Below are positions 1-64,000 of a stretch of 64,000 bases of DNA, piece after piece. The position numbers were made by a program, and so were the translations under genes. Position 1 is the stretch's first letter. The number at the start of each line of letters is the position of its first letter. The notes beneath the pieces were generated by a model. The model searched no databases. It saw only the letters and a list, made by a program, of their open reading frames with translations, and was not told the origin of the DNA. The stretch covers positions 248,001 through 312,000 of the forward strand of contig NZ_CP060694.1 in the NCBI RefSeq assembly GCF_014352935.1. The letters run 5' to 3'. This DNA comes from Aliarcobacter cryaerophilus (GTDB taxonomy: Bacteria > Campylobacterota > Campylobacteria > Campylobacterales > Arcobacteraceae).

Positions 1-1
1 A

Positions 2-373
2 GATAGTTTGGCAAAATACAGAATCATTCCAAAAGTTTTAGATAGTTTAGAACTTCACAAAGATGGAGAAATAGCTACTATTTATGCTCTTGAAGAGTGG
101 TTTAAAACTACTGGTGCACACGCTAGAGATTGTGAAGATGCTCTTGATATGATTATGAGTATGCAAATAGTACAAGTCGCATTTTTTATACGATTTACAA
201 ATGGAGTTTGTAGAGTATCTTTGAGGTCTAAAAATGAACTTGATGTCTCAAAAATAGCTTCTATTTTTGATGGTGGTGGGCATTTTAATGCATCAGGATG
301 TACAATAGATACAAAAGATGTTGAAGTTGCAAAAAATTTAGTATTAAAGGAAGTTATAAAATATTATGGATAA
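2..373 (+). CDS. DHH-family phosphoesterase, C-terminal part (gene runs off the left edge)
   Basis: This is the 3' end of a DHH/DHHA1 phosphoesterase. The reading frame is open to the left edge, so the TTG at 8 is probably internal and not the start. The visible part is the DHHA1 substrate-binding domain, recognised by GGGHFNASG near the C-terminus. Related proteins cleave short RNAs (NrnA type), pAp or other phosphodiesters, but the catalytic DHH half is outside the window, so the substrate cannot be assigned. The stop overlaps the start of the next gene by 8 bases, which suggests translational coupling. A full-length paralogue with GGGHVNASG lies at 59622-60665. Confidence 0.8.
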   Translation, partial: DSLAKYRIIPKVLDSLELHKDGEIATIYALEEWFKTTGAHARDCEDALDMIMSMQIVQVAFFIRFTNGVCRVSLRSKNELDVSKIASIFDGGGHFNASGCTIDTKDVEVAKNLVLKEVIKYYG

Positions 374-1751
374 AAAAAGTGGATTATTATATATAAGTAT
401 TTCAGTTATGGTTGTTGTGGTTATTGTTCTAGGTGTTATTTTAACTCTGGATAGAGAAGAACCAAATATTTATGTTCAAACAGAAGTTAATCAAAAAGAT
501 ATTTATTGGAATTTACAAACTCCAATAAGAGTTGAAGTTGCAGATAAAAGTAAATTAAAATCTTTTGAAACAATCTTAATAGCTGATCAAAAAGAGTATG
601 TTTTAGAAAATGAATTAGTAAATGAAGATCAAAATAGTGGAATTTTGACTTTTGAAATAAAACCTTTTAAAGCAACAGATGGTTTTAAAGCTACAAATGC
701 AATTTTAAGAGTAAAAGCTAAAGATAGTAGTAGTTGGAATTTTTTTGATGGAAATGAAGCTATTAAAGATACAAATTTAATAATTGATAGAAGATCTCCA
801 CAAGCTAGTGTTATTTCAAATTCATATATGATAAAACAAGGTGGTAGTGGAATTTTAATTGTTGAAATAAATGATGAAAATCTAAAAGATTATTATGTTA
901 CATTCAATGATGAAGTTATTTTTGAACTTTTTCCATTTCACAAAAAGAATTTTTATATCTCTATTATTACATGGCCAATAGATTTAACAGAGTTTAAAGG
1001 TGTTAAGGTTGTTGCAATTGATATGGCAGGAAACAAAGCTTCTGCTAAAGTTCCTTTTTATTATGATAGATTTAAAGAAAAAGTTGATAATTTAAATATT
1101 AGTGATGATTTTATTTATAGTGTTAGTAAAAATGTTTTAGAACTTAGTAATATGGAGGTTCCTACAAATCCTGCTGAGATCTTTGTAAAAGCAAATAAAG
1201 ATTTAAGAGCAAAAAATCTAGCAACTATGAGAAATGTTGTAATCAAGAATTTTGCAGATAGTCAAAATATGCCTTTTGATGTTAAGACTTTTATAAGGAT
1301 GACAAATGCAAAAACATTTGCAATGTTTGGAGAGCGAAGACACTATTTTTATAATAATGAAAAAATAGATGAAGCATGGCATTTAGGAATGGATTGGGCT
1401 AGTGTAAAAAGAGCAAGTATTGTTACAACTAATCCTGGGAAGGTTATATTTAGAGGTTATTTAGGAATTTATGGTGAGAGTATTATTATTGACCATGGTT
1501 TAGGAATAGCATCTCTTTATGCACATACAAGTTCTCAAAGTGTTGATGTTGGAGATATGGTTGTTGCTGGACAAGAAATTGGAAATACAGGATCTACTGG
1601 AGCTGTATTTGGAGATCATTTACACTTTGGAATTTTAATTCAAGGAATTGAAGCAAATCCAAATGAGTGGTTAGATTCAAATTGGATGAAATTAAATCTT
1701 ACAAATACAATAAATAGTGCAATAAAAATTATAGATGGAAATAAAAAATGA
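366..1751 (+). CDS. membrane-anchored M23 (LytM) family metallopeptidase
   Basis: A 461-residue protein with one N-terminal membrane segment (about residues 8-27), a long extracytoplasmic region, and a C-terminal M23 zinc peptidase domain. The zinc and catalytic residues are visible as HxxxD (H339, D343), LYAH, and HxH (H418, H420). M23 enzymes cut peptide bonds in peptidoglycan. In the relatives Campylobacter and Helicobacter such enzymes trim crosslinks and shape the helical cell; the exact bond cut here is not known. It overlaps the upstream DHH gene and lpxC (4 bases), and the peptidase-lpxC-tsaB-thrB order is conserved in Campylobacterota. All metal ligands are present, so it is probably active. 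Confidence 0.88.
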   Translation: MDKKSGLLYISISVMVVVVIVLGVILTLDREEPNIYVQTEVNQKDIYWNLQTPIRVEVADKSKLKSFETILIADQKEYVLENELVNEDQNSGILTFEIKPFKATDGFKATNAILRVKAKDSSSWNFFDGNEAIKDTNLIIDRRSPQASVISNSYMIKQGGSGILIVEINDENLKDYYVTFNDEVIFELFPFHKKNFYISIITWPIDLTEFKGVKVVAIDMAGNKASAKVPFYYDRFKEKVDNLNISDDFIYSVSKNVLELSNMEVPTNPAEIFVKANKDLRAKNLATMRNVVIKNFADSQNMPFDVKTFIRMTNAKTFAMFGERRHYFYNNEKIDEAWHLGMDWASVKRASIVTTNPGKVIFRGYLGIYGESIIIDHGLGIASLYAHTSSQSVDVGDMVVAGQEIGNTGSTGAVFGDHLHFGILIQGIEANPNEWLDSNWMKLNLTNTINSAIKIIDGNKK

Positions 1752-2659
1752 AACAAAGAACAATAAAGAGTGATATCGAAATTGTTGGAATAGGACTTCA
1801 TAAAGGGGTTCCTGTAAAAATGAGATTAGAACCCCTACCATCAAATAGTGGAATAGTAATATATAGAAGCGATGCTGCTGTTACTATTCCTTTAAAAAAA
1901 GAGTATGTTGTTGATACAAAAATGGCAACAGTTTTAGGAAAAGATGGAGTAGTAGTTTCTACTATTGAACATCTTTTATCTGCAATTTATGCTTATGGAA
2001 TTGATAATTTAAGAGTTGTTTTAGATAATGACGAAATTCCAATTTTAGATGGAAGTGCTTCTGGATATTGTATGCTAATTGAAGAGGCTGGAATACAAGA
2101 GCAAGAAGAGTCAAAAAAAGCAATAAAAATTAAAAAAGAGGTTGTTGTTACAACAGAAGATGGAAAAAGAGTAAGTTTAAAACCATCAAATAGAATTGTG
2201 TATGACTTTGAGATTAAATTTAATCATCCTGCAATTGGACAACAAAAATTTCATTTTGATTACTCAATAGAGGAGTATAAAGAGAGTATTGCAAAAGCTA
2301 GAACATTTGGGTTTTTACATGAAGTTCAATATTTAAGAAGTATTGGTTTAGCACTTGGTGGAAGTATGGAAAATGCTATAGTTTTGGATGAAACAAAAAT
2401 TCTAAATCCAGAGGGTTTAAGATATGAAGATGAGTTTGTAAGACATAAAATCCTTGATGCAATTGGAGATATGGCGCTTTTAGAGTATACAATGATTGGT
2501 GAGTATGAGGCTGTTGCTGGAAGTCACCATTTAAATCATCTTTTGACAAAAAAACTTTATGAAGATAAAGAAAATTATGAAATAATTGATTTAGAAGAGG
2601 CAAGTAGTGAAGCTGAAGTTTTTGAACTTGCATTTGCAAAACAGTTGAGTGCAGAGTAA
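1748..2659 (+). CDS. lpxC: UDP-3-O-acyl-N-acetylglucosamine deacetylase LpxC
   Basis: LpxC is the zinc-dependent deacetylase that makes the first committed step of lipid A synthesis, in the cytoplasm. At 303 residues it has the normal family length. Zinc-site signatures are visible: EHLLSA with H75, RHKILDAIGD around residue 230 (the H...D pair), and SHHLNH near residue 260 with the catalytic histidine. The GLHKG turn near the N-terminus is also typical. The ATG overlaps the peptidase stop by 4 bases (ATGA), so the two cell-envelope genes are probably translated together. Confidence 0.97.
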   Translation: MKQRTIKSDIEIVGIGLHKGVPVKMRLEPLPSNSGIVIYRSDAAVTIPLKKEYVVDTKMATVLGKDGVVVSTIEHLLSAIYAYGIDNLRVVLDNDEIPILDGSASGYCMLIEEAGIQEQEESKKAIKIKKEVVVTTEDGKRVSLKPSNRIVYDFEIKFNHPAIGQQKFHFDYSIEEYKESIAKARTFGFLHEVQYLRSIGLALGGSMENAIVLDETKILNPEGLRYEDEFVRHKILDAIGDMALLEYTMIGEYEAVAGSHHLNHLLTKKLYEDKENYEIIDLEEASSEAEVFELAFAKQLSAE

Positions 2660-2663
2660 AAAT

Positions 2664-3116
2664 TTGATAGAAATTTTAGTTATAACTATTTCAAAACCAC
2701 TCTTAATTGGTGTTTATAAAGATAAACAACTTTTAAGAAAAATAGAACAAAATGGTTTAACATCTGATGAGTTGCCAATTTTATTTAAAGATTTATTAGA
2801 AGAGTTTGATGTAAAAACTATAATTTATGTAAATACACCTGGTTCATTTATGTCTATAAAAATTGCTTATATTTTTTTAAAAACTATAACTATGATAAAA
2901 GGTATTGAGTTTTTAGCAGCTAATGGCTTTCTTTTTAATCAAAATTCTCCAATAAAAGCATTAGGAAAAAAATATTTTATAAATGAAAATGAAGAGATTA
3001 AAGTAGATTTTTTGCCAAATATGTGTAAAATTTCGGATTTTGAATTACCAAAGAGTTTAGAAAATATAGATTTTTCTAAAGATACTTTGCCAATATATAA
3101 TTTACCGGCTGTATAA
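2664..3116 (+). CDS. tsaB: TsaB-like protein (tRNA t6A synthesis, ASKHA fold)
   Basis: This short protein resembles the N-terminal part of TsaB, the scaffold partner of TsaD in making N6-threonylcarbamoyl-adenosine in tRNA. The family pattern is visible: an N-terminal strand with IGVYKDKQ, then IIYVNTPGSFMSIK (compare the GPGSFTGLR loop of TsaB) and a final ALGKKYF. The glycine-rich loop is altered (TPGSFMS), as is common in the reduced Campylobacterota copies. I chose the TTG at 2664 because it gives the compact start MIEILVIT; a GTG at 2649 overlapping lpxC is the alternative. The gene sits between lpxC and thrB, as in Campylobacter jejuni and Helicobacter pylori. Confidence 0.65.
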   Translation: MIEILVITISKPLLIGVYKDKQLLRKIEQNGLTSDELPILFKDLLEEFDVKTIIYVNTPGSFMSIKIAYIFLKTITMIKGIEFLAANGFLFNQNSPIKALGKKYFINENEEIKVDFLPNMCKISDFELPKSLENIDFSKDTLPIYNLPAV

Positions 3117-3118
3117 AG

Positions 3119-3259
3119 GCTTCATTCTTGAAGCACTTTAGGTTTTTCTCACAGAGAGTTTAACAACAGGCTACTTTTTAGGAGATTTTTAATCTCCGCT
3201 ATAAAAAGTAGTTATAAAAGATAAGGTTCCTTTTTAAATGGGAACCATTTAAAAAGGAG
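3119..3259 (+). promoter_or_regulatory. structured thrB leader with ribosome-binding site inside a hairpin
   Basis: The 148-base gap before thrB holds three inverted repeats. 3119-3134 is a small stem (GCTTC/GAAGC). 3171-3211 is a long two-part hairpin: 10 bp (CTACTTTTTA with 3202-3211) stacked on 7 bp (GGAGATT with 3191-3197). 3229-3257 is a 13-bp perfect stem with a GAA loop whose 3' arm (CCATTTAAAAAGG) contains most of the thrB Shine-Dalgarno AAAAAGGAG. GGTTCC at 3225-3230 can pair instead with GGAACC at 3241-3246, which would free the ribosome-binding site. A possible -10 (TATAAA, 3213-3218) would start a transcript near 3225. No T-tract follows, so these are not ordinary terminators. Confidence 0.5.
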
Positions 3260-3264
3260 AGTAT

Positions 3265-4146
3265 TTGAGAATTAGTGTTCCAGCAACTAGTGCCAATTTA
3301 GGGCCTGGATTTGACTGTTTAGGAGTAGCTTTAAATTTAAAAAATCAAGTAATAATTAGACCATCAAAATTTCATAGTGTATCTTTAAAAGGTGAGGGTT
3401 CAAATAATCCTGCATTAAAAGACAATAATATGTTTATATCTATTTTTAATGATTTTTACTACAATTTGACGCAAAAAAAGAGACATTTTAGATTTGAATT
3501 TTTTAATGAAATCCCACTTTCAAGAGGTTTAGGAAGCTCTTCGGCTGTTATTGTTTCTGCAATTGCTAGTGCTTATGCAATTGAAGGAATAAAAGTTGAA
3601 AAAGAGAGGCTTTTAAATCTATCGTTGGCGTATGAAAGTCATCCTGATAATATAACACCAGCTGTTATGGGTGGATTTAATGTAGCAAGTGTGCATGAAA
3701 ATGAAGTTAAATTTATAAATAAATCAATTCCTAGAAGTTTAAAAGCAGTTGTTGTTGTACCAAATAGACCAATTTCAACTACACTATCAAGAAAAACACT
3801 TCCATATAAATATTCAAAAGAGGATACAATTTTTAATATATCTCACTCATCACTTTTAACAGCTGCATTTATGAGTGAAAATTGGGAGATGTTAAAGTAT
3901 GCATCAGCTGATATGGTTCATCAACAATTTAGAATGAAACATATGCCAGAGCTATTTGAAGTACAAAAAACAGCTCTTAAAAATGGCGCTTTAATGAGTA
4001 CACTTTCAGGTTCAGGTTCAACATTTTTCTCAATAGCATATAGTGAAGATAGTCAAAAGCTTGAACTAGCTTTAAAAGAGAAATTTCCTCACTTTAGAGT
4101 AATGAGTGTAGATTTTGATAACAACGGTGTAAAAATTGAAATTTAA
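3265..4146 (+). CDS. thrB: homoserine kinase
   Basis: ThrB phosphorylates L-homoserine, the step before threonine synthase (thrC, also in this window at 28.4-29.9 kb). It is a GHMP-family kinase of 293 residues. The ATP-binding motif [11 protein letters not shown] is at residues 84-94 and the N-terminal substrate motif [12 protein letters not shown] at 6-17. The C-terminal glycine-rich motif [12 protein letters not shown] is also present. The start is TTG, with a strong AAAAAGGAG 5 bases upstream that lies inside a predicted hairpin. That combination suggests translation is held low or regulated. Confidence 0.95.
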
Positions 4147-4183
4147 TTATTTTATATTATTAAGAAAAATTTAGGTATAATAG

Positions 4184-4450
4184 TTGGCTAATTTGAAAAC
4201 AATCTTAAGAACTTGCATATTTTGTAGGAAAAAGCTTGAACAAAAAGAGCTTTTAAGATTTAAATGTTCAAATAAACAGTTATCTATTTATGATAACATT
4301 GGAAGAAGCTTTTATATTTGCAAGCCATGTAAAGTTGATTTTCTAGATATGAAAGAGATTAAGAGATATGAAAAAGCACTTTGTAGAGAGTGTAAAAATA
4401 AAGATAAGTATGTTATACAACTTGAGGAGATTTTATTAGATGTCAGATAA
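4184..4450 (+). CDS. YlxR (DUF448) family RNA-binding protein
   Basis: An 88-residue YlxR-family protein. The conserved RTCIFCRKK...ELLRF motif is at the N-terminus, followed by GRSFYICKPC, then CRECKNK. The family sits between nusA or thrB and infB in many bacteria; the Bacillus and Clostridium members bind RNase P RNA, so an RNA-processing or regulatory role is plausible here. The start is uncertain: TTG at 4184 has a weak AGG upstream, TTG at 4193 is an alternative, and a TATAAT at 4176-4181 overlaps the region. It overlaps infB by 11 bases. Confidence 0.82.
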   Translation: MANLKTILRTCIFCRKKLEQKELLRFKCSNKQLSIYDNIGRSFYICKPCKVDFLDMKEIKRYEKALCRECKNKDKYVIQLEEILLDVR

Positions 4451-7088
4451 AGTAAGAGTTTTTGAAATTGCAGAAGAAGCCGCATCAACAAGTGCTGAGG
4501 TTATGCAAAAAGCAAAAGAGTTAGGGATAGATTTAAAAACAGCACAAGCTACAGTTTCTTATGAAGATGCAGAAGAGATTACGCAATATATAATGACTGG
4601 AAAGAGTTCTAGAATTAAAGAGCCAGTAGAAGAAAAAGTTGCAAAACCTAAAAAAGAGGTAGAAGTAAAAGAGGAATCGGAAGTAAAAGTTCCAAAAATA
4701 AATGAACAAGATAAAGTAATTGGCAACTCAATAAAAACTGAAATCAAAAAACCAACTATTTCAAAACCTATTTTAAAAACTGAAGAAAATGTTACTAGTC
4801 TAAATGATGAAGATAATATGATAAATCCAACAAAAGTTGTTCCAAAAAGAAAAGGTCTTGTAATTATTAAGAAAAAAAGACCTGAAGAGCAAGAGGTAAA
4901 AATTGTAAAAGAAGATTTTGAAGTTAAGAAAACTCAAAAATCTTTAAGTGATATTTTTAGTGAAAATGAAGAGAAAAACTTTGAAAAGAATAATAGAGTA
5001 AGAGAAGATAATCAAAGAAATCAAAAAGTAAAAAAAGAGAAGAAAAAAACTCCTATAAAAGCTCAAGATCATGGAAGAAAAATAGAAGTTTCACATACTA
5101 GTGAAGAGTTTAAAAGTAGTGATGATTCTCTTTTAGGTGATGAAGTTGTTCTTCTTGATATGGATTTACAAGACAATTTTAAAATCTTTGATGAGCCAAA
5201 ACCAGTAAATACTGCAAATCACTCTAGAAGTTCAAAACCTGCAGCTTTTGGAAATACTCCAACAGGACTTAAAAGAGGAAAAAGAAAGAAAAGAGTTGTT
5301 AGAACTCAAGAAAAAGAAGATATTACTTCGATTGTAATTCCTGAGGATATTAGAGTTTATGAGTTTGCAGAAGCTTGTGGAAAAACTCCAGCTGAAGTTA
5401 TTACTGTACTATTTCACTTAGGAATGATGGTTACAAAAAATGACTTTTTAAAACAAGATGAGTTAGAAATACTTGGTGAAGAGTTTGGTATTGAAGTAAC
5501 TGTAAAAGATGCATTAGAAGATGTAAATTATGAAGATAGTTATGATGAGGAGATTGATACTAAATCATTTGTAACTAGACCTCCAGTTGTAACAATCATG
5601 GGACATGTTGATCATGGTAAAACATCTTTATTAGATAAAATTAGAAGCTCAAAAGTGGCTAGCGGTGAAGCTGGTGGAATTACACAACATATAAACTCAT
5701 ATACAATTACAAAAAATGGACAAAAAATTACTTTTGTTGATACTCCTGGTCACGAAGCATTTAGTGCAATGAGAACAAGAGGAGCAAATGTTACTGATAT
5801 TATTATTATAGTTGTTGCTGCTGATGATGGAGTAAAAGCTCAAACAGAAGAGGTAATTTCTCATGCGAAAGCAAGTGGTTGCCCAATTATAGTAGCTATG
5901 AATAAAATGGATAAAGAGAGTGCAAACCCAGATATGGTAAAAGCTCAAATGGCTGAAAAAAATTTAACACCTATTGATTGGGGTGGGGATATAGAGTTTA
6001 TTGGAGTATCTGCAAGAACAGGTGAAGGAGTTGAAGATTTACTTGAAAATATTTTAATTCAAGCTGAACTTCTTGATCTAAAAGCTGATCCTACTGCAAA
6101 AGCTAAAGCAACTGTTATTGAGTCATCTTTAGAAAAAGGAAGAGGACCTGTTGCAAATATTATTGTTCAAAATGGAACTTTAAGAGTTGGAGACAATATA
6201 GTTTGTGATACAACATTTGGAAGAGTAAAAGCTATTACAAATGATATGGGAGAGATTGTAAAAGAGCTGGGACTTAGCGAAACAGGAACTGTTTTAGGTT
6301 TGAATGATGTTCCAACGACTGGTTCAAGCTTAGTTGCAATGGATAGTGAAAAAGAAGTAAGAGATATTGCAACAACAAGAGCTGAGCATGCAAGAGCAAA
6401 AGAGTTATCAAAATCTACAAAAGTATCACTTGAAGAGATGAGTGGATTAATAGCAGAAGGAAAAATTAAACAGTTACCAGTAATCATTAAAGCAGATGTT
6501 GGTGGTTCTTTAGAGGCAATTAAAGGCTCTTTAGAAAAAATTGCAAATGATGAAGTAAAAGTAAAAGTTATTCATTCGGCTGTTGGTGGAATTACTGAAA
6601 GTGATATAGTTTTAGCGAGTGCTAGTGAAGGTTGTATAATCTTAGGATTTAATGTACGACCAACAGGAGCTATAAAAGCAAAAGCAAAATCTGATGGAGT
6701 TGAGATAAATACATATTCAATTATTTATGATTTACTTGATGATGTTAAAAATGCTCTATCTGGAATGATGAGTGCTATTATAAGAGAAGAGAATACTGGA
6801 CAAGCAGAAGTTAGAGATACATTTGTTGTGCCAAAAGTTGGAACAGTTGCTGGATGTTTAGTTACGGATGGAAAAGTAATAAGAGGTGGTCATGCTAGAA
6901 TTATTAGAGATGGTGTTGTTACATATACTGGAAAAATTTCATCACTAAAAAGATTTAAAGATGATGCAAAAGAGGTTGCAAGTGGATATGAGTGTGGAAT
7001 TATGTTTGATAAATTCAATGATATAAAAGTTGGAGATTATATTGAAACATTTATTCAAATTGAAGAGAAAGTAAAAATTGACGATTAA
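4440..7088 (+). CDS. infB: translation initiation factor IF-2
   Basis: IF-2 is the GTPase that brings fMet-tRNA to the 30S subunit. The 882-residue protein has an N-terminal IF2N motif, a long charged lysine/glutamate-rich linker (about residues 60-290), a second IF2N-like segment (IRVYEFAEACGK), then the G domain. G1 is GHVDHGKTS at 388-396, G3 is DTPGHEAF around 434, and G4 is NKMD around 488. Domains II-IV follow and end in the fMet-tRNA-binding C2 domain. The start overlaps ylxR by 11 bases and the stop overlaps rbfA by one (TAATG), placing it inside a translation operon. Confidence 0.98.
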   Translation: MSDKVRVFEIAEEAASTSAEVMQKAKELGIDLKTAQATVSYEDAEEITQYIMTGKSSRIKEPVEEKVAKPKKEVEVKEESEVKVPKINEQDKVIGNSIKTEIKKPTISKPILKTEENVTSLNDEDNMINPTKVVPKRKGLVIIKKKRPEEQEVKIVKEDFEVKKTQKSLSDIFSENEEKNFEKNNRVREDNQRNQKVKKEKKKTPIKAQDHGRKIEVSHTSEEFKSSDDSLLGDEVVLLDMDLQDNFKIFDEPKPVNTANHSRSSKPAAFGNTPTGLKRGKRKKRVVRTQEKEDITSIVIPEDIRVYEFAEACGKTPAEVITVLFHLGMMVTKNDFLKQDELEILGEEFGIEVTVKDALEDVNYEDSYDEEIDTKSFVTRPPVVTIMGHVDHGKTSLLDKIRSSKVASGEAGGITQHINSYTITKNGQKITFVDTPGHEAFSAMRTRGANVTDIIIIVVAADDGVKAQTEEVISHAKASGCPIIVAMNKMDKESANPDMVKAQMAEKNLTPIDWGGDIEFIGVSARTGEGVEDLLENILIQAELLDLKADPTAKAKATVIESSLEKGRGPVANIIVQNGTLRVGDNIVCDTTFGRVKAITNDMGEIVKELGLSETGTVLGLNDVPTTGSSLVAMDSEKEVRDIATTRAEHARAKELSKSTKVSLEEMSGLIAEGKIKQLPVIIKADVGGSLEAIKGSLEKIANDEVKVKVIHSAVGGITESDIVLASASEGCIILGFNVRPTGAIKAKAKSDGVEINTYSIIYDLLDDVKNALSGMMSAIIREENTGQAEVRDTFVVPKVGTVAGCLVTDGKVIRGGHARIIRDGVVTYTGKISSLKRFKDDAKEVASGYECGIMFDKFNDIKVGDYIETFIQIEEKVKIDD

Positions 7089-7453
7089 TGAAAAGTATAA
7101 ATCTTCAAAGAACTGAATCATTATTGATGGAGCTTATACCTCAGGCTCTATCACAACTACAAAATAGTAAAATAAACTCTTTGCCAATAACAGGTGTAAA
7201 CTGTAAGAATGGAAAATATGATGCTATTGTATATTTTGATGGTAGTGATTTTGATAAAGATGAGGTAAAAGAGGTAATTGAATCTCTAAAAAAAGCAAAT
7301 GGAAGAATAAAAAGTGATGTATTGGCAAGTACGGGATGGTATAAATGTCCAAATTTTAAATTTGAACTTGATACATCTTTAGAGAAATCAAAAAAGATAG
7401 AAGACCTATTTGCAAAAATTAAAAAAGATAAAACAAAAAGTGAAGAAGAATGA
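7088..7453 (+). CDS. rbfA: 30S ribosome-binding factor RbfA
   Basis: RbfA assists late maturation of the 30S subunit and 16S rRNA 5'-end processing. The 121-residue protein has the KH-like RbfA fold; the N-terminal [18 protein letters not shown] helix is typical of the family. Its ATG overlaps the infB stop and its own stop overlaps the rimP start by 4 bases. The charged C-terminal tail ([10 protein letters not shown]) is probably disordered. The assignment rests on the conserved infB-rbfA-rimP order as well as the sequence. Confidence 0.9.
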
Positions 7454-7878
7454 ATTTAGAAGAACAAATTAAACTAATAGTTGAAAATAGTGGTTTAAAA
7501 CTTTATGATATTGTTACAACTAAAGAGCATGAGAGAAATATTTTTAGAGTTATTGTAACATCAAAAGATGGTGTAAATTTAGATAAATGTGCTGAAATCT
7601 CAAGATTAATATCTCCGATTTTAGATATTGATGAACCAATGGGTGGAAAGTATAATCTTGAAGTAAGCTCTCCTGGAATTGAGAGAAAATTAAAAAAACC
7701 TGAACATTTTATAGCAAGTGTTGGTGAGCTTGTAAAGGCTAAAAACTTTGCAACAGAGGTTTATAGTGGTGAGCTTTTAAGTGCAGATGATGAAAAAATC
7801 ATAATAAAAACAGAGTTTGGTGAAGAAGAGCTTACTTATGATAATATCTTAAGTGCTGCAACATATTTTGAGTGGTAA
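7450..7878 (+). CDS. rimP: ribosome maturation factor RimP
   Basis: RimP is needed for assembly of the 30S head. The 142-residue sequence shows the two-domain family pattern: an N-terminal alpha/beta domain with [21 protein letters not shown] and the conserved [15 protein letters not shown], then the signature [18 protein letters not shown], and a C-terminal SH3-like barrel. It overlaps rbfA by 4 bases and closes the infB-rbfA-rimP cluster. ribD follows after 12 bases. Confidence 0.95.
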
Positions 7879-7890
7879 AAGAAGATAAAA

Positions 7891-8898
7891 ATGAAAATTG
7901 ATGATAATTTCTATATGAAATTAGCCATTGATGAAGCTTGGAAATATCAACTTTTGACCTATCCAAATCCTGCTGTTGGCTGTGTGCTTGTAAAAGCTGG
8001 AAAGCTTTTGGCTATTGAAGCCCACAAAGAAGCAGGAATGCCACATGCTGAGATAAATGCTTTAAAAACAGCACTTCTTAGCAAAGAATCTAACTCTTTA
8101 TTAAGAGCTTTAGAAAAGAGTTCTGAAATACATGAGTATTTAATTAAAAATCATAATAACTTTTTTAATGATTGTGAAATATATACAACTTTAGAACCTT
8201 GTAATCATGAAGGAAAAACTCCATCTTGTGCAAAACTTTTATCCATTCTAAAACCACAAAGAGTAATTATTGGCTCTATTGATACAAATAAAATTGCAAG
8301 TGGTGGAATAAAAACATTAGAAGATGAAAATATAAATGTGACAACAAAGGTTTTAGAAAAAGAGTGTGAAAATCTGTTAATTCCTTTTAAATCTTGGCAA
8401 AATAAAACATCTATTTTTTTCAAAATGGCACAAACTTTAAATGGCTCTATAGATGGACAAATAAGCTCTCAAAGAGCAAAGCTATATGTTCACACATTAA
8501 GAGACAAAATAGACCTTCTTTTAATTGGTGGAAACACTATAAGAACTGATAAACCAACTTTAGATACAAGATATATAAAAGGAAGAGAACCAGATATTTT
8601 TATTTATAGTAAAAATAAGGTTTTTTCTCAAAATATACCACTTTTTAAAGTACCAAATAGAAAAGTAATCATTAGTGATGATCTATTTAAACTGCTTGAT
8701 TATAAGTTTGTAATGGTTGAAGGTGTTTATAATCTTCTTGATATTTTAAAGGATAAAATCGACTTTTTTATTTTAATTATAAGCCCAAAAATCAGAAATG
8801 GGGTAAATGCTTTAAATGAACTAAATATAGATTTTGAAATATTGCATGAGAACTATTTAGGAGATGAAAAGATAGTTTTTTTAAAAAAGAAGAGTTAA
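7891..8898 (+). CDS. ribD: bifunctional riboflavin deaminase/reductase RibD
   Basis: RibD makes two steps of riboflavin synthesis: deamination of the pyrimidine from GTP cyclohydrolase II, then reduction of the ribosyl side chain. The N-terminal deaminase domain carries the zinc motif HAE (H52) and PCNHEGKTPSC (C104 and C113). The C-terminal part, from about residue 175, is the NADPH-dependent reductase (FKMAQTLNGSIDG, LLIGGNTIRTDKPTLDTR). At 335 residues it is slightly short but has both domains. It is probably transcribed from the rimP operon and ends at a shared terminator facing efp. Confidence 0.94.
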   Translation: MKIDDNFYMKLAIDEAWKYQLLTYPNPAVGCVLVKAGKLLAIEAHKEAGMPHAEINALKTALLSKESNSLLRALEKSSEIHEYLIKNHNNFFNDCEIYTTLEPCNHEGKTPSCAKLLSILKPQRVIIGSIDTNKIASGGIKTLEDENINVTTKVLEKECENLLIPFKSWQNKTSIFFKMAQTLNGSIDGQISSQRAKLYVHTLRDKIDLLLIGGNTIRTDKPTLDTRYIKGREPDIFIYSKNKVFSQNIPLFKVPNRKVIISDDLFKLLDYKFVMVEGVYNLLDILKDKIDFFILIISPKIRNGVNALNELNIDFEILHENYLGDEKIVFLKKKS

Positions 8899-8914
8899 TA
8901 TATTAATATTTGAT

Positions 8915-8941
8915 AAAAAGCTAGAATAAATCTAGCTTTTT
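8915..8941. terminator. bidirectional intrinsic terminator between ribD and efp
   Basis: An 11-bp perfect stem (AAAAAGCTAGA with TCTAGCTTTTT, 5-base loop) lies between two convergent genes. Either strand ends the stem in a run of T. Nearly the same stem is used at 25416-25447. Confidence 0.9.
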
Positions 8942-8943
8942 AA

Positions 8944-9504
8944 TTATTTTACTTTTTCTAAGTATTCACCAGTTCTAGTATCTACTCTTATAACATCACC
9001 TTCAAGTATATGAAAAGGAATTTGAACAACAGCACCTGATTCTAAAGTAGCTGGTTTTCTACCACCTTGAGAGTCACCTTTGAAGTTTGGTGGAGTATCT
9101 ATAATTTTAAGTTCAACAACCATTGGAGGCTCAACTGTAATAGCTTTTCCATTGAAATACATCATATCTACTTGCATTCCATCTATTATCCAATCAAATG
9201 CATCTCCAACTTGCTCATAAGTTAATCCTTCTTGCTCATAAGTTGCAGTATCCATAAATTGTAATAATTCACCATCATCATACAAAAATTGCATCTGTTT
9301 TTGTTGTAAATTTGGAGTTTCACACTTATCTCCAGCATGGAAAGTTTTTTCAATAGTTTTTCCATTTAAAAAAGATTTTATTTTTGCTCTTACAAATGCA
9401 GCACCTTTACCAGGTTTTACATGTTGGTATTCAACAATTTTATATGGAATTCCATCAACTTCGATTTTTAAACCTTTTTTTAATTCACTCATTCCAATTG
9501 CCAT
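8944..9504 (-). CDS. efp: elongation factor P
   Basis: EF-P relieves ribosomes stalled at proline stretches. The 186-residue protein has the usual three beta-barrel domains. The N-terminal loop [16 protein letters not shown] contains the lysine (in GKG) that is post-translationally modified in many bacteria; I see no epmA or epmB in this window. The C-terminal signature is [14 protein letters not shown]. It is downstream of serA by 9 bases and so is probably in the rpsA-serA-efp transcript. Confidence 0.97.
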
Positions 9505-9513
9505 TTTTACTCC

Positions 9514-11100
9514 TTATATTTCAGCATAAGCAACTGCAATGCTAGCTTCTAAATTATCAAGTTCGCTAATTACTTTTGAGTTTGCTTTTTCATCTATTAA
9601 AATAACTGCAAGAGCAGTTCCCTCTTTTCCACGGCTTAGTCTAAAGTCAGATATATTAATACCATTTTCACCTAAGATATTTCCAACTTTTCCAACAACA
9701 CCTGGAATATCTTTGTTTTTCATAATGATCATTTTACCTTTTGGATCAACATCAATTTTGAATCCATCAAGATCAACAACTCTTTGAACATCTTCACCAA
9801 ATACAGTTCCAGATATATTTTTTACACCTTTTGATGTAGTTATTTTAATAGTAACTTTATTTTTATATCCGCTACTATTTGTTAAAGCTTTAGTAGATAG
9901 TTCAATACCTTTCTCTTTTGCAATAAAGTTTGCACTTACATAGTTTACGCTACTTCCAGAACTAACACTTAACACTCCAACACTTGCAAAAGTTTGTAAA
10001 GAGTCAACATATTCAGATAGTTCACCCTCAGCACTTACTTCAATAGCTCTAATTTCACTTTTACTAATTTGTGCTAATAAAAATGCCATTTTTTGTGTTA
10101 ATTCAATATATGGCTTTACAAATGAAGGTATTTTACTCTCATCTATTGGAAGATTTAATGCGTTTGGATAAGATATTCCTCTAGCACTCTCTATTGCATT
10201 GTTTGCACTTTGAATAGAGATCTCTTTTTGACTCTCTTTTGTATTTGCTCCAAGGTGAGCAGTTACTGTAACATTTGGTAAATCTAATAGTGGATGAGAA
10301 GTTGCAGGCTCTTTTTTGAATACATCAATTCCAGCCATTGCAATTTTTCCATTTTTTAGGTTTTCTACTAATGCTTCTTCATTATATAATCCACCTCTAG
10401 CACAGTTTATTAATACAACTCCATCTTTCATTTTTTGAATCTCATCAAAACTAATCATATCGATAGTCTCTTTGTTTTTTGGAGTGTGAATTGTAATAAT
10501 ATCACAAGCCAAAATATCATCAAAATTTGTAGTATAAGTAATACCTAAATCTGTTGCTTTAGTGCTTGGAATATAAGGGTCATAAGTAATAACATCCATC
10601 TCAAATGCTTTTGCTCTAAGAGCAACTCTATGTCCAATATTTCCAAAACCAATAACACCTAGTTTTTTACCATAAAGCTCATTTCCATACCAATCTTCTC
10701 TTTTCCAAACTCTATCAATTTTTAATTGATTATGAGCATATGGAAATTTTCTCATACAAGATAGCATATGTGCCATTGTAAGTTCAACTGCTGCTATTGT
10801 GTTTGCAGTTGGAACATTCATAGCAATTATTCCTCTTTTACTACAACCTTCAATATCAACATTATCATAACCAACACCAGCTCGTATAATTGCTTTTAAA
10901 TTAACTGCTGCATTTAGAAATTTTTCATCAACATCTGTTGAAGATCTTGTAATTGCAACGTCTGCATCTTTTATAATATCTAATAGTTTTACTTTATCAA
11001 CGTCAGCTGCAAATACATAATTTATATCTTCAGTTTTTTCTAAAATTTTTAATCCAGCTTCGTGAATATGATCACAAACTACAATTGTTTTTTTACTCAT
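9514..11100 (-). CDS. serA: D-3-phosphoglycerate dehydrogenase
   Basis: SerA oxidises 3-phosphoglycerate to start serine synthesis. The 528-residue length matches the long form with an intervening domain and a C-terminal ACT domain. The NAD-binding motif GVIGFGNIGHRVA follows the first catalytic lobe, and the substrate arginine segment NCARGGLYNEEAL and the catalytic histidine in VTVTAHLGANTKES are present. The last 75 residues, with IPGVVGKVGNILGENGINISDF, form the ACT domain, which in the family binds serine for feedback inhibition. It lies 10 bases from rpsA. Confidence 0.96.
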   Translation of the reverse strand: MSKKTIVVCDHIHEAGLKILEKTEDINYVFAADVDKVKLLDIIKDADVAITRSSTDVDEKFLNAAVNLKAIIRAGVGYDNVDIEGCSKRGIIAMNVPTANTIAAVELTMAHMLSCMRKFPYAHNQLKIDRVWKREDWYGNELYGKKLGVIGFGNIGHRVALRAKAFEMDVITYDPYIPSTKATDLGITYTTNFDDILACDIITIHTPKNKETIDMISFDEIQKMKDGVVLINCARGGLYNEEALVENLKNGKIAMAGIDVFKKEPATSHPLLDLPNVTVTAHLGANTKESQKEISIQSANNAIESARGISYPNALNLPIDESKIPSFVKPYIELTQKMAFLLAQISKSEIRAIEVSAEGELSEYVDSLQTFASVGVLSVSSGSSVNYVSANFIAKEKGIELSTKALTNSSGYKNKVTIKITTSKGVKNISGTVFGEDVQRVVDLDGFKIDVDPKGKMIIMKNKDIPGVVGKVGNILGENGINISDFRLSRGKEGTALAVILIDEKANSKVISELDNLEASIAVAYAEI

Positions 11101-11110
11101 TAAAATATTC

Positions 11111-12766
11111 CTACTTTTTGAATTGATCTTTTATAGCATCACCCAAAGTCATAGACATATCATCATTTACAGACTTTAACATATCTCTTTCTTGTTGTTG
11201 CTCTAATCTTCTTATTGATAATCTAACTCTATTTTTTTTAGTGTCAATATTTATAACAACAGCTTCAATTTCATCACCAATTGATACTTCATCAATATTT
11301 AATGGACCAAAATCTTCAGTTCTTACAAGTCCATCTAGGTTATTTTCAAGTTTTATAAATAGACCAAAATCTTTTTTATCTTTTACAGCACCTTTTACAA
11401 TATCACCAATTTTGTATTTATCTTGAAAATCTTTTGCAGGAGAAGTAGCTATCTCTTTGATTGAAAGTGAAATATTCTCTTTTTCTCTATCAATTTTGAT
11501 AATTTTAACTTCAACTTCATCACCTTTCTTGAAAAGGTTTTTACATTTACTATTTGGTTCCCAACTAGATTCCTCATTATGAAGCAATCCATCAACATCA
11601 CCTATAGTAACAAAAGCTCCAAATTCAGTTAAAGTTGCAATTTTACCTTTTAAAACATCTCCAACTTTGTGAGAGTTTACAAATTTATTAAATGGTTTTT
11701 CTTGAAGGTTTTTTAAACTAACTCTTAATCTTTTTTGCTCAAAGTTTAGTTCAATTACTTCAACATTTATCTCATCACCAATGTTTAAAATCTCTTTTGG
11801 ATTTTTAATATTTTTATTCCATGAAAGTTCCGAAATATGTAAAAGTCCTTCTATGTCATTTCCTAAATCAACAAAAGCACCATAAGATTCAAAATTTGAA
11901 ACAGTTACAGTAATAGTATCACCAACTTCTAATCTATCTTTTATCTCTTCCCATGGATTTGATAAAGCAGCTTTAATTGATAAGCTTAAATGTTGTTTGT
12001 TTTTATCATAAGATAATACGATAACAGAAACAGTATCTCCCTCAGCGTAGTAATTTGCAGGATTTACAGGACCTTTGTAAGAGATTTCATTGTAGTTTAC
12101 AAGACCATCAATTCCACCTAAATCTACAAACATTCCATAAGAAGTAATTTTCTTAATAACACCATTTATTGGCTCTTTATTCTCTAAAATTTTAGCAATT
12201 TTGCTATCTTTTTCAGATTTACCTTCTTCTATTAATTTTTTTCTTGAAACAATAATTGAGTTTTGATTTTTATTTACTTTAATAACTTTTGCTTTTACTG
12301 TTTTTCCAATAGCACCAATAGTTTTCATGTAAGATTGAGCTAGAGGCATAAAGTATTCACAACCATCTGCATCTTCAAGAGTGAAACCACCTCTTTGTTT
12401 AACAGATACTATTTTAGCTTCAATAGTAACATCTTCAAAGTTTTCACCATGTTTAGCTATAAAGTTATTAAACTTCTCTTTTTGAAGTACTTTTTTATGT
12501 GAAATACTAGGTCTTTCACCTCTATTTCCCATAAGCATAACAGGAATTGTATCTCCAACTTTGTACTTTATCTCACCATTTGTTGTAATTTCTGATAGAG
12601 ACAATAAACCTTCAATTTTTTGTCCAACATCAACTAAAACTCTTTCAGCATTTATATCAACAATTACACCATCAACCACAGAGTTATTCTCTGATTGCTC
12701 AAAAGACTCATTTAACATTTGCTCAAAGTCAAAGTCTTCACCTAAATCTATATCTTCCATACGCAT
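11111..12766 (-). CDS. rpsA: 30S ribosomal protein S1
   Basis: S1 helps the 30S subunit bind mRNA with weak or structured leaders. The 551-residue protein contains a series of S1 RNA-binding repeats, probably six as in the family. Clear copies include GVIKKITSYGMFVDLGGIDGLV, VSNFESYGAFVDLGNDIEGLLH and KIATLTEFGAFVTIGDVDGLLH. The ATG at 12766 has GAAGG six bases upstream; a second ATG two codons on is the only close alternative. The gene leads the rpsA-serA-efp cluster and follows ispH, as in Campylobacter. Confidence 0.96.
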   Translation of the reverse strand: MRMEDIDLGEDFDFEQMLNESFEQSENNSVVDGVIVDINAERVLVDVGQKIEGLLSLSEITTNGEIKYKVGDTIPVMLMGNRGERPSISHKKVLQKEKFNNFIAKHGENFEDVTIEAKIVSVKQRGGFTLEDADGCEYFMPLAQSYMKTIGAIGKTVKAKVIKVNKNQNSIIVSRKKLIEEGKSEKDSKIAKILENKEPINGVIKKITSYGMFVDLGGIDGLVNYNEISYKGPVNPANYYAEGDTVSVIVLSYDKNKQHLSLSIKAALSNPWEEIKDRLEVGDTITVTVSNFESYGAFVDLGNDIEGLLHISELSWNKNIKNPKEILNIGDEINVEVIELNFEQKRLRVSLKNLQEKPFNKFVNSHKVGDVLKGKIATLTEFGAFVTIGDVDGLLHNEESSWEPNSKCKNLFKKGDEVEVKIIKIDREKENISLSIKEIATSPAKDFQDKYKIGDIVKGAVKDKKDFGLFIKLENNLDGLVRTEDFGPLNIDEVSIGDEIEAVVINIDTKKNRVRLSIRRLEQQQERDMLKSVNDDMSMTLGDAIKDQFKK

Positions 12767-12830
12767 TTTGTACCTTCTTTGTTTACCAGTTTATTTAAAA
12801 TAGCAAGATTGTACAAAAAAATCGCTTAAA

Positions 12831-13670
12831 TTATGGTTTAAAACTCTTTATTTTTTCATAGACTTTTTTAATAACCCAGTCAGGCGTGCTCGCACCAGCA
12901 GTAATTCCACAAAATTCCTTGTCTTTAAACCAAGAAATTTCAAGCTCTTGTTCATTTTCAATTAAATATGAATCTTTACAATTTTCAAGACAAATAGAGT
13001 GAAGTTGTTTTGTATTTGATGAACTTTTTCCACCAATTACAATCATAATATCAGCTTTTATTGAAATATCTCTAGCCGCATCTTGGTTTTCAAAAGTTGC
13101 ATCACAAATTGTATTAAAAACTCGAACCTCTTTATTTTTTAAGATAAGAGCATTTACAATCTCAAGATATGTCTCATTTTTCTTTGTAGTTTGTGCGACA
13201 CAAGCAATTTTATTATTTTTAAATTTTATATTTTTTAAATCATGGACAGATAAAATTATATGAACATCATCTAAATCATCAGCATAAGATTTTACACCTT
13301 TTACTTCAGGATGCTCAATGTCTCCAAAAATAAGAATAGAGTAACCCTCTTTAGACATATTTTTTACTATATTTTGAGGAGTTGTTACAAATGGACAAGT
13401 AGCATTTATAACTTTTTTAACACTTTTTTTAAGCTCTTTTAAATCATTTTTAGGGATACCATGAGTTCTAATAATAACAGTATCATCTGGTTTCACATCA
13501 CTTAATTGTGAATATAATCCTACGTTAAAATCTTTTTTTAATCTATTTATCTCATCTTCATTATGAATAAGTGGTCCCATAGTTGCACTATTTTCATACT
13601 TTTGTGCAATTTCTATGGCTCTTTTTACACCAAAACAAAAACCATAGCTACTTGCTAGTTCTATTTTCAA
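12831..13670 (-). CDS. ispH: 4-hydroxy-3-methylbut-2-enyl diphosphate reductase
   Basis: IspH (LytB) is the last enzyme of the MEP pathway and makes IPP and DMAPP using a [4Fe-4S] cluster. The 279 residues include the three cluster cysteines in family contexts: GFCFGVKRA (C12), NATCPFV near residue 90, and NTICDATFENQDAA near residue 186. The THGIPK segment and the KSSSNTKQL substrate-binding segment are also present. It lies 9 bases from aroA in a tightly packed operon (pheS-pheT-aroA-ispH). Confidence 0.96.
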   Translation of the reverse strand: MKIELASSYGFCFGVKRAIEIAQKYENSATMGPLIHNEDEINRLKKDFNVGLYSQLSDVKPDDTVIIRTHGIPKNDLKELKKSVKKVINATCPFVTTPQNIVKNMSKEGYSILIFGDIEHPEVKGVKSYADDLDDVHIILSVHDLKNIKFKNNKIACVAQTTKKNETYLEIVNALILKNKEVRVFNTICDATFENQDAARDISIKADIMIVIGGKSSSNTKQLHSICLENCKDSYLIENEQELEISWFKDKEFCGITAGASTPDWVIKKVYEKIKSFKP

Positions 13671-13679
13671 AATTTATCC

Positions 13680-14957
13680 TTAATACAAAGAGTCTAAAAT
13701 CTCTTTAAAGTTTGGAAAAGATGAGTTTATACACTCTACATCATCTATTTTCATATCACAATTTAATCCAGCTATTGCAAAACTCATGGCAATTCTGTGA
13801 TCTCCATAAGAGTCTATAGTTGCACTTTTTAACTCTCCACCTCTTATCTCATATCCATCTTCAAACTCTGTGAAATCAACACCACAAAGAGCTAAATTAT
13901 CAACAACTGCTTTTATTCTATCGCTCTCTTTTACTCTTAGCTCTTTTGCATTTTTTACTTTTGATGTTCCTTTTGCTAAACTCATTGCAATACTAAGAGC
14001 TGGAAGTTCATCTATTAGCCAAGATATATTTTGGCTTACTTCAACACCATTTAATTCATTTCCAATTATTTCAATATCACCAATAGGTTCATAAACATTC
14101 TCTTTTTCAATAAAGTTTACTATGGCTCCCATTTTTTTTAAAACCACATATGCTTCAACTCTTGTAGGGTTTAAAGATGCATTTTTTATTACAACTCTAG
14201 AGCCTTTTGAAATTGCAGCTGCAACCGCAAAGAAAAATCCACTAGAAGGATCTGCTGGAACAGTTATATTTAAAGGTTTTAGATGTGATGTTAGAGGTTT
14301 TATATTTATAAAACCTTCATTATCTGTAAAAATTTCTGCTCCCATACCTTTTAACATTCTCTCAGTATGGTCACGTGTAAGCTCATTCTCTTTATATTTA
14401 CTAACATTTGTGGCTCTTAGAGCTGCTAAAATCATAGCTGATTTAACTTGAGCTGAATCAACAGGAGAGATGTAAGTAAAAGGTTTTAAATACTTTTCTC
14501 CTCTTATAAATAGGGGTGCTTTGTTCCCATTCTCTCTTCCATCAATATTTGCTCCGATATTTCTTAAAGGGTCTGCAACTCTTTTCATTGGTCTACTTCG
14601 TAAATATTTATCTCCACTTAAAACAAAAGAGCCATCAACACTTGCTAATAATCCACAAAAAAGTCTCATAGCAGTTCCAGAGTTTCCACAATCAAGTACA
14701 TCATCAGGTTCACTTAAATTATCAACAGGAGTTATTTCAACACTGCTTCCGTCTCTTTTTATTTTTGCTCCTAATTGTTCTACAATTTTTAGAGTATTTA
14801 AAGTATCTTCAGCAGTTAAATAGTTTTTAATATACGAAGTTTTATTTGAAAATAGTGAAAACATTGCACATCTATGAGATATTGATTTATCGCTTGCAAT
14901 ATTTTCTATAACAACATCAAAAGGCTTATTTAATCTTTTTATATTAAAACTTGACAT
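13680..14957 (-). CDS. aroA: 3-phosphoshikimate 1-carboxyvinyltransferase (EPSP synthase)
   Basis: AroA joins shikimate-3-phosphate and PEP in the sixth step of aromatic amino acid synthesis. At 425 residues it is normal length. The N-terminal [10 protein letters not shown] lysine-arginine motif, the [12 protein letters not shown] loop near residue 90, and the C-terminal RVKESDRI and DHRIAMSFA motifs are all recognisable. It sits between pheT and ispH with gaps of about 10 bases on each side. Confidence 0.97.
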
Positions 14958-14966
14958 ATTTTTCCC

Positions 14967-17288
14967 TTATCTTAAAGTAATATTTAATTTCTCTTTTAAA
15001 GCATCTAAAATTGAGTTTATAACTTGATTTATATCTTCATCTTCAAGTGTTTTATCATCACTTTGAAGAGTAAATCTAATAGTTAAACTCTCATTTTCTC
15101 CTAATTTTTCATCACTATATATATCAATTAAGTTATATTGCTTAATTAGATTATTATTTAGCGAATTTATAACCTTTTTAATCTCTTTAAACTCTAAAGT
15201 TTTTGGAGCAATTATGCTTAAATCTTTTCTAGAAGCTTGAAACTTAGAGTAAGAAGAAGCTTTTACTAAACTGTTTTTTAAACTATCAAAATCTATTTGC
15301 GCAAAAAAAGTGTCACTTAAATCGAAATCAGATTCAACACTTGGATGAAGCTTAGATATAAATCCTGATATTTTTCCATCTATTAAAATATTTGCACTTT
15401 GATAAGGATGAATAAATTTATTATCAATATTTGTCATAGGTTCAAGTTCAAACTCTCCAATAGTATTTAAAACTTTTTTTGCAAATGAGAAAAAGTCTAT
15501 ATTTTTTGGTTTTCCTGAATTGCTTACATCTTCTAAAGATGAAGCTCCACTATGAACAAACGCAATTTTTTTACTTTCAACTCTATTTTCATCAAAAATA
15601 GTTCCAATTTCAAAAAAACTAGCACTTCTTGCACCTGTTTTAAAATTATTTGAACAAGCTTCAACAAGATTTAAAAGTAGGGTAGTTCTATAAGTATTTA
15701 ACTCTTTTACAATTGGATTAATCAAATCTAAATCATCTTTTACAGTTTTAAAACCATATTTTTCTAAATTTTCTTTTGAAGAAAAAACATATGTTAATGT
15801 TTCAAAAAATCCATTTTCAATAGCTTTGTATCTTAATTTATTCTTTTTTTGTAAATCCAAACTAGTTTTATTTACTCTATTTACTTCATCGATAGCCAAA
15901 GGTTTTGAAATAATATTATCAATTCCAACCATTCTTATAACTTCTTCAGCAATATCAGCGATATTTTTAATATCATGTCTATAGTGTGGAACTTTAATCA
16001 ATAAAATATCATCCACAGACTCTTTTATTTCAAACTCTAAAGAAGTCAAAATTCTCTCTATCTCAATTTTTTCTATATCTTGTCCAATAATAGAGTTTAT
16101 ATTTTTTACACTAATACTAAGAGTTATTTTTTCAATATCTTCCAAAAACTCTTTTGCTCCTGAGTATATAGTTGCCCCCATTTTAGAAGCAAAACTAGAA
16201 AAATAATTAACGCCATAGCTTAAATCAGGATTACTACCTCTTGATGCTTTGTAGAATATATCTCCTGTTTTTATCTTTGCGTCAAAAACTCTTTTTGATA
16301 TAATTTCAGGGTTTATATAAGATGCTTCAAGCAGAAAATCATTTGAATTTTCACTAAAATCTTTTTGATCTACACATATTTGACTTAGACAATTTGTACT
16401 AGAATAAGAGCAATCAAAACCTTTTTCATTTTTTCTTAAATCTAAAACACTAAGTTCATTTTTTAAAACAAAATCTTCTCTAGGATAGGCATTTAAAATA
16501 ACACCAACACAGTGAGTTGCATAAATAAGTGAGTTTTTAATATTGTGATTTTCTTTAAATTTACCAATTAAAGCAACTCTTAGATTTGTTATCAAATCTA
16601 GTTTGAAACCAGAAAAATCTATTGCCTTATATGCTAAAAAAGTATCTATATTTGAACTATTTATCTCAAATATTTGACCAATACTAAGCTCGTGACTATT
16701 TATATTTTTATCTAATTCTATTAAAGGTAAATCATAAAAAGCTGCTAACTCTCTAGCAACTCCTAAAATACTTAAGCAGTCACCTCTGTTTGGAGTAAGA
16801 CCAATTTCTATAATGTCATCATTTAAACTAGGGTAATTTTTTAACTCTTTTCCTAAGATGAGCTCACCTATAGAGTTATCTAAAACCATAATTCCATCAT
16901 TTAATTTTGGAAGTCCTAATTCTGTTGATGAGCAAATCATTCCATTTGATTCTACTCCTCTTAGTTTTGCCGCTTTGATTTTAAAATCATTTCCTAAAAT
17001 AGCTCCAATAGTAGCAACTGCAACAGTTTGTCCAGCTTCTACGTTTGAAGCTCCACAAACAATTTGAGTAACTTCATCCCCTAAATCAACTTGACAAACA
17101 TTTAATTTGTCCGCATCTGGATGTTTTTCTTTACTTAAAACTTTTGCAACAACAACTTTTGAAGCAATACTCTTTTTTTCTACACTATCAACTTCTAAAC
17201 CAATGCTATTTAATGTTTTGCAAATTTCATCTGTGCTTATATTTGATATATTTATAAACTCTTCTAGCCATCTTCTTGTAATTATCAT
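14967..17288 (-). CDS. pheT: phenylalanyl-tRNA synthetase beta subunit
   Basis: PheT is the larger subunit of the alpha2-beta2 enzyme that charges tRNA-Phe. The 773-residue chain shows the N-terminal tRNA-binding OB-fold domain ([35 protein letters not shown]), the B3/B4 editing region, B5, the synthetase-like core, and the C-terminal anticodon-binding fold ([13 protein letters not shown]). It overlaps pheS by 4 bases, consistent with equal production of the two subunits. Confidence 0.97.
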
Positions 17289-18277
17289 TTAAATTGTCCT
17301 AATAGTCTTGTATCACTCTCAAATAGAGATCTTAAATCCCCAATACTATGAATTAGCATAGCAAATCTTTCTATTCCTAAACCAAATGCATAACCTGATT
17401 TATCTTTATATCCAACAGCATCAAAAACATTTTGATCTACAACACCACATCCTAAAACTTCAAGCCATCCTGTTTGTGAACATACACGGCAACCACTTCC
17501 TTTGCAAAAAACACATGAAATATCAACTTCAGCAGAAGGTTCTGTAAATGGGAAATATGAAGGTCTAAATCTAACTTCAACTTCTCCAAACATGTGTTGT
17601 AAAAATTCAACTAAAACATGTTTTAAATTTGCAAATGAGATTTTATCTGCTTCATCTACAACTAAAGCTTCAATTTGATGAAACATTGGAGTGTGAGTGA
17701 TATCAAAATCTCTTCTAAAAACAGTTCCTGGAGCGATCATTCTTATAGGAGCTTTTTGACTTAGCATTGTTCTTATTTGAACAGGAGAAGTATGTGTTCT
17801 TAAAAGTGTATAATCTTTGTTGTAAAAAGTATCTGCCATATCTCGCGCTGGATGATATTCAGGTAGGTTTAGTGCTTGAAAATTATGAAAATCATCTTCT
17901 ACTAGTGGACCTTCTTCAACCGTAAAATTAAGGTTTAAAAAGTAGTTAATAATTCTATTCATTGTCTCTGCAACTGGGTGAGCAGCACCACAACTAAGTT
18001 CGTTATTAAACTTTGTAACATCAATTTTTTCAGATTGTAATTTTTTGTCTAAAGCAATTACTTCTAGTTCTACTTTTTTGCTATCTAAAGCTCTTGTTAT
18101 TTCATCTTTTTGTCTATTTAGATTTTCTGCAAATGATTTTTTATCATCAGCTGGAATATCCTTCATTTTTGCAAATTCTATAGTCAAAACTCCCTTCTTA
18201 CCAAGGGTATCAACTCTTAAACTCTCCAGTTCTTCAAGTGTTGAAGCAGATTCGATTTTCTTTATCCAAAGTTCCAA
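17285..18277 (-). CDS. pheS: phenylalanyl-tRNA synthetase alpha subunit
   Basis: PheS carries the catalytic class II core. The 330 residues have an N-terminal coiled coil followed by motif 2 ([25 protein letters not shown]) and motif 3 near the C-terminus ([12 protein letters not shown]). [13 protein letters not shown] cysteine cluster near residue 255 is typical of the bacterial alpha subunit. It is the first gene of the leftward pheS-pheT-aroA-ispH run and is divergent from the HIT gene. I see no leader peptide or attenuator in the 126-base gap. Confidence 0.97.
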
Positions 18278-18371
18278 TTTTTATTCCTAATCTCTAATTT
18301 ATTTTTTACAAAATATTTATTTATAATCTCTCAAAGTTGCGATTATACCTAATTTTTTATTAGAGTTTGGT

Positions 18372-18377
18372 TATAAT
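18372..18377 (+). promoter_or_regulatory. -10 element for the HIT gene
   Basis: TATAAT sits 26 bases before the ATG at 18404, with AAGGAG in the correct place between them. The -35 region is AT-rich without a clear hexamer, as is usual for sigma-70 promoters in Campylobacterota. Confidence 0.5.
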
Positions 18378-18403
18378 TTATTATAAAAAATCAAGGAGAA
18401 AAT

Positions 18404-18748
18404 ATGTGCATTTTTTGCAAAATTGTAAATAAAGAGATACCCAGCAATATTGTATTAGAAGATGATAATTTTTTAGCTTTTCATGATATAAATCCTACAA
18501 GAAAGATTCATGTTTTAGTGATTCCAAAGTCTCATTATGATTCATTTGAAGATACTCCATCTGATATTATGTCTGATTTAAGTAGTTTTATAAAAAAAGT
18601 TACAAAAGAGTTAAGAATAGATAAAAGTGGATATAGAATGATTACAAATATTGGAAATGATGGTGGGCAAGAGGTACCACACTTACATTTTCATTTAATT
18701 GGTGGTGAAAAAGTTGGAAGATTAGTTAGGGACAAAAACGATTTATAA
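18404..18748 (+). CDS. HIT-family nucleotide hydrolase
   Basis: A 114-residue histidine-triad protein. The catalytic motif HLHFHLIGG is near the C-terminus, with the family's N-terminal CIFCKIVNKEIPS, where the two cysteines may bind zinc. HIT hydrolases cleave phosphoramidates such as AMP-lysine or adenosine-phosphoramidate; the natural substrate is not known for this group. The gene is next to pheS in Campylobacter as well. It faces accA, with a hairpin between the two genes. Confidence 0.93.
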   Translation: MCIFCKIVNKEIPSNIVLEDDNFLAFHDINPTRKIHVLVIPKSHYDSFEDTPSDIMSDLSSFIKKVTKELRIDKSGYRMITNIGNDGGQEVPHLHFHLIGGEKVGRLVRDKNDL

Positions 18749-18770
18749 GATAAACTAAAAAGTTTATCTT
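18747..18770. terminator. hairpin between convergent HIT gene and accA
   Basis: A 10-bp perfect stem (AAGATAAACT with AGTTTATCTT) with an AAAA loop overlaps the HIT stop codon. The T-tract is short (ATTTATT on +), so it is a modest terminator for both convergent genes. Confidence 0.6.
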
Positions 18771-18775
18771 ATTTA

Positions 18776-19711
18776 TTACTCAGAAAAAGATCCCAAATTC
18801 ATAATTTTTTGATATTTTTTCTCTTGTCTCTCTTGTGGAGTTAGTTTTTTAAGCTCTTCAACCGAGTTTAAAAAATACTCTTTTAAAGCCATATAAGCTT
18901 CATCTTTATTTCTATGAGCACCAATTAGAGGCTCATTTATAACATCATCTATTAGATTTTGTTGCTTTAGATTTTCAGCTGTAATTTTAAGTGCTTGTGC
19001 TGCTGTTTCAACTTTTGATGGGTCATTCCATAAAATAGCACTACAACCCTCAGGTGATATAACAGCATATACAGAATATCTCATCATAGCAAGCTTATCA
19101 GCAACAGATATAGCTAAAGCTCCACCACTACCACCTTCTCCAATTACAACTGAAACTGTTGGAGTTGTAAAATTTGCAAATTCATAAAGATTTTTTGCAA
19201 TTGCTTCACTTTGATTTCTCTCTTCAGCTCCAAGCCCTGGATATGCACCTGGAGTATCAACTAACATAAGAATCGGAATTTGAAATTTTTCTGCTATTTG
19301 TGCAGCTCTTAAAGCTTTTCTATAACCTTCAGGACTAGGCATTCCAAAGTTTCTTTTTAGTTTCTCTTTTGTTCCCCGACCCTTTTGCTCACCAATTACT
19401 AAAGTTTTTTGAGTTCCAATAAAACCTAAATAACAAACAATTGCATTATCATCTACAAAGTGTCTATCTCCATGAATTTCGTAAGCATTTGATAAAATAG
19501 CATTTATATAATCAAGTGCATAAGGTCTGTCTGGATGACGTGCAAGTTGAAGCTTTTGATAATCATTTAAATTTTTAAAAGTTTTTTCAACCTCTTTTTC
19601 AAGTTTTTTATTTAATATTTCAACAGCAGCTTCATCCGATTTTGTTTTTGCAATTATTATATCTTCTTCAATTTTCTTTATTTTTTCTTCAAATTCTAAG
19701 TAAGTAGCCAA
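18776..19711 (-). CDS. accA: acetyl-CoA carboxylase carboxyltransferase alpha subunit
   Basis: AccA is one half of the carboxyltransferase that makes malonyl-CoA, the committed step of fatty acid synthesis. The 311-residue protein has the N-terminal helical region ([14 protein letters not shown]...[22 protein letters not shown]) and the crotonase-fold core with [21 protein letters not shown] and [11 protein letters not shown]. It lies downstream of fabF, as in Campylobacter. accD is not in this window. Confidence 0.97.
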
Positions 19712-19727
19712 TATTTTTCCTTAATAA

Positions 19728-19747
19728 AAAGGGTAGCAATACCCTTT
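19728..19747 (-). terminator. hairpin with T-tail between fabF and accA
   Basis: On the minus strand an 8-bp stem (AAAGGGTA with TACCCTTT) with a 4-base loop is followed by TTTTTATT. It sits only 17 bases before the accA start, so it may act as a partial terminator that lowers accA expression relative to fabF. Confidence 0.6.
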
Positions 19748-19758
19748 AAGGTTTAGAT

Positions 19759-21018
19759 TTATTTTGTAAATTTTTTAAAAATTACTGAACCGTTTGTTCC
19801 ACCAAAACCAAAGTTATTTGACATAACAGTTGTTAAATCAACTTTTCTAGCAACATTTGGAACAACATCCAAATCACATTCTGGATCTTGGTTTTCAACA
19901 TTTATTGTAGGAGGAATAACACCTTCATTTAAAGCTTTAATAGCCATAATAGCTTCAATAGCTCCAGCAGCACCTAAACAGTGACCAATTTGACCCTTTG
20001 TAGATGATACAGGAGGGCAGTTATCTTTTCCATTAAAAAGTTCTTTAATAGCAGCTGTCTCATTTTTATCTCCAACTGGAGTTGAAGTTCCATGAGTATT
20101 TATATAGTCAATTTTTGGATACTCTCCAGTTAACTCTTTTGCCATTTCAAATGCAGCTCTCATAGCTCTTAAAGGACCATCTATTACAGGTGAAGTGATA
20201 TGATTTGCATCACCACTCTCTCCAAAACCAATAATTTCACAATATATTTTTGCATTTCTAGCTATTGCACTATCAAGAGTTTCAAGAACTAAAGCACCAG
20301 CTCCTTCACCCATTACAAATCCATCTCTATCTATATCAAAAGGTCTTGAAGATTTTTTAGGGTCATCATTTCTAGTAGATAATGCTTTCATAGCAGCAAA
20401 ACCACCAACACCAGCTCCACAAATAGCACTTTCAGCCCCAACAACTAAAATTCTATCAGCTCCACCTAAAACAATTGTTTTCATAGCATCATTCAATGCA
20501 TGAGTTGAAGCAGCACAAGCAGTAACATGGCTTAAAGATGGACCTTTTAAATTATGTTCAATAGAGATAAACCCACTTAGCATATTTGCTAAAGATGATG
20601 GTATAAAAAATGGAGATATTTTTCTTGAACCTTTTGTGTCACAAATTGTAGAATTTTTTTGAATTGTACTTAATCCACCAATTCCAGAACCTGAAATTAT
20701 TCCAAATCTATTTGCTATTGAATCATCTACTTTTTTATTTTCACTTGTAACAAAACCACTATCAATCATAGCTTCTAAAGCTGCTTTTATACCTAATTGA
20801 ATAAATCTATCAGCTTTTTTAACCTCTTTTTTATCCATTACAGTTTCAGGATCAAAATTTTTTACTTCACCTGCAATTTGAACTGAAAAATCAGTTGTAT
20901 CAAACAGTGTAATTTTATCAATTCCGCAAACACCGTTTACAACGGCATCAAAAGATTCGTTTACACTATGTCCAGTAGAATTTATAGTACCTAATCCTGT
21001 AATAACAACTCTTTTCAT
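19759..21018 (-). CDS. fabF: 3-oxoacyl-[acyl-carrier-protein] synthase II
   Basis: FabF condenses malonyl-ACP with acyl-ACP in chain elongation. The 419 residues carry the Cys-His-His triad: cysteine in VTACAASTHAL (about residue 167), histidine in NTHGTSTPVGD, and histidine in GQIGHCLGAAGA. The C-terminal NNFGFGGTNGS loop is typical. It follows acpP by about 110 bases in the fabG-acpP-fabF-accA cluster, the expected order for Campylobacterota. Confidence 0.97.
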   Translation of the reverse strand: MKRVVITGLGTINSTGHSVNESFDAVVNGVCGIDKITLFDTTDFSVQIAGEVKNFDPETVMDKKEVKKADRFIQLGIKAALEAMIDSGFVTSENKKVDDSIANRFGIISGSGIGGLSTIQKNSTICDTKGSRKISPFFIPSSLANMLSGFISIEHNLKGPSLSHVTACAASTHALNDAMKTIVLGGADRILVVGAESAICGAGVGGFAAMKALSTRNDDPKKSSRPFDIDRDGFVMGEGAGALVLETLDSAIARNAKIYCEIIGFGESGDANHITSPVIDGPLRAMRAAFEMAKELTGEYPKIDYINTHGTSTPVGDKNETAAIKELFNGKDNCPPVSSTKGQIGHCLGAAGAIEAIMAIKALNEGVIPPTINVENQDPECDLDVVPNVARKVDLTTVMSNNFGFGGTNGSVIFKKFTK

Positions 21019-21087
21019 CTAATAATGCTCCAATATTTTATTTAAACTATTCAATTTTTAAATTAAAAAACTCAATAATAAAAACAA

Positions 21088-21114
21088 TAGATAAAAGAGT
21101 AACTCTTTTATCTA
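21088..21114 (-). terminator. hairpin between acpP and fabF
   Basis: A stem of about 12 bp (TAGATAAAAGAG with CTCTTTTATCTA) closes on a TAA loop just downstream of acpP. The T-tract after it on the minus strand is interrupted (TTGTTTTTATT). It may reduce read-through so that ACP is made in excess of FabF. Confidence 0.5.
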
Positions 21115-21127
21115 AAAAAAGAAAAAA

Positions 21128-21358
21128 CTATTTGTTGTTTTCAATGTATGATATTGCATCACCAACAGTTAATATTTTTTCAGCTTCTTCATCAGGGATT
21201 TCGATATCAAATTTCTCTTCTAAAGCCATTACAAGCTCCACAACATCTAGTGAATCTGCTCCTAAGTCTTCAATGAACTTTGAATCTTCTTTTACTTCAG
21301 CTGGATCGCAATCTAATTGATCAACAACAACAGCTTTTACATCATCTAATAATGCCAT
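21128..21358 (-). CDS. acpP: acyl carrier protein
   Basis: ACP carries growing acyl chains on a 4'-phosphopantetheine arm. The 76-residue acidic protein has the attachment site [10 protein letters not shown] with serine 36, the normal length, and the helical family pattern throughout. It lies between fabG and fabF. A hairpin directly downstream may help to keep its expression above that of the flanking genes. Confidence 0.98.
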
Positions 21359-21449
21359 TTTAATTCCTTTAATAAAATTGTCCCAAAATTATAGCAAAAA
21401 AGTTTTAAAAACTTTTTAATTTAAATAAATTATAGTTTAAAGATAAACT

Positions 21450-22193
21450 TTAAACGTATAATCCACCATTCACTTTTAGAATCTCACCTGTGATATATGA
21501 TGAGTGATCGCTTAGTAAAAATGCTACTGCATCTGCAATTTCACTTGGATTTCCAAATCTTGAAAGAGGAATATTTTTTTCATAATCAGCTTTTACTTCA
21601 GCTTTTAATAAATCTGTCATATCTGTTTGAATAAATCCTGGAGTTATTGCATTGTATCTAATATTTCTACTAGCGGCTTCTTTTGCAAATGATTTTGTCA
21701 TAGCATTTAATCCACCTTTTGAAGCTGAATAGTTTGCTTGACCAGGATTTCCCATCTCTCCAACAATCGAAGATATATTTACAACAGCTCCAAAACCTTT
21801 TTTACCTCTTTGTTTGAAAAACTCTCTACAACCTATAAATGCTGAAGTAAGATTTGCATCAATCACAGATGTAAAATCTTCAACACTCATTTTAAGAGCT
21901 AGTTTATCTTTTGTTATTCCAGCATTATTTACCAAATATGCCAACTCTCCATCACTTTCAATAATTGTTTTAATAGCAGCTACGAACTGTTCTTCTATTG
22001 ATACATCAGCTTTTATAATTGCTGCTGTTCCTCCAGCTTTTTCAATTTGTTCTTTTATAGCTTCTGCTTCTTCAATCTTACTTCTATAATTTATCCAAAC
22101 TTTTAAACCATAGCTTGCTAAATTCTTTGCAATTTGGGCACCTATACCTTTGCTTGCACCTGTTATTAAAACATTTTTTCCACTAAATTTCAT
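21450..22193 (-). CDS. fabG: 3-oxoacyl-[acyl-carrier-protein] reductase
   Basis: FabG reduces 3-ketoacyl-ACP with NADPH. The 247-residue short-chain dehydrogenase shows the cofactor motif TGASKGIGAQIA (residues 11-22), NNAG near residue 90, the catalytic serine in NISSIVGEMG and YSASKGG with the Tyr-Lys pair. Its genomic partners acpP and fabF fix the assignment among the many short-chain dehydrogenases. Confidence 0.96.
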   Translation of the reverse strand: MKFSGKNVLITGASKGIGAQIAKNLASYGLKVWINYRSKIEEAEAIKEQIEKAGGTAAIIKADVSIEEQFVAAIKTIIESDGELAYLVNNAGITKDKLALKMSVEDFTSVIDANLTSAFIGCREFFKQRGKKGFGAVVNISSIVGEMGNPGQANYSASKGGLNAMTKSFAKEAASRNIRYNAITPGFIQTDMTDLLKAEVKADYEKNIPLSRFGNPSEIADAVAFLLSDHSSYITGEILKVNGGLYV

Positions 22194-22250
22194 ATTTTTA
22201 TCCTTTTATTTTTTTGCATAAAGATTTATTATATCAATATTTTGATTATA

Positions 22251-23015
22251 TTAAACTCCTCTTTTATTATTCCAAATTCTAATATGCAATCTATCAGAGT
22301 ATTTAAATCCATATTTAATTGCTAGATTTACAACTTTTTCAGAGTTTATATCAATAGCTTCAGAACTATCACCAAGTGGCATTAAATAAACCTCACATTG
22401 TGGAATATTCTTTAATATATCTTCAATTTCAACGATTGCATTTTCTAAAAAATCATTACCAATTACAAATTTAAGATAAGACTCTTTTGTATTTTCCAAA
22501 ATTTTTGTTAATGTAGATTTATTAACTCTTTTTTTTAAAGGCTCTAAAGAGTTGCTTAGTTTTACACTCATTGAAAATAGAATATTTTTTTGATACTCCT
22601 CTTGAAAATCTATATTTAAAGAGGCATTTGTTTCGATTGTTAGCTTATGATTTTTATTAATATAATGTTTTATTAAATTTTGAAACTCTTGATTATTCCA
22701 ATATAAAAGTGGTTCGCCACCTGTTATTACAATATCAACTCTGTTTTTATAATTATAATTTTCAAGAAGTTTATCAACTTCATTTACTATATCAAGATAA
22801 TTTTCATAGCTTTTCCAACTATTTTTAAACTCCATATCAACAGCGTAATATGAGTCACAAGCACACTTTTTAACTCCACTTGGAGTTTCATACTCTACAT
22901 TAAATCCAACACATTTAAAATTACATTTACCAAATCGAATGAAAATTGAGAGATTTCCTACTAATTTCCCTTCTCCTTGAATTGTTGGTCCAAAAATTTC
23001 ATTAACTTCTAGCAT
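22251..23015 (-). CDS. queE: 7-carboxy-7-deazaguanine synthase (radical SAM)
   Basis: QueE converts carboxy-tetrahydropterin to 7-carboxy-7-deazaguanine, the ring contraction in queuosine synthesis. The N-terminus has the family's FGPTIQGEG, and the cluster region has an extended cysteine spacing (C31, C35, C51, C53) in place of the plain CxxxCxxC, as in the longer QueE type. GGEPLLY follows near residue 100. It overlaps queD by 14 bases and is third in a queC-queD-queE transcript. Confidence 0.92.
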   Translation of the reverse strand: MLEVNEIFGPTIQGEGKLVGNLSIFIRFGKCNFKCVGFNVEYETPSGVKKCACDSYYAVDMEFKNSWKSYENYLDIVNEVDKLLENYNYKNRVDIVITGGEPLLYWNNQEFQNLIKHYINKNHKLTIETNASLNIDFQEEYQKNILFSMSVKLSNSLEPLKKRVNKSTLTKILENTKESYLKFVIGNDFLENAIVEIEDILKNIPQCEVYLMPLGDSSEAIDINSEKVVNLAIKYGFKYSDRLHIRIWNNKRGV

Positions 23016-23529
23016 AAAAAGTACTTTTACTTTTTGGAGTCTCTAAAAATTCAACTTTTGATACTTTTATATTTAATTTATCCATTTTATTCTGAACAAT
23101 TTTTAACAACCATGCTGAAATATTCTCACTTGTTGGAACAAAATCTACAATAATATAACTTTCATAAAGTTCTAATAGCTCATTTTTAAAATTTATTAAA
23201 TCTACTGTTTTGTAGCCTTCTTTAAAACTTATTAAATCATTTTTATCTATATTTGGTAGTAAAGTTGAAAATAGTGGATCATTTATATCTATTATAAACT
23301 TATGATCAATAACATCATCTAAAAATTTTTTAAACCAATTTAAATGTTTAAAATCTGTAACCATTCCACTTTTTAGAGTATCAGACTTTAGATATACAAT
23401 TACCTTACCTTGGTGCCCATGAAGATGCCTACACATAAGACAGCTATCAAGTGAGAACTCAACATTTAATGATTGTGACCAAACTCTATGTCCATAACAA
23501 AAGTCAAACTCTTTTGAAATTTCCCACAT
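23002..23529 (-). CDS. queD: 6-carboxytetrahydropterin synthase
   Basis: QueD makes 6-carboxy-tetrahydropterin from dihydroneopterin triphosphate. The 175-residue sequence has the PTPS-family zinc histidines in FDFCYGHRVW and in RHLHGHQGKV, and the family's DFKHLNWFKKFLDDVIDHKFI helix. It is somewhat longer than the E. coli enzyme. It sits one base after queC and overlaps queE, so the three proteins are probably made together. Confidence 0.93.
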   Translation of the reverse strand: MWEISKEFDFCYGHRVWSQSLNVEFSLDSCLMCRHLHGHQGKVIVYLKSDTLKSGMVTDFKHLNWFKKFLDDVIDHKFIIDINDPLFSTLLPNIDKNDLISFKEGYKTVDLINFKNELLELYESYIIVDFVPTSENISAWLLKIVQNKMDKLNIKVSKVEFLETPKSKSTFYARS

Positions 23530-23530
23530 T

Positions 23531-24217
23531 TTAACTCTCCTTATAAGGTATTAAATCTTTTTGATTTGCCTCTTTAAATCCATTTAATCGAAGTCTGCAA
23601 GAGTCACAAACTCCACAAGCTTTTTCCTCTTCTTTGTAGCAAGACCAAGTAAGTTCTAGTGGAGCATTTAATTTTATTGCTTCTTTTACAATTTCAGCTT
23701 TACTTAAATGAACAAGAGGAGTTATTATCTCTATTTTTGTATCCTCTTTTGTACCTTCATTTATAGCATTTTGCATTTTTTGTATAAAGCTATCACTACA
23801 ATCTGGATAACCTGAACTATCCTCTTCTACTACACCAATATAGATTGCACTTGCATTCTCTTTTTCCGCAATAGCACTTGCGATACTTAAAAATATTCCA
23901 TTTCTAAATGGAACATAAGTAATTGGAACAACACCTTTTTCAATCCCATCTACTGGAACATCTATATTTTTATCAGTTAAAGCACTAGCTCCAATTTGAG
24001 AAAAAAATGGAATATCAATCTCATATTTATTTAAAACATTTAACTCTTTACAAATATCTCTAAATGCCTTTAATTCTCTATCTTGAGTTCTTTGACCATA
24101 GTTAAAGTGAATTGCTATTAATTCATAACCACTATTTTTTGCAATATAAGAGCTTAAAGTGGAATCCATTCCACCACTTAATATTACAACTGCTTTTTTA
24201 TTAAAATTTTGATTCAT
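23531..24217 (-). CDS. queC: 7-cyano-7-deazaguanine synthase
   Basis: QueC turns carboxy-deazaguanine into preQ0 in an ATP-dependent reaction. The PP-loop motif [12 protein letters not shown] is at residues 13-24, and the C-terminal zinc site is [22 protein letters not shown] (four cysteines). The 228 residues match the family. It heads the queC-queD-queE operon. The 110-base upstream region shows no preQ1 riboswitch that I can recognise. Confidence 0.95.
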
Positions 24218-24328
24218 AAGCTAAAAAATCCTTATATTGTATAAAAATGTATGAAAATATTGAAAAATATAAACTTATTATAAGTTGGATATAATAGCAA
24301 AAATTTTTAAAAGTGAGATAAACTTAAT

Positions 24329-24733
24329 ATGGAACTAATGCAAAGTGCGATAACAACTCATATTTATGCGATATATATTTTTTTAGGAATAATGTTATTT
24401 AATTTATACTCTGTTGTGACAAAAAAAGATTTTATATCTTTGGCAAAAAGATTAAAATTTATGACACCAATATATCATTTGAGTAATGCTGTAGTAATTT
24501 ATACGGGAACAATAGTTGCTTTTTATGCTCAACAATTTAGTTTTACAATAGCATTAATGATACCAGCTTCAATATTTTTACTTGTAATTGAGATAAAAAG
24601 ATATAAAAAACAAAGAGTTATAAAAGTTGCTGACATAAAACTTCAAGAAGATTTTTATATTTATGCAAAGAAGATTTATATTATTGAAATTGCAGTTTTA
24701 TTAGCTGTTTATATTATTAGCAAAGTATTCTAA
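24329..24733 (+). CDS. small four-helix integral membrane protein, function unknown
   Basis: A 134-residue protein with four hydrophobic segments (about residues 9-28, 52-70, 73-90 and 113-131). I do not recognise a catalytic motif. A histidine (H50, in IYHLSNA) next to helix 2 recalls heme-coordinating membrane proteins but there is no clear second ligand. Its stop overlaps the rsmE start (TAATG), so the two are translated together; that is not enough to infer function. Confidence 0.75.
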   Translation: MELMQSAITTHIYAIYIFLGIMLFNLYSVVTKKDFISLAKRLKFMTPIYHLSNAVVIYTGTIVAFYAQQFSFTIALMIPASIFLLVIEIKRYKKQRVIKVADIKLQEDFYIYAKKIYIIEIAVLLAVYIISKVF

Positions 24734-25404
24734 TGCAGTTTATATATGATAAAAATGCCAAAAATGAGCTTCTAAAAATTGAAGATGAGAATTATAACTA
24801 TATAGTAAAAGCAAGACGACATAAGCTTTATGATATTTTAGATTTTAGAAACTTAGAAGATGATTTTTTGTATTCATATAAAATATCTCAAATCGATAAA
24901 AAGAGTTTATTTTTAAATCTTCTAAAAAAAGAAGAAAAAATTATTGAAAATAGTAAAAAAATTCATCTTGCTTGGTGTGTTGTTGATCCAAAAACTATTT
25001 ATGAAAATATAGCTAGCTTAAATGAGTTAGGAGTTGATAAAATTACTTTTGTTTATAGTGATTTTTCACAAAAGAATTTTAAAATAAATTTTGAAAAATT
25101 AGAAAAAATATTGATAAATTCTTCATCTCAATGTGGAAGAAGTAGCATTATAAAACTTGATATTTATAAAAATATTGATACTTTTATAAAAGATAATCCA
25201 GATACATATTTTTTAGATTTTTCTCAAACTTCTATAGATAGTAAAGTATTAGATATTAAAACTTTAATGATCGGAACAGAAGGTGGATTTTCAAAAAGAG
25301 AGAGAGAACTTTTTAATAAGAATTTTGTTGTTGGCTTTAGTTCAAATCTTATTTTAAAATCACAAACAGCTATAATATCTGCTACTTCTAAAATAATATT
25401 ATAA
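24733..25404 (+). CDS. rsmE: 16S rRNA (uracil-1498-N3)-methyltransferase
   Basis: RsmE methylates U1498 of 16S rRNA. It is a SPOUT-fold enzyme of 223 residues, with an N-terminal PUA-like domain and C-terminal knot motifs: LMIGTEGGFSKRERELF, then NLILKSQTAIISA. The family motif near the C-terminus is usually LGxRILRxETA; here it is SNLILKSQTA, which has drifted but keeps the spacing. It ends at a bidirectional terminator facing petC. Confidence 0.88.
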   Translation: MQFIYDKNAKNELLKIEDENYNYIVKARRHKLYDILDFRNLEDDFLYSYKISQIDKKSLFLNLLKKEEKIIENSKKIHLAWCVVDPKTIYENIASLNELGVDKITFVYSDFSQKNFKINFEKLEKILINSSSQCGRSSIIKLDIYKNIDTFIKDNPDTYFLDFSQTSIDSKVLDIKTLMIGTEGGFSKRERELFNKNFVVGFSSNLILKSQTAIISATSKIIL

Positions 25405-25415
25405 AATAGAAATAA

Positions 25416-25447
25416 AAAAAGCTAGAAGTAGTAACTCCTAGCTTTTT
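25416..25447. terminator. bidirectional intrinsic terminator between rsmE and petC
   Basis: A 10-bp stem (AAAAAGCTAG with CTAGCTTTTT) and a 12-base loop lie between convergent genes. The T-run works on both strands. The stem sequence is essentially that of the ribD/efp terminator. Confidence 0.88.
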
Positions 25448-25465
25448 AATTTTGAATAGATGTTC

Positions 25466-26497
25466 TTAGTGAACATCTCTCCATTTACTTGCTTTCCATA
25501 GGAATGCAAAGATTGCGAAAATTACTAGATAGATTAGGAATTTAGGACCTAACTCTTCTCTTTCCGCTTTTTTAGAAGCACCTACTTCTTCAAGGTATTT
25601 TATAACTTGTTCTTGTGACTCTTGATTTAAACCAACTCTAGGCATTGCAGTACCTTCAAGTAGTTTTTGAGGGTCATTTATAAATTTACCTAAATAGTCA
25701 GGACCTCTACTAATAATATATTGAGATAAATCTGGAGGAAGTTTTCCCATATATTTTGTAATATCAGCATCAGGTGAGAATGCACCCATAGTTCCTTTTT
25801 GCATATCAGCATATTTTAAACCATGACATCTTTGACAAGCATCATGGAAAACCTCTTTATTTGTCATCTCTTTTGGAGCAATTGATTGTAAATATGCAAC
25901 CATATCAGCAATTTCTTGTGGAGTATTCATTAGCTCATAGCTAGGCATTGGATGAGCTCTTCCATCTGTAAATTTATGAGAAACTTTTGACCCAAGTGCT
26001 GGATTATTAATAAAAGCAATTAAATAATCTTTAGAATAAAGCTTACCTGCACTTCCTAAATCAGGAGTTGCAACACCGTAAGCACCAGCTGTAGATGCAT
26101 CATCCATTAATTTTGGAAAACCTTTTGATTCAATACTATGACAAGCTGTACAGTTTGCCGTTACTAAAGCTTCACCATTTGCAACATTAGGAGTTGCAGT
26201 TATTGCAGCTTTATTAGCATCCCAAAAAGCATTGATAGTTTTTTCAAAAGTTAAAGCTGCTTCTAAATCAGCTTTTGCTCCTTTAATAGCTTTTTCATCT
26301 GCTTTTTTCTCAGCTTCAGCTAAAGCTTTTTGTGCTTTTTCAACTGCTTCTTTTGAAGTAGTTCTATCAGATTCTTCAAAGTTATAGTTTACAGGATCAA
26401 CATGCGGATGCATTTGTGAGTGAGCAAAAGGCTCAACTCCCCAGTAAGTAATAAGAGTTAATACTACTACTACTGCTAAAATTTTTAATTCTCTCAT
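25466..26497 (-). CDS. petC: ubiquinol-cytochrome c reductase, diheme cytochrome c subunit
   Basis: PetC is the cytochrome c1-equivalent of the bc1 complex and passes electrons from the Rieske protein to soluble cytochrome c. The Campylobacterota type has two c-type hemes: CTACH at 116-120 and CQRCH near 222. Each has a later methionine-containing segment (HPMPSYELM, AMPRVGLN). There is an N-terminal membrane segment (about 5-20) and a C-terminal one (about 320-338). Between the first helix and heme 1, residues about 47-92 form an alanine/lysine/glutamate-rich coiled coil, which is unusual for this subunit. It is last in petABC. Confidence 0.93.
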   Translation of the reverse strand: MRELKILAVVVVLTLITYWGVEPFAHSQMHPHVDPVNYNFEESDRTTSKEAVEKAQKALAEAEKKADEKAIKGAKADLEAALTFEKTINAFWDANKAAITATPNVANGEALVTANCTACHSIESKGFPKLMDDASTAGAYGVATPDLGSAGKLYSKDYLIAFINNPALGSKVSHKFTDGRAHPMPSYELMNTPQEIADMVAYLQSIAPKEMTNKEVFHDACQRCHGLKYADMQKGTMGAFSPDADITKYMGKLPPDLSQYIISRGPDYLGKFINDPQKLLEGTAMPRVGLNQESQEQVIKYLEEVGASKKAEREELGPKFLIYLVIFAIFAFLWKASKWRDVH

Positions 26498-26500
26498 CTT

Positions 26501-27745
26501 TTACCCTCTTCTTTTTTGATCAAGTTTTGTAATAACTGGAAGTAGAACAAATAGTAGTATAAATGCTACTGCTGCAAAGAAACCTACCCAAGCATTTGCA
26601 CCCGTTGGAGGAAGTTTTCCATAAACAGTTAATACGATTAAATCTACAACTAATAGCCAGAACCAGATAAAAAATAGTGGTCTTTTATGAGCTGGTAAAA
26701 TTTTATTATCTCTATCTAACCATGGTAGAACAAAGAAGATACCATTTGCAAATGCAAACGCAATTAAACCAATATCAAATGCTTTAATTCCAGCAATATC
26801 AAAGAAGAACCCTCTTAAAACTTCATATGACCATAAGAAATACCATTCTGGATAGATATGAGCTGGAGTTACCATAGGATCAGCTGGATCAAAGTTAACT
26901 GGGTCCATAGCAAAACTATAGTGGAAGAACACTAAATAGAAGTAGAATATTAAAAACACTCCAAGAACTGCTAAATCTTTTGAGATAAATACAGGCCAGA
27001 AAGGAATAACTTTTGACTCTTTTTTATTTCCACTTAAATATTTTTCAGCTTCAGCATCAAAATCAATATCTTCAGAAGATTGATTATTTACGTGAGGAAT
27101 TCTTAATGTATAGAAGTGTAAACCTATTAATCCCATAATAGCTATTGGTAATAAGAATACATGTAACATAAAGAATCTTGTAAGTGTTGCATCAGCAACA
27201 TTAAAATCTCCTCTAATCCAAACAACTAGTGCATCTCCAATAACAGGAACTCCACCAAATAAGTTTGTGATAACCATTGCAGCCCAGTAAGACATTTGTC
27301 CCCAAGGAAGCATATAACCAGAGAAACCAGCAGCACTAAATGTAACAAATAGTAACATCCCTGAAATCCAAATCATCTCTCTACCTTGTTTGTATGAACC
27401 ATAGTAGATACCTGTAAGCATATGAATATATATAATTAGGAATATAACAGAAGCTGCAACACCATGAATATGTCTAAATAACCAACCAAATGCAACCTCT
27501 TGCATAATTGTATAGTTAACTGAATCAAATGCTAAATTGATGTCAGGTTTGTAGTACATCATTAAGAATAATCCAGATATAACTAAAATAGTAAATGTAG
27601 TAGCTAGTAGTACTCCCATTGCCCATAAGAAGTTAATATCTTTTGGAATCCAATACTCAGTCATCATAACTTTGTTAATTGCTTTTATATTAAGTCTTTG
27701 CTCTAACCACTCACCAACAGAGTTAGCTTTTTCAAATTTTGCCAT
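26501..27745 (-). CDS. petB: ubiquinol-cytochrome c reductase cytochrome b subunit
   Basis: PetB holds the two b hemes and the quinol-oxidising and quinone-reducing sites. The 414 residues include the paired heme histidines on helices II and IV (FRHIHGVAAS and FMLHVFLLP...GLHFYTLRIPH), the quinol-site PEWY as HIYPEWYFLWSYE, and about nine membrane segments. It is full length (b and subunit-IV-like part fused). It lies 3 bases from petC and 11 from petA, a compact operon. Confidence 0.97.
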   Translation of the reverse strand: MAKFEKANSVGEWLEQRLNIKAINKVMMTEYWIPKDINFLWAMGVLLATTFTILVISGLFLMMYYKPDINLAFDSVNYTIMQEVAFGWLFRHIHGVAASVIFLIIYIHMLTGIYYGSYKQGREMIWISGMLLFVTFSAAGFSGYMLPWGQMSYWAAMVITNLFGGVPVIGDALVVWIRGDFNVADATLTRFFMLHVFLLPIAIMGLIGLHFYTLRIPHVNNQSSEDIDFDAEAEKYLSGNKKESKVIPFWPVFISKDLAVLGVFLIFYFYLVFFHYSFAMDPVNFDPADPMVTPAHIYPEWYFLWSYEVLRGFFFDIAGIKAFDIGLIAFAFANGIFFVLPWLDRDNKILPAHKRPLFFIWFWLLVVDLIVLTVYGKLPPTGANAWVGFFAAVAFILLFVLLPVITKLDQKRRG

Positions 27746-27756
27746 CTATTGTCTCC

Positions 27757-28257
27757 TTATGCTTTCATCGCTTCGGCGATTTTTTGACACTCTGGTCCTT
27801 CGTTTCCTAGAACTATCGTATTACCTTTTACTTCAAATGGAGGCAAATCAAGTGGTCTTGGTGGTGGTCCAAAAGTTTGGTGACCACTTGCATTAAACTC
27901 TCCACCGTGACATGCACATTTCCAAATATCTTTTTTCCATGCTGGAATACATCCAAGGTGAGTACAAAGTCCAATTGCAACAGTATATCTGTCGCTACCT
28001 ATAACTAAATCTCTTGTACTACTTTCCATGTCAGCAGTTTTCTTTAAAACAAAGATAGGTTTCCCTCTCCAAGTGAAAGTTCCTGGTTCTCCTGCTTTTA
28101 AAGCAGATAAATCAATAGTTGTAAATCCACCAGCTAAAACGCTAGGAAGTGGATCCCATACCTGTTTCATACCATACAAAGATGCGGCTCCTCCAACTGC
28201 AGCAACTGCAGCAAATGAGTAGCCAATAAAATCTCGTCTATTTGTATCTTTAGACAT
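27757..28257 (-). CDS. petA: ubiquinol-cytochrome c reductase iron-sulfur (Rieske) subunit
   Basis: PetA carries the Rieske [2Fe-2S] cluster. The motifs CTHLGCIP and CACHGGEF supply two Cys and two His. The N-terminus has a twin-arginine signal-anchor (NRRDFIGYSFAAVAAVGGAA), as expected for a folded iron-sulfur protein exported by Tat and left anchored. The 166-residue length is normal. A good AAGGAAG precedes the ATG, and the upstream region has an FNR-like box 41.5 bp before a putative start site. Confidence 0.97.
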   Translation of the reverse strand: MSKDTNRRDFIGYSFAAVAAVGGAASLYGMKQVWDPLPSVLAGGFTTIDLSALKAGEPGTFTWRGKPIFVLKKTADMESSTRDLVIGSDRYTVAIGLCTHLGCIPAWKKDIWKCACHGGEFNASGHQTFGPPPRPLDLPPFEVKGNTIVLGNEGPECQKIAEAMKA

Positions 28258-28287
28258 ATTTGGCTTCCTTTTTTTAAAATTAGAATC

Positions 28288-28336
28288 GGCTCTGATTTTA
28301 ATATAAAGATACTTAAGAAAGATTGATTTTGGTCAA
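28288..28336 (-). promoter_or_regulatory. petABC promoter with FNR-like box at -41.5
   Basis: Read on the minus strand, TTGAC-N4-ATCAA occupies 28336-28323 (centre 28329.5). The -10-like TAAAAT is at 28300-28295, which implies a start at 28288 and a 30-base leader. The box centre is then exactly at -41.5, the class II activator position of FNR/CRP proteins. A TATATT five bases upstream is an alternative -10 and would shift the centre to about -36.5. The geometry matches the nap promoter. Confidence 0.6.
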
Positions 28337-28415
28337 TTTTATAAACGAAAGATTAATGAAATGTGTAAAAATAGAATATTTAAAAATAGTTTAATTTGCT
28401 TCTTATTAGAAAATC

Positions 28416-29897
28416 TTATGATTTTCTAATAAATTTTATTATTTCAGATTCAATATTTTCTTTGTTTATTACTAAAGAGTGATTTATTTTAGCATTAAAA
28501 AGATTTTTAATAGATTGAGGTAAACTAGCACCAAATTTTGAACTAATCTCTTCTAAAGCCTCTTTATCACTATACTTTTTAGAGTCTTGCTTTAAAGCAT
28601 TTAAAACAGTTGGTGAGAATTTTGTCCACTCTGCTGTTGAGTAGATTACAGTTTTTAGTGGTTTTTCTCTTAAGTCATTGTAAGCTTTTATGCAAGTTGC
28701 AGTATGAGGATCCATTAAATAACCACTATCTAAAAACTCTTTTATTGTAGTGTTACCAAATGAGTCATTACTAAAAGTAGCACTAAAATATTTTTGTAGC
28801 TCTTTTGTCTCATTTTGAGTCATTTCAAAAATATTATTTTTATTTAAATCTTCCATTAACTTTTTTGTTCTACTACTTCCAAATAGATCAAAAATTACTC
28901 TTTCTATGTTTGAAGATTTTAAAATATCCATAGCAGGTGATTTTGTAAGTTTTAGAGCTTTATCTCTGATATCATAAACTCCTGTGTTTATCCATTGTGT
29001 TAAAATGTTATTTTCATTTGATGCCACTAAAAGTTTCTCTATATTTAATCCCATCTTTTGAGCATAATAAGCTCCAAGAACGTTTCCAAAATTTCCACTA
29101 GGCACTACTAAATATATATTTTCACCATTTTTAATAGCATTTTGACGAATAAGTTCTAAATATGACCAAAAGTGATAGATTATTTGAAAAATAATTCTTC
29201 CAAAATTTACACTATTTGCAGCACTTAATTTAATATCATCTTTTTCTAATTCTGCTTTAAAACTACTTGAAGCTAAAAGAGATTTTAGAGCATTTTGTGC
29301 ATCATCAAAGTTTCCTTTTATTCCTAAAACTTTTAGATTTTCTCCATCTTCACAAACCATTTGAAGTCTTTGAACATCAGAAGTTCCTCCATCTGGGTAT
29401 AGACAAACAACTTGAATATTTTTTTTATTTCTAAAAGTATTTAAAGCTGCTGGTCCTGTATCTCCAGAAGTTGCTGCTAGTATTAGGTAATTTTCACCTC
29501 TTTTTTGTGCAATAGAGCTAAAAATACTTCCAAAAGGTTGAAGAGCCATATCTTTAAAAGCACGTGTAGGACCGTGATACTGCTCATTTACATATAAATC
29601 ATCTTTAACTTTTACAACAGGACTTGGATTTAAAGGATTATCAAAATTATCATATAAATCTAATGCTTTTTGTATTTCACTATCATCAATATCAATCTCA
29701 AAAGCTTTTAAAATATCAAAAGCTAACTCTTTATAACTTTTGTTTATATGGTTTTCTATAAAGCTATCACCTAAATTTGGTAAATTTTTTGGTACATAAA
29801 GTCCACCAAAAGAGCTACTTGGATTTAAAATAGCTTCACTAAAGCTTACTTCTTTTGCTCTTTTACCATCATTTCCTCTTGTTTCAATAAATCCCAT
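28416..29897 (-). CDS. thrC: threonine synthase
   Basis: ThrC is the PLP enzyme that converts O-phosphohomoserine to threonine, the step after ThrB (3.3 kb). The 493-residue length and the N-terminal FIETRGNDG and YVNEQYHGPTRAFKDMALQPFG segment, with the PLP lysine in FKDMA, indicate the long (class I) form. LAATSGDTGPAALN binds phosphate. AAGGAAG lies directly upstream of the ATG. It lies 12 bases from argB. Confidence 0.96.
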   Translation of the reverse strand: MGFIETRGNDGKRAKEVSFSEAILNPSSSFGGLYVPKNLPNLGDSFIENHINKSYKELAFDILKAFEIDIDDSEIQKALDLYDNFDNPLNPSPVVKVKDDLYVNEQYHGPTRAFKDMALQPFGSIFSSIAQKRGENYLILAATSGDTGPAALNTFRNKKNIQVVCLYPDGGTSDVQRLQMVCEDGENLKVLGIKGNFDDAQNALKSLLASSSFKAELEKDDIKLSAANSVNFGRIIFQIIYHFWSYLELIRQNAIKNGENIYLVVPSGNFGNVLGAYYAQKMGLNIEKLLVASNENNILTQWINTGVYDIRDKALKLTKSPAMDILKSSNIERVIFDLFGSSRTKKLMEDLNKNNIFEMTQNETKELQKYFSATFSNDSFGNTTIKEFLDSGYLMDPHTATCIKAYNDLREKPLKTVIYSTAEWTKFSPTVLNALKQDSKKYSDKEALEEISSKFGASLPQSIKNLFNAKINHSLVINKENIESEIIKFIRKS

Positions 29898-29909
29898 ACC
29901 ATCTTCCTT

Positions 29910-30809
29910 TTAACTATTTAATAATTTTTCTATATCAATTCCATTATTTGGATTATCAACTCTTATAAATTGAGTTCCTATTCCATCACTTGTAAATAAC
30001 TCAAGTAATATTGAGTGTTCAACTCTACCATCTATAATATGAGCTTTATTTACACCATTGTGAATAGCCTCTATACAAGAATCAACTTTTGGAATCATTC
30101 CGCCAGCAATTGTTCCATCTTTTTTAAACATTTCAACAGTTGCTTTATCTAAAGTTTGGATTAGCTCACCACTTTTATTTAAAACACCAACTGTATCAGT
30201 TAGAAATATAACTTTTTGAGCTTTTACAGCCATTGCAATTTCGCAAGCTGCTACATCAGCATTTATATTATAACCTGGATGATTTGGTTCATCACCATTT
30301 GCAATAGGAGCAATTACTGGAATAAATCCCTCTTTTATAAGATTGTTTATTATCTCTCCATTTACAGAAGTTATATCTCCAGTGTAACCAAATTTTCCAC
30401 CATCTTTTGGAATAGCTTTAATTATTCCGCTATCTTTTCCAGATATTCCAATAGCTTTTGCACCATGATGATTTAATAGTGAAGCAAGATTTTTGTTTAT
30501 CTCTCCACTTAAAACCATCTCAACAACTCTCATGCTCTCTTTACAAGTAACTCTGTATCCATCTACAAAATGTGAAGGAATTTCAAGTTTTGTTAAAAGT
30601 TCTGTAATTCTTGCTCCTCCACCATGAACAACTATAGGTTTTATTCCTAAAAGTGTTAGCAAAACTATATCTTGAGCAAATTTTTCTTTTAAATCATCGC
30701 TTGTTTGTGCACTTCCACCATATTTTATAACTATTGTTTTTCCATAAAATTTTTTAAAATATGGAATAGCATCTATTAGAGTTTGAACTTTTGGATTTGT
30801 TTTTGTCAT
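29910..30809 (-). CDS. argB: acetylglutamate kinase
   Basis: ArgB phosphorylates N-acetylglutamate, the second step of arginine synthesis. At 299 residues it has the N-terminal IVIKYGGSAQ, the PIVVHGGGARITELL loop, and the C-terminal AGGMIPKVDSCIEAI segment. The extra N-terminal helix (VQTLIDAIPYFKKFYGK) marks the longer, usually arginine-inhibited hexameric form, so feedback inhibition is likely. It is transcribed with thrC and diverges from the RecB-like gene. Confidence 0.96.
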   Translation of the reverse strand: MTKTNPKVQTLIDAIPYFKKFYGKTIVIKYGGSAQTSDDLKEKFAQDIVLLTLLGIKPIVVHGGGARITELLTKLEIPSHFVDGYRVTCKESMRVVEMVLSGEINKNLASLLNHHGAKAIGISGKDSGIIKAIPKDGGKFGYTGDITSVNGEIINNLIKEGFIPVIAPIANGDEPNHPGYNINADVAACEIAMAVKAQKVIFLTDTVGVLNKSGELIQTLDKATVEMFKKDGTIAGGMIPKVDSCIEAIHNGVNKAHIIDGRVEHSILLELFTSDGIGTQFIRVDNPNNGIDIEKLLNS

Positions 30810-30888
30810 AAAAAATATCCTTGTAAATTTTAAAGTTTTGATTGTATCTAAAAATCTCTTTTAAAATGAAATATAGTAAAATGAATTT

Positions 30889-33618
30889 ATGGAAAAATAT
30901 TTAGCATTAAAAGCCAGTGCAGGGAGTGGAAAAACTTTTGCATTAACGGTAAGATATATTAGTTTACTTCTAAAAGGTGCAAAACCTAGCGAAATCTTAA
31001 CTCTAACTTTTACAAATAAAGCAGCAGCCGAGATGAGTCAAAGAGTTTTTAATACACTTCAAACATTAGGTGATGACGAAGCATATTTAAATGAGATTAT
31101 AAAAGTATCAAATTTCACAAAAGAGCAAATCTTAGCTAAAAAATCACTACTTATAAAACTATTTATAAATGATAGTTCAAGTATTTTTACTATTGATAAG
31201 TTTGTAAATAAGATTTTACGAGAGTTTTGTGGATATATTGGAATAAGTGATGATTTTAAAATTGCAAATGATGATATGGAAGTTTTGAGTTATAAATTTT
31301 TACAAAGTTTAGATGAGAATGGCTTCAAAGAGTTAGTTGAGTTCTCTTTATATGAGAAGAAAAAATTTAACTCTATTTTTGAACTATTTAAAATATTAAT
31401 TGAAAAAAATGAAAATATAAATCCTGTAGAAATAGATGCAAAATTAATTAATATTATAAAAGATGATATTTTGCAAAAAGCTTTTAAGATAAAAGAACAT
31501 ATTTTAAACTGTCCAAATGCTAGTAATAGCGCTATAAAAGCTGTATCTTTTACAAACTTTGATGAACTTTTTGCAAATACTTGGATAGAAAAAGAGAGTA
31601 TGTATGATTACTCATATTTTAAAAAATGTGCAAATGAAGAGATAAATATTTTATTTTTAGAACTTAGAGATAGTTTGTTAAATTACTATAAATTAAGAAC
31701 TTCATATAGCTTAAATAAAATATTTAAGCTATATATAAATTTTAAAGAGTTTAAGAAGAGCTTTAATATTGAAAAAAACTATTTTGAGTTTAATGATATT
31801 TCAAATTTAGTTTACGAACTTTTAAGTAATAAAATCAATAAAGATTTTTTATATTTTAGATTAGATAGTAACTATAACCATATTTTAATAGATGAGTTTC
31901 AAGATACTTCAATTTTACAATATAAAATTCTTAAACCTCTAATTGATGAGGTGATTGCTGGAGATAGTGAAAAATTTAAAACATTTTTTTATGTTGGAGA
32001 TCCAAAACAGAGTATTTATAGATTTCGTGGAGGTAAAAGAGAGCTTTTTGATTTTGTTTTGAGTGAAAATAGTAATATAAAACTTGAAGATCTAAATACA
32101 AATTATAGGTCTAGTAAAAATATTATTGACTTTGTAAATCATACTTTCTTAAATCTTTCAAACTATGATTATTTAGCTCAAAAAAGTATTAGAAAAGATG
32201 GATTTGTAGAGGTGATAGAAGATCCAAATTTACAAAGTGATGAGAAGTTTATATCTATTTTTAATAAAATAAATGAGCTATTAAATAGTGGTATTAATGA
32301 AAATGATATCGCAATTTTATGTTATACAAATAGTGATGTTTTAGAACTTTTTTACTATTTAAAAGAAAAATTACCAAATCTAAAAATTAGAACAGATATG
32401 AGTTCTAAATTAATTAATCAACAAAATGTAAAAGCACTTATAAATGCTATAAAATATATATATTTTAAAGAGGATATTTACAGAGAAAATTTTAATGCTC
32501 TTGTAGGAAAAGTTATAAATAGTGAATTTTTGTTAGATATTGATTTAAATGAGTTAAGTGTAGAAAAAGTTATCTATTTTATTGCAACTTATTTTGATAT
32601 TGTAGATGAGAATATTATAAAACTAATAGAGCAATCAAATACTTATTTTAATATAGTTGATTTTATTTATGAGATAGATAAATTAGATATTAGTATTGAA
32701 AATAGTGAGAACTCTGGCTTACAAATACTTACAATTTTTAAATCAAAAGGATTAGAGTTTCATACAACTATTTTAATTGATAGAATAAAAAGAAAGAATC
32801 ATGATAAAAGTTCACTTTTGTTTGATTATGAAAATATTAATTTAGAAAATATATATTATAAGGTTTCTGGTTATGAAAATTTTGATGAGAACTATAAAAA
32901 AGCTTTGGAAAAAGAGAAAAATCTAAATCTTGATGATGAGAAAAATGTTCTTTATGTTGCGCTGACTCGTGCAAAAAATAATCTAATTGTATTTAAAAAA
33001 GAGAAAAGTAGTGTATTTGATATTTTGAATATAAAAGCTTTTAAATTTGGAAATTTAATCTTAAGTGAAGTAGTACAGAGAAAAAATAGTAATAAAAAGA
33101 TTGCTTATGAAGCATTAAATTTAGGTAAACAAGATATAAAATCTTCAAAAGATAATATTGTAAATAGTGATATATTAAAATCAAAATATTTTGGGCTAGC
33201 TACTCACTATACTTTAGAAATGATGAGTAACTTTGATGAAAAAGCTTTAAACCATAGTTTGAATTTATCAAAAGCAAAATATTTTAACTATTTAGACGAA
33301 CTTGATTTTGTATCTATAAAAAAGATTATTCAAAATTTAATTAGAAATGATAAATTTCAAAATTTAATCAAAGATTCACAAATAGTTCAAGAACAAGCTT
33401 TGATTTATAATGAAGAGATAAAAGTTTTAGACCTACTTTTATATAAAAATGATAGATTTATTATTGTTGATTATAAAACGACAACAGAAGTTTTATATTC
33501 TCATAAAACACAAGTTGAGTATTATAAAAAAGCTGTTAGTGAAATTTTTAATATTAAAAATGTGGATGGATATTTAGTTTATTTAAAAGAAGATAGTATA
33601 GAATTTTTTGAAGTTTAA
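30889..33618 (+). CDS. RecB/AddA-like ATP-dependent helicase-nuclease
   Basis: A 909-residue UvrD/Rep-type helicase with a C-terminal nuclease. Walker A is ASAGSGKTFAL (residues 9-19), motif Ia is TFTNKAAAEM, Walker B is LIDEFQDTS near 337, then VGDPKQSIYRFRGG and, late, VALTRAKN. The last 150 residues hold a RecB-family nuclease with DRFIIVDYKTTTE (Asp and the D-x-K catalytic pattern). In Campylobacter the equivalent works with an AddB-like partner in double-strand break repair; no such partner is in this window. It is a single gene between divergent argB and convergent thiE. Confidence 0.88.
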   Translation: MEKYLALKASAGSGKTFALTVRYISLLLKGAKPSEILTLTFTNKAAAEMSQRVFNTLQTLGDDEAYLNEIIKVSNFTKEQILAKKSLLIKLFINDSSSIFTIDKFVNKILREFCGYIGISDDFKIANDDMEVLSYKFLQSLDENGFKELVEFSLYEKKKFNSIFELFKILIEKNENINPVEIDAKLINIIKDDILQKAFKIKEHILNCPNASNSAIKAVSFTNFDELFANTWIEKESMYDYSYFKKCANEEINILFLELRDSLLNYYKLRTSYSLNKIFKLYINFKEFKKSFNIEKNYFEFNDISNLVYELLSNKINKDFLYFRLDSNYNHILIDEFQDTSILQYKILKPLIDEVIAGDSEKFKTFFYVGDPKQSIYRFRGGKRELFDFVLSENSNIKLEDLNTNYRSSKNIIDFVNHTFLNLSNYDYLAQKSIRKDGFVEVIEDPNLQSDEKFISIFNKINELLNSGINENDIAILCYTNSDVLELFYYLKEKLPNLKIRTDMSSKLINQQNVKALINAIKYIYFKEDIYRENFNALVGKVINSEFLLDIDLNELSVEKVIYFIATYFDIVDENIIKLIEQSNTYFNIVDFIYEIDKLDISIENSENSGLQILTIFKSKGLEFHTTILIDRIKRKNHDKSSLLFDYENINLENIYYKVSGYENFDENYKKALEKEKNLNLDDEKNVLYVALTRAKNNLIVFKKEKSSVFDILNIKAFKFGNLILSEVVQRKNSNKKIAYEALNLGKQDIKSSKDNIVNSDILKSKYFGLATHYTLEMMSNFDEKALNHSLNLSKAKYFNYLDELDFVSIKKIIQNLIRNDKFQNLIKDSQIVQEQALIYNEEIKVLDLLLYKNDRFIIVDYKTTTEVLYSHKTQVEYYKKAVSEIFNIKNVDGYLVYLKEDSIEFFEV

Positions 33619-34178
33619 ATAAAATATCTAATAGATGCAAAACCGTAAGCTTTAGTTTTTTCTATCTCTTTTATCTGCTCATTTTGTATTATTCCACCAA
33701 GTGCAAATATTTTTAGATTTGGAAATTTTTCTATAACTTCATTTAATTTATCTACTCCTTTTGATTGACCTTTGTTTGGTGTATCAAAAATAGGTGAGTA
33801 TGTTACAAAATCTATATTTTTATTTTTTGCCTTGTCTAACTCTTCTAAATTATGACAAGATATAATTGTGATAAGATTTGATTTTTTTGCATTTTCGATT
33901 TTATCAAACTGTTGTGAATTTAGATGAACTCCATCAAAACCTAATTTGATTGCTAAATATATATTGGAGTTAATTAAAATATTTTCTATTTTAAACTCTT
34001 TACAAATTTGTAAAAATATTTTTGCTAACTCTTCAATATTTTTAGAACTTTTATCTCTAAAGCAAGCGAAATCAATTTTATGATTTTTTAAAACAGCTAT
34101 TAATTTTTCTTTAAAAATTTCTTTATTATCAGAAAAATAGTTTGGATCTGTTATTAGATAAGATTTTATATTTCTCAT
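33615..34178 (-). CDS. thiE: thiamine phosphate synthase-like (ThiE/TenI) protein
   Basis: A TIM-barrel protein of the ThiE/TenI group; ThiE joins the pyrimidine and thiazole halves of thiamine. I start it at the ATG at 34178 because GGAAG lies 6 bases upstream; an open extension to 34217 would run into the atpB terminator. The 187 residues include FACFRDKSS (usually QxRxK), LGFDGVHLNSQ (usually GxHxGQ) and FALGGI. Some ThiE signature residues are changed (HLNSQQ), so a TenI-like or degenerate role is possible. It ends 4 bases into the convergent RecB-like gene. Confidence 0.7.
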   Translation of the reverse strand: MRNIKSYLITDPNYFSDNKEIFKEKLIAVLKNHKIDFACFRDKSSKNIEELAKIFLQICKEFKIENILINSNIYLAIKLGFDGVHLNSQQFDKIENAKKSNLITIISCHNLEELDKAKNKNIDFVTYSPIFDTPNKGQSKGVDKLNEVIEKFPNLKIFALGGIIQNEQIKEIEKTKAYGFASIRYFI

Positions 34179-34192
34179 ATTTTCTTCCAAAT

Positions 34193-34227
34193 AAAAAAGG
34201 GAGTAAGCAAAACTCACTCCCTTTTTT
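34193..34227 (-). terminator. intrinsic terminator after atpB
   Basis: A 12-bp perfect stem (AAAAAAGGGAGT with ACTCCCTTTTTT) with an 11-base loop separates atpB from the thiE-like gene. Read on the minus strand it ends in six T. It also delimits the thiE start. Confidence 0.9.
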
Positions 34228-34250
34228 GATTTATTTATACCAAGAACTTC

Positions 34251-34937
34251 TTAGTGATGTTCTTCTTCCATCATAATAGATCCAGCAATATAAACATATG
34301 TTAGGATACTAAAAATAAATGCTTGTAAAACACCAAATGCAGTTAATAGGAAAAACCCTGGTAGTGGTAAAATCCATGGAACTAACATTAAAAGTACCAT
34401 TAAGAACATATCATCACCTCTAATTGAACCAAATAACCTAAAAGATAGAGATATTATTCTTGAAAAGTGTGAGATAATCTCAATTGGGAACATTAAAGGA
34501 GCTAATACTGGCATTGGACCCATAAAATGTTTAAAGTAGTTTACAAAACCATTTTTCTTGATTCCTAAATAGTTGTAATATACAAAAACAATGATAGCTA
34601 AAGATGCAGTAAAGTTAATATTACTTGTAGGTGCTTCAAAACCTGGAATTACTCCTATCATGTTACTAACAAATATAACTAAAGCTAAAGAACCAATCAA
34701 TGGCATATAAATTCTAGCATTTTTTTCACCCATAGTATCGCTACCCATAGCAATAACACCACCTACAAATGCTTCCATAACATTTTGACTTCCTGTTGGA
34801 ACTAGTTGCATTTTTCTTGTAGCCATTCTAGAAACTAGAAAAATAATTCCAATTACTAAAACAAAGTGAGATAAAATTATCCACTCTTGTCCGTGACCAC
34901 CAATAGTTCCTAAGAATGTAAACAATCTTCCTTCCAT
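34251..34937 (-). CDS. atpB: F0F1 ATP synthase subunit a
   Basis: Subunit a forms the proton half-channels next to the c-ring. The 228 residues contain about six membrane helices and the essential arginine in ISLSFRLFGSIRGDD, with the family's LMFPIEIISHFSRI just before it. It is encoded alone, apart from the rest of the ATP synthase genes, as is usual in Campylobacterota. It has its own terminator, and a TATAAT-like element upstream in the 90-base gap to ilvA. Confidence 0.96.
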   Translation of the reverse strand: MEGRLFTFLGTIGGHGQEWIILSHFVLVIGIIFLVSRMATRKMQLVPTGSQNVMEAFVGGVIAMGSDTMGEKNARIYMPLIGSLALVIFVSNMIGVIPGFEAPTSNINFTASLAIIVFVYYNYLGIKKNGFVNYFKHFMGPMPVLAPLMFPIEIISHFSRIISLSFRLFGSIRGDDMFLMVLLMLVPWILPLPGFFLLTAFGVLQAFIFSILTYVYIAGSIMMEEEHH

Positions 34938-35027
34938 TTTCTTCCTTTTTTCTTTTCTACTATTATTAAATTATGCGCTGATTATAATATTTGTTTTCTA
35001 AAATCTTTATAAATATAAAAAATTAAT

Positions 35028-36233
35028 CTAAATTTGTTTAAATCTATATCCATTTTGTTTCAAATTTTCTCTTATTTGCTCTTGATGCTCTTCACCCTTT
35101 GTTGCTAAAGCAATAGTTACATAAGCTTCTCCAAACTCTAATTTCACAGAATTTCTATCAAAATCAATCTCTACAATATTTGCTGAACATTGAGTGAAAA
35201 TATCTGTTAAGTGCATTAAAGCACCTGGTTTATCCATTAAAGTTACTATTAAATTCATTTTTCTATGAGATTTTATTAAACCTTTTTCTATAATTAGTGA
35301 AAGCATAGTAACATCTATGTTTCCACCACTTACAACCGCACATACTTTTTTATTTTCAATACTTACTTTATCGTGCATAATAGCTGCAACACTAACAGCA
35401 CCAGCACCTTCAACCATAAGTTTATGTTTTTCTAGTAAAAAAAGAATTGCATTTGCTGTTTCATTATCACTAACTTCAACAATTTCATCAACATACTCCA
35501 AAATAATATCTAGTAACTTTGGATTAACATCACGAACTGCAATTCCATCTGCAATAGTTCTAACACTTGATGAGTCTATTGGCATTCTCGCTTCAAAACT
35601 CTCTTTCATACCCTTTGCACCACTAGCAACTACACCTGTGATTTTTATATTTGGATTTATACTTTTTGCAGCAATTGCAATTCCTGAGATTAATCCTCCA
35701 CCACCAATTGGTATAATTATCTGGTCAATATCTTCAATTTTTTCTAAAATTTCTAAAGCAATAGTTCCTTGTCCTGCTATTACTTCATCATCTGCAAATG
35801 GATGAACAAACTCTTTGTTGTTATCTTTTGCAAATTTTATTGCACTAGCATATGCTTCATCAAAATTTTCACCAGTTAAAACAACGTTTGCACCGTAAGA
35901 TTTAACTCCTAAAACTTTTGTAAGTGGAGTTGCTTCTGGCATAAAAATAGTTGCTTCACATTTAAAATAAGAAGCTGCAAAAGCTAAGCCTTGAGCATGA
36001 TTTCCAGCACTTGCAGCTACAACTCCAGCTGCTTTTTTTACATCATCAAGCATTGCAACTTTGTTGAAAGCTCCTCTTAATTTAAAGCTTCCTGTTAGTT
36101 GAAGATTATCCTCTTTGAAGAAAATTTCAGCATTTCTTTCAGTACTTAAAAAAGGAGCTTTCATAAGTGGAGTTTTGTAAACTGTACCATCTAACCTTTT
36201 TTTAGCATCTTTTATATCATTTAATGTAATCAT
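35028..36233 (-). CDS. ilvA: threonine ammonia-lyase (threonine dehydratase)
   Basis: IlvA deaminates threonine to 2-oxobutanoate for isoleucine synthesis. The PLP lysine is in LTGSFKLRGAFNK near residue 52, the serine/glycine phosphate loop is IPIGGGGLISGIA, and the C-terminal 75 residues are a single ACT domain (LIVTLMDKPGALMHLTDIF). The 401-residue, one-ACT form is the short type, found in both catabolic and biosynthetic enzymes. With thrB and thrC in the window, a biosynthetic role is the simpler reading. Confidence 0.93.
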   Translation of the reverse strand: MITLNDIKDAKKRLDGTVYKTPLMKAPFLSTERNAEIFFKEDNLQLTGSFKLRGAFNKVAMLDDVKKAAGVVAASAGNHAQGLAFAASYFKCEATIFMPEATPLTKVLGVKSYGANVVLTGENFDEAYASAIKFAKDNNKEFVHPFADDEVIAGQGTIALEILEKIEDIDQIIIPIGGGGLISGIAIAAKSINPNIKITGVVASGAKGMKESFEARMPIDSSSVRTIADGIAVRDVNPKLLDIILEYVDEIVEVSDNETANAILFLLEKHKLMVEGAGAVSVAAIMHDKVSIENKKVCAVVSGGNIDVTMLSLIIEKGLIKSHRKMNLIVTLMDKPGALMHLTDIFTQCSANIVEIDFDRNSVKLEFGEAYVTIALATKGEEHQEQIRENLKQNGYRFKQI

Positions 36234-36271
36234 TTTGTATCTTTTTTTGAGAAATTTTAGAAGATTTTATC

Positions 36272-36307
36272 AAAAATTGATTAAAAACTAGGTTTTAATC
36301 AATTTTT
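36272..36307 (-). terminator. intrinsic terminator after the aldolase gene
   Basis: A 15-bp perfect stem (AAAAATTGATTAAAA with its complement, 6-base loop) separates the aldolase stop from the ilvA start. It ends in a T-tract in the minus direction. The TTGATT and AATCAA inside it are stem sequence, not a spaced FNR box. Confidence 0.85.
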
Positions 36308-36317
36308 ATTTAAGTTG

Positions 36318-37385
36318 TTAGTTTTTGTTTAGGGCTAATAAATCACTAAAAGCAGTTTCAAGTCTAGTTATCATAGTCTCTTGACCAGCTCTTAACCATT
36401 TTCGTGGGTCGTAGTAGTTTTTGTTTGGTTTATCTTCACCTTCAGGATTTCCAATTTGTCCTTGTAAATAACCATGATATTTCGCTTCATAAGCTCTAAC
36501 ACCATCCCAAGTTGCCCACTGAGTATCTGTATCAATATTCATTTTAATAACTCCATAAGAGATAGCTTCTCTTATTTCGCTTAATAATGAACCTGAACCT
36601 CCATGGAATACAAAATCAACTGGATTTTTAGAAGTTTTATATTTCTCTTCTATAAATTTTTGTGAATTATCTAAAATTTTTGGACTTAATACAACATTTC
36701 CTGGTTTATAAACTCCATGAACATTTCCAAAACTTGCAGCAATTGTAAAATTATCTCCAACTTCTTTTAACTTTTCATATGCATAACAAACTTCAACAGG
36801 CTGTGTATAAAGTAGAGCATTGTCAACATCACTGTTATCAACACCATCTTCTTCTCCACCTGTAATTCCAAGTTCAATTTCAATCATCATATCAATAGCA
36901 TTCATTTTTTTAAAATACTCAACACAAATTTCAATATTTTCTTCTAAGCTCTCTTCACTAAGATCTAGCATATGAGATGTAAACAGTGGTCTTCCTGTTT
37001 TTGCAAAATGCTCTTTTCCTGCATCAAGTAAACCATCAATCCAAGGAAGAAGTTTTTTAGCAGCATGATCTGTATGTAAGATTACTGGAATTCCATAAGC
37101 TTTTGCCATAGTGTGAACATGATTTGCTCCACTAATTGCTCCTAAAATAGCAGCATCACTAGTTTTCAAACCTTTTCCTGCATAAAATCCAGCTCCACCA
37201 TTTGAAAATTGTACTATAACTGGAGATTTAACTTTGCTTGCAGCTTCCAAAACAGCATTTATAGAATCTGTTCCAACAACATTTACAGCAGGAATTGCAA
37301 AACCCTCTTTTTTTGCATAAGCAAAAAGTTTTTTAGCTTCACTTCCAGTTAATACTCCAGCATTTACAACATCTAAAACACCCAT
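36318..37385 (-). CDS. fba: class II fructose-bisphosphate aldolase
   Basis: This zinc-dependent aldolase cleaves or forms fructose 1,6-bisphosphate; in Campylobacterota it mainly serves gluconeogenesis. Metal and catalytic motifs are clear: VILHTDHAAKK near residue 107, EIELGITGGEEDGV, NVHGVYKPG, and FHGGSGS. The 355-residue length fits the class IIA enzyme of E. coli type. It sits 9 bases after the PEB4-like gene, the same pair as in Campylobacter jejuni. Confidence 0.97.
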   Translation of the reverse strand: MGVLDVVNAGVLTGSEAKKLFAYAKKEGFAIPAVNVVGTDSINAVLEAASKVKSPVIVQFSNGGAGFYAGKGLKTSDAAILGAISGANHVHTMAKAYGIPVILHTDHAAKKLLPWIDGLLDAGKEHFAKTGRPLFTSHMLDLSEESLEENIEICVEYFKKMNAIDMMIEIELGITGGEEDGVDNSDVDNALLYTQPVEVCYAYEKLKEVGDNFTIAASFGNVHGVYKPGNVVLSPKILDNSQKFIEEKYKTSKNPVDFVFHGGSGSLLSEIREAISYGVIKMNIDTDTQWATWDGVRAYEAKYHGYLQGQIGNPEGEDKPNKNYYDPRKWLRAGQETMITRLETAFSDLLALNKN

Positions 37386-37394
37386 CTAATCTCC

Positions 37395-38207
37395 TTATTT
37401 AATTACGATTTTTGCGTCTTTTCTTAACTCTTTTGTTAGTTCATCAATTTTTTTATTGAATTTCTCAGCTATCATTGCTTGATTTATATTATCTTTTACT
37501 TCATCAAAAGTTAATTGTTTTGCAGGGAAAATCTCTTTAACAAATATTACATGGTAACCAAATTGAGTTTTTGTAGGATTTTTAGAATATCCACCTTTTG
37601 GAAGAGCTTTTACAGCCATTGCAAACTCTGGAACCATTTGTTCAGCAGCAAATTTTCCTAAATATCCACCATTTTTAGCAGTTGCATCTTTTGATTTTGA
37701 ATTTGCTAACTCTTTAAATTTTGTTTCTCTAGAATTTACAGCAGCTTTTTCTAAATCTTTTATAACAACATTTGCTTCAGCTTCACTATTTACTAAAATA
37801 TGAAATGCTTCAAATGTCTCTGGAATATTGAATTTTGATTTGTTTGTATCATAAAAAGCTCTTTTTTCTGTATCACTAAATTTGATTTTATCAATCTCAT
37901 TTTTTTGCCAAACTTGAAGAGCTAAATCTTCTTTGATTTTTGCTATAGCCTCTTTATATTGAGGATCTTTTTCAATACCATCATCTATTGCTTTTTTTGC
38001 AATTAGTTTTCTATTTATTGCACCTTCAAGAATTTGAGACTTTGCTTCTTGTGGAAGTTTGTCAAAATCAACTCTTGGGTCTTGTAAAAGAACATTGATA
38101 TCATCCTTTGTAATTTTATCCCCATCAACAGTAGCGTAAAAATCAGCTGCATTTAATGTTGAAATTAAAGCAATTGAAGCTATAAAGCTCATAACTATTT
38201 TTTTCAT
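37395..38207 (-). CDS. PEB4-like periplasmic peptidyl-prolyl isomerase / chaperone
   Basis: A 270-residue exported protein with a signal peptide (MKKIVMSFIASIALISTLNAA), a SurA-like N-terminal helical domain, and a parvulin domain (ETFEAFHILVNSEAEANVVIKDL ... GGYLGKFAAEQMVPEFA ... TQFGYHVIFV). PEB4/Cbf2 in Campylobacter jejuni is a SurA-like chaperone for outer membrane proteins, and this one has the same aldolase neighbour. It diverges from the response regulator gene. Confidence 0.93.
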   Translation of the reverse strand: MKKIVMSFIASIALISTLNAADFYATVDGDKITKDDINVLLQDPRVDFDKLPQEAKSQILEGAINRKLIAKKAIDDGIEKDPQYKEAIAKIKEDLALQVWQKNEIDKIKFSDTEKRAFYDTNKSKFNIPETFEAFHILVNSEAEANVVIKDLEKAAVNSRETKFKELANSKSKDATAKNGGYLGKFAAEQMVPEFAMAVKALPKGGYSKNPTKTQFGYHVIFVKEIFPAKQLTFDEVKDNINQAMIAEKFNKKIDELTKELRKDAKIVIK

Positions 38208-38354
38208 TTTTTTCCTTAAAATTAAATTGCGACATTTTATCCATTTCGAGTTAATAAATAGTTTATTTTTATATAATTTTATAATTATTTTAAAAAAGAT
38301 TTACGATTTTTAACATTTAGCTTAAAAAAGCTTTAAATTTTGAAAATTTTGTGA

Positions 38355-38360
38355 TATACT
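38355..38360 (+). promoter_or_regulatory. extended -10 promoter of the two-component operon
   Basis: TGATATACT gives TATACT with an upstream TG, 41 bases before the ATG at 38401, with AAGGA between them. It faces the two-component genes, away from the PEB4-like gene. Confidence 0.55.
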
Positions 38361-38400
38361 TGCAAGCAATTTTAAGATTAAATTTAACTTAAGGATTTTT

Positions 38401-39081
38401 ATGAGAATTTTAATTATTGAAGATGAAATTACATTAAACAGAACACTACAAGAGGGATTAATAGATTTTGGTTATCAAGTTGATACTGCTGAAAACTATA
38501 AAGATGCTGAGTATTTTATCGATATTAGAAACTATGATTTGGTTTTAACAGATTGGATGTTACCAGATGGTGATGGAATTGAACTTTGCAAAATTGTAAA
38601 AAATAGAAGTTCAAGAACTGCTGTTGTTATTATCTCTGCTAGAGATGATAAAGAGAGTGAAATTGAAGCACTTAAATCAGGAGCGGATGATTTTATTAAA
38701 AAACCATTTGATTTTGATATTTTACTTGCAAGAATTGAAGCAAGATTAAGATTTGGTGGAACAAATATTATAGAGATTGATGATTTAATTATTAATCCTG
38801 ATGAAGAAAAAATAGAATATGCTGGTGAAGAGATAGAGTTAAAAGGTAAACCTTTTGAAGTTTTAACTCACCTTGCACGTCACAGAGATCAAATTGTTTC
38901 AAAAGAGCAACTTCTTGATGCTATTTGGGAAGAACCAGAGCTTGTAACTCCAAATGTTATTGAGGTTGCAATAAATCAAATTAGACAAAAAATGGATAAA
39001 CCTTTAAATATCTCAACTATTGAGACTATTAGAAGAAGAGGTTATAGATTTTGTTACCCAAATCAGGTAGAAGAAAAGTAA
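38401..39081 (+). CDS. OmpR-family response regulator
   Basis: A 226-residue two-component regulator. The receiver domain has the acidic pair E7/D8, the phospho-acceptor D51 in LTDWMLPDGDG, and the lysine in FIKKPFD near 100. The C-terminal winged-helix domain has KGKPFEVLTHLARH and the recognition region VTPNVIEVAINQIRQKM...IETIRRRGYRF. All phosphorylation residues are present, so it is not the phosphorylation-independent CosR type. The kinase gene 17 bases downstream is frameshifted. Confidence 0.94.
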   Translation: MRILIIEDEITLNRTLQEGLIDFGYQVDTAENYKDAEYFIDIRNYDLVLTDWMLPDGDGIELCKIVKNRSSRTAVVIISARDDKESEIEALKSGADDFIKKPFDFDILLARIEARLRFGGTNIIEIDDLIINPDEEKIEYAGEEIELKGKPFEVLTHLARHRDQIVSKEQLLDAIWEEPELVTPNVIEVAINQIRQKMDKPLNISTIETIRRRGYRFCYPNQVEEK

Positions 39082-39098
39082 TTTTTAGCTGATTTATT

Positions 39099-40360
39099 AT
39101 GGAGAGTAGAAGTATTTATAAGCAGTTTTATATAAAGCTTATATTTGCAACTTCTCTTTTTCTTATTATTCTCTCTTTTATTTTTTTTGAATATACAAAA
39201 AACTCATTTTATGACAACATTCAAGACAATTTGCTCTTTCAAGCAAAACAGATAGAAAAAGGTTACATAAGTTTTGATAAGTTCCAAAATGTAATATCCT
39301 CTTCTCAAATTATTGAATTAATAGAAAATAATAAAAACACAACAAAACAGATAGAATTTTCAAAATTTTCAAAAGGTGATAAATCTTTTATTAGATTAGA
39401 GTTTTTAATGCATGATAATGCAATTTTACAAATTACAAAAGATATAAGTTTGGAAAAAGATATTCTTTATTTAATAATATTTAAAAACTTTTTGCACTTG
39501 CAATTCCTGGTTTTATTTTTATGTTAATTTATGCATTAATAGTTGCAAAATCACTTTTAAAACCAATAGTTCAAATAAATAAAAAACTATCAAATATGGA
39601 TGAAAATTCACTATCTCAAATTGATAAAAAAGATTTACCAGAAGAGTTTTTAACTTTGGCAAACTCTATAAACTCGCTTACAAATAGAATAGGGACTTAT
39701 TTAAAGTTTAAAAAAGAGCTTTTTATTGGAATAGCTCATGAGCTTAAAACGCCACTTGCTGTTATGAAGTTAAAAAATGAGTTAATGTTAAAAAAAACAA
39801 GAGAAATTTCTCAATATGAAGATGCGATTAGGCTTACAATTAAAGAGATAGATGGTATGAATGTTATGATTAGCTCTATTTTAGATATTGGAAGAACAGA
39901 GGGGGCACAATTTGAGCAAGCAAAAAATATTGATTTAGTTGAGTTTATAAAATATAAAACAAATGATTACAATATGCTTGCAGCTAAAAAAAGTATTACA
40001 ATAAAATTTAGTTCAAATGTATCTAGTTTACAAATGATGATTCAAGAGACTCTTTTTAATCAGATTTTACAAAATTTTGTACAAAATGCCATAAAATTTA
40101 CTCCAAATGGTAAAACAATAAAAATTAAGCTAAAAAAAATAGATGATAAAGTTACACTAAATGTAATTGATGAAGGTATTGGTATAGATGAAAATATAGA
40201 TGTTTTTGCTCCATTTAAAAAAGTTGGAAAAGAAAATGGTGTAGGTTTGGGATTGTATTTAGCAAAAATTGCAAGTGATGCACTAAATGCTAAAATTTCT
40301 ATAAAAAATAGAGAAGATGGTAAAAATGGTGCTATTGCAAAACTTGAATTAAATTTGTAA
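39099..40360 (+). pseudogene. sensor histidine kinase, interrupted by a -1 frameshift
   Basis: Two overlapping frames together make one histidine kinase of about 420 residues. The first (39099-39527) has membrane helix 1 (about 13-29) and the periplasmic part, then ends after a few wrong-frame residues. The second (open from 39494; first ATG 39521) completes helix 2 and carries the linker, the H-box AHELKTPLAV, the N-box QNFVQNAIKF, DEGIGID and GVGLGLYLA. Adding one T to the TTTTT run at 39489-39493 restores KNFFALAIPGF and a continuous protein. It is paired with the response regulator upstream. It could be a real mutation or a homopolymer error in the assembly. Confidence 0.85.
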
Positions 40361-40421
40361 TATTTAATTTTAATATATAATCTATTTAATATTATAAAAA
40401 TATATAAAAGTAGGAAAAATT

Positions 40422-41423
40422 ATGGCAAATTGTAAATTTGGTTTAAATGACCATAAGCCTTTCATATCAAAAAAATCAGTTCATCACCATCATCATCATC
40501 ATGATAAAAGTAATCATAATTTTATAGAAAAAGAGCAATATATTCATTCTCATGACCATGAAGATCATGTACATAATCATCACGAACATAGAGGAACAGA
40601 TAAAAAAGTTTTAAAGTGGGCTTTAAGTATAACTTTAATAACTATGTTTTTAGAGTTTTTTTATGGATTTTTATCAAATTCGTTAGCTTTGATTTCAGAT
40701 GCAATTCATATGTTTACTCACTCTTTTGCTTTGATTGTTTCACTTCTTGCAATCATAATTGCAAGTAAAACAGCACCAATTTCTAAAACATTTGGTTATT
40801 ATAGAGCTGAGGTATTAGCTGCATTTATAAATGGAATTACTATCGTATTATCAATTATTTGGATTATTTATGAAGCTATTGAAAGATTTTTAAATCCACA
40901 AATTATTGACATAAAAACAGCAATGATAGTTGCAATTATTGGTCTTTTTGTAAATATTATCACTGGTGTTATTTTGATGCAAGGTGATAAAGATAATATA
41001 AATCTAAAATCAGCATTTATTCATATGTTAAGTGATGCCTTATCTTCAGTTGCAATTATCATAGGTTATATAGTTATCTATTTTACTTCATGGTATTTTG
41101 TAGATATTATTTTAGCTCTTATAGTCTCTCTTGTAATTTTAAAATGGGCAATTGATATTTTGAAAAATTCAACAAATACTTTACTTGAAAGCTCTCCTGT
41201 TGATGTAAAAGAAGTTCAAGAGTATATTGAAAAAAATGAAAAAGTTTTGGAATTACATGATATACACATTTGGGAGATTACCCAAGATATGTATAATATG
41301 ACTGCTCATATAAAAATAGATAAAAAAGATTTAGAAAATTATGAAGAGATTTTACATCAAATAAATCATAATTTAAAAGAAAAATTTAAAATAGTTCATA
41401 CAACTTTTCAGTTTGAGTGGTAA
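40422..41423 (+). CDS. cation diffusion facilitator family metal exporter, His-rich
   Basis: A 333-residue CDF transporter (CzcD/ZitB group), expected to export zinc or a similar divalent metal by proton exchange. The N-terminal 60 residues are histidine-rich (seven in a row at 21-27, more at 42-56) and probably bind or sense metal. Six membrane helices follow, then a cytoplasmic domain with HDIHIWEI. The TM5 site is normal HxxxD (H201, D205), but the TM2 site is HxxxH (H96, H100) where most zinc exporters have HxxxD. The metal may therefore differ. It is a single gene. Confidence 0.9.
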   Translation: MANCKFGLNDHKPFISKKSVHHHHHHHDKSNHNFIEKEQYIHSHDHEDHVHNHHEHRGTDKKVLKWALSITLITMFLEFFYGFLSNSLALISDAIHMFTHSFALIVSLLAIIIASKTAPISKTFGYYRAEVLAAFINGITIVLSIIWIIYEAIERFLNPQIIDIKTAMIVAIIGLFVNIITGVILMQGDKDNINLKSAFIHMLSDALSSVAIIIGYIVIYFTSWYFVDIILALIVSLVILKWAIDILKNSTNTLLESSPVDVKEVQEYIEKNEKVLELHDIHIWEITQDMYNMTAHIKIDKKDLENYEEILHQINHNLKEKFKIVHTTFQFEW

Positions 41424-41537
41424 GTTTTTATAAATAATCTCTTGTATAAATTTATTCCATTATGCATATCTCTTTTTTTGCCATATGTTTTATCGTAGCA
41501 ACTGCAACCAAAATTACAATTAAAGTTGTAATCATTG

Positions 41538-42425
41538 CTAGAGTATAAGATAAAAACATATAAAAATCTTTTTTGTTAATTCATACATTAAAATAGAACT
41601 TAAAGTTACAGCTGCTAAAGGAAAAGTAAAAGCCCACCATGAGATAAAAAATTTTATTTTTACAAAATTTTTATACATAAATGCAACTAAAATAGTAAAA
41701 AATAGAGCTAAACTAAATAAAATTTGGGCAAAAAAATCTAAATTTCCAGTTAATTTTATATATGAGATAAATCCTATTGCAGGAGGTGCTATTAAAATAA
41801 ACATTGTTGGCATAAATTTAGCAGCAAATGGATTATGAAAAATTATTCTATTTAAAATTATTGAAAATAATATTATCCAAAAAAACATACCAATTGAAAA
41901 ATAAAAGATTAAAATAGCATTATCTACAAAACCAACTCCAGTAATAGGAACTATTAAATTTCCAACAATAGGAATAAACCAAGCTGGATTAGAATGAACT
42001 ATTTCTAAATTATTATTTATCCAAAATCGAATAGTATAATATGTGAAAAATATATGTAAAATTGCCCCAAAATAAAAAAAACTTAATGAAATATCTAAAC
42101 TGTATTCTCTAAATGCAGCTGATAAAATTAATATTGATATTGAACTTGCTGCAAAAAAATTAATTCTTATAGGATGATTTAACTCTTTTACAACTTCTTC
42201 TTTATATTTTATAATTTTTAAAAAATATGTAAAAAGAGTTATAAAAAATAAAGCTGTAGTAATAATCAAAAAAGTTGTAGCAAAAATAGTAGAAAATGAG
42301 AAAACATGATTTAACCTTTCAAAAACTAAAGTTAAACCACCAAGTCCCATAACTGTTGCAAACATCATAACTGGAAAAAACTGCAATCTATTTGAAGGTA
42401 TTGCTTTTATAATCTCTTCATTCAT
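41538..42425 (-). CDS. TDT/SLAC1 family membrane transporter, C-terminus frameshifted
   Basis: This is a TehA/SLAC1-type protein (tellurite-resistance/dicarboxylate transporter family), a predicted anion channel or transporter with about ten helices. The open frame gives 295 residues and ends in KKIFICFYLIL. If the six-T run at 41569-41574 (six A on the coding strand) had one more base, the frame would continue as KKDFYMFLSYTLAMITTL, a typical last helix, through to a stop at 41452-41454. The real gene is therefore probably 41452-42425 with a one-base deletion. Substrate unknown. It diverges from the next membrane gene. Confidence 0.8.
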   Translation of the reverse strand: MNEEIIKAIPSNRLQFFPVMMFATVMGLGGLTLVFERLNHVFSFSTIFATTFLIITTALFFITLFTYFLKIIKYKEEVVKELNHPIRINFFAASSISILILSAAFREYSLDISLSFFYFGAILHIFFTYYTIRFWINNNLEIVHSNPAWFIPIVGNLIVPITGVGFVDNAILIFYFSIGMFFWIILFSIILNRIIFHNPFAAKFMPTMFILIAPPAIGFISYIKLTGNLDFFAQILFSLALFFTILVAFMYKNFVKIKFFISWWAFTFPLAAVTLSSILMYELTKKIFICFYLIL

Positions 42426-42575
42426 ATTTAAATCCTATTTTATTTATTTGAGCTTATATTATAATTTGAAATAATCATACTATTATAAAAATAAATTATT
42501 TATTAATTGAACATATATATTTATTTTTACCCTTTTATTATAATTTTAAATTATACTACTTTCATAAGATTTTAA

Positions 42576-42581
42576 TATAAT
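42576..42581 (+). promoter_or_regulatory. -10 element for the membrane protein/DsrE pair
   Basis: TATAAT lies 47 bases before the chosen start at 42623. The upstream 100 bases are very AT-rich with T-runs, as in Campylobacterota promoters. Confidence 0.5.
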
Positions 42582-42622
42582 ATTGCATACAATCTACAAA
42601 ATTTTTTATGAAAGGATTTTAT

Positions 42623-43783
42623 ATGAAATTAAGAGAGAAATTTTCCCCTACTTGCTTTTTGAGTGCTTTGGGTGCTGGAGGACTTAGTGTATCATTTTTT
42701 ATGTACCTAATGTTTTTAGTTCCACATCCAACAACTCCAATGGCAACTTTTGAATATATTATGGAAGCTTTAGAAAAAGGTGATTATATAAGCTTTATAT
42801 CTTCATTTGCTCTTGTGTTTATAATTGCATTTGCAATTCTTCACTTTAAACTTCTTTATTGGAATACAAAACAATATCTACTATATAAAAAAAGTGATGC
42901 TTACAAGGCTTTGATTAAATCAAATGGTCAAATTAGTATTATGGCACTGCCATTAACATATACAATGAGTATAAATGTTGGTTTTGTATTAGGTGCTGTT
43001 TTTGTACCAAATTTATGGAGTTTTGTTGAGTATCTGTTTCCATTTGCACTTATTGGATTTGCTATTAATGGATATTTTGCTCTAAAAATATTTTTTGACT
43101 ATTTTTCAAGATTGATTATTAATGGTGATTTTGATTTTACAAAAAATAACAACCTAACACAAATGATATCTATTTTTGCACTTTCAATGGTAGCAGTTGG
43201 ATTTGCAGCACCTGGTGCTATGAGTTCAAATATTGCTGTAAATGCAGTTGGAATATTTGGAGCAATACTTTTCTCTTCACTTGCAATTATGTTGATATTT
43301 ATAAAAATAATCTTAGGTTTTAAAAATATGTTTGAACATGGTGTTACAGTTGAAACAGCTCCATCTTTATGGATTATGATTCCAATCTTAACACTTCTTG
43401 GAATTACATTTATAAGATTAAATTTTGGACTTGAACACAATTTAAATGCAATAAGCGATAAATCATCACTATTTGTTTTAACTTCAACAATCCTATCTTT
43501 ACAAATAGTATTTGGGATTTTAGGTTTGGTTATTATGAAAAAGCTTGGGTATTTTGAAAAGTTTATAAAATCAAATGAAAAATCTGCACTATCTTTTGCA
43601 CTAATTTGTCCAGGTGTTGCATTTTTTGTATTTGGAATGTTTTTTATAAACTTAGGTCTTACATACAATGAGATTATTACAAAGTATTCAGTTGTTTACT
43701 ATTTACTTATGGTTCCATTTATATATGTTCAAATAAAAACTATAGTTCTATTTTTTAGACTATACAAAAAATTCTCATTTTAA
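42623..43783 (+). CDS. multi-pass membrane protein, TsoY-like
   Basis: A 386-residue protein with about ten hydrophobic segments. I start at 42623 because AAAGGA lies 6 bases before it; an in-frame ATG at 42608 has no ribosome-binding site. It distantly resembles the TDT fold and, from memory, the group NCBI names TsoY family (seleno)protein; that name should be checked. The frame has no internal TGA, so no selenocysteine here; a cysteine occurs in LICPGVAFF near the C-terminus. A DsrE-like exported protein follows after 15 bases, suggesting a joint sulfur-related role, which is inference. Confidence 0.65.
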   Translation: MKLREKFSPTCFLSALGAGGLSVSFFMYLMFLVPHPTTPMATFEYIMEALEKGDYISFISSFALVFIIAFAILHFKLLYWNTKQYLLYKKSDAYKALIKSNGQISIMALPLTYTMSINVGFVLGAVFVPNLWSFVEYLFPFALIGFAINGYFALKIFFDYFSRLIINGDFDFTKNNNLTQMISIFALSMVAVGFAAPGAMSSNIAVNAVGIFGAILFSSLAIMLIFIKIILGFKNMFEHGVTVETAPSLWIMIPILTLLGITFIRLNFGLEHNLNAISDKSSLFVLTSTILSLQIVFGILGLVIMKKLGYFEKFIKSNEKSALSFALICPGVAFFVFGMFFINLGLTYNEIITKYSVVYYLLMVPFIYVQIKTIVLFFRLYKKFSF

Positions 43784-43798
43784 AATAAAGGAAAAAAT

Positions 43799-44227
43799 AT
43801 GAAAAAATTTTTATTAAGTTTAAGTGCTTTTACACTTATTTCAACAACTGTTGTTGCTAGTGAAAATATGGCAAAAGGTTTAAATGTAATGCTTACATCA
43901 GAAGATGCTCAAACTCAGATGATGGGTATGGTTTTAGCAACTATGAGTTTGAAAAAAGGTAAAGAGGTAAATATGGTTTTATGTTCAAGTGCTGGAAATC
44001 TTGCTTTAAAAGATAGCGAAAGCCCAAAACTAAAACCTCAAAATAAATCTCCTAAAATGATGCTTGAAGATTTAATCAAAAATGGTGCAAAAGTTGAAGT
44101 TTGTCCACTATTTTTACCAAATGCTGAAAAAACAGAAGCTGATTTAATACAAAATGTTACTGTTGCTAAGCCACCTGTTGTTGCTGATAGACTTTTAGAC
44201 AAAGATTATCAAAATTTAAGTTATTAA
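43799..44227 (+). CDS. exported DsrE-like protein
   Basis: A 142-residue protein with a signal peptide (MKKFLLSLSAFTLISTTVVAS) and a DsrE/DsrF-type fold: VMLTSEDAQTQMMGMVLATMSLKKGKEVNMVLC, then MLEDLIKNGAKVEVCPLFLPN. Two cysteines, C62 and C102, are placed like the sulfur-carrying residues of this superfamily, which move sulfane sulfur or act in small-molecule redox. Being exported is less usual than the cytoplasmic DsrEFH/TusBCD forms. It is the second gene after the multi-pass membrane protein. Confidence 0.75.
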   Translation: MKKFLLSLSAFTLISTTVVASENMAKGLNVMLTSEDAQTQMMGMVLATMSLKKGKEVNMVLCSSAGNLALKDSESPKLKPQNKSPKMMLEDLIKNGAKVEVCPLFLPNAEKTEADLIQNVTVAKPPVVADRLLDKDYQNLSY

Positions 44228-44231
44228 AAAC

Positions 44232-44257
44232 CATAAAGAGATTTCATTCTCTTTATG
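44232..44257 (+). terminator. hairpin after the DsrE-like gene
   Basis: A 10-bp stem (CATAAAGAGA with TCTCTTTATG) with a 6-base loop starts 5 bases after the stop. There is no T-tract, so it may be a weak terminator or an mRNA-stabilising end. Confidence 0.45.
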
Positions 44258-44459
44258 ATACTAAGTTTATAAAATCTTTTATCTATTTTTAACTTTAAAA
44301 CTCATATTTTAAAGCAAATCTATAATCTCTTCTCATTTCATATCTTTTAATAAAATTTTAAGCTACAACTTAGTTGCATCTTAATTAAATAATTATATTT
44401 CAGTTTATATGGTATCTTTTTTAGATATAATTGCCCAAAAATTACAAAAAAGAGTTGAT

Positions 44460-45701
44460 ATGATTGATATAAAACTATTGCAAAATGATTTTGAGAAAAC
44501 TAGTATTTCTTTACAAAAAAAAGGTGTCTCAATTGAAGTTTTAGAAAACCTACAAACTTTAGCACAAAATACAAAACAAAAAAGACAAATTATGGAAGAG
44601 GTAACAGCTGAGCAAAATATTCTTTCAAAAGAGTTTCCTAGATATAAAAAAGAGAATCTTGATGTTGCAGATTTACAACAAAAAATCAATAATTTAAAAA
44701 ATAGAAAACAAGAGTTAGAAGATGAGGTTAGAGTTTTAGAGGAAGAGCTATCTTCGATTGTATTAGGAATTCCAAATCTTCCAGATGAAAATGTACCATT
44801 TGGAGCAGATGAAGATGAAAATGTAGTTTTAGAAGTTATTGGAACTAAGCCAACTTTTGATTTTAAACCAAAAGAGCATTGGGAATTAGAGTGTGATTGG
44901 TTAGATTTTCAAAGAGGTGTAAAACTTGCAAAATCAAGATTTACAGCACTTAAAGGTGATGGAGCAAGATTAGAGAGAGCTTTGATAAACTATATGCTAG
45001 ATTTTAATAGAGCAAGAGGATTTAATGAGTGGTATGTACCTTTTATGGCAAATTCAAACTCTCTTTTAGGAACAGGACAGCTTCCAAAATTTGAAGATGA
45101 TTTGTTTAAAATAGAAGGAGAAGATCTATATCTTATTCCAACAGCTGAAGTTAGTCTTACAAATTTATATAATGATGAGATTTTAGATAAAAATGAATTA
45201 CCTCTTTTGCTTACATCATATACTCCATGTTTTAGAAAAGAGGCTGGAAGTGCAGGACGTGATACAAGAGGGCTTATAAGACAACACCAATTTGATAAAG
45301 TTGAAATGGTAGCAATTACTTCACAAGAGCAATCAGATGAGATATTTTTTAAAATGGTTAATTGTGCTAGTGATTTATTAACTTCATTAGGACTTTGCCA
45401 TCAAAAAGTACAACTTTGTACTGGAGATTTAGGATTTGGAGCAGCTGTTACAATAGATTTAGAAGTTTGGCTTCCTGGTCAAAATAGATTTAGAGAGATA
45501 TCTTCAATCTCAAATACAAGAGATTTTCAAGCAAGAAGAGCAAAAATAAGATATAAAGATGACAAGAAAAATATATTTGCACACACTTTAAATGGTTCAA
45601 GTCTAGCAGTTGGAAGAACCCTTTTGGCAATTATGGAGAACTATCAAGAAGCCAATGGAACTATTAAAATTCCTGAAGTTTTAAAACCATACTTAAAATA
45701 G
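44460..45701 (+). CDS. serS: seryl-tRNA synthetase
   Basis: SerS charges tRNA-Ser (and tRNA-Sec where present). I start at the ATG at 44460 because it gives the family's [11 protein letters not shown]; the frame opens 51 bases earlier. The 413 residues show the N-terminal antiparallel coiled coil that grips the tRNA long arm (about 30-105), motif 2 ([26 protein letters not shown]) and motif 3 ([15 protein letters not shown]). Several hundred AT-rich bases follow before the next gene, with two terminator hairpins. Confidence 0.96.
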
Positions 45702-45726
45702 ATAAAATTCTAAAATTTGAGATAAA

Positions 45727-45752
45727 AAAAGGTGGAGGGGAAACCACCTTTT
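45727..45752. terminator. terminator hairpin 1 downstream of serS
   Basis: AAAAGGTGG pairs with CCACCTTTT around an 8-base loop. On + it ends TTTTAATT, and on - it ends in seven T, so it can stop both serS and leftward transcripts. Confidence 0.85.
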
Positions 45753-45770
45753 AATTATTAAGGGAGAAAA

Positions 45771-45794
45771 AAAGGGGTTGAGAGAAACCCCTTT
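45771..45794 (-). terminator. terminator hairpin 2, mainly for leftward transcripts
   Basis: AAAGGGGTT pairs with AACCCCTTT around a 6-base loop. On the minus strand it is followed by seven T; on + the tail is only CTTTGATA. It lies 218 bases beyond the stop of the 46012-46386 gene. Confidence 0.8.
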
Positions 45795-46011
45795 GATATT
45801 AAGTTTTAAATAATAAAATAAAATCTTTTCATAAACTTAATATTTTACAGAACGACCTTTGAAAGAGATTTTATCCAAAATTGCTACATTTTAACTAAGG
45901 AGAGATAAGTCGTAGATAAAACCTCTTGATCAATGAAATTTTACAATTTATAAACTTAAAGTTTGCTATTTTAATGCTACGTTTGTAATAAAAATATTAA
46001 TTTGGTAAAAT
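45795..46011 (-). ncRNA. possible structured small RNA or long 3' UTR
   Basis: This gene-free stretch ends at a strong leftward terminator. On the minus strand AGAGGTTTTATC can pair with GATAAAATCTCT as a 12-bp stem with one G-U pair, closing a 38-base loop; the + strand has an A-C mismatch there, so the minus strand is the likelier RNA. ACGAC in the loop can also pair with GTCGT just outside the stem (pseudoknot or switch). TATAAA upstream could be a -10. No open frame longer than a few codons. It could equally be a 3' UTR. Confidence 0.3.
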
Positions 46012-46386
46012 TTATTTTACAAAAACCTTTGTGTCATATAGTTTTCCATCTATAAAAACTTCAAAATACCCTTTTTGTACATCTAAATGTTTAAAAGTTA
46101 GTTCATATCCAAATATCTTTTTTGTTAAATTGTTGTAAAGAGTCTCTGTATGTATTAATTTTCCATTTGAGTTATTTATTTTTGTTGTTACATTTACATT
46201 TTTATTGTAATTTCCTATTATGGCAACTTTGAAGAAAACTTCACCTCTATATTGAAAATCTGTTTTTATTTTATGTTGCACATTTTCAACTCTATTTTTA
46301 TCATAAACTGCTACTAAAAATGCTTTTTGTATATCGCTTGAATTTAAAAAAGTAAAACTAAAGAAAATAAATAATAATTTTTTCAT
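46012..46386 (-). CDS. small exported protein of unknown function
   Basis: A 124-residue protein starting at the ATG at 46386, with a signal peptide (MKKLLFIFFSFTFLNSSD). The mature part (VEVFF-type beta strands, FFKVAIIGNYNKNVNV, YFEVFIDGKLYD) looks all-beta, perhaps immunoglobulin-like; I recognise no family. Its ATG overlaps the stop of the upstream PAS-GGDEF-EAL gene by 4 bases (ATGA), so its production is tied to that signalling protein. That suggests a surface or envelope output, but nothing in the sequence proves it. Confidence 0.65.
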   Translation of the reverse strand: MKKLLFIFFSFTFLNSSDIQKAFLVAVYDKNRVENVQHKIKTDFQYRGEVFFKVAIIGNYNKNVNVTTKINNSNGKLIHTETLYNNLTKKIFGYELTFKHLDVQKGYFEVFIDGKLYDTKVFVK

Positions 46387-48008
46387 ACCAAAGTTTCTGG
46401 TTTTCCTATATGATAACCTTGTGCACAACTAATTCCTATCTCTTTTATTGTTTGTAATATCTTTTCATCACTTACAAATTCAGCAACTGTTTTAATTCCA
46501 ATTCTTCTTGCAAAACTAACTATTGTTTCAACAATTAATCTATGTTTATCATCTGTAACTATATTTTTTATTAAAGAACCATCAATTTTAATATAATCAA
46601 CATCTAATCTTAAAAGATGTTCAAAATTTGAATATCCCGTTCCAAAATCATCTATAGCGATTCTTGCACCCAAAGATTTTATCTGATTGATAAAAGAGAT
46701 AACTTCTTGATAGTTTTCTATACCTTCTGACTCTAAAATCTCAAAAGTTACTCTTCTTGAAGTGTTTGTCTCTTTTATAGTTTTTAATATAAAATCAACA
46801 GTTTCTAAATCTTTTATATCATCAACGCTTAAATTTATAGAGAAGTTTTCATCTCTATTTTGGAATGTTTTACAAGCTTGGGTTACAACTATTTTTGTGA
46901 TACTTGAGTATAGTTTTATTTTTTTAGAAAAATCTAGAAATTTATATGGAGCAAGAGAGTTCCCTTTGTTATCTATAAGTCTTACTAAACTCTCATAAGA
47001 GTAAATTTCACTATTTTCTATATTTAAAAGAGGTTGATAATGACAAATAATTCTATTTCCTAAAATTGCCTCTTTTATCTGAGTTGCAAGTTCAATATTC
47101 TCTTTATATCTCTCTTCTATATTTTTACTCTCTTCGTAAATACAGATATGATTATTTGAAGTTTTTGCATTATTTACCGCAATATCAACTTTTGTTAAAA
47201 GTTTTTCATCACTTTTTGCAATACCAATAGAAAATGTAATTAAAATTGTTTTATCATCAATATAAAAAGGTTCACTATCTAATAAATCTATAATTTTAAT
47301 TGCTTCATTTTGTAACTCTTCTTCTGATTTTTCATCAAAAAATAAAATAGCAAATTCATCACCATCTATTCTATATGCTGTGTATCCATATTTTATAAAT
47401 CTTAAAGCTATATCTTGTAATATTTTATCGGCATTATTTGTACCAAAGAAGTCATTTACCTCTTTAAAATCATCAATATTAAAAACAATAGAAGATTTAG
47501 CTTTTTTATTTTCAATATCTAAAATAATTTTTTGTCTATTTGGAAGAGATGTTAGTTGGTCAAAATACATAAGATATTCATTTCTCTCTTTTAAAAGAAT
47601 CTGTTCTGTAATATCTCTTGCAGTTCCTATTACACCAATTAAATTTTTATTTTCATCAAAAAATGGAGCTTTATCAACTTCAAGATATGTCATTTTCCCT
47701 TGAATATTTCCATTTTCTAAAAATCTTAATGGTCTCATATATTTTATAGTTTCTAAATCAGTATTAGCACATAACTCTCCAAATGTATGCCAATTTTTAT
47801 TATCTTTATTTTTTTCTCTTTCTCTTAAAGCGAAAAAGATATCAGTTTTTCCAATAACTTCATCAGGAGTTGCAATTAGTAAGCCATTACAAATAGCATT
47901 ATTTGCATATAAATAACGACCATTTAAATCTTTTATCCATAACATATCAGGAGAGTGTTTAGAAATTAAGCTAAGAAGAGTATCCGAGTTTATAGTGTTT
48001 TTTTTCAT
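46383..48008 (-). CDS. PAS-GGDEF-EAL cyclic-di-GMP signalling protein
   Basis: A 541-residue cytoplasmic protein with no membrane helices. Residues about 10-135 are a PAS domain (MLWIKDLNGRYLYANNAIC ... IGVIGTARDITEQ). A GGDEF domain follows, with the signature changed to DGDEF (215-219). The EAL domain begins about 308; its signature is ESL (339-341) and it keeps DDFGTGYSNFEHL and the C-terminal QGYHIGKP. The glutamate and the loop-6 aspartates are kept, so phosphodiesterase activity is likely; the DGDEF half is less certain. A clear TATAAT lies upstream. It is just downstream of nap but has its own promoter. Confidence 0.9.
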   Translation of the reverse strand: MKKNTINSDTLLSLISKHSPDMLWIKDLNGRYLYANNAICNGLLIATPDEVIGKTDIFFALREREKNKDNKNWHTFGELCANTDLETIKYMRPLRFLENGNIQGKMTYLEVDKAPFFDENKNLIGVIGTARDITEQILLKERNEYLMYFDQLTSLPNRQKIILDIENKKAKSSIVFNIDDFKEVNDFFGTNNADKILQDIALRFIKYGYTAYRIDGDEFAILFFDEKSEEELQNEAIKIIDLLDSEPFYIDDKTILITFSIGIAKSDEKLLTKVDIAVNNAKTSNNHICIYEESKNIEERYKENIELATQIKEAILGNRIICHYQPLLNIENSEIYSYESLVRLIDNKGNSLAPYKFLDFSKKIKLYSSITKIVVTQACKTFQNRDENFSINLSVDDIKDLETVDFILKTIKETNTSRRVTFEILESEGIENYQEVISFINQIKSLGARIAIDDFGTGYSNFEHLLRLDVDYIKIDGSLIKNIVTDDKHRLIVETIVSFARRIGIKTVAEFVSDEKILQTIKEIGISCAQGYHIGKPETLV

Positions 48009-48034
48009 AATCCCTCAAATTGAATAGTTGAAGG

Positions 48035-48040
48035 ATTATA
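48035..48040 (-). promoter_or_regulatory. -10 element of the PAS-GGDEF-EAL gene
   Basis: On the minus strand TATAAT is 26 bases before the ATG at 48008, followed by GAGGG as the ribosome-binding site. A small AAGTTATT/AATAACTT hairpin (48045-48063) lies just upstream and may end the nap transcript. Confidence 0.6.
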
Positions 48041-48097
48041 TCTTAAGTTATTAAAAATAACTTTAAGGAATATTTAATAATTATTTTCTTTTAAGTA

Positions 48098-48484
48098 TTA
48101 TTTTTTACTATTATCAAACTCTTTTGCAAAACCTATTAAATCTTTTCTTTTTAAATCACCTCTATAAACTATATCTTCAACTTTTATATCTTTATCATTT
48201 AAAACTTTTGGAACTAAATCAGCATTTTCTAAAACTTCCATATGATTTGATAGCTCTTCTTCACTATAACTCATCTGCATATCAGCACTACTTACATAAG
48301 GAATTGCCTCAATTACTTTTAGTTTTTTTAGTTCCTCTTCTACATTTTTACCTTCAATTGTAATAATAATTCTACCTTTTTCATCATGCATATGATAATC
48401 ACAAACGCCAGATTTTTTAAGATTTTCTATCACACTATCAAGATATTTTGGTAAAGTTTGTACAACAATACTTGAAATATTCAT
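48098..48484 (-). CDS. napD: periplasmic nitrate reductase chaperone NapD
   Basis: NapD binds the Tat signal peptide of NapA in the cytoplasm and holds back export until the molybdenum cofactor is in place. The N-terminal 80 residues match the small ferredoxin-like NapD fold (MNISSIVVQTLPKYLDSVIENLKKSGVCDYHMHDEKGRIIITIEG). At 128 residues it is longer than E. coli NapD and has a charged C-terminal tail, as in Campylobacter. It is last in the operon, 2 bases from napL. Confidence 0.9.
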   Translation of the reverse strand: MNISSIVVQTLPKYLDSVIENLKKSGVCDYHMHDEKGRIIITIEGKNVEEELKKLKVIEAIPYVSSADMQMSYSEEELSNHMEVLENADLVPKVLNDKDIKVEDIVYRGDLKRKDLIGFAKEFDNSKK

Positions 48485-48486
48485 TT

Positions 48487-49449
48487 TTAATCCTTTTTTA
48501 AATTGTATATATTTACTTTTTTATCATCACTTGCTACAACTAAACTATTTTCATCTAAAAACAAAATAGATGTAATAAGTGCATTATTTCCTTTTAGGAT
48601 AAAAAGCTCCTCTTTTGTATCTACATCAAAAACTAAAACATCATTATCTTCATTTAGTGAAATTGCTGCTTTTTTTGCTTTATCATCTAAAGCTCCTGCA
48701 TAAACTAAAAAATCAATTGATTTGTAGTATGGCTTTTTTTGATTTTTGTAATAAATAGATGCTCTTCTATCTTGCCCGCAAGCTAAAATAGTATTTTCTT
48801 TGAAATCAACTTGAAAAACTCTATCTACATTTTGACCTTTAAATTGTCCAATTTTTTCTAAGTTTGAAGTGTTGAATTCTGAAATAATTCCACTTTCATC
48901 AGCTACAAAAATAGATTTTTTATCACTACTTAAAACAAAATGAGAAAAAGATGATTGAGAAACTTGAGTTGATTTTAAGATTTTTTTGTTTATCAAATCA
49001 TATATAAATATCTGATTTGATAAAAGAGCATAGACTATTTTATTATCATCTAAGAATTTTGAATAAGCTATAAAAAGTCTCTCATCTGAACTAATTATAT
49101 TTTCTAAAATACCATTTTTTGATATAAAAATATCTCTTCCTCCACTTTGTCCTTGTGATAAAATTAAAATCTTATCATCAATTATATCTGTGCTAAAGAT
49201 TTTTGCACTTATCTCTTTATTTGTAAAATCTTTTATATTTTTAATTTTTATTGAAGATATTATCTCTTTTTTTTCAAGGTTAAAAATATCAACAAAGCCA
49301 TCATTTGTTGCTAAATATAGATTTTGTTTATCTTTTGCAATGTTTGTAACTCCACTTGATGCAAAAAAAGAGAAAGTTGCTTCTAACTCTTTTGCAAATA
49401 AAAAGTTTGAGCTAAAAATAAAAATAAGTGTAAAAATTAAGTTTTTCAA
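48487..49449 (-). CDS. napL: NapL-like periplasmic beta-propeller protein
   Basis: NapL is a nap accessory protein found in Campylobacterota; its exact role is unclear. I place the start at the TTG at 49449, giving a signal peptide (MKNLIFTLIFIFSSNFLFAKE) with AGGA six bases upstream at the napF stop. The 320-residue protein has repeated WD40-like blades (LATNDGFVDIFNLEKKEI, VADESGIISEFNTSNLEKIG, VASDDKKVNIYNLKKD). Position and fold match NapL of Campylobacter jejuni. Confidence 0.8.
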   Translation of the reverse strand: MKNLIFTLIFIFSSNFLFAKELEATFSFFASSGVTNIAKDKQNLYLATNDGFVDIFNLEKKEIISSIKIKNIKDFTNKEISAKIFSTDIIDDKILILSQGQSGGRDIFISKNGILENIISSDERLFIAYSKFLDDNKIVYALLSNQIFIYDLINKKILKSTQVSQSSFSHFVLSSDKKSIFVADESGIISEFNTSNLEKIGQFKGQNVDRVFQVDFKENTILACGQDRRASIYYKNQKKPYYKSIDFLVYAGALDDKAKKAAISLNEDNDVLVFDVDTKEELFILKGNNALITSILFLDENSLVVASDDKKVNIYNLKKD

Positions 49450-49457
49450 AACAAATC

Positions 49458-49937
49458 CTATGCTATTTTGATTGCATTTGTTGGGCATACTTTTATACAA
49501 AAGCCACAAGAACTGCAATTTTGATTTATAGTTGGTCTAAACATTCCTAAAAAATCTATTGCATTTTCCAAGCAAGGATCTTTACATGAAAAACACATAG
49601 TATTTTGCCAAGATAGGCATGTTAGAACATCAATCTCTATTTTAGCTTCTATTTGCTTTTTATCTTCAATATTTAAAACACCATTTTGACAAGAAATTGC
49701 ACATAAGTCACAATAAGTACAACCAGAATTTGAAAAATTTATTTTTGGAGTACCATCTTCTAAAATCTCTATAATATTTTCTTCACAAGAAGTCGAACAA
49801 GGTTTTTCTAGACATTCCAAACATTTTGTAAAAAAAAGATTTATATCTTTAAAGTAGGGTGGTCTTATAGCTTTTTCTTGCAAACTTCTATTTTTAAAAG
49901 GTTTTGCAAGAGAGCCAAAAAGCTCTCTTCTTTGCAT
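49458..49937 (-). CDS. napF: NapF-like ferredoxin-type protein
   Basis: NapF is a cytoplasmic iron-sulfur protein linked to NapA maturation. The 159-residue protein has several cysteine groups: CLECLEKPCSTSC, CTYCDLCAISC, CFSCKDPC, and the classic CSSCGFCIKVCPTNAI at the C-terminus, so up to four [4Fe-4S]-type sites, with the first three partly degenerate. The MQRRELFGSLAKPF start is typical of NapF. It starts 1 base after napB. Campylobacter jejuni lacks this gene from its operon; Arcobacter-like bacteria have it. Confidence 0.88.
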   Translation of the reverse strand: MQRRELFGSLAKPFKNRSLQEKAIRPPYFKDINLFFTKCLECLEKPCSTSCEENIIEILEDGTPKINFSNSGCTYCDLCAISCQNGVLNIEDKKQIEAKIEIDVLTCLSWQNTMCFSCKDPCLENAIDFLGMFRPTINQNCSSCGFCIKVCPTNAIKIA

Positions 49938-49938
49938 A

Positions 49939-50541
49939 CTATTTTACACCCTCATTTATAGTTTCTATAAGATTTGATTTATCATTTAAATCACTACTTC
50001 TAAACTCTGTTTGGAAGTTATTTTTTGGAACAATTTTACTATCAGATTGTGGTGCATGACAAGCAGAACAGTTAAATCTAGCATTTGATAAGTGATCAAG
50101 AGGTTTTATAATAGTTTTTAAATCACTACTATTTGCTACAACTTTTCCATCTCTTTGAAGTTCACCTTTTTTATCTATATTTACATCTTCTCTAAAACTT
50201 GTAAAATGTGATTTTGGAATAGGAGTTGCGCCCATAGATTCTGCAACCATTGGGTCATGACAAGAAGTACATTGGTTATTATCTATTGTAATAGGTAACA
50301 TTCCTTCTGTATCATGTGGAATCATAGGTGGAGCATTTTCAAATGCTCTTTTTATTTTTGTACTAGTTCCTGCAGGTTCTGTAGAATATTTTGTCTCATC
50401 ACTTACAACTTTATCTTCTGAAAATAGATTATCTTGTCTAATTCCAAGAGATTCATCTTTTATACTCTTATTTGCAGCATAAGCAAAAGTAAAAAGTGTT
50501 GCAATGGCAACTAGACTTAAAGCTAATTTTTTTAATTTCAT
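49939..50541 (-). CDS. napB: periplasmic nitrate reductase diheme cytochrome NapB
   Basis: NapB is the small diheme c-type cytochrome that passes electrons to NapA in the periplasm. Signal peptide about 1-22 (LALSLVAIATLFTFAYA). The two heme sites are CTSCH near residue 91 and CSACH near residue 157, with IPHDTEGM and IPKSHFTS supplying the likely distal histidines. The 200 residues are normal. The start overlaps napH by 4 bases. Confidence 0.95.
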   Translation of the reverse strand: MKLKKLALSLVAIATLFTFAYAANKSIKDESLGIRQDNLFSEDKVVSDETKYSTEPAGTSTKIKRAFENAPPMIPHDTEGMLPITIDNNQCTSCHDPMVAESMGATPIPKSHFTSFREDVNIDKKGELQRDGKVVANSSDLKTIIKPLDHLSNARFNCSACHAPQSDSKIVPKNNFQTEFRSSDLNDKSNLIETINEGVK

Positions 50542-51341
50542 TTTTTCTCCTTCATATAATTTCTTAATTCGAAATTTAGTGCATCATCTTCACAAACTTC
50601 AATACATCTAGCACATAAAGTACACTCTTGTAAAACAGGTTCGCTACTTTTATCTATCATATGTAAAACTTGAATTTCAGGGCAAACAACTTTGCATTTC
50701 ATACAAGCAGTACATTTTTCACTATTATGATGAACTCTTAATAGACTAAATCTTCCAATTAGTGAATAAAATCCACCAAGAGGACAAATATGTCCACACC
50801 AACCATTTTTTAAAACAAACAGGTCAAACAAAAATATTACAATCATTGTTGCAAGTCCAAATCCAAGTCCAAAGATTAAACCTCTGTGAACCATTGATAC
50901 AGGAGAAATCAACTCAAAAGCTGCAACGCCCATAAAATATGAGATTATAAAACTAATTAAAATTAGCCAATATCTTAAATTTCTAGTTGCTGGTTGTTTT
51001 TTTTGTACTTCATCAAATTTCAAAACTCTTCTTAGGTAATTTGCACAGTCTGTAATTATATTTACAGGACAAACCCAAGAGCAAAAAGCTCTTCCTCCAA
51101 GAATAAAGTAGAAAATTGAAATAATTAAAGCACCTAAAGCTATATCAAAAGAGATTATAGCTCCTGCAAAAATCATTTGTAAAACTGCAAAAGGGTCGCT
51201 TAGGGTAACAGTTTGTAAAACCAAAGAGCTACTTAAATTCCCCATTAATATATTTATTCCATAAATATTTGCCAAAATATATAAAGCTATAATAGAGAGT
51301 TGTGTAAATCTTCTAGCAATTAAAAATCTATATTTTTTCAT
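50538..51341 (-). CDS. napH: quinol dehydrogenase membrane subunit NapH
   Basis: NapH, with NapG, forms a quinol dehydrogenase for NapA that replaces NapC. The 267-residue protein has about five membrane helices, two CxxxCP motifs facing the cytoplasm (WVCPVN, CGHICPLGG), and two C-terminal [4Fe-4S] motifs (CTACMKCKVVCP and CTLCARCIEVC). The start overlaps napG by 4 bases. There is no napC in the operon, so NapGH must be the quinol route. Confidence 0.96.
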   Translation of the reverse strand: MKKYRFLIARRFTQLSIIALYILANIYGINILMGNLSSSLVLQTVTLSDPFAVLQMIFAGAIISFDIALGALIISIFYFILGGRAFCSWVCPVNIITDCANYLRRVLKFDEVQKKQPATRNLRYWLILISFIISYFMGVAAFELISPVSMVHRGLIFGLGFGLATMIVIFLFDLFVLKNGWCGHICPLGGFYSLIGRFSLLRVHHNSEKCTACMKCKVVCPEIQVLHMIDKSSEPVLQECTLCARCIEVCEDDALNFELRNYMKEKK

Positions 51342-52141
51342 TCTAATAAATCCTTCATATCGCTATTTAGTGACTCTATAGCACCTTTTTTATTTATTTT
51401 AGTTTTACCTAACTCAACATTTGAATCTTTAACTCTTTGTTCATCCGCTTCATCCCAACCTTTTATGTAGTGATCACCAACTTTTCCAAGTGCAATTTCT
51501 CGTGGAAGTACAAAAATTGCTGGTTTTTCAGTAATACAAGCTTTTTCACAAAGTCCACAACCTGTACAAATATCACTATCTACAACTGGTTTTAAAAATG
51601 CATGTTTACCTGTTCTTTCATTTTTTTCATATACTATATTTATAGCTTCTCCTAAAAGTGGACAAGCTCTATAACAAGCATCGCATTGAATTCCCCAAAA
51701 AGCTACACAAGATTTTACATCTACAACTGCAACTCCCATCTCCATTTGTCTTATTTCAAAAGCATTTTCACTATTTTTGACCTTTTTTTCATCTAATGCT
51801 TTTGTTGGACAAATTGGAACACATGGAATATCAACACACATATAACAAGGAATATCTCTTGGTACAAAATATGGAGTTCCCAAAGGTAAATTATCCCCTG
51901 GTTTTGCCAATTTTAGTGTATCAAAAGGGCATGCCTCTACACAAAGTCCACATTTTATACAAGTAGCCAAAAAGTCATCTTCTTTTAGGGCTGCTGGCGG
52001 TCGAAGTATTAAGTTACTAGCTTTTACTTCGCTTAAATATGCACTCCATGTTAAACTACCAAGCACCACTAAACCAATAGTTCTAGCACTTTTTAGAAGA
52101 AATTTTCTTCTATTTTCTTGATAGTTTTCTACTATATTCAT
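51338..52141 (-). CDS. napG: iron-sulfur quinol dehydrogenase component NapG
   Basis: NapG is a periplasmic protein with four [4Fe-4S] clusters. The N-terminus is a twin-arginine signal (NRRKFLLKSARTIGLVVLG). Cysteine groups follow: CIKCGLCVEACP, CYMCVDIPCVPICP, CVAFWGIQCDACYRACP and CTGCGLCEKAC. It works with NapH to move electrons from menaquinol to NapB/NapA. It lies 11 bases after napA and overlaps napH. Confidence 0.96.
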   Translation of the reverse strand: MNIVENYQENRRKFLLKSARTIGLVVLGSLTWSAYLSEVKASNLILRPPAALKEDDFLATCIKCGLCVEACPFDTLKLAKPGDNLPLGTPYFVPRDIPCYMCVDIPCVPICPTKALDEKKVKNSENAFEIRQMEMGVAVVDVKSCVAFWGIQCDACYRACPLLGEAINIVYEKNERTGKHAFLKPVVDSDICTGCGLCEKACITEKPAIFVLPREIALGKVGDHYIKGWDEADEQRVKDSNVELGKTKINKKGAIESLNSDMKDLLE

Positions 52142-52152
52142 CTATTTTTACC

Positions 52153-54963
52153 TTAAGCTTTATAAACTTTTACAGCACATTTTTTAAAGTCTGTTTGTCC
52201 TGATTGTGGACAAGTTGCATCTAAACAAACTTTGTTTATAAATACCTTCTCATCAAACCAAGGAACATATACCAATCCTCTTGAAGGTCTATTTCTTCCT
52301 CTTGTTTCAACTCTTGCTTTTACTTTTCCTCTTCTTGATTCAACCCAAGCTAACTCACCTTGTTTTACCCCGTATTTTATAGCATCTTCAGGGTGCATAT
52401 AACAAAGTGCTTCAGGAACTGCTCTATAAAGTTCTGGAACTCTCATAGTCATAGTTCCACTATGCCAGTGCTCTAGTACTCTTCCAGTACTTAACCAAAC
52501 TGGATATTGCTCATCTGGCATTTCAGGTGGATCCATATATGGACGTGCGAAAATTTTAGCTTTATTTTTTAGAGATTTTTTAGCTTGATCTTTAACTCCA
52601 AGCAGGTCACCTTGAGCCAACTCTTTTGCTAATGTTCCATAGAAAGCAAAATCACTATTTGGATTTGCCATTTTTGCATATGGATCATATTTTGTATTAA
52701 ATCTCCATGATGTCTCTTTCCCATCTACAACTGGCCATTTAAGACCTCTAACTCTATGATAAGTGTCAAAATCAGCTAAATCGTGGGCATGTCCTCTTCC
52801 AAAATCTGCATACTCTTCAAATAGATATTTTTGTATAAAGAATCCATAACCTTTCCATGGTTTTCCATCACTTCCTAAAACATTTCTACTATCACCAAAT
52901 GCTTCAGTATTATCATATCCAGCTTGAATTTCATCTTTTTGGTCTGCTTTATATGATTTTGCTCTATCATTTGCAAATAAAATCTCATACATAGTTGTAT
53001 TTTCATTGTATCCCATAGCTTTTGCTGCTTCTATAAGGCTAGGAAGTTTAGTTTCATTGTTTGTACTTAAAAGAGCTTGTTCTCCCCAAACATCTTTTAC
53101 AGTAAATCTTTTTGATAATTCAACCCATTGCCAAGTATCACTCATAGCATCTCCAACTGGAATAACTTGTTGTCTCCAAAGTTGAGTTCTTCTTTCAGCA
53201 TTTCCATATCCACCCCATTTTTCATAAATCATAGCAGAAGGTAAGATAAGGTCAGATACTTTTGCACTAATTCCAGGATATCCATCACTTGTAACAATAA
53301 AGTTATCCATTTCTCTAGCAGCTTTTATCCAGTGAGTAGCACTTGCTGTATCTTGGTATGGATTACAAACATTTACCCAAGCAAATTTAATATTTCCATC
53401 CTCAATATCTCTATGAATTTTCATAATATGTTGAGTACCTTTTGGATTTAAAGTATTGTTAGGAATATTCCATGCTTTTTCTGTAATTTCTCTATGTTTT
53501 GGATTCTCAACCATCATATCTGCTGGAAGTCTGTGTGTAAATGTACCTACTTCTCTCGCTGTTCCACAAGCACTAGGTTGTCCTGTAAGTGAAAACGCTC
53601 CACTTCCTGGTTTTGCTTGTTTATTTAGTAAGAAGTGAACGTTGTATGAAAGTGTATTTACCCAAGTTCCCCTTGTATGTTGATTCATTCCCATAGTCCA
53701 GAAACTTACAACTTTTCTATCTTTTTCAATATACCAATCTGCTAATTGTTGAAGTTTTTTCTTAAATTCTTCAATATCTTCATCAGGATTTCCTTTTGAG
53801 ATTTTTGCAACATAATCTAAAGTATAAGGTTCTAGAGATTTTTTATACTCTTCAAAGCTAATCTCCCAGTGAGCAAGACCAGCATTTTTATTTACCATTT
53901 TATCACCAGCTTTATATCCATAAGGAGCAAGAGCAGGAGCCTCAGTTTCAGAAACAACTTTCTCCATCTCTTTAGAGATTATTTCCATTTCAGCTTTAGA
54001 GTATTTCCCATCTTTTATTGATTTTTCATCAGATTTTCTCATACCATAACCAATATTTACAGGGCTTGCTGCAAATACTATGTGCTCTTTAACGAAATCC
54101 CAATCAATAGCTTCTGGTTTATTGTAAACAATCTCTCTTGCTATATAGTTCCATAAAGCTAAATCTGTATTTGGAGTAAAGATAATTTCTAAATCAGCAA
54201 TATCAGAAGTTCTGTGTCTGTAAGTTGAAATATTTATTACTTTAACTCTATCTGGATTACTTAATTTTCTATCTGTTACCCTTGACCATAAAATAGGGTG
54301 CATTTCTGCCATATTTGAACCCCAACAAACAACTGTGTCTGTTAGTTCAATATCATCATAGCAACCACTTGGCTCATCAATACCAAATGTTTGATAAAAA
54401 CCAACAACTGCACTCGCCATACAGTGTCTTGCATTTGGATCAATAGCATTTGATCTAAATCCAGCTTTCATCATTTTTAAAGCTGCATAACCTTCCATAA
54501 TTGTGTGTTGTCCACTTGCAAATACAGCAACTCCTTCAGGACCTTTCTCTTTTAGTGCAATTTTGATATGTTTTTCCATCTCATCAAATGCTCTTTTCCA
54601 AGAAACAGGAGCGAAATCACCTTTTTTATCAAATTCACCTTTTTTATTTACTCTTAAAAGTGGAGTTTTAAGTCTATCAGCTCCATACATAATTTTTGCA
54701 TTAAAGTAACCTTTTATACAGTTAAGACCTCTGTTAACTGGAGCTGCTGGATCTCCCTTAACGGCAACAATTTTCCCCTCTTTTGTTGCAAGCATAATTC
54801 CACAACCTGTTCCACAAAATCTACAGGCTGCTTTATCCCAACGCCAACCACTCTCAGCAGTATTTGCTTGTGCTTTTAAGTCTGTTGGTACACTCATACC
54901 AATAGCTGCTGCTGCACTTGCCGCCGCTGAACTTTTTAGAAAATCTCTTCGTGAAAGTGACAT
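52153..54963 (-). CDS. napA: periplasmic nitrate reductase catalytic subunit NapA
   Basis: NapA reduces nitrate to nitrite in the periplasm, using a bis-MGD molybdenum cofactor and one [4Fe-4S] cluster. The 936-residue protein starts with a Tat signal ([19 protein letters not shown]). The cluster motif is [12 protein letters not shown]...GLNCIKGYF, and the Mo-ligand cysteine is in [10 protein letters not shown] near residue 179. It is the longer Campylobacterota form with insertions relative to E. coli. It is first in napA-G-H-B-F-L-D and has GGAG upstream and an FNR-like box 71 bases before the ATG. Confidence 0.98.
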
Positions 54964-54992
54964 TTCTACTCCTTTTGAAATAAATTTATAAA

Positions 54993-55048
54993 CGATAAGA
55001 TATTACTATGAAGTAGATATAAAAAGTTTGACCGATGTCAAACTTTTT
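54993..55048 (-). promoter_or_regulatory. nap promoter with symmetric FNR-like box at -41.5
   Basis: On the minus strand, TTGAC-N4-GTCAA (55028-55041, centre 55034.5) lies inside a longer perfect dyad with 12-base arms (55021-55032 and 55037-55048). A -10-like TAATAT is at 55005-55000, implying a start at 54993 and a 30-base leader with GGAG. The box centre falls exactly at -41.5 (class II activation). The same dyad, with AAAAA/TTTTT ends, could also terminate the sensor gene transcript that ends 39 bases upstream. Confidence 0.7.
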
Positions 55049-55086
55049 GAGTATTTAAGTAAAGATTAAAATTTTTTAATTAAGTT

Positions 55087-56085
55087 TTAGCTCTTTTTTT
55101 CTGCAAAAAGTATAATTTTTTCAAGTTCATTTTTAAGTTCATTTAATCTTTTACTTGAGTGAAGAAGTTGTTCTTGAGTTTGTATTGCAATATCTTCACT
55201 TTTATTTAGCTGCTTTGATATTTCACTTTTATTTTGAAGTTCATTAATAATTTCATCAAACTCATTTGAGATCTCTTCTAGTTTATAAGAGGCATTTTTT
55301 GATTGTTCTAGCGCACTATTTGAGTCAATTATTGCACTATTTATTTTATTTAAAAATCTATTGAATATATTTGAAGCCTCTATTAGTTCACCCTCAGCTT
55401 CAATTTTTATAGGTTTTAAAGGCTCTTCTAAATTTTGTTCCATAACTTTTTTTGACTCTTCTATAAATTTTAGAGCATTTTTTTCCATAGTTTTTAATTC
55501 AATAACACTATAAATAATTAAAAATAGAATTAAAATTGCAAAAAAGTATTGGCTATTTTTCAGAAATCTTATTTTTTGTTCACTGTTTATCGTGTGAAGA
55601 CTAACTAGTGCATCTACTTCATAAAGAAGTTCTGGATTTGTTTCATATATTATATTTACAATATTTTGCAACTCTTTTTGGTTGGTATTATTATTATGTA
55701 TTAACTCTTTGAATTTAACTATATTTTGATAGAAAATTGACCATAAATATTCTATTTGTAACATTTGTCTATCTATTTGAATATTTGGAGCTTCTTTTAA
55801 TTTTCCTAAACTATTTCCACCTTTTAAACTTTCAAGATTATATATAAACTCTTCAATACTAGAGTCTAGCTCATTTTGTGAAGAGTTTGGATTTAAATAT
55901 AAGTAGAAAATATTTTTTGAAATATTTTGTGTAAGCATTCTTTGCTTACCTGCAATATTTATAATCATTGCATCTTTTTCATTTTTATTATTTAAGTAAA
56001 TAGTGGTTGCAATAATACTTGTCATTAGAAGAGCAAAAAGTATTCCAATGATTTTGATTTTTGTACTAATATTACCTTTTTTCAT
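55087..56085 (-). CDS. membrane sensor with NarX/PilJ-like P-box domain, no kinase
   Basis: A 332-residue protein with TM1 (about 11-30), a periplasmic helical domain, TM2 (about 179-196), and a cytoplasmic coiled coil (about 200-325). Right after TM1 is DAMIINIAGKQRMLTQNIS (38-56), which matches the P-box of nitrate sensors NarX/NarQ and the related PilJ N-terminal domain. The cytoplasmic part has no H-box, no kinase ATP site, and no chemoreceptor tip, so output must go another way. The ATG overlaps the stop of the Crp/Fnr gene (ATGA), and nap lies downstream. Nitrate as ligand is inference. Confidence 0.8.
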   Translation of the reverse strand: MKKGNISTKIKIIGILFALLMTSIIATTIYLNNKNEKDAMIINIAGKQRMLTQNISKNIFYLYLNPNSSQNELDSSIEEFIYNLESLKGGNSLGKLKEAPNIQIDRQMLQIEYLWSIFYQNIVKFKELIHNNNTNQKELQNIVNIIYETNPELLYEVDALVSLHTINSEQKIRFLKNSQYFFAILILFLIIYSVIELKTMEKNALKFIEESKKVMEQNLEEPLKPIKIEAEGELIEASNIFNRFLNKINSAIIDSNSALEQSKNASYKLEEISNEFDEIINELQNKSEISKQLNKSEDIAIQTQEQLLHSSKRLNELKNELEKIILFAEKKS

Positions 56086-56747
56086 ATTGCTACCCCTTTA
56101 AAAATAGAATTTAATGCAATCTCATCTTTTATTATAACTTGTTGATTTTCAATTTCAATGATATTATCCCTTGATAATTTTTTTAAAACTCTTGATAGAG
56201 TTTCAGGTTGAATATGCAGCATAAAACTAACATCTTGCCTTTTTAATTTATTAAACATATTTAAATCACTAACTAACATATAAGCAACTTTTGCAGTTGC
56301 ATCAAAAACCAACTCCCTATTTACTAAAGATTGAAGTTGATTAGTTTTTTTTAATAAAGAGTTCATAAGCTCTTTTACTAGAAGATTGTTGTTTAAAAAA
56401 TGCTCTTGAAGTTTTAAAAAATCTATTGATAAAACAACAGAATCTTCTATAAAAGATGCATTTGAGAAACAGAATATTTCGTTTGTATTGATATTACTTA
56501 ATTCACTTATTAAAGAGTTTGAATAAATGTGATATAAAAATATTTCGTTATCAAATTTATCATATTTATAAATTTTTATTAAACCACTCACTAAAAAAAG
56601 AAGATTTGTTTTCAAATCAGTTTCATAAAATAAAATAGAATCTTTTTCATATTTCGAAATAAAAGAGAAGTTGCTTAAAACATCAATTTGTTCATCACTT
56701 AAATTTTCAAAAAAATCCAAACTTCTAATGCTTTGGCTTAGTGTCAT
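56082..56747 (-). CDS. Crp/Fnr-family transcriptional regulator
   Basis: A 221-residue regulator with an N-terminal cyclic-nucleotide-binding-type domain and a C-terminal winged helix. The recognition helix contains PETLSRVLKKL (181-191), with the E-x-x-S-R of FNR (E182, S185, R186), which predicts binding to TTGA..TCAA half-sites. There is one cysteine (C93), so it cannot hold the FNR-type [4Fe-4S] cluster and is not an oxygen sensor of that kind. It is coupled to the P-box sensor gene and lies upstream of nap. Heme (as in DNR), a protein partner or a metabolite are possible signals. Confidence 0.9.
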   Translation of the reverse strand: MTLSQSIRSLDFFENLSDEQIDVLSNFSFISKYEKDSILFYETDLKTNLLFLVSGLIKIYKYDKFDNEIFLYHIYSNSLISELSNINTNEIFCFSNASFIEDSVVLSIDFLKLQEHFLNNNLLVKELMNSLLKKTNQLQSLVNRELVFDATAKVAYMLVSDLNMFNKLKRQDVSFMLHIQPETLSRVLKKLSRDNIIEIENQQVIIKDEIALNSIFKGVAI

Positions 56748-56833
56748 AAAATATCCTATAAATGTTTTATTTAAGCAAGTATATATTAAGCTTGTAAAAA
56801 AAGAGTTAAAAACGTTGTAAAATAGGATATATA

Positions 56834-57751
56834 ATGAATTTTAAAACATTTATAAAAGCAGTTGGAACTGGACCAAAAGGAAATAGAGATTTAAGCTTTG
56901 AGGAGAGTTTTGAAGCAGTTTCTCAAATTTTAAAGCAAGAACCAACTCAAGCACAAATGGGTGCTTTTTTGATAGCTTGGAGAGTAAAACTTGAAACAAA
57001 TGAAGAGTTTAAAGGAGCAATAAAAGCTCTAAATAGTTTTATAAAATATAAAGAGGTTCCAGACTCTTTAAAGCTTGGATATAATTTTGATGGAAGAGAT
57101 ACAAATCCATATTTATTTCCTTTATATGAAGATATTTTAGATAATTTTTTCAAAAAAAATAGTGATGTTAGAAGATTAAATCTTGTAATTAGTGGAGATT
57201 TTGTACAGCCTACAAAAAATGGAATTTCAACAAAAGATATATTTACAAAATTTGACAAGGGTCAATATTTGCACTATTTTGATAGAGTAGAATACCTGCA
57301 AGAGTTGAGTAATCTTACAACTCTACGAAATGAGTTTGGATTAAGAACAGCTTTTAATACAGTTGAAAAACTTTTAAATCCATCTTTGAGTGAGTATGGA
57401 GTTTGTGGAGCTTTTCATAAACCATATGTTTCAAAATATTTAGAGATGTTTAAAGATGATTTTAAAGATATTACAGTGATTAGAGGAAATGAGGGTGATA
57501 TTGAAGTATTTAAAGATTCAAAATTTTGGCAAAAAAAAGATGGTGAGATAAAAGAGTATGATTTTTGTCTAAAAGATTATGGAGTTAGTTATTCAAAAGT
57601 TTTTGAAAATATAACTTTGGAAGAGAACCTAAATATTTTAAGAAATTATGATGATGAGATATTAAACTTGGCTAAATTTAACGTAGCTTTATATCTTCTT
57701 TTTGCTTCAAGAGTTGACTCTTTAGATGAAGCTTGGCAAAGGTTAAATTAA
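56834..57751 (+). CDS. TrpD2/YbiB-like protein (anthranilate phosphoribosyltransferase fold)
   Basis: A 305-residue protein with the helical N-terminal domain of nucleoside phosphorylase/TrpD enzymes (SFEESFEAVSQILKQEPTQAQMGAFLIAWRVK) and a remnant of the catalytic domain. The phosphoribosyl-binding GTGGD motif of true TrpD is not present; the equivalent area reads YNFDGRDTNPY. YbiB-type proteins bind nucleic acid in place of making phosphoribosyl-anthranilate, so this is probably not a tryptophan gene. It is 12 bases from moaA and is divergent from the Crp/Fnr regulator. Confidence 0.75.
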   Translation: MNFKTFIKAVGTGPKGNRDLSFEESFEAVSQILKQEPTQAQMGAFLIAWRVKLETNEEFKGAIKALNSFIKYKEVPDSLKLGYNFDGRDTNPYLFPLYEDILDNFFKKNSDVRRLNLVISGDFVQPTKNGISTKDIFTKFDKGQYLHYFDRVEYLQELSNLTTLRNEFGLRTAFNTVEKLLNPSLSEYGVCGAFHKPYVSKYLEMFKDDFKDITVIRGNEGDIEVFKDSKFWQKKDGEIKEYDFCLKDYGVSYSKVFENITLEENLNILRNYDDEILNLAKFNVALYLLFASRVDSLDEAWQRLN

Positions 57752-57763
57752 AAAAGGAATAAG

Positions 57764-58735
57764 ATGTTAATTGATGGATTTGGAAGAAAACATGATTATC
57801 TAAGAGTTTCAGTAACTGAAAGATGTAACTTTAGATGTCACTATTGTATGCCTGAAAAACCTTTTTCTTGGGTTCCTAAAGAGAATTTATTATCTTATGA
57901 AGATCTATTTAAATTTATAAAAATAGGTATTGATGAAGGTATAAAAAAAGTTAGAATTACTGGAGGAGAGCCACTTTTAAGAGATAATCTTGATTATTTT
58001 GTAAAATTAATAAGTGATTATAAAAATGATATAGATTTGGCTCTTACGACAAATGGTTTTTTACTTCCTCAAATGGCACAAAAATTAAAAGATGCTGGAC
58101 TTAAAAGAATAAATATCTCTCTTGATACATTAAATCAAGAAAGGGCTATGAAAATAGCTCAAAAAGATGTTTTACCTACAGTTTTGGAAGGAATTTATAA
58201 AGCAAAAGATGTTGGACTTAAAATAAAAATTAATTGTGTTCCTTTAAAAAATATAAATGATATTGATATTTTAGATGTTTTAGAATTTTGTAAAAAAGAG
58301 AATTTTTCTGTAAGATATATTGAATTTATGGAGAATAGCTTTGCAAAAAATGGTGCAAAAGGGTTAAACTCTGATGAGATTTTAGAGATTATTTTAAAAA
58401 AATATAAAAATATAATAAAAGTTCCAAGGGATAATAGCTCACCAGCTCAATATTATAGATTAGAAGATGGATATGAGTTTGGAATTATTGAACCACATAA
58501 AGATGATTTTTGTGCTTCTTGTAATCGTATAAGATTAACAGCTGAAGGCTTTTTAATCCCTTGTTTATATTTTGAAGATGCTCTTAGTATAAAAGATGCA
58601 ATAAAAAATAATCAAATTGATGAAGCAACTTTGATTCTTAAAAAAGTTCTTCAAAATAAACCAGAAAAGAATAAATGGTCAAATAAAGATGATAATAAAG
58701 TATCAAGTAGAGCTTTTTATGAAACTGGTGGATAA
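57764..58735 (+). CDS. moaA: GTP 3',8-cyclase MoaA
   Basis: MoaA is the radical SAM enzyme for the first step of molybdenum cofactor synthesis. The N-terminal cluster motif is [13 protein letters not shown], followed by [10 protein letters not shown]. The C-terminal second cluster has [20 protein letters not shown]. The 323 residues end in SRAFYETGG (the usual C-terminal GG tail, here with two glycines). The product is needed by NapA, whose operon and regulator lie just to the left. GGAAT precedes the ATG. Confidence 0.97.
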
Positions 58736-58834
58736 TAAAAATATAATTTTAAAGTAAATATAAAGCAAACTTTATATAAAATTCGCACCTATTTTAAATA
58801 GAACAAAAATTAATATACCTATTAGGAGGTCAAA

Positions 58835-59107
58835 ATGGCTTTAGATCAGGAAGTAAAAGCAAGTATTATCGCAAAATATGGAAGAAAAGATGGAGATACA
58901 GGTTCAGCTGAGGTTCAAATTGCATTATTAAGTGAGCAAATTAAAAATTTAACAGAGCACTTAAAAGTATTTAAAAAAGATCACTCTTCAAGACTTGGAC
59001 TACTTAAAATGGTAGGAAAAAGAAAAAAACTTTTATCATACTTAAAAAAATCAGACTATGCAAGATTTACATCTGTAGTTGAGAGCTTAGGAATTAGAGC
59101 TAAATAA
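58835..59107 (+). CDS. rpsO: 30S ribosomal protein S15
   Basis: S15 binds the central domain of 16S rRNA and helps bridge the subunits. The 90-residue sequence is highly conserved: [47 protein letters not shown]. The ribosome-binding site is a perfect AGGAGGT four bases before the ATG, with a leader of about 50 bases that could carry the S15 autoregulatory fold; I could not confirm it. It has its own terminator. Confidence 0.98.
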
Positions 59108-59126
59108 ATTTAGACTTTAAACTTTG

Positions 59127-59160
59127 AAAAGGGATTATGGTTTCCATAATCCCTTTTTTT
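59127..59160 (+). terminator. intrinsic terminator of rpsO
   Basis: GGGATTATGG pairs with CCATAATCCC around a TTT loop, flanked by AAAA on one side and seven T on the other. A textbook Rho-independent terminator 20 bases after the stop. Confidence 0.95.
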
Positions 59161-59224
59161 ATGGAAACTTAAAATTAATAAGAACTTTTGTACAATATAA
59201 ATAAAATTTTATATTGGATAAAAA

Positions 59225-59629
59225 ATGTTATTAACAAAAAAGAGTGAATACGCATTGTTATCTTTGCTATCTATATCAAAGCATAAAGAGCCTATAAATG
59301 TCGATATTCTATCAAAAGAGTTACAAATTTCAAAATCATTTTTAGCAAAAATTATGCAAAATCTAGCAAAAGCAAATTTAGTAATATCTCACAGAGGTGT
59401 AAATGGTGGTTTTGTTTTAAATAAACCAATAGAAGAGCTAACAATTTTAGAAATTGTTGTTGCTGCTGAAGAGAAAAATCCTATGGTTTTTGAATGTTCA
59501 GATGCAATAAGTTCTTGTCCAAATAATAAAGCGAAAATTTGTACTATTTGGCCACTTTTAAATAATCTACAATTCAAAGTAAATGACCTTTTAGCAAAAT
59601 TAACATTGAAAGATATAGAACATGAATAA
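59225..59629 (+). CDS. Rrf2-family regulator with three cysteines
   Basis: A 134-residue winged-helix protein of the Rrf2 group (SEYALLSLLSISKH, SKSFLAKIMQNLAKANLVISHRGVNGGFVL). The C-terminal loop has cysteines in FECSDAISSCPNNKAKICTIW (about 99, 105 and 112), the arrangement that binds an iron-sulfur cluster in IscR, NsrR and RirA. Its likely cues are therefore NO, redox or Fe-S state. It overlaps the next gene by 8 bases. The family's usual iscS/iscU partners are not next to it. Confidence 0.9.
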   Translation: MLLTKKSEYALLSLLSISKHKEPINVDILSKELQISKSFLAKIMQNLAKANLVISHRGVNGGFVLNKPIEELTILEIVVAAEEKNPMVFECSDAISSCPNNKAKICTIWPLLNNLQFKVNDLLAKLTLKDIEHE

Positions 59630-60665
59630 TATAAGACTTTTTCATATTTCCCACACAGATTTAGATGGTTACGCTTGTCAATTTTTGACAAATGAGGTAT
59701 TTTCTAAAAAACATTTTTATAATGCAAACTATGGTTTAGAAGTAAAACAAGCGATAAAACAAGTTATAACAGAAATTAAAAATTATCAAGATGAAAAATT
59801 ACTACTTCTAATAAGTGATTTAAATTTAAACCAACAAGAAAGCGATGAGCTTGATAAAGATATAAAATCTTTAAAAGATGATGGTTTTGATATAACTTTA
59901 CAACTTTTAGATCATCATATAACTGGAAAATCAAGTGCGGCAAAATATGATTGGTATTTTTTAGATGATAAAAGATGTGCTACAAAAATTGTTTTTGATT
60001 ATCTTTTAAAAGAGTTTAAAGCACCTTTGAATGATTATAAAGAGTGGGTTGATACTGTAAATGCTGTAGATATTTGGCTTGAAAATGAGAAAAAGAATTT
60101 TGAATTTGGAAAAGTTTTAATGTCGATGATTACAAAAGCAAGAGAGATAAACTCTATACTTTTTAACTCTCTTGATAGAGATTTTAAATTTTATTTACTA
60201 AAAAATTCTATAGGATTTTTATCTCTTAAAGATGCTCCTATAATTTTAGATAATAGCGTACACTTTTTGAAAAAAGAGTTTTTAAAAGATGGATTTGATG
60301 ATACTTTAGATAATTTAAGTGCTTCATATTTAGTTAAATCATTGGATAAGATAAAAGATGATTTAACAATATATTATAATGGTCAAAAAGGTCTTATGAC
60401 ATATTGTCTTGGAGCTATTTCAATTCCTGCAAATAGCTTTTTAAGAGCAAATAGTGATTATGACTTTTTTATAGATATAAGCAGAAAAGGAAATGCCTCT
60501 TTTAGAGCAGATGGTAAACTTGATGTTTCGCAATTAGCTTCAAAATTAGCAAATGGTGGTGGACATGTAAATGCAAGTGGTTGTAAATTTGATGATTTTA
60601 TAGATACAATAAACTTGCAAGAAGTTAGAGCATATATTCAAAATAAGTTAAACAATCTAAAATAA
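59622..60665 (+). CDS. DHH/DHHA1 family phosphoesterase
   Basis: A 347-residue phosphoesterase with the N-terminal motif HISHTDLDGYACQFL (Asp ligands), LISDLNLN, LLDHHITG (the DHH motif) and C-terminal GGGHVNASG (DHHA1). Such proteins act on short RNAs, cyclic dinucleotide products or pAp. It shares the C-terminal signature with the partial gene at the left edge, so the genome has at least two members. Its start lies inside the Rrf2 gene (8-base overlap), which suggests that regulator and enzyme are made together. Confidence 0.88.
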   Translation: MNNIRLFHISHTDLDGYACQFLTNEVFSKKHFYNANYGLEVKQAIKQVITEIKNYQDEKLLLLISDLNLNQQESDELDKDIKSLKDDGFDITLQLLDHHITGKSSAAKYDWYFLDDKRCATKIVFDYLLKEFKAPLNDYKEWVDTVNAVDIWLENEKKNFEFGKVLMSMITKAREINSILFNSLDRDFKFYLLKNSIGFLSLKDAPIILDNSVHFLKKEFLKDGFDDTLDNLSASYLVKSLDKIKDDLTIYYNGQKGLMTYCLGAISIPANSFLRANSDYDFFIDISRKGNASFRADGKLDVSQLASKLANGGGHVNASGCKFDDFIDTINLQEVRAYIQNKLNNLK

Positions 60666-60675
60666 GGAGAATAAA

Positions 60676-61116
60676 ATGGAGTGTGAATTTCCAACAGTAA
60701 ATTCAAATAAAGATGAAATAAAAGCAATTTTTGAAGAGACAAAAACTATTGCAATAGTTGGACTCTCTCCTGATAAAGAAAAAGCTTCTTATAGAGTTGC
60801 GCAGTATTTGCAAAATGCTGGTTTTAAAATAGTTCCAATTTATCCAAAAGAGGATGAGATTTTGGGTGAAAAAGTTTATAGAAGTTTGTCTGAAATACCT
60901 TTTGATATTGATATTGTTGATATTTTTAGAAAACCTGATGCTATAGCAAAAGTTGTAGATGAAGTTTTGGTTTTAAAAAATGAGAAAAATATAAAAACTG
61001 TCTGGTTTCAACTAGGACTTTCAAATAACGAAGCTGCACAAAAAGCTCTTGATAATGGATTAAAAGTTGTGCAAAATAAGTGTACTAAAATAGAGCATAA
61101 AGCAATTTATGAGTAG
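60676..61116 (+). CDS. CoA-binding domain protein (YccU-like)
   Basis: A 146-residue single-domain Rossmann protein: TIAIVGLSPDKEKASYRVAQYLQNAGFKIVPIYPKEDEILGEKVYRSL, then VDIVDIFRKPDAIAKVVDEV and WFQLGLSNNEAAQKA. This matches the stand-alone CoA-binding family (YccU). Its biochemical role is not established. AAGGAGA precedes the ATG and it is 10 bases from the DHH gene, so it is the third gene of an operon with Rrf2. Confidence 0.9.
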   Translation: MECEFPTVNSNKDEIKAIFEETKTIAIVGLSPDKEKASYRVAQYLQNAGFKIVPIYPKEDEILGEKVYRSLSEIPFDIDIVDIFRKPDAIAKVVDEVLVLKNEKNIKTVWFQLGLSNNEAAQKALDNGLKVVQNKCTKIEHKAIYE

Positions 61117-61118
61117 TC

Positions 61119-61149
61119 TAATTAGAAGTTTTAAAAAAACTTCTAATTA
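61119..61149 (+). terminator. terminator-like hairpin after the CoA-binding gene
   Basis: A 14-bp perfect stem (TAATTAGAAGTTTT and complement) with an AAA loop begins 2 bases after the stop. The T-tract on + is TTACTTTTA. It separates the gene from the convergent chemoreceptor gene. Confidence 0.75.
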
Positions 61150-61288
61150 TTACTTTTATAGTTTATATCTCATTTTTTATATGGTTTTTCAGCTTTTTCT
61201 ATCTTTATTTTATAAGCTTTTTTAATACTATCTCACAAATATTTAAATTTATTATTATTTGAAACAATTTTTTTTGACAAAAGTTTTT

Positions 61289-62524
61289 TTAGTTAAACTT
61301 TTTACTTTTTGCATCTGTTAATAAATCATAAGCCAATTTTGATACACTTTGAGATATCTCTTTTATCTGATTTGATTCAAATGCATTTTCTTGAGTAACT
61401 CTATCTAGCATATTTACAGCTTGGTTTATCTGCTCAATTCCAAGCATCTGCTCTTTTGATGCTCCTGATACATCTTCAATTATATTTATAGTTTCAGATA
61501 TATTTTTATTTAGATCTTTATATCCATCTATCATATCAGATGAGATTAATTTTCCATCATTTGCTTTTATTGTTGCTTCTTCTACTAAGTTTTTTATCTC
61601 ACGTGCAGCCTCCGCACTTCTGTTTGCTAGATTTCTCACCTCTTGTGCAACAACTGCAAACCCTTTTCCAGCTTCTCCTGCAGTTGCCGCTTCAACAGCT
61701 GCATTTAAACTTAGAATATTTGTTTGGAATGCAATTTGATCAATTACTGTAATTGCACTATTTATAGCTTTTACTTTTTCATTTATCTCATCCATAGATA
61801 TAGCTGTTTTAGAAGCTAACTCTTCCCCTGTTTGAACAGATTTTTTTACAATTTGTCCTAATTCACCCATTTTAGTGGCATTTTGAGTATTATTTCTAGT
61901 AATACTAGTTATCTCTTCAAGTGCAGCAGCTGTTTGTTCAAGAGATGCTGCTTGTTCATTTGCTTTTGTTGCAAGATTATTCATAGAATTTGTCATAGTT
62001 GAAGAGCTTTTTTCTAAAGTTTCACCATTATAATAATTGTTTCTTGCACTGTTTCCTAACTCTTTTCCAAGAATATTAATACTTTCCATTAGAAGTTTCA
62101 TATCATCTTTGTAATTGTCAACAACTCTTATATAATCAGTAAAATCATCATTTGTATAACTATTTACTACTCTTAAAATTCTTGAAGTAGCATCATCAAT
62201 ACTGCTTAGCATTTTATTTAGAGTATTTTTTAGTGTATGTATAGTTGGATTTTCGCTACTTGCTGTTATTCTAGATTTGTATATACCTTTTTCAACTTTA
62301 TCAGCAGTTAGTACAATTTCTCCAAGAACTCTCATATCATCTTTGGCTCTTTTATCAAAACTCTTGATTTGTTGATTCCATCTTTTAAACATATCATCAA
62401 CTTTTTTGTTTCCTGTTGATTCTATATATTCAAATTCGTTTTTTTCATATGATAAAAAATCAATTAACTGTTGAAAATATTTATCAATATTCTCTAAATC
62501 CTTATTTGATACTGCTCCAAACAT
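61289..62524 (-). CDS. soluble methyl-accepting chemotaxis protein
   Basis: A 411-residue chemoreceptor without membrane helices. The N-terminal 100 residues are a helical region with no domain I can name (it includes [21 protein letters not shown]). A HAMP-like helical region follows, and then the signalling domain with the tip [44 protein letters not shown]. Cytoplasmic receptors of this kind usually sense an internal or redox signal or join a membrane array. It is convergent with the Rrf2 operon and divergent from the hemerythrin gene. Confidence 0.93.
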
Positions 62525-62687
62525 ATATACACCTTTTTGATTTATATTGTAATTTTAAATTAATATAAAATATTTTTGTAGTTTAAAAATGTTATTTCAT
62601 AGATATAAATTTAATAATATAGAATAACAAAGTTTAGTAACAAAATGGTTTCAATGAATATAAATTTATAATAAATATTATTTACTC

Positions 62688-62738
62688 TTGACTAAAATCA
62701 TTATCCAAAAATTCTAAATAGGATAAACTTTATCCTAT
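62688..62738 (+). promoter_or_regulatory. hemerythrin-gene promoter: FNR-like box and overlapping palindrome
   Basis: TTGAC-N4-ATCAT at 62688-62701 is one base off the petA box (TTGAC-N4-ATCAA). If it acts at -41.5, the -10 would be TAAACT at 62724-62729, which is weak. Overlapping this is a perfect 21-bp palindrome (arms ATAGGATAAA and TTTATCCTAT around C62728; 62718-62738), the kind of site a repressor would use. A third TTATCC half-site is at 62701-62706. TTGACT at 62688 could instead be a plain -35. Confidence 0.45.
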
Positions 62739-62758
62739 ATTTATAAAAGGAATTTAAG

Positions 62759-63760
62759 ATGTTAAGTGATTTATCAAATAATATTGAAATATTTAAAAAA
62801 GGTCATCCAGTAAGAGTATATTTAGAAGAGAATATATTAATAAAAGAGCTATTTTCTGAACTTTTTAATACAGATCCAAAAAAAGATTATCAAAAATTTT
62901 ATAATATTTTTAACCAAATTTGTGAAGTAGAAAAGCATTTTGCAAGAAAAGAGAATCAACTTTTTCCTTATCTTGAAAAATATGGTTGGACTGGTCCATC
63001 TCAAGGAATGTGGTCATTTCATGATGATATTAGAGCAATAATAAAAGATGTAAGAGAAAGTATTGAATCAAAAGATTTTGACTTAATTATAGAAAAATGT
63101 ACAAATTTATATAATAATTTGATTCATTTAATAAACGTTGAAGAGAATAGACTTCTTCCAAATGCTTTGCAACTATTAAAAGAGGAAGATTGGGAAGAGT
63201 TTTATGAAGGTGATAGTGAAATTGGTTGGATGTTTACAACTCCTCCCCCTAGATTTAAAGAGATTATAAATAATGAAAATAAAAATTTAGAACCAGAGTA
63301 TATTCATCCAAGTATGGATAAGAAAAGAAGAGAATTACCATTCTCTCTTGAGGGACGAACTCATTATGATGAAGGTTATTTAACACCTGAACAAGTAAAC
63401 TTTATATTTAAGTTCTTACCTGTAGATATTACTTATGTAGATGAAAATGATAGAGTTATTTTTTATAATCGTGGAGATGATAGAGTTTTCCCAAGAAGTG
63501 CTGGAATAATTGGAAGAGAGGTTAAATTTTGCCACCCTCCAAAGAGTGTTGATCAGGTTCTAAAAATTCTTGAAGAGTTTAAAGCAGGGCGTAAAGATAT
63601 TGCTGATTTTTGGATTAATTTTAAAGGAAAGTTTGTACATATAAGATATTTTGCTGTAAGAGATGAACAAAAAAATTATAAAGGCGTAATTGAAATGTCA
63701 CAAGATGTTACAGATATAAGAGCATTACAAGGAGAGAAACGACTTTTAGATTGGGAGTAG
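62759..63760 (+). CDS. hemerythrin-PAS (DUF438-like) protein
   Basis: A 333-residue cytoplasmic protein. The N-terminal half is hemerythrin-like, with candidate di-iron ligands in EKHFARKENQLFPYLE, SFHDDI and HLINVEENRLLP. The C-terminal part (about 205-325) is a PAS domain (FKFLPVDITYVDENDRVIFYN, FVHIRYFAVRDEQKNYKGVIEMSQDVTDI). This pairing is found in the DUF438 group, linked in other bacteria to NO or oxygen responses; the role here is inferred. The promoter region has an FNR-like box and a strong palindrome, so it is probably regulated. Confidence 0.85.
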   Translation: MLSDLSNNIEIFKKGHPVRVYLEENILIKELFSELFNTDPKKDYQKFYNIFNQICEVEKHFARKENQLFPYLEKYGWTGPSQGMWSFHDDIRAIIKDVRESIESKDFDLIIEKCTNLYNNLIHLINVEENRLLPNALQLLKEEDWEEFYEGDSEIGWMFTTPPPRFKEIINNENKNLEPEYIHPSMDKKRRELPFSLEGRTHYDEGYLTPEQVNFIFKFLPVDITYVDENDRVIFYNRGDDRVFPRSAGIIGREVKFCHPPKSVDQVLKILEEFKAGRKDIADFWINFKGKFVHIRYFAVRDEQKNYKGVIEMSQDVTDIRALQGEKRLLDWE

Positions 63761-63780
63761 CAGATTTTAAAATCTGCTAC
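63757..63780. terminator. palindromic terminator between convergent genes at the right end
   Basis: A perfect 24-base palindrome (arm GTAGCAGATTTT) overlaps the hemerythrin-gene stop. T-rich sequence follows on both sides (TTATTATTTG on +), so it can end transcription from both directions. Confidence 0.6.
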
Positions 63781-63807
63781 TTATTATTTGTAATAAAATC
63801 TATTTTA

Positions 63808-64000
63808 CTATTTGGTGTAGCTTTGAACATTGTCCTAAATATATATCCATTCCACACATATCATTCATAATATCTTGAAAACTATGAGCATGTGCATTGT
63901 AAACATATACAAAAATCTCATCACCTTTTTTCAAGAAGTTTTTCTTACCAAAATCTGTATATGCTGTTGCACCTGCAGCTATTACAATACCTTTTGAATT
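63808..64000 (-). CDS. unidentified protein, C-terminal part (gene runs off the right edge)
   Basis: The minus strand is open from the right edge to a TAG at 63808-63810, giving the last 63 residues of a protein. Visible features are GIVIAAGATAYTDFGKKNFLKKGDEIFVY, a histidine pair in NAHAHSFQD, and two cysteines in NDMCGMDIYLGQC. I do not recognise the family. The frame is well supported by length and codon use, and the sequence does not overlap another gene. Confidence 0.6.

Follow-up and report, generated by a model that had tools for sequence, protein, structure and literature searches.

A kinase-free P-box receptor paired with an NssA-type Crp/Fnr regulator beside nap in Campylobacterota: a candidate nitrate-sensing unit

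What can a membrane protein with a nitrate-type P-box signal to when it carries no kinase? The question is raised by a locus of Aliarcobacter cryaerophilus, contained in a stretch of 64,000 nucleotides (contig NZ_CP060694.1, positions 248,001 to 312,000), hereafter the window. On the minus strand, the gene for a Crp/Fnr regulator of 221 amino acid residues (56082..56747) is followed by the gene for a transmembrane PilJ/P-box receptor of 332 residues (55087..56085) and then by the nap genes, from 54963 down to 48098. The regulator stop and the receptor start overlap as ATGA (56082..56085), and the same −4 overlap is found in most Arcobacteraceae pairs in a comparison of neighbourhoods. The first nap gene, napA (52153..54963), matches the NapA equivalogs PRK13532 and TIGR01706 (E 0) and is the likely direct target of the regulator. 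The remaining ORFs of the cluster (48098..52141) are napG, H, B, F, L and a D-like gene, so that the order in the window is napA-G-H-B-F-L-D, on the same strand as the pair, an order conserved in related loci. The initial annotation had described a two-gene unit joined by ATGA, with nap downstream and moaA on the other side; this layout holds, with the refinement that a trpD-like gene lies between the pair and moaA. The final nap gene (48098-48484, 128 residues) is a weak match to NapD (E 0.013) and is conserved in the nap clusters of the phylum. Just behind nap is a gene for a PAS-GGDEF-EAL protein (46383-48008), and many Sulfurimonas loci likewise have GGDEF-EAL genes next to the pair.

The receptor resembles the sensor kinases NarX and NarQ in its P-box, four-helix periplasmic domain, transmembrane helices and HAMP. 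Its features, all on the minus strand, are as follows. TM1 comprises residues ~10-31 (55993..56058) and TM2 residues ~178-199 (55489..55554); both are hydrophobic runs with approximate limits, within helices 6-64 and 136-216, respectively, of a structural model. Residues 30-133 (55687..55998) belong to the four-helix bundle of the periplasmic PilJ ligand-binding domain, which is recognised by Pfam as PF13675 (E 1.4e-17, 64.3 bits against a curated cut-off of 26.6). Residues 42-53 (55927..55962) form the P-box, or N-box, INIAGKQRMLTQ, which includes G46xxR49. The N-box of nitrate-binding PilJ domains was defined by Martin-Mora et al. as [IVL]-[ND]-x-A-G-x-Q-R-M-L-[ST]-Q (PMC6381276), a pattern that the window receptor matches perfectly, and GxxR is given as the nitrate-binding motif in a review of nitrate-sensing kinases (PMC8199190). 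The P-box that had been placed after TM1 is thus confirmed both by the PilJ match and by the published pattern. The chemoreceptor McpN (PA2788), whose PilJ domain shows the same N-box pattern and which is the best structural match (6gcv), binds nitrate via R61 (PMC6381276).

The resemblance to these proteins does not extend to the output. McpN feeds chemotaxis, whereas the window receptor has no MCP signalling domain over the cut-off in Pfam or NCBIfam. Neither is there a kinase, HATPase or DHp domain over the cut-off in these libraries, H-kinase_dim reaching only an E of 0.099, under its cut-off. In contrast to NarX and NarQ, the receptor shows no DHp/ATPase part, and a Crp/Fnr protein takes the place of the response regulator as its partner. 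A NarX/NarQ-type kinase cut by a frameshift is rejected, since the identical length recurs in dozens of genomes. The absence of a kinase or chemoreceptor domain, noted in the initial annotation, therefore stands; the description of the end of the protein as a plain coiled coil does not, since this tail bears a conserved signature that is taken up below.

Structural comparisons agree with the domain assignment. A profile of 22 single-box receptors matches, among solved structures, PilJ (7zjr, 8wdf) and the ligand-binding domain of McpN (6gcv). An AlphaFold2 model of the receptor, made from 66 sequences (mean pLDDT 81.9, pTM 0.56), finds 6gcv as its best Foldseek match, with NarQ fragments next. 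In VIA-align, the model scores Z 16.4 against 6gcv (rmsd 2.4, 124 residues aligned) and Z 15.8 against NarQ 5iji over model residues 1-252, although unrelated helical bundles, which score high mutually, give similar Z in these comparisons. It follows that the argument is carried by the N-box and by the length of the NarQ match. After TM2, the model shows a HAMP-like part and then two helices of lower confidence, 232-283 and 287-330. In Wolinella and many other genomes, the receptor has about 460 residues and two boxes, and a model of the Wolinella form resembles the tandem PilJ structure 8wdf (Z 20.5). No second PilJ/P-box protein was found in genome G000.

The regulator has two domains over the Pfam cut-off, HTH_Crp_2 (E 1.3e-8) and cNMP_binding (E 2.1e-6). 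The HTH (PF13545, residues 167-213, 56109..56249, minus strand) includes HIQPETLSR, of which Q180, P181, T183, L184, S185 and R186 are invariant in 88 rows. The sole cysteine is C93; hence, there is no FNR-type four-cysteine cluster, and iron-sulphur sensing of the FNR type is rejected. A Crp/Fnr protein with ETLSR but without cluster cysteines is just what had been annotated. Its type can, however, be named. The Wolinella succinogenes genome in our sample (G166, identified through an NrfA identical to 1FS9 over 507 residues) encodes three strong Crp/Fnr proteins, with which the window regulator shares 45.1% (NssA-type), 31.4% (NssB-type) and 26.0% (NssC-type) identity. The nap-linked regulator encoded by Nitrosophilus labii has published identities of 44.8, 29.2 and 26.1% to NssA, NssB and NssC (PMC11539149). 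In three family-f8 genomes, the paired regulators give 45–47, 28–31 and 26–30% with the three W. succinogenes proteins, and the second, solo regulators of these genomes match the NssB pattern. Since these identities reproduce the published pattern, the nap-linked Wolinella gene is taken to be NssA, a name assigned by this match and not by locus tag. The same pair lies upstream of nap in W. succinogenes, where the receptor adjoins the NssA match only (L033), not NssB or NssC. In a tree of 134 regulators, 104 of them paired with a receptor, all but one of the paired rows (103/104) fall in a single clade with support of 100/98 and no solo Crp/Fnr protein within it; the row left outside belongs to a receptor that has a second regulator at its other side. 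The window regulator is an orthologue of NssA, judged by its identities and by the clade in which it groups with the nap-linked regulator of W. succinogenes. That is, it is of the Crp/Fnr type, as annotated, and belongs with a known nitrate-responsive activator rather than being of unknown type. Locus L147 has a regulator-receptor-regulator arrangement in which the second Crp/Fnr gene comes from an otherwise solo clade.

How constant is the pairing? Regulators (profile A5) and receptor tails (profile A6) were sought independently in 298 Campylobacterota genomes, which avoids the bias of a start from the receptor, and both searches gave a sharp score gap. Relatives of the receptor are present in 84 of the 298 genomes. 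When the searches are crossed, the receptor adjoins 83 of 86 NssA-clade regulators, and the regulator adjoins 83 of 84 receptors, the odd one lying at a contig start. Solo regulators beside napA, without a receptor, occur in two genomes (G009 and G260), and in a third (G274) the regulator has only a decayed receptor remnant; these three suggest that the regulator need not depend on the receptor. In a Helicobacteraceae locus (L254:7092-8184), a shortened regulator and nothing but a short C-terminal receptor remnant make up a decaying pair. Among the best 80 of 345 receptor relatives in a wider scan, those outside Campylobacterota have no such regulator beside them. Across the phylum the two genes make up a single unit, the receptor being co-inherited with one Crp/Fnr clade almost without exception.

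The tie to nap is close in one direction. Of 76 genomes with the receptor, 75 also have napA, which is found in 249 of the full 298; the converse fails, as many napA genomes, including most napA-bearing Campylobacter and Helicobacter, are without the pair. By these counts, the receptor is not widespread in the phylum without the regulator or nap, which is the pattern that the initial annotation had named as refuting its reading. The association with nap is not exclusive, however. While the pair is mostly beside nap, it adjoins nosZ in Sulfurimonadaceae and in one of the Arcobacteraceae, a candidate COX1-type NO reductase and a cytochrome-d1 nitrite reductase in other Arcobacteraceae, nrfA in Sulfurospirillaceae, and unrelated genes in some loci.

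A motif search places a palindromic box, TTGACATCGGTCAA, of the TTGA-N6-TCAA type, 64 bp before the napA ATG (55028..55041). Of 58 loci, 39 have a box of this type in the 250 bp ahead of napA, whereas shuffled sequences predict 0.8. The narrower form TTGAC-N4-GTCAA is found in 31 of 58 napA promoters with the pair adjacent, in all 12 nosZ promoters next to nosZ-linked pairs, in 3 of 20 cases in which the genome has the pair but carries nap at another place, and before napA in none of 20 genomes without the pair, contrasts between pair-bearing and pair-less sets that are inflated by species kinship. The looser TTGA-N6-TCAA precedes napA in 10 of the 20 pair-less genomes, which indicates that other Nss/Fnr proteins can share targets. 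Across genome G000, the loose pattern has 20 sites against 28 for a reversed control pattern, that is, no enrichment; since the loose pattern lacks genome-wide specificity, we give weight only to the fully symmetric core next to the pair. The napA box of the window is inside a longer perfect palindrome, AAAAAGTTTGAC ATCG GTCAAACTTTTT (55023-55047), which ends in T5 and, from its sequence, might also serve to terminate the transcript of regulator and receptor.

Our proposal is that the pair probably works as a unit for sensing nitrate: the receptor, kinase-free and similar to NarQ and McpN, would control the NssA-type Crp/Fnr activator without phosphorylation. Periplasmic nitrate would bind at the interface of the receptor dimer via R49, and the conformational signal would pass from TM2 through the HAMP to the C-terminal tail. 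The tail would touch NssA and change its availability or activity without phosphotransfer, and NssA would then bind the box before napA and turn nap on. The term "one-component", used in the initial annotation, is inexact for such a switch, which would be a two-protein system without phosphotransfer.

The receptor is, we suggest, the best candidate yet for how NssA detects nitrate, a step called unexplained for the Nss proteins (PMC8139620). The locus resembles the systems of W. succinogenes NssA, NssB and NssC and of Campylobacter jejuni NssR in the orthology of the regulator and in a box of the published TTGA-N6-TCAA type. It differs in that the literature consulted treats the Nss proteins alone, without mention of a dedicated receptor partner for NssA. 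In this mainly open-licence literature, reviews list only the Nss proteins, and we met no account of a P-box protein as the partner of NssA; the genes named around the nap-linked regulator in the legend of the Nitrosophilus labii gene map (PMC11539149) are likewise Crp/Fnr, PAS and hypothetical genes, with no sensor among them. The pairing of the P-box receptor with NssA therefore seems undescribed, though the founding paper (Kern and Simon 2016, PubMed 26395430) may mention a partner. For nitrate sensing by NssA, our results point to a specific neighbour gene, one also present in Wolinella succinogenes, in which nss mutants have been studied.

In what sense would the receptor control NssA? 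We slightly prefer sequestration, in which NssA would be held at the membrane until nitrate arrives, over activation by contact. The preference comes from the few genomes that keep the regulator without the receptor and from Thermus, in which removal of DrpA/DrpB made the nitrate-respiration genes nitrate-independent (PMC6282519); both arguments are weak. The Thermus DnrS/DnrT and DrpA/DrpB proteins also offer a nitrate response without NarX/NarL, with kinase-free sensors beside a master regulator (PMC6282519), but DrpA/DrpB have no recognised nitrate motif or transmembrane segments, and there is no translationally coupled pair with a P-box receptor. If the receptor were instead a co-activator, NssA would be inactive without nitrate and activated by contact with the nitrate-bound receptor, and loss of the receptor would abolish induction rather than render it constitutive. 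A regulator dependent in this way would fit the near-absolute co-inheritance, and NssA is called an activator of nap on nitrate in reviews (PMC6682613). The three genomes that hold the regulator but not the receptor speak against it, as does, by analogy only, the nitrate-independent expression in Thermus, and we consider co-activation possible but on the whole unlikely.

The proposed control of NssA by the receptor requires an output, for which the tail is the candidate. Its signature, LNKSEDIAIQTQEQLLHSSKRLNELKNEL (residues ~293-321, 55123..55209, minus strand), lies in the last model helix (287-330), and E297, I301 and L321 are invariant in 66 partner sequences. The tail profile (A6) finds essentially only partners of the NssA clade, with one MCP overlap, and a limited structural comparison gave no clear match spanning the tail. 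Distances between regulators correlate with those between receptor tails (r 0.91; partial r 0.83 after NapA distance is removed, with 0 of 999 permutations as high). Mean-field DCA of regulator against tail (109 pairs, Meff 83) gave no coherent patch; the strongest couplings are in gap-rich and transmembrane columns, with an observed z of 12 against 7–9 for shuffled pairings. A second alternative is that the regulator senses a cytoplasmic signal of its own, such as NO or redox, and the receptor merely modulates it or acts otherwise, for example as a remnant chemoreceptor, so that the pair would be a transcription unit without direct signalling. The Nss proteins are indeed members of the Dnr-like Crp/Fnr group and have relatives that respond to NO, and the tail profile picks up MCPs weakly (E 1e-7 to 7e-14), which would fit a chemoreceptor as ancestor. 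Yet regulator and tail track one another beyond NapA, the pair persists while its neighbours vary among nap, nos, nor/nir, nrf and none of these, and the tail and regulator are kept where the nitrate site is lost, beside nosZ. We therefore regard a regulator with its own signal as improbable.

The nosZ-linked paralogues also speak to the ligand. The GxxRM motif is found in all 50 single-box receptors and in the first box of 43 of 46 tandem receptors, but in none of 13 nosZ-linked ones, although these all retain the tail motif along with the regulator and operator. In the nosZ-linked Sulfurimonadaceae pairs L051-L062, the nitrate motif is lost, whereas the tail, the regulator and TTGAC-N4-GTCAA before nosZ are kept. 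Since these forms lose the nitrate site and keep the tail and regulator, it would be the tail that speaks to the regulator, with the input exchangeable. As to what the nosZ-linked receptors bind, N2O is our guess. These paralogues are in effect a series of domain swaps made by nature, from which one could learn how the input is changed. In the Wolinella genome (L193), nosZ is split by a reverse-strand ORF of 396 residues, consistent with an insertion.

For the window receptor, a ligand other than nitrate, such as nitrite or another anion, or a P-box with a structural role only, has precedents: Pseudomonas PilJ has PilJ domains without an N-box and does not bind nitrate, and some P-box kinases sense nitrite too (PMC6381276). 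We think this quite improbable here, where the N-box is complete, GxxRM survives in 93 of 96 partners not linked to nosZ but in none of the 13 that are, and linkage is mostly to nap. HAMP receptors can work in mixed arrays, but that a kinase or chemotaxis protein encoded elsewhere, without linkage, takes up the signal of the receptor, with the regulator a bystander, is very unlikely given the receptor's lack of a Pfam-detectable transmitter domain and its one-to-one linkage with the regulator clade.

If the receptor does act on NssA directly, the large family of HAMP receptors would gain a phosphorylation-free output. We tentatively go further, to a reading that falls a little short of an even chance: the pairs may represent an unrecognised signalling class of HAMP-type receptors whose sole output is a conserved helical tail directly controlling a Crp/Fnr factor. 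The input would be exchangeable, as a single nitrate box, a tandem, or a nosZ-linked form perhaps reading another signal, and the tail, regulator clade and operator would be reused beside nap, nos, nor/nir and nrf. A nitrate signal also reaches gene control without a kinase in NasR, with its NIT and ANTAR domains, but NasR, as cited in PMC8199190, is a single cytoplasmic protein acting on RNA antitermination.

Boxes of the same kind occur away from nap. One, TTGACCAAAATCAA (28323-28336 of the window), is ~66 bp before the Rieske gene of a petABC (bc1) operon. In other parts of the genome, a small cytochrome c gene has a similar site 57 bp ahead of it (L219), and a further site immediately precedes the second Crp/Fnr gene (L209). 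From their sequences, the Rieske, small cytochrome c and second Crp/Fnr sites are possible further targets of Nss-type regulators.
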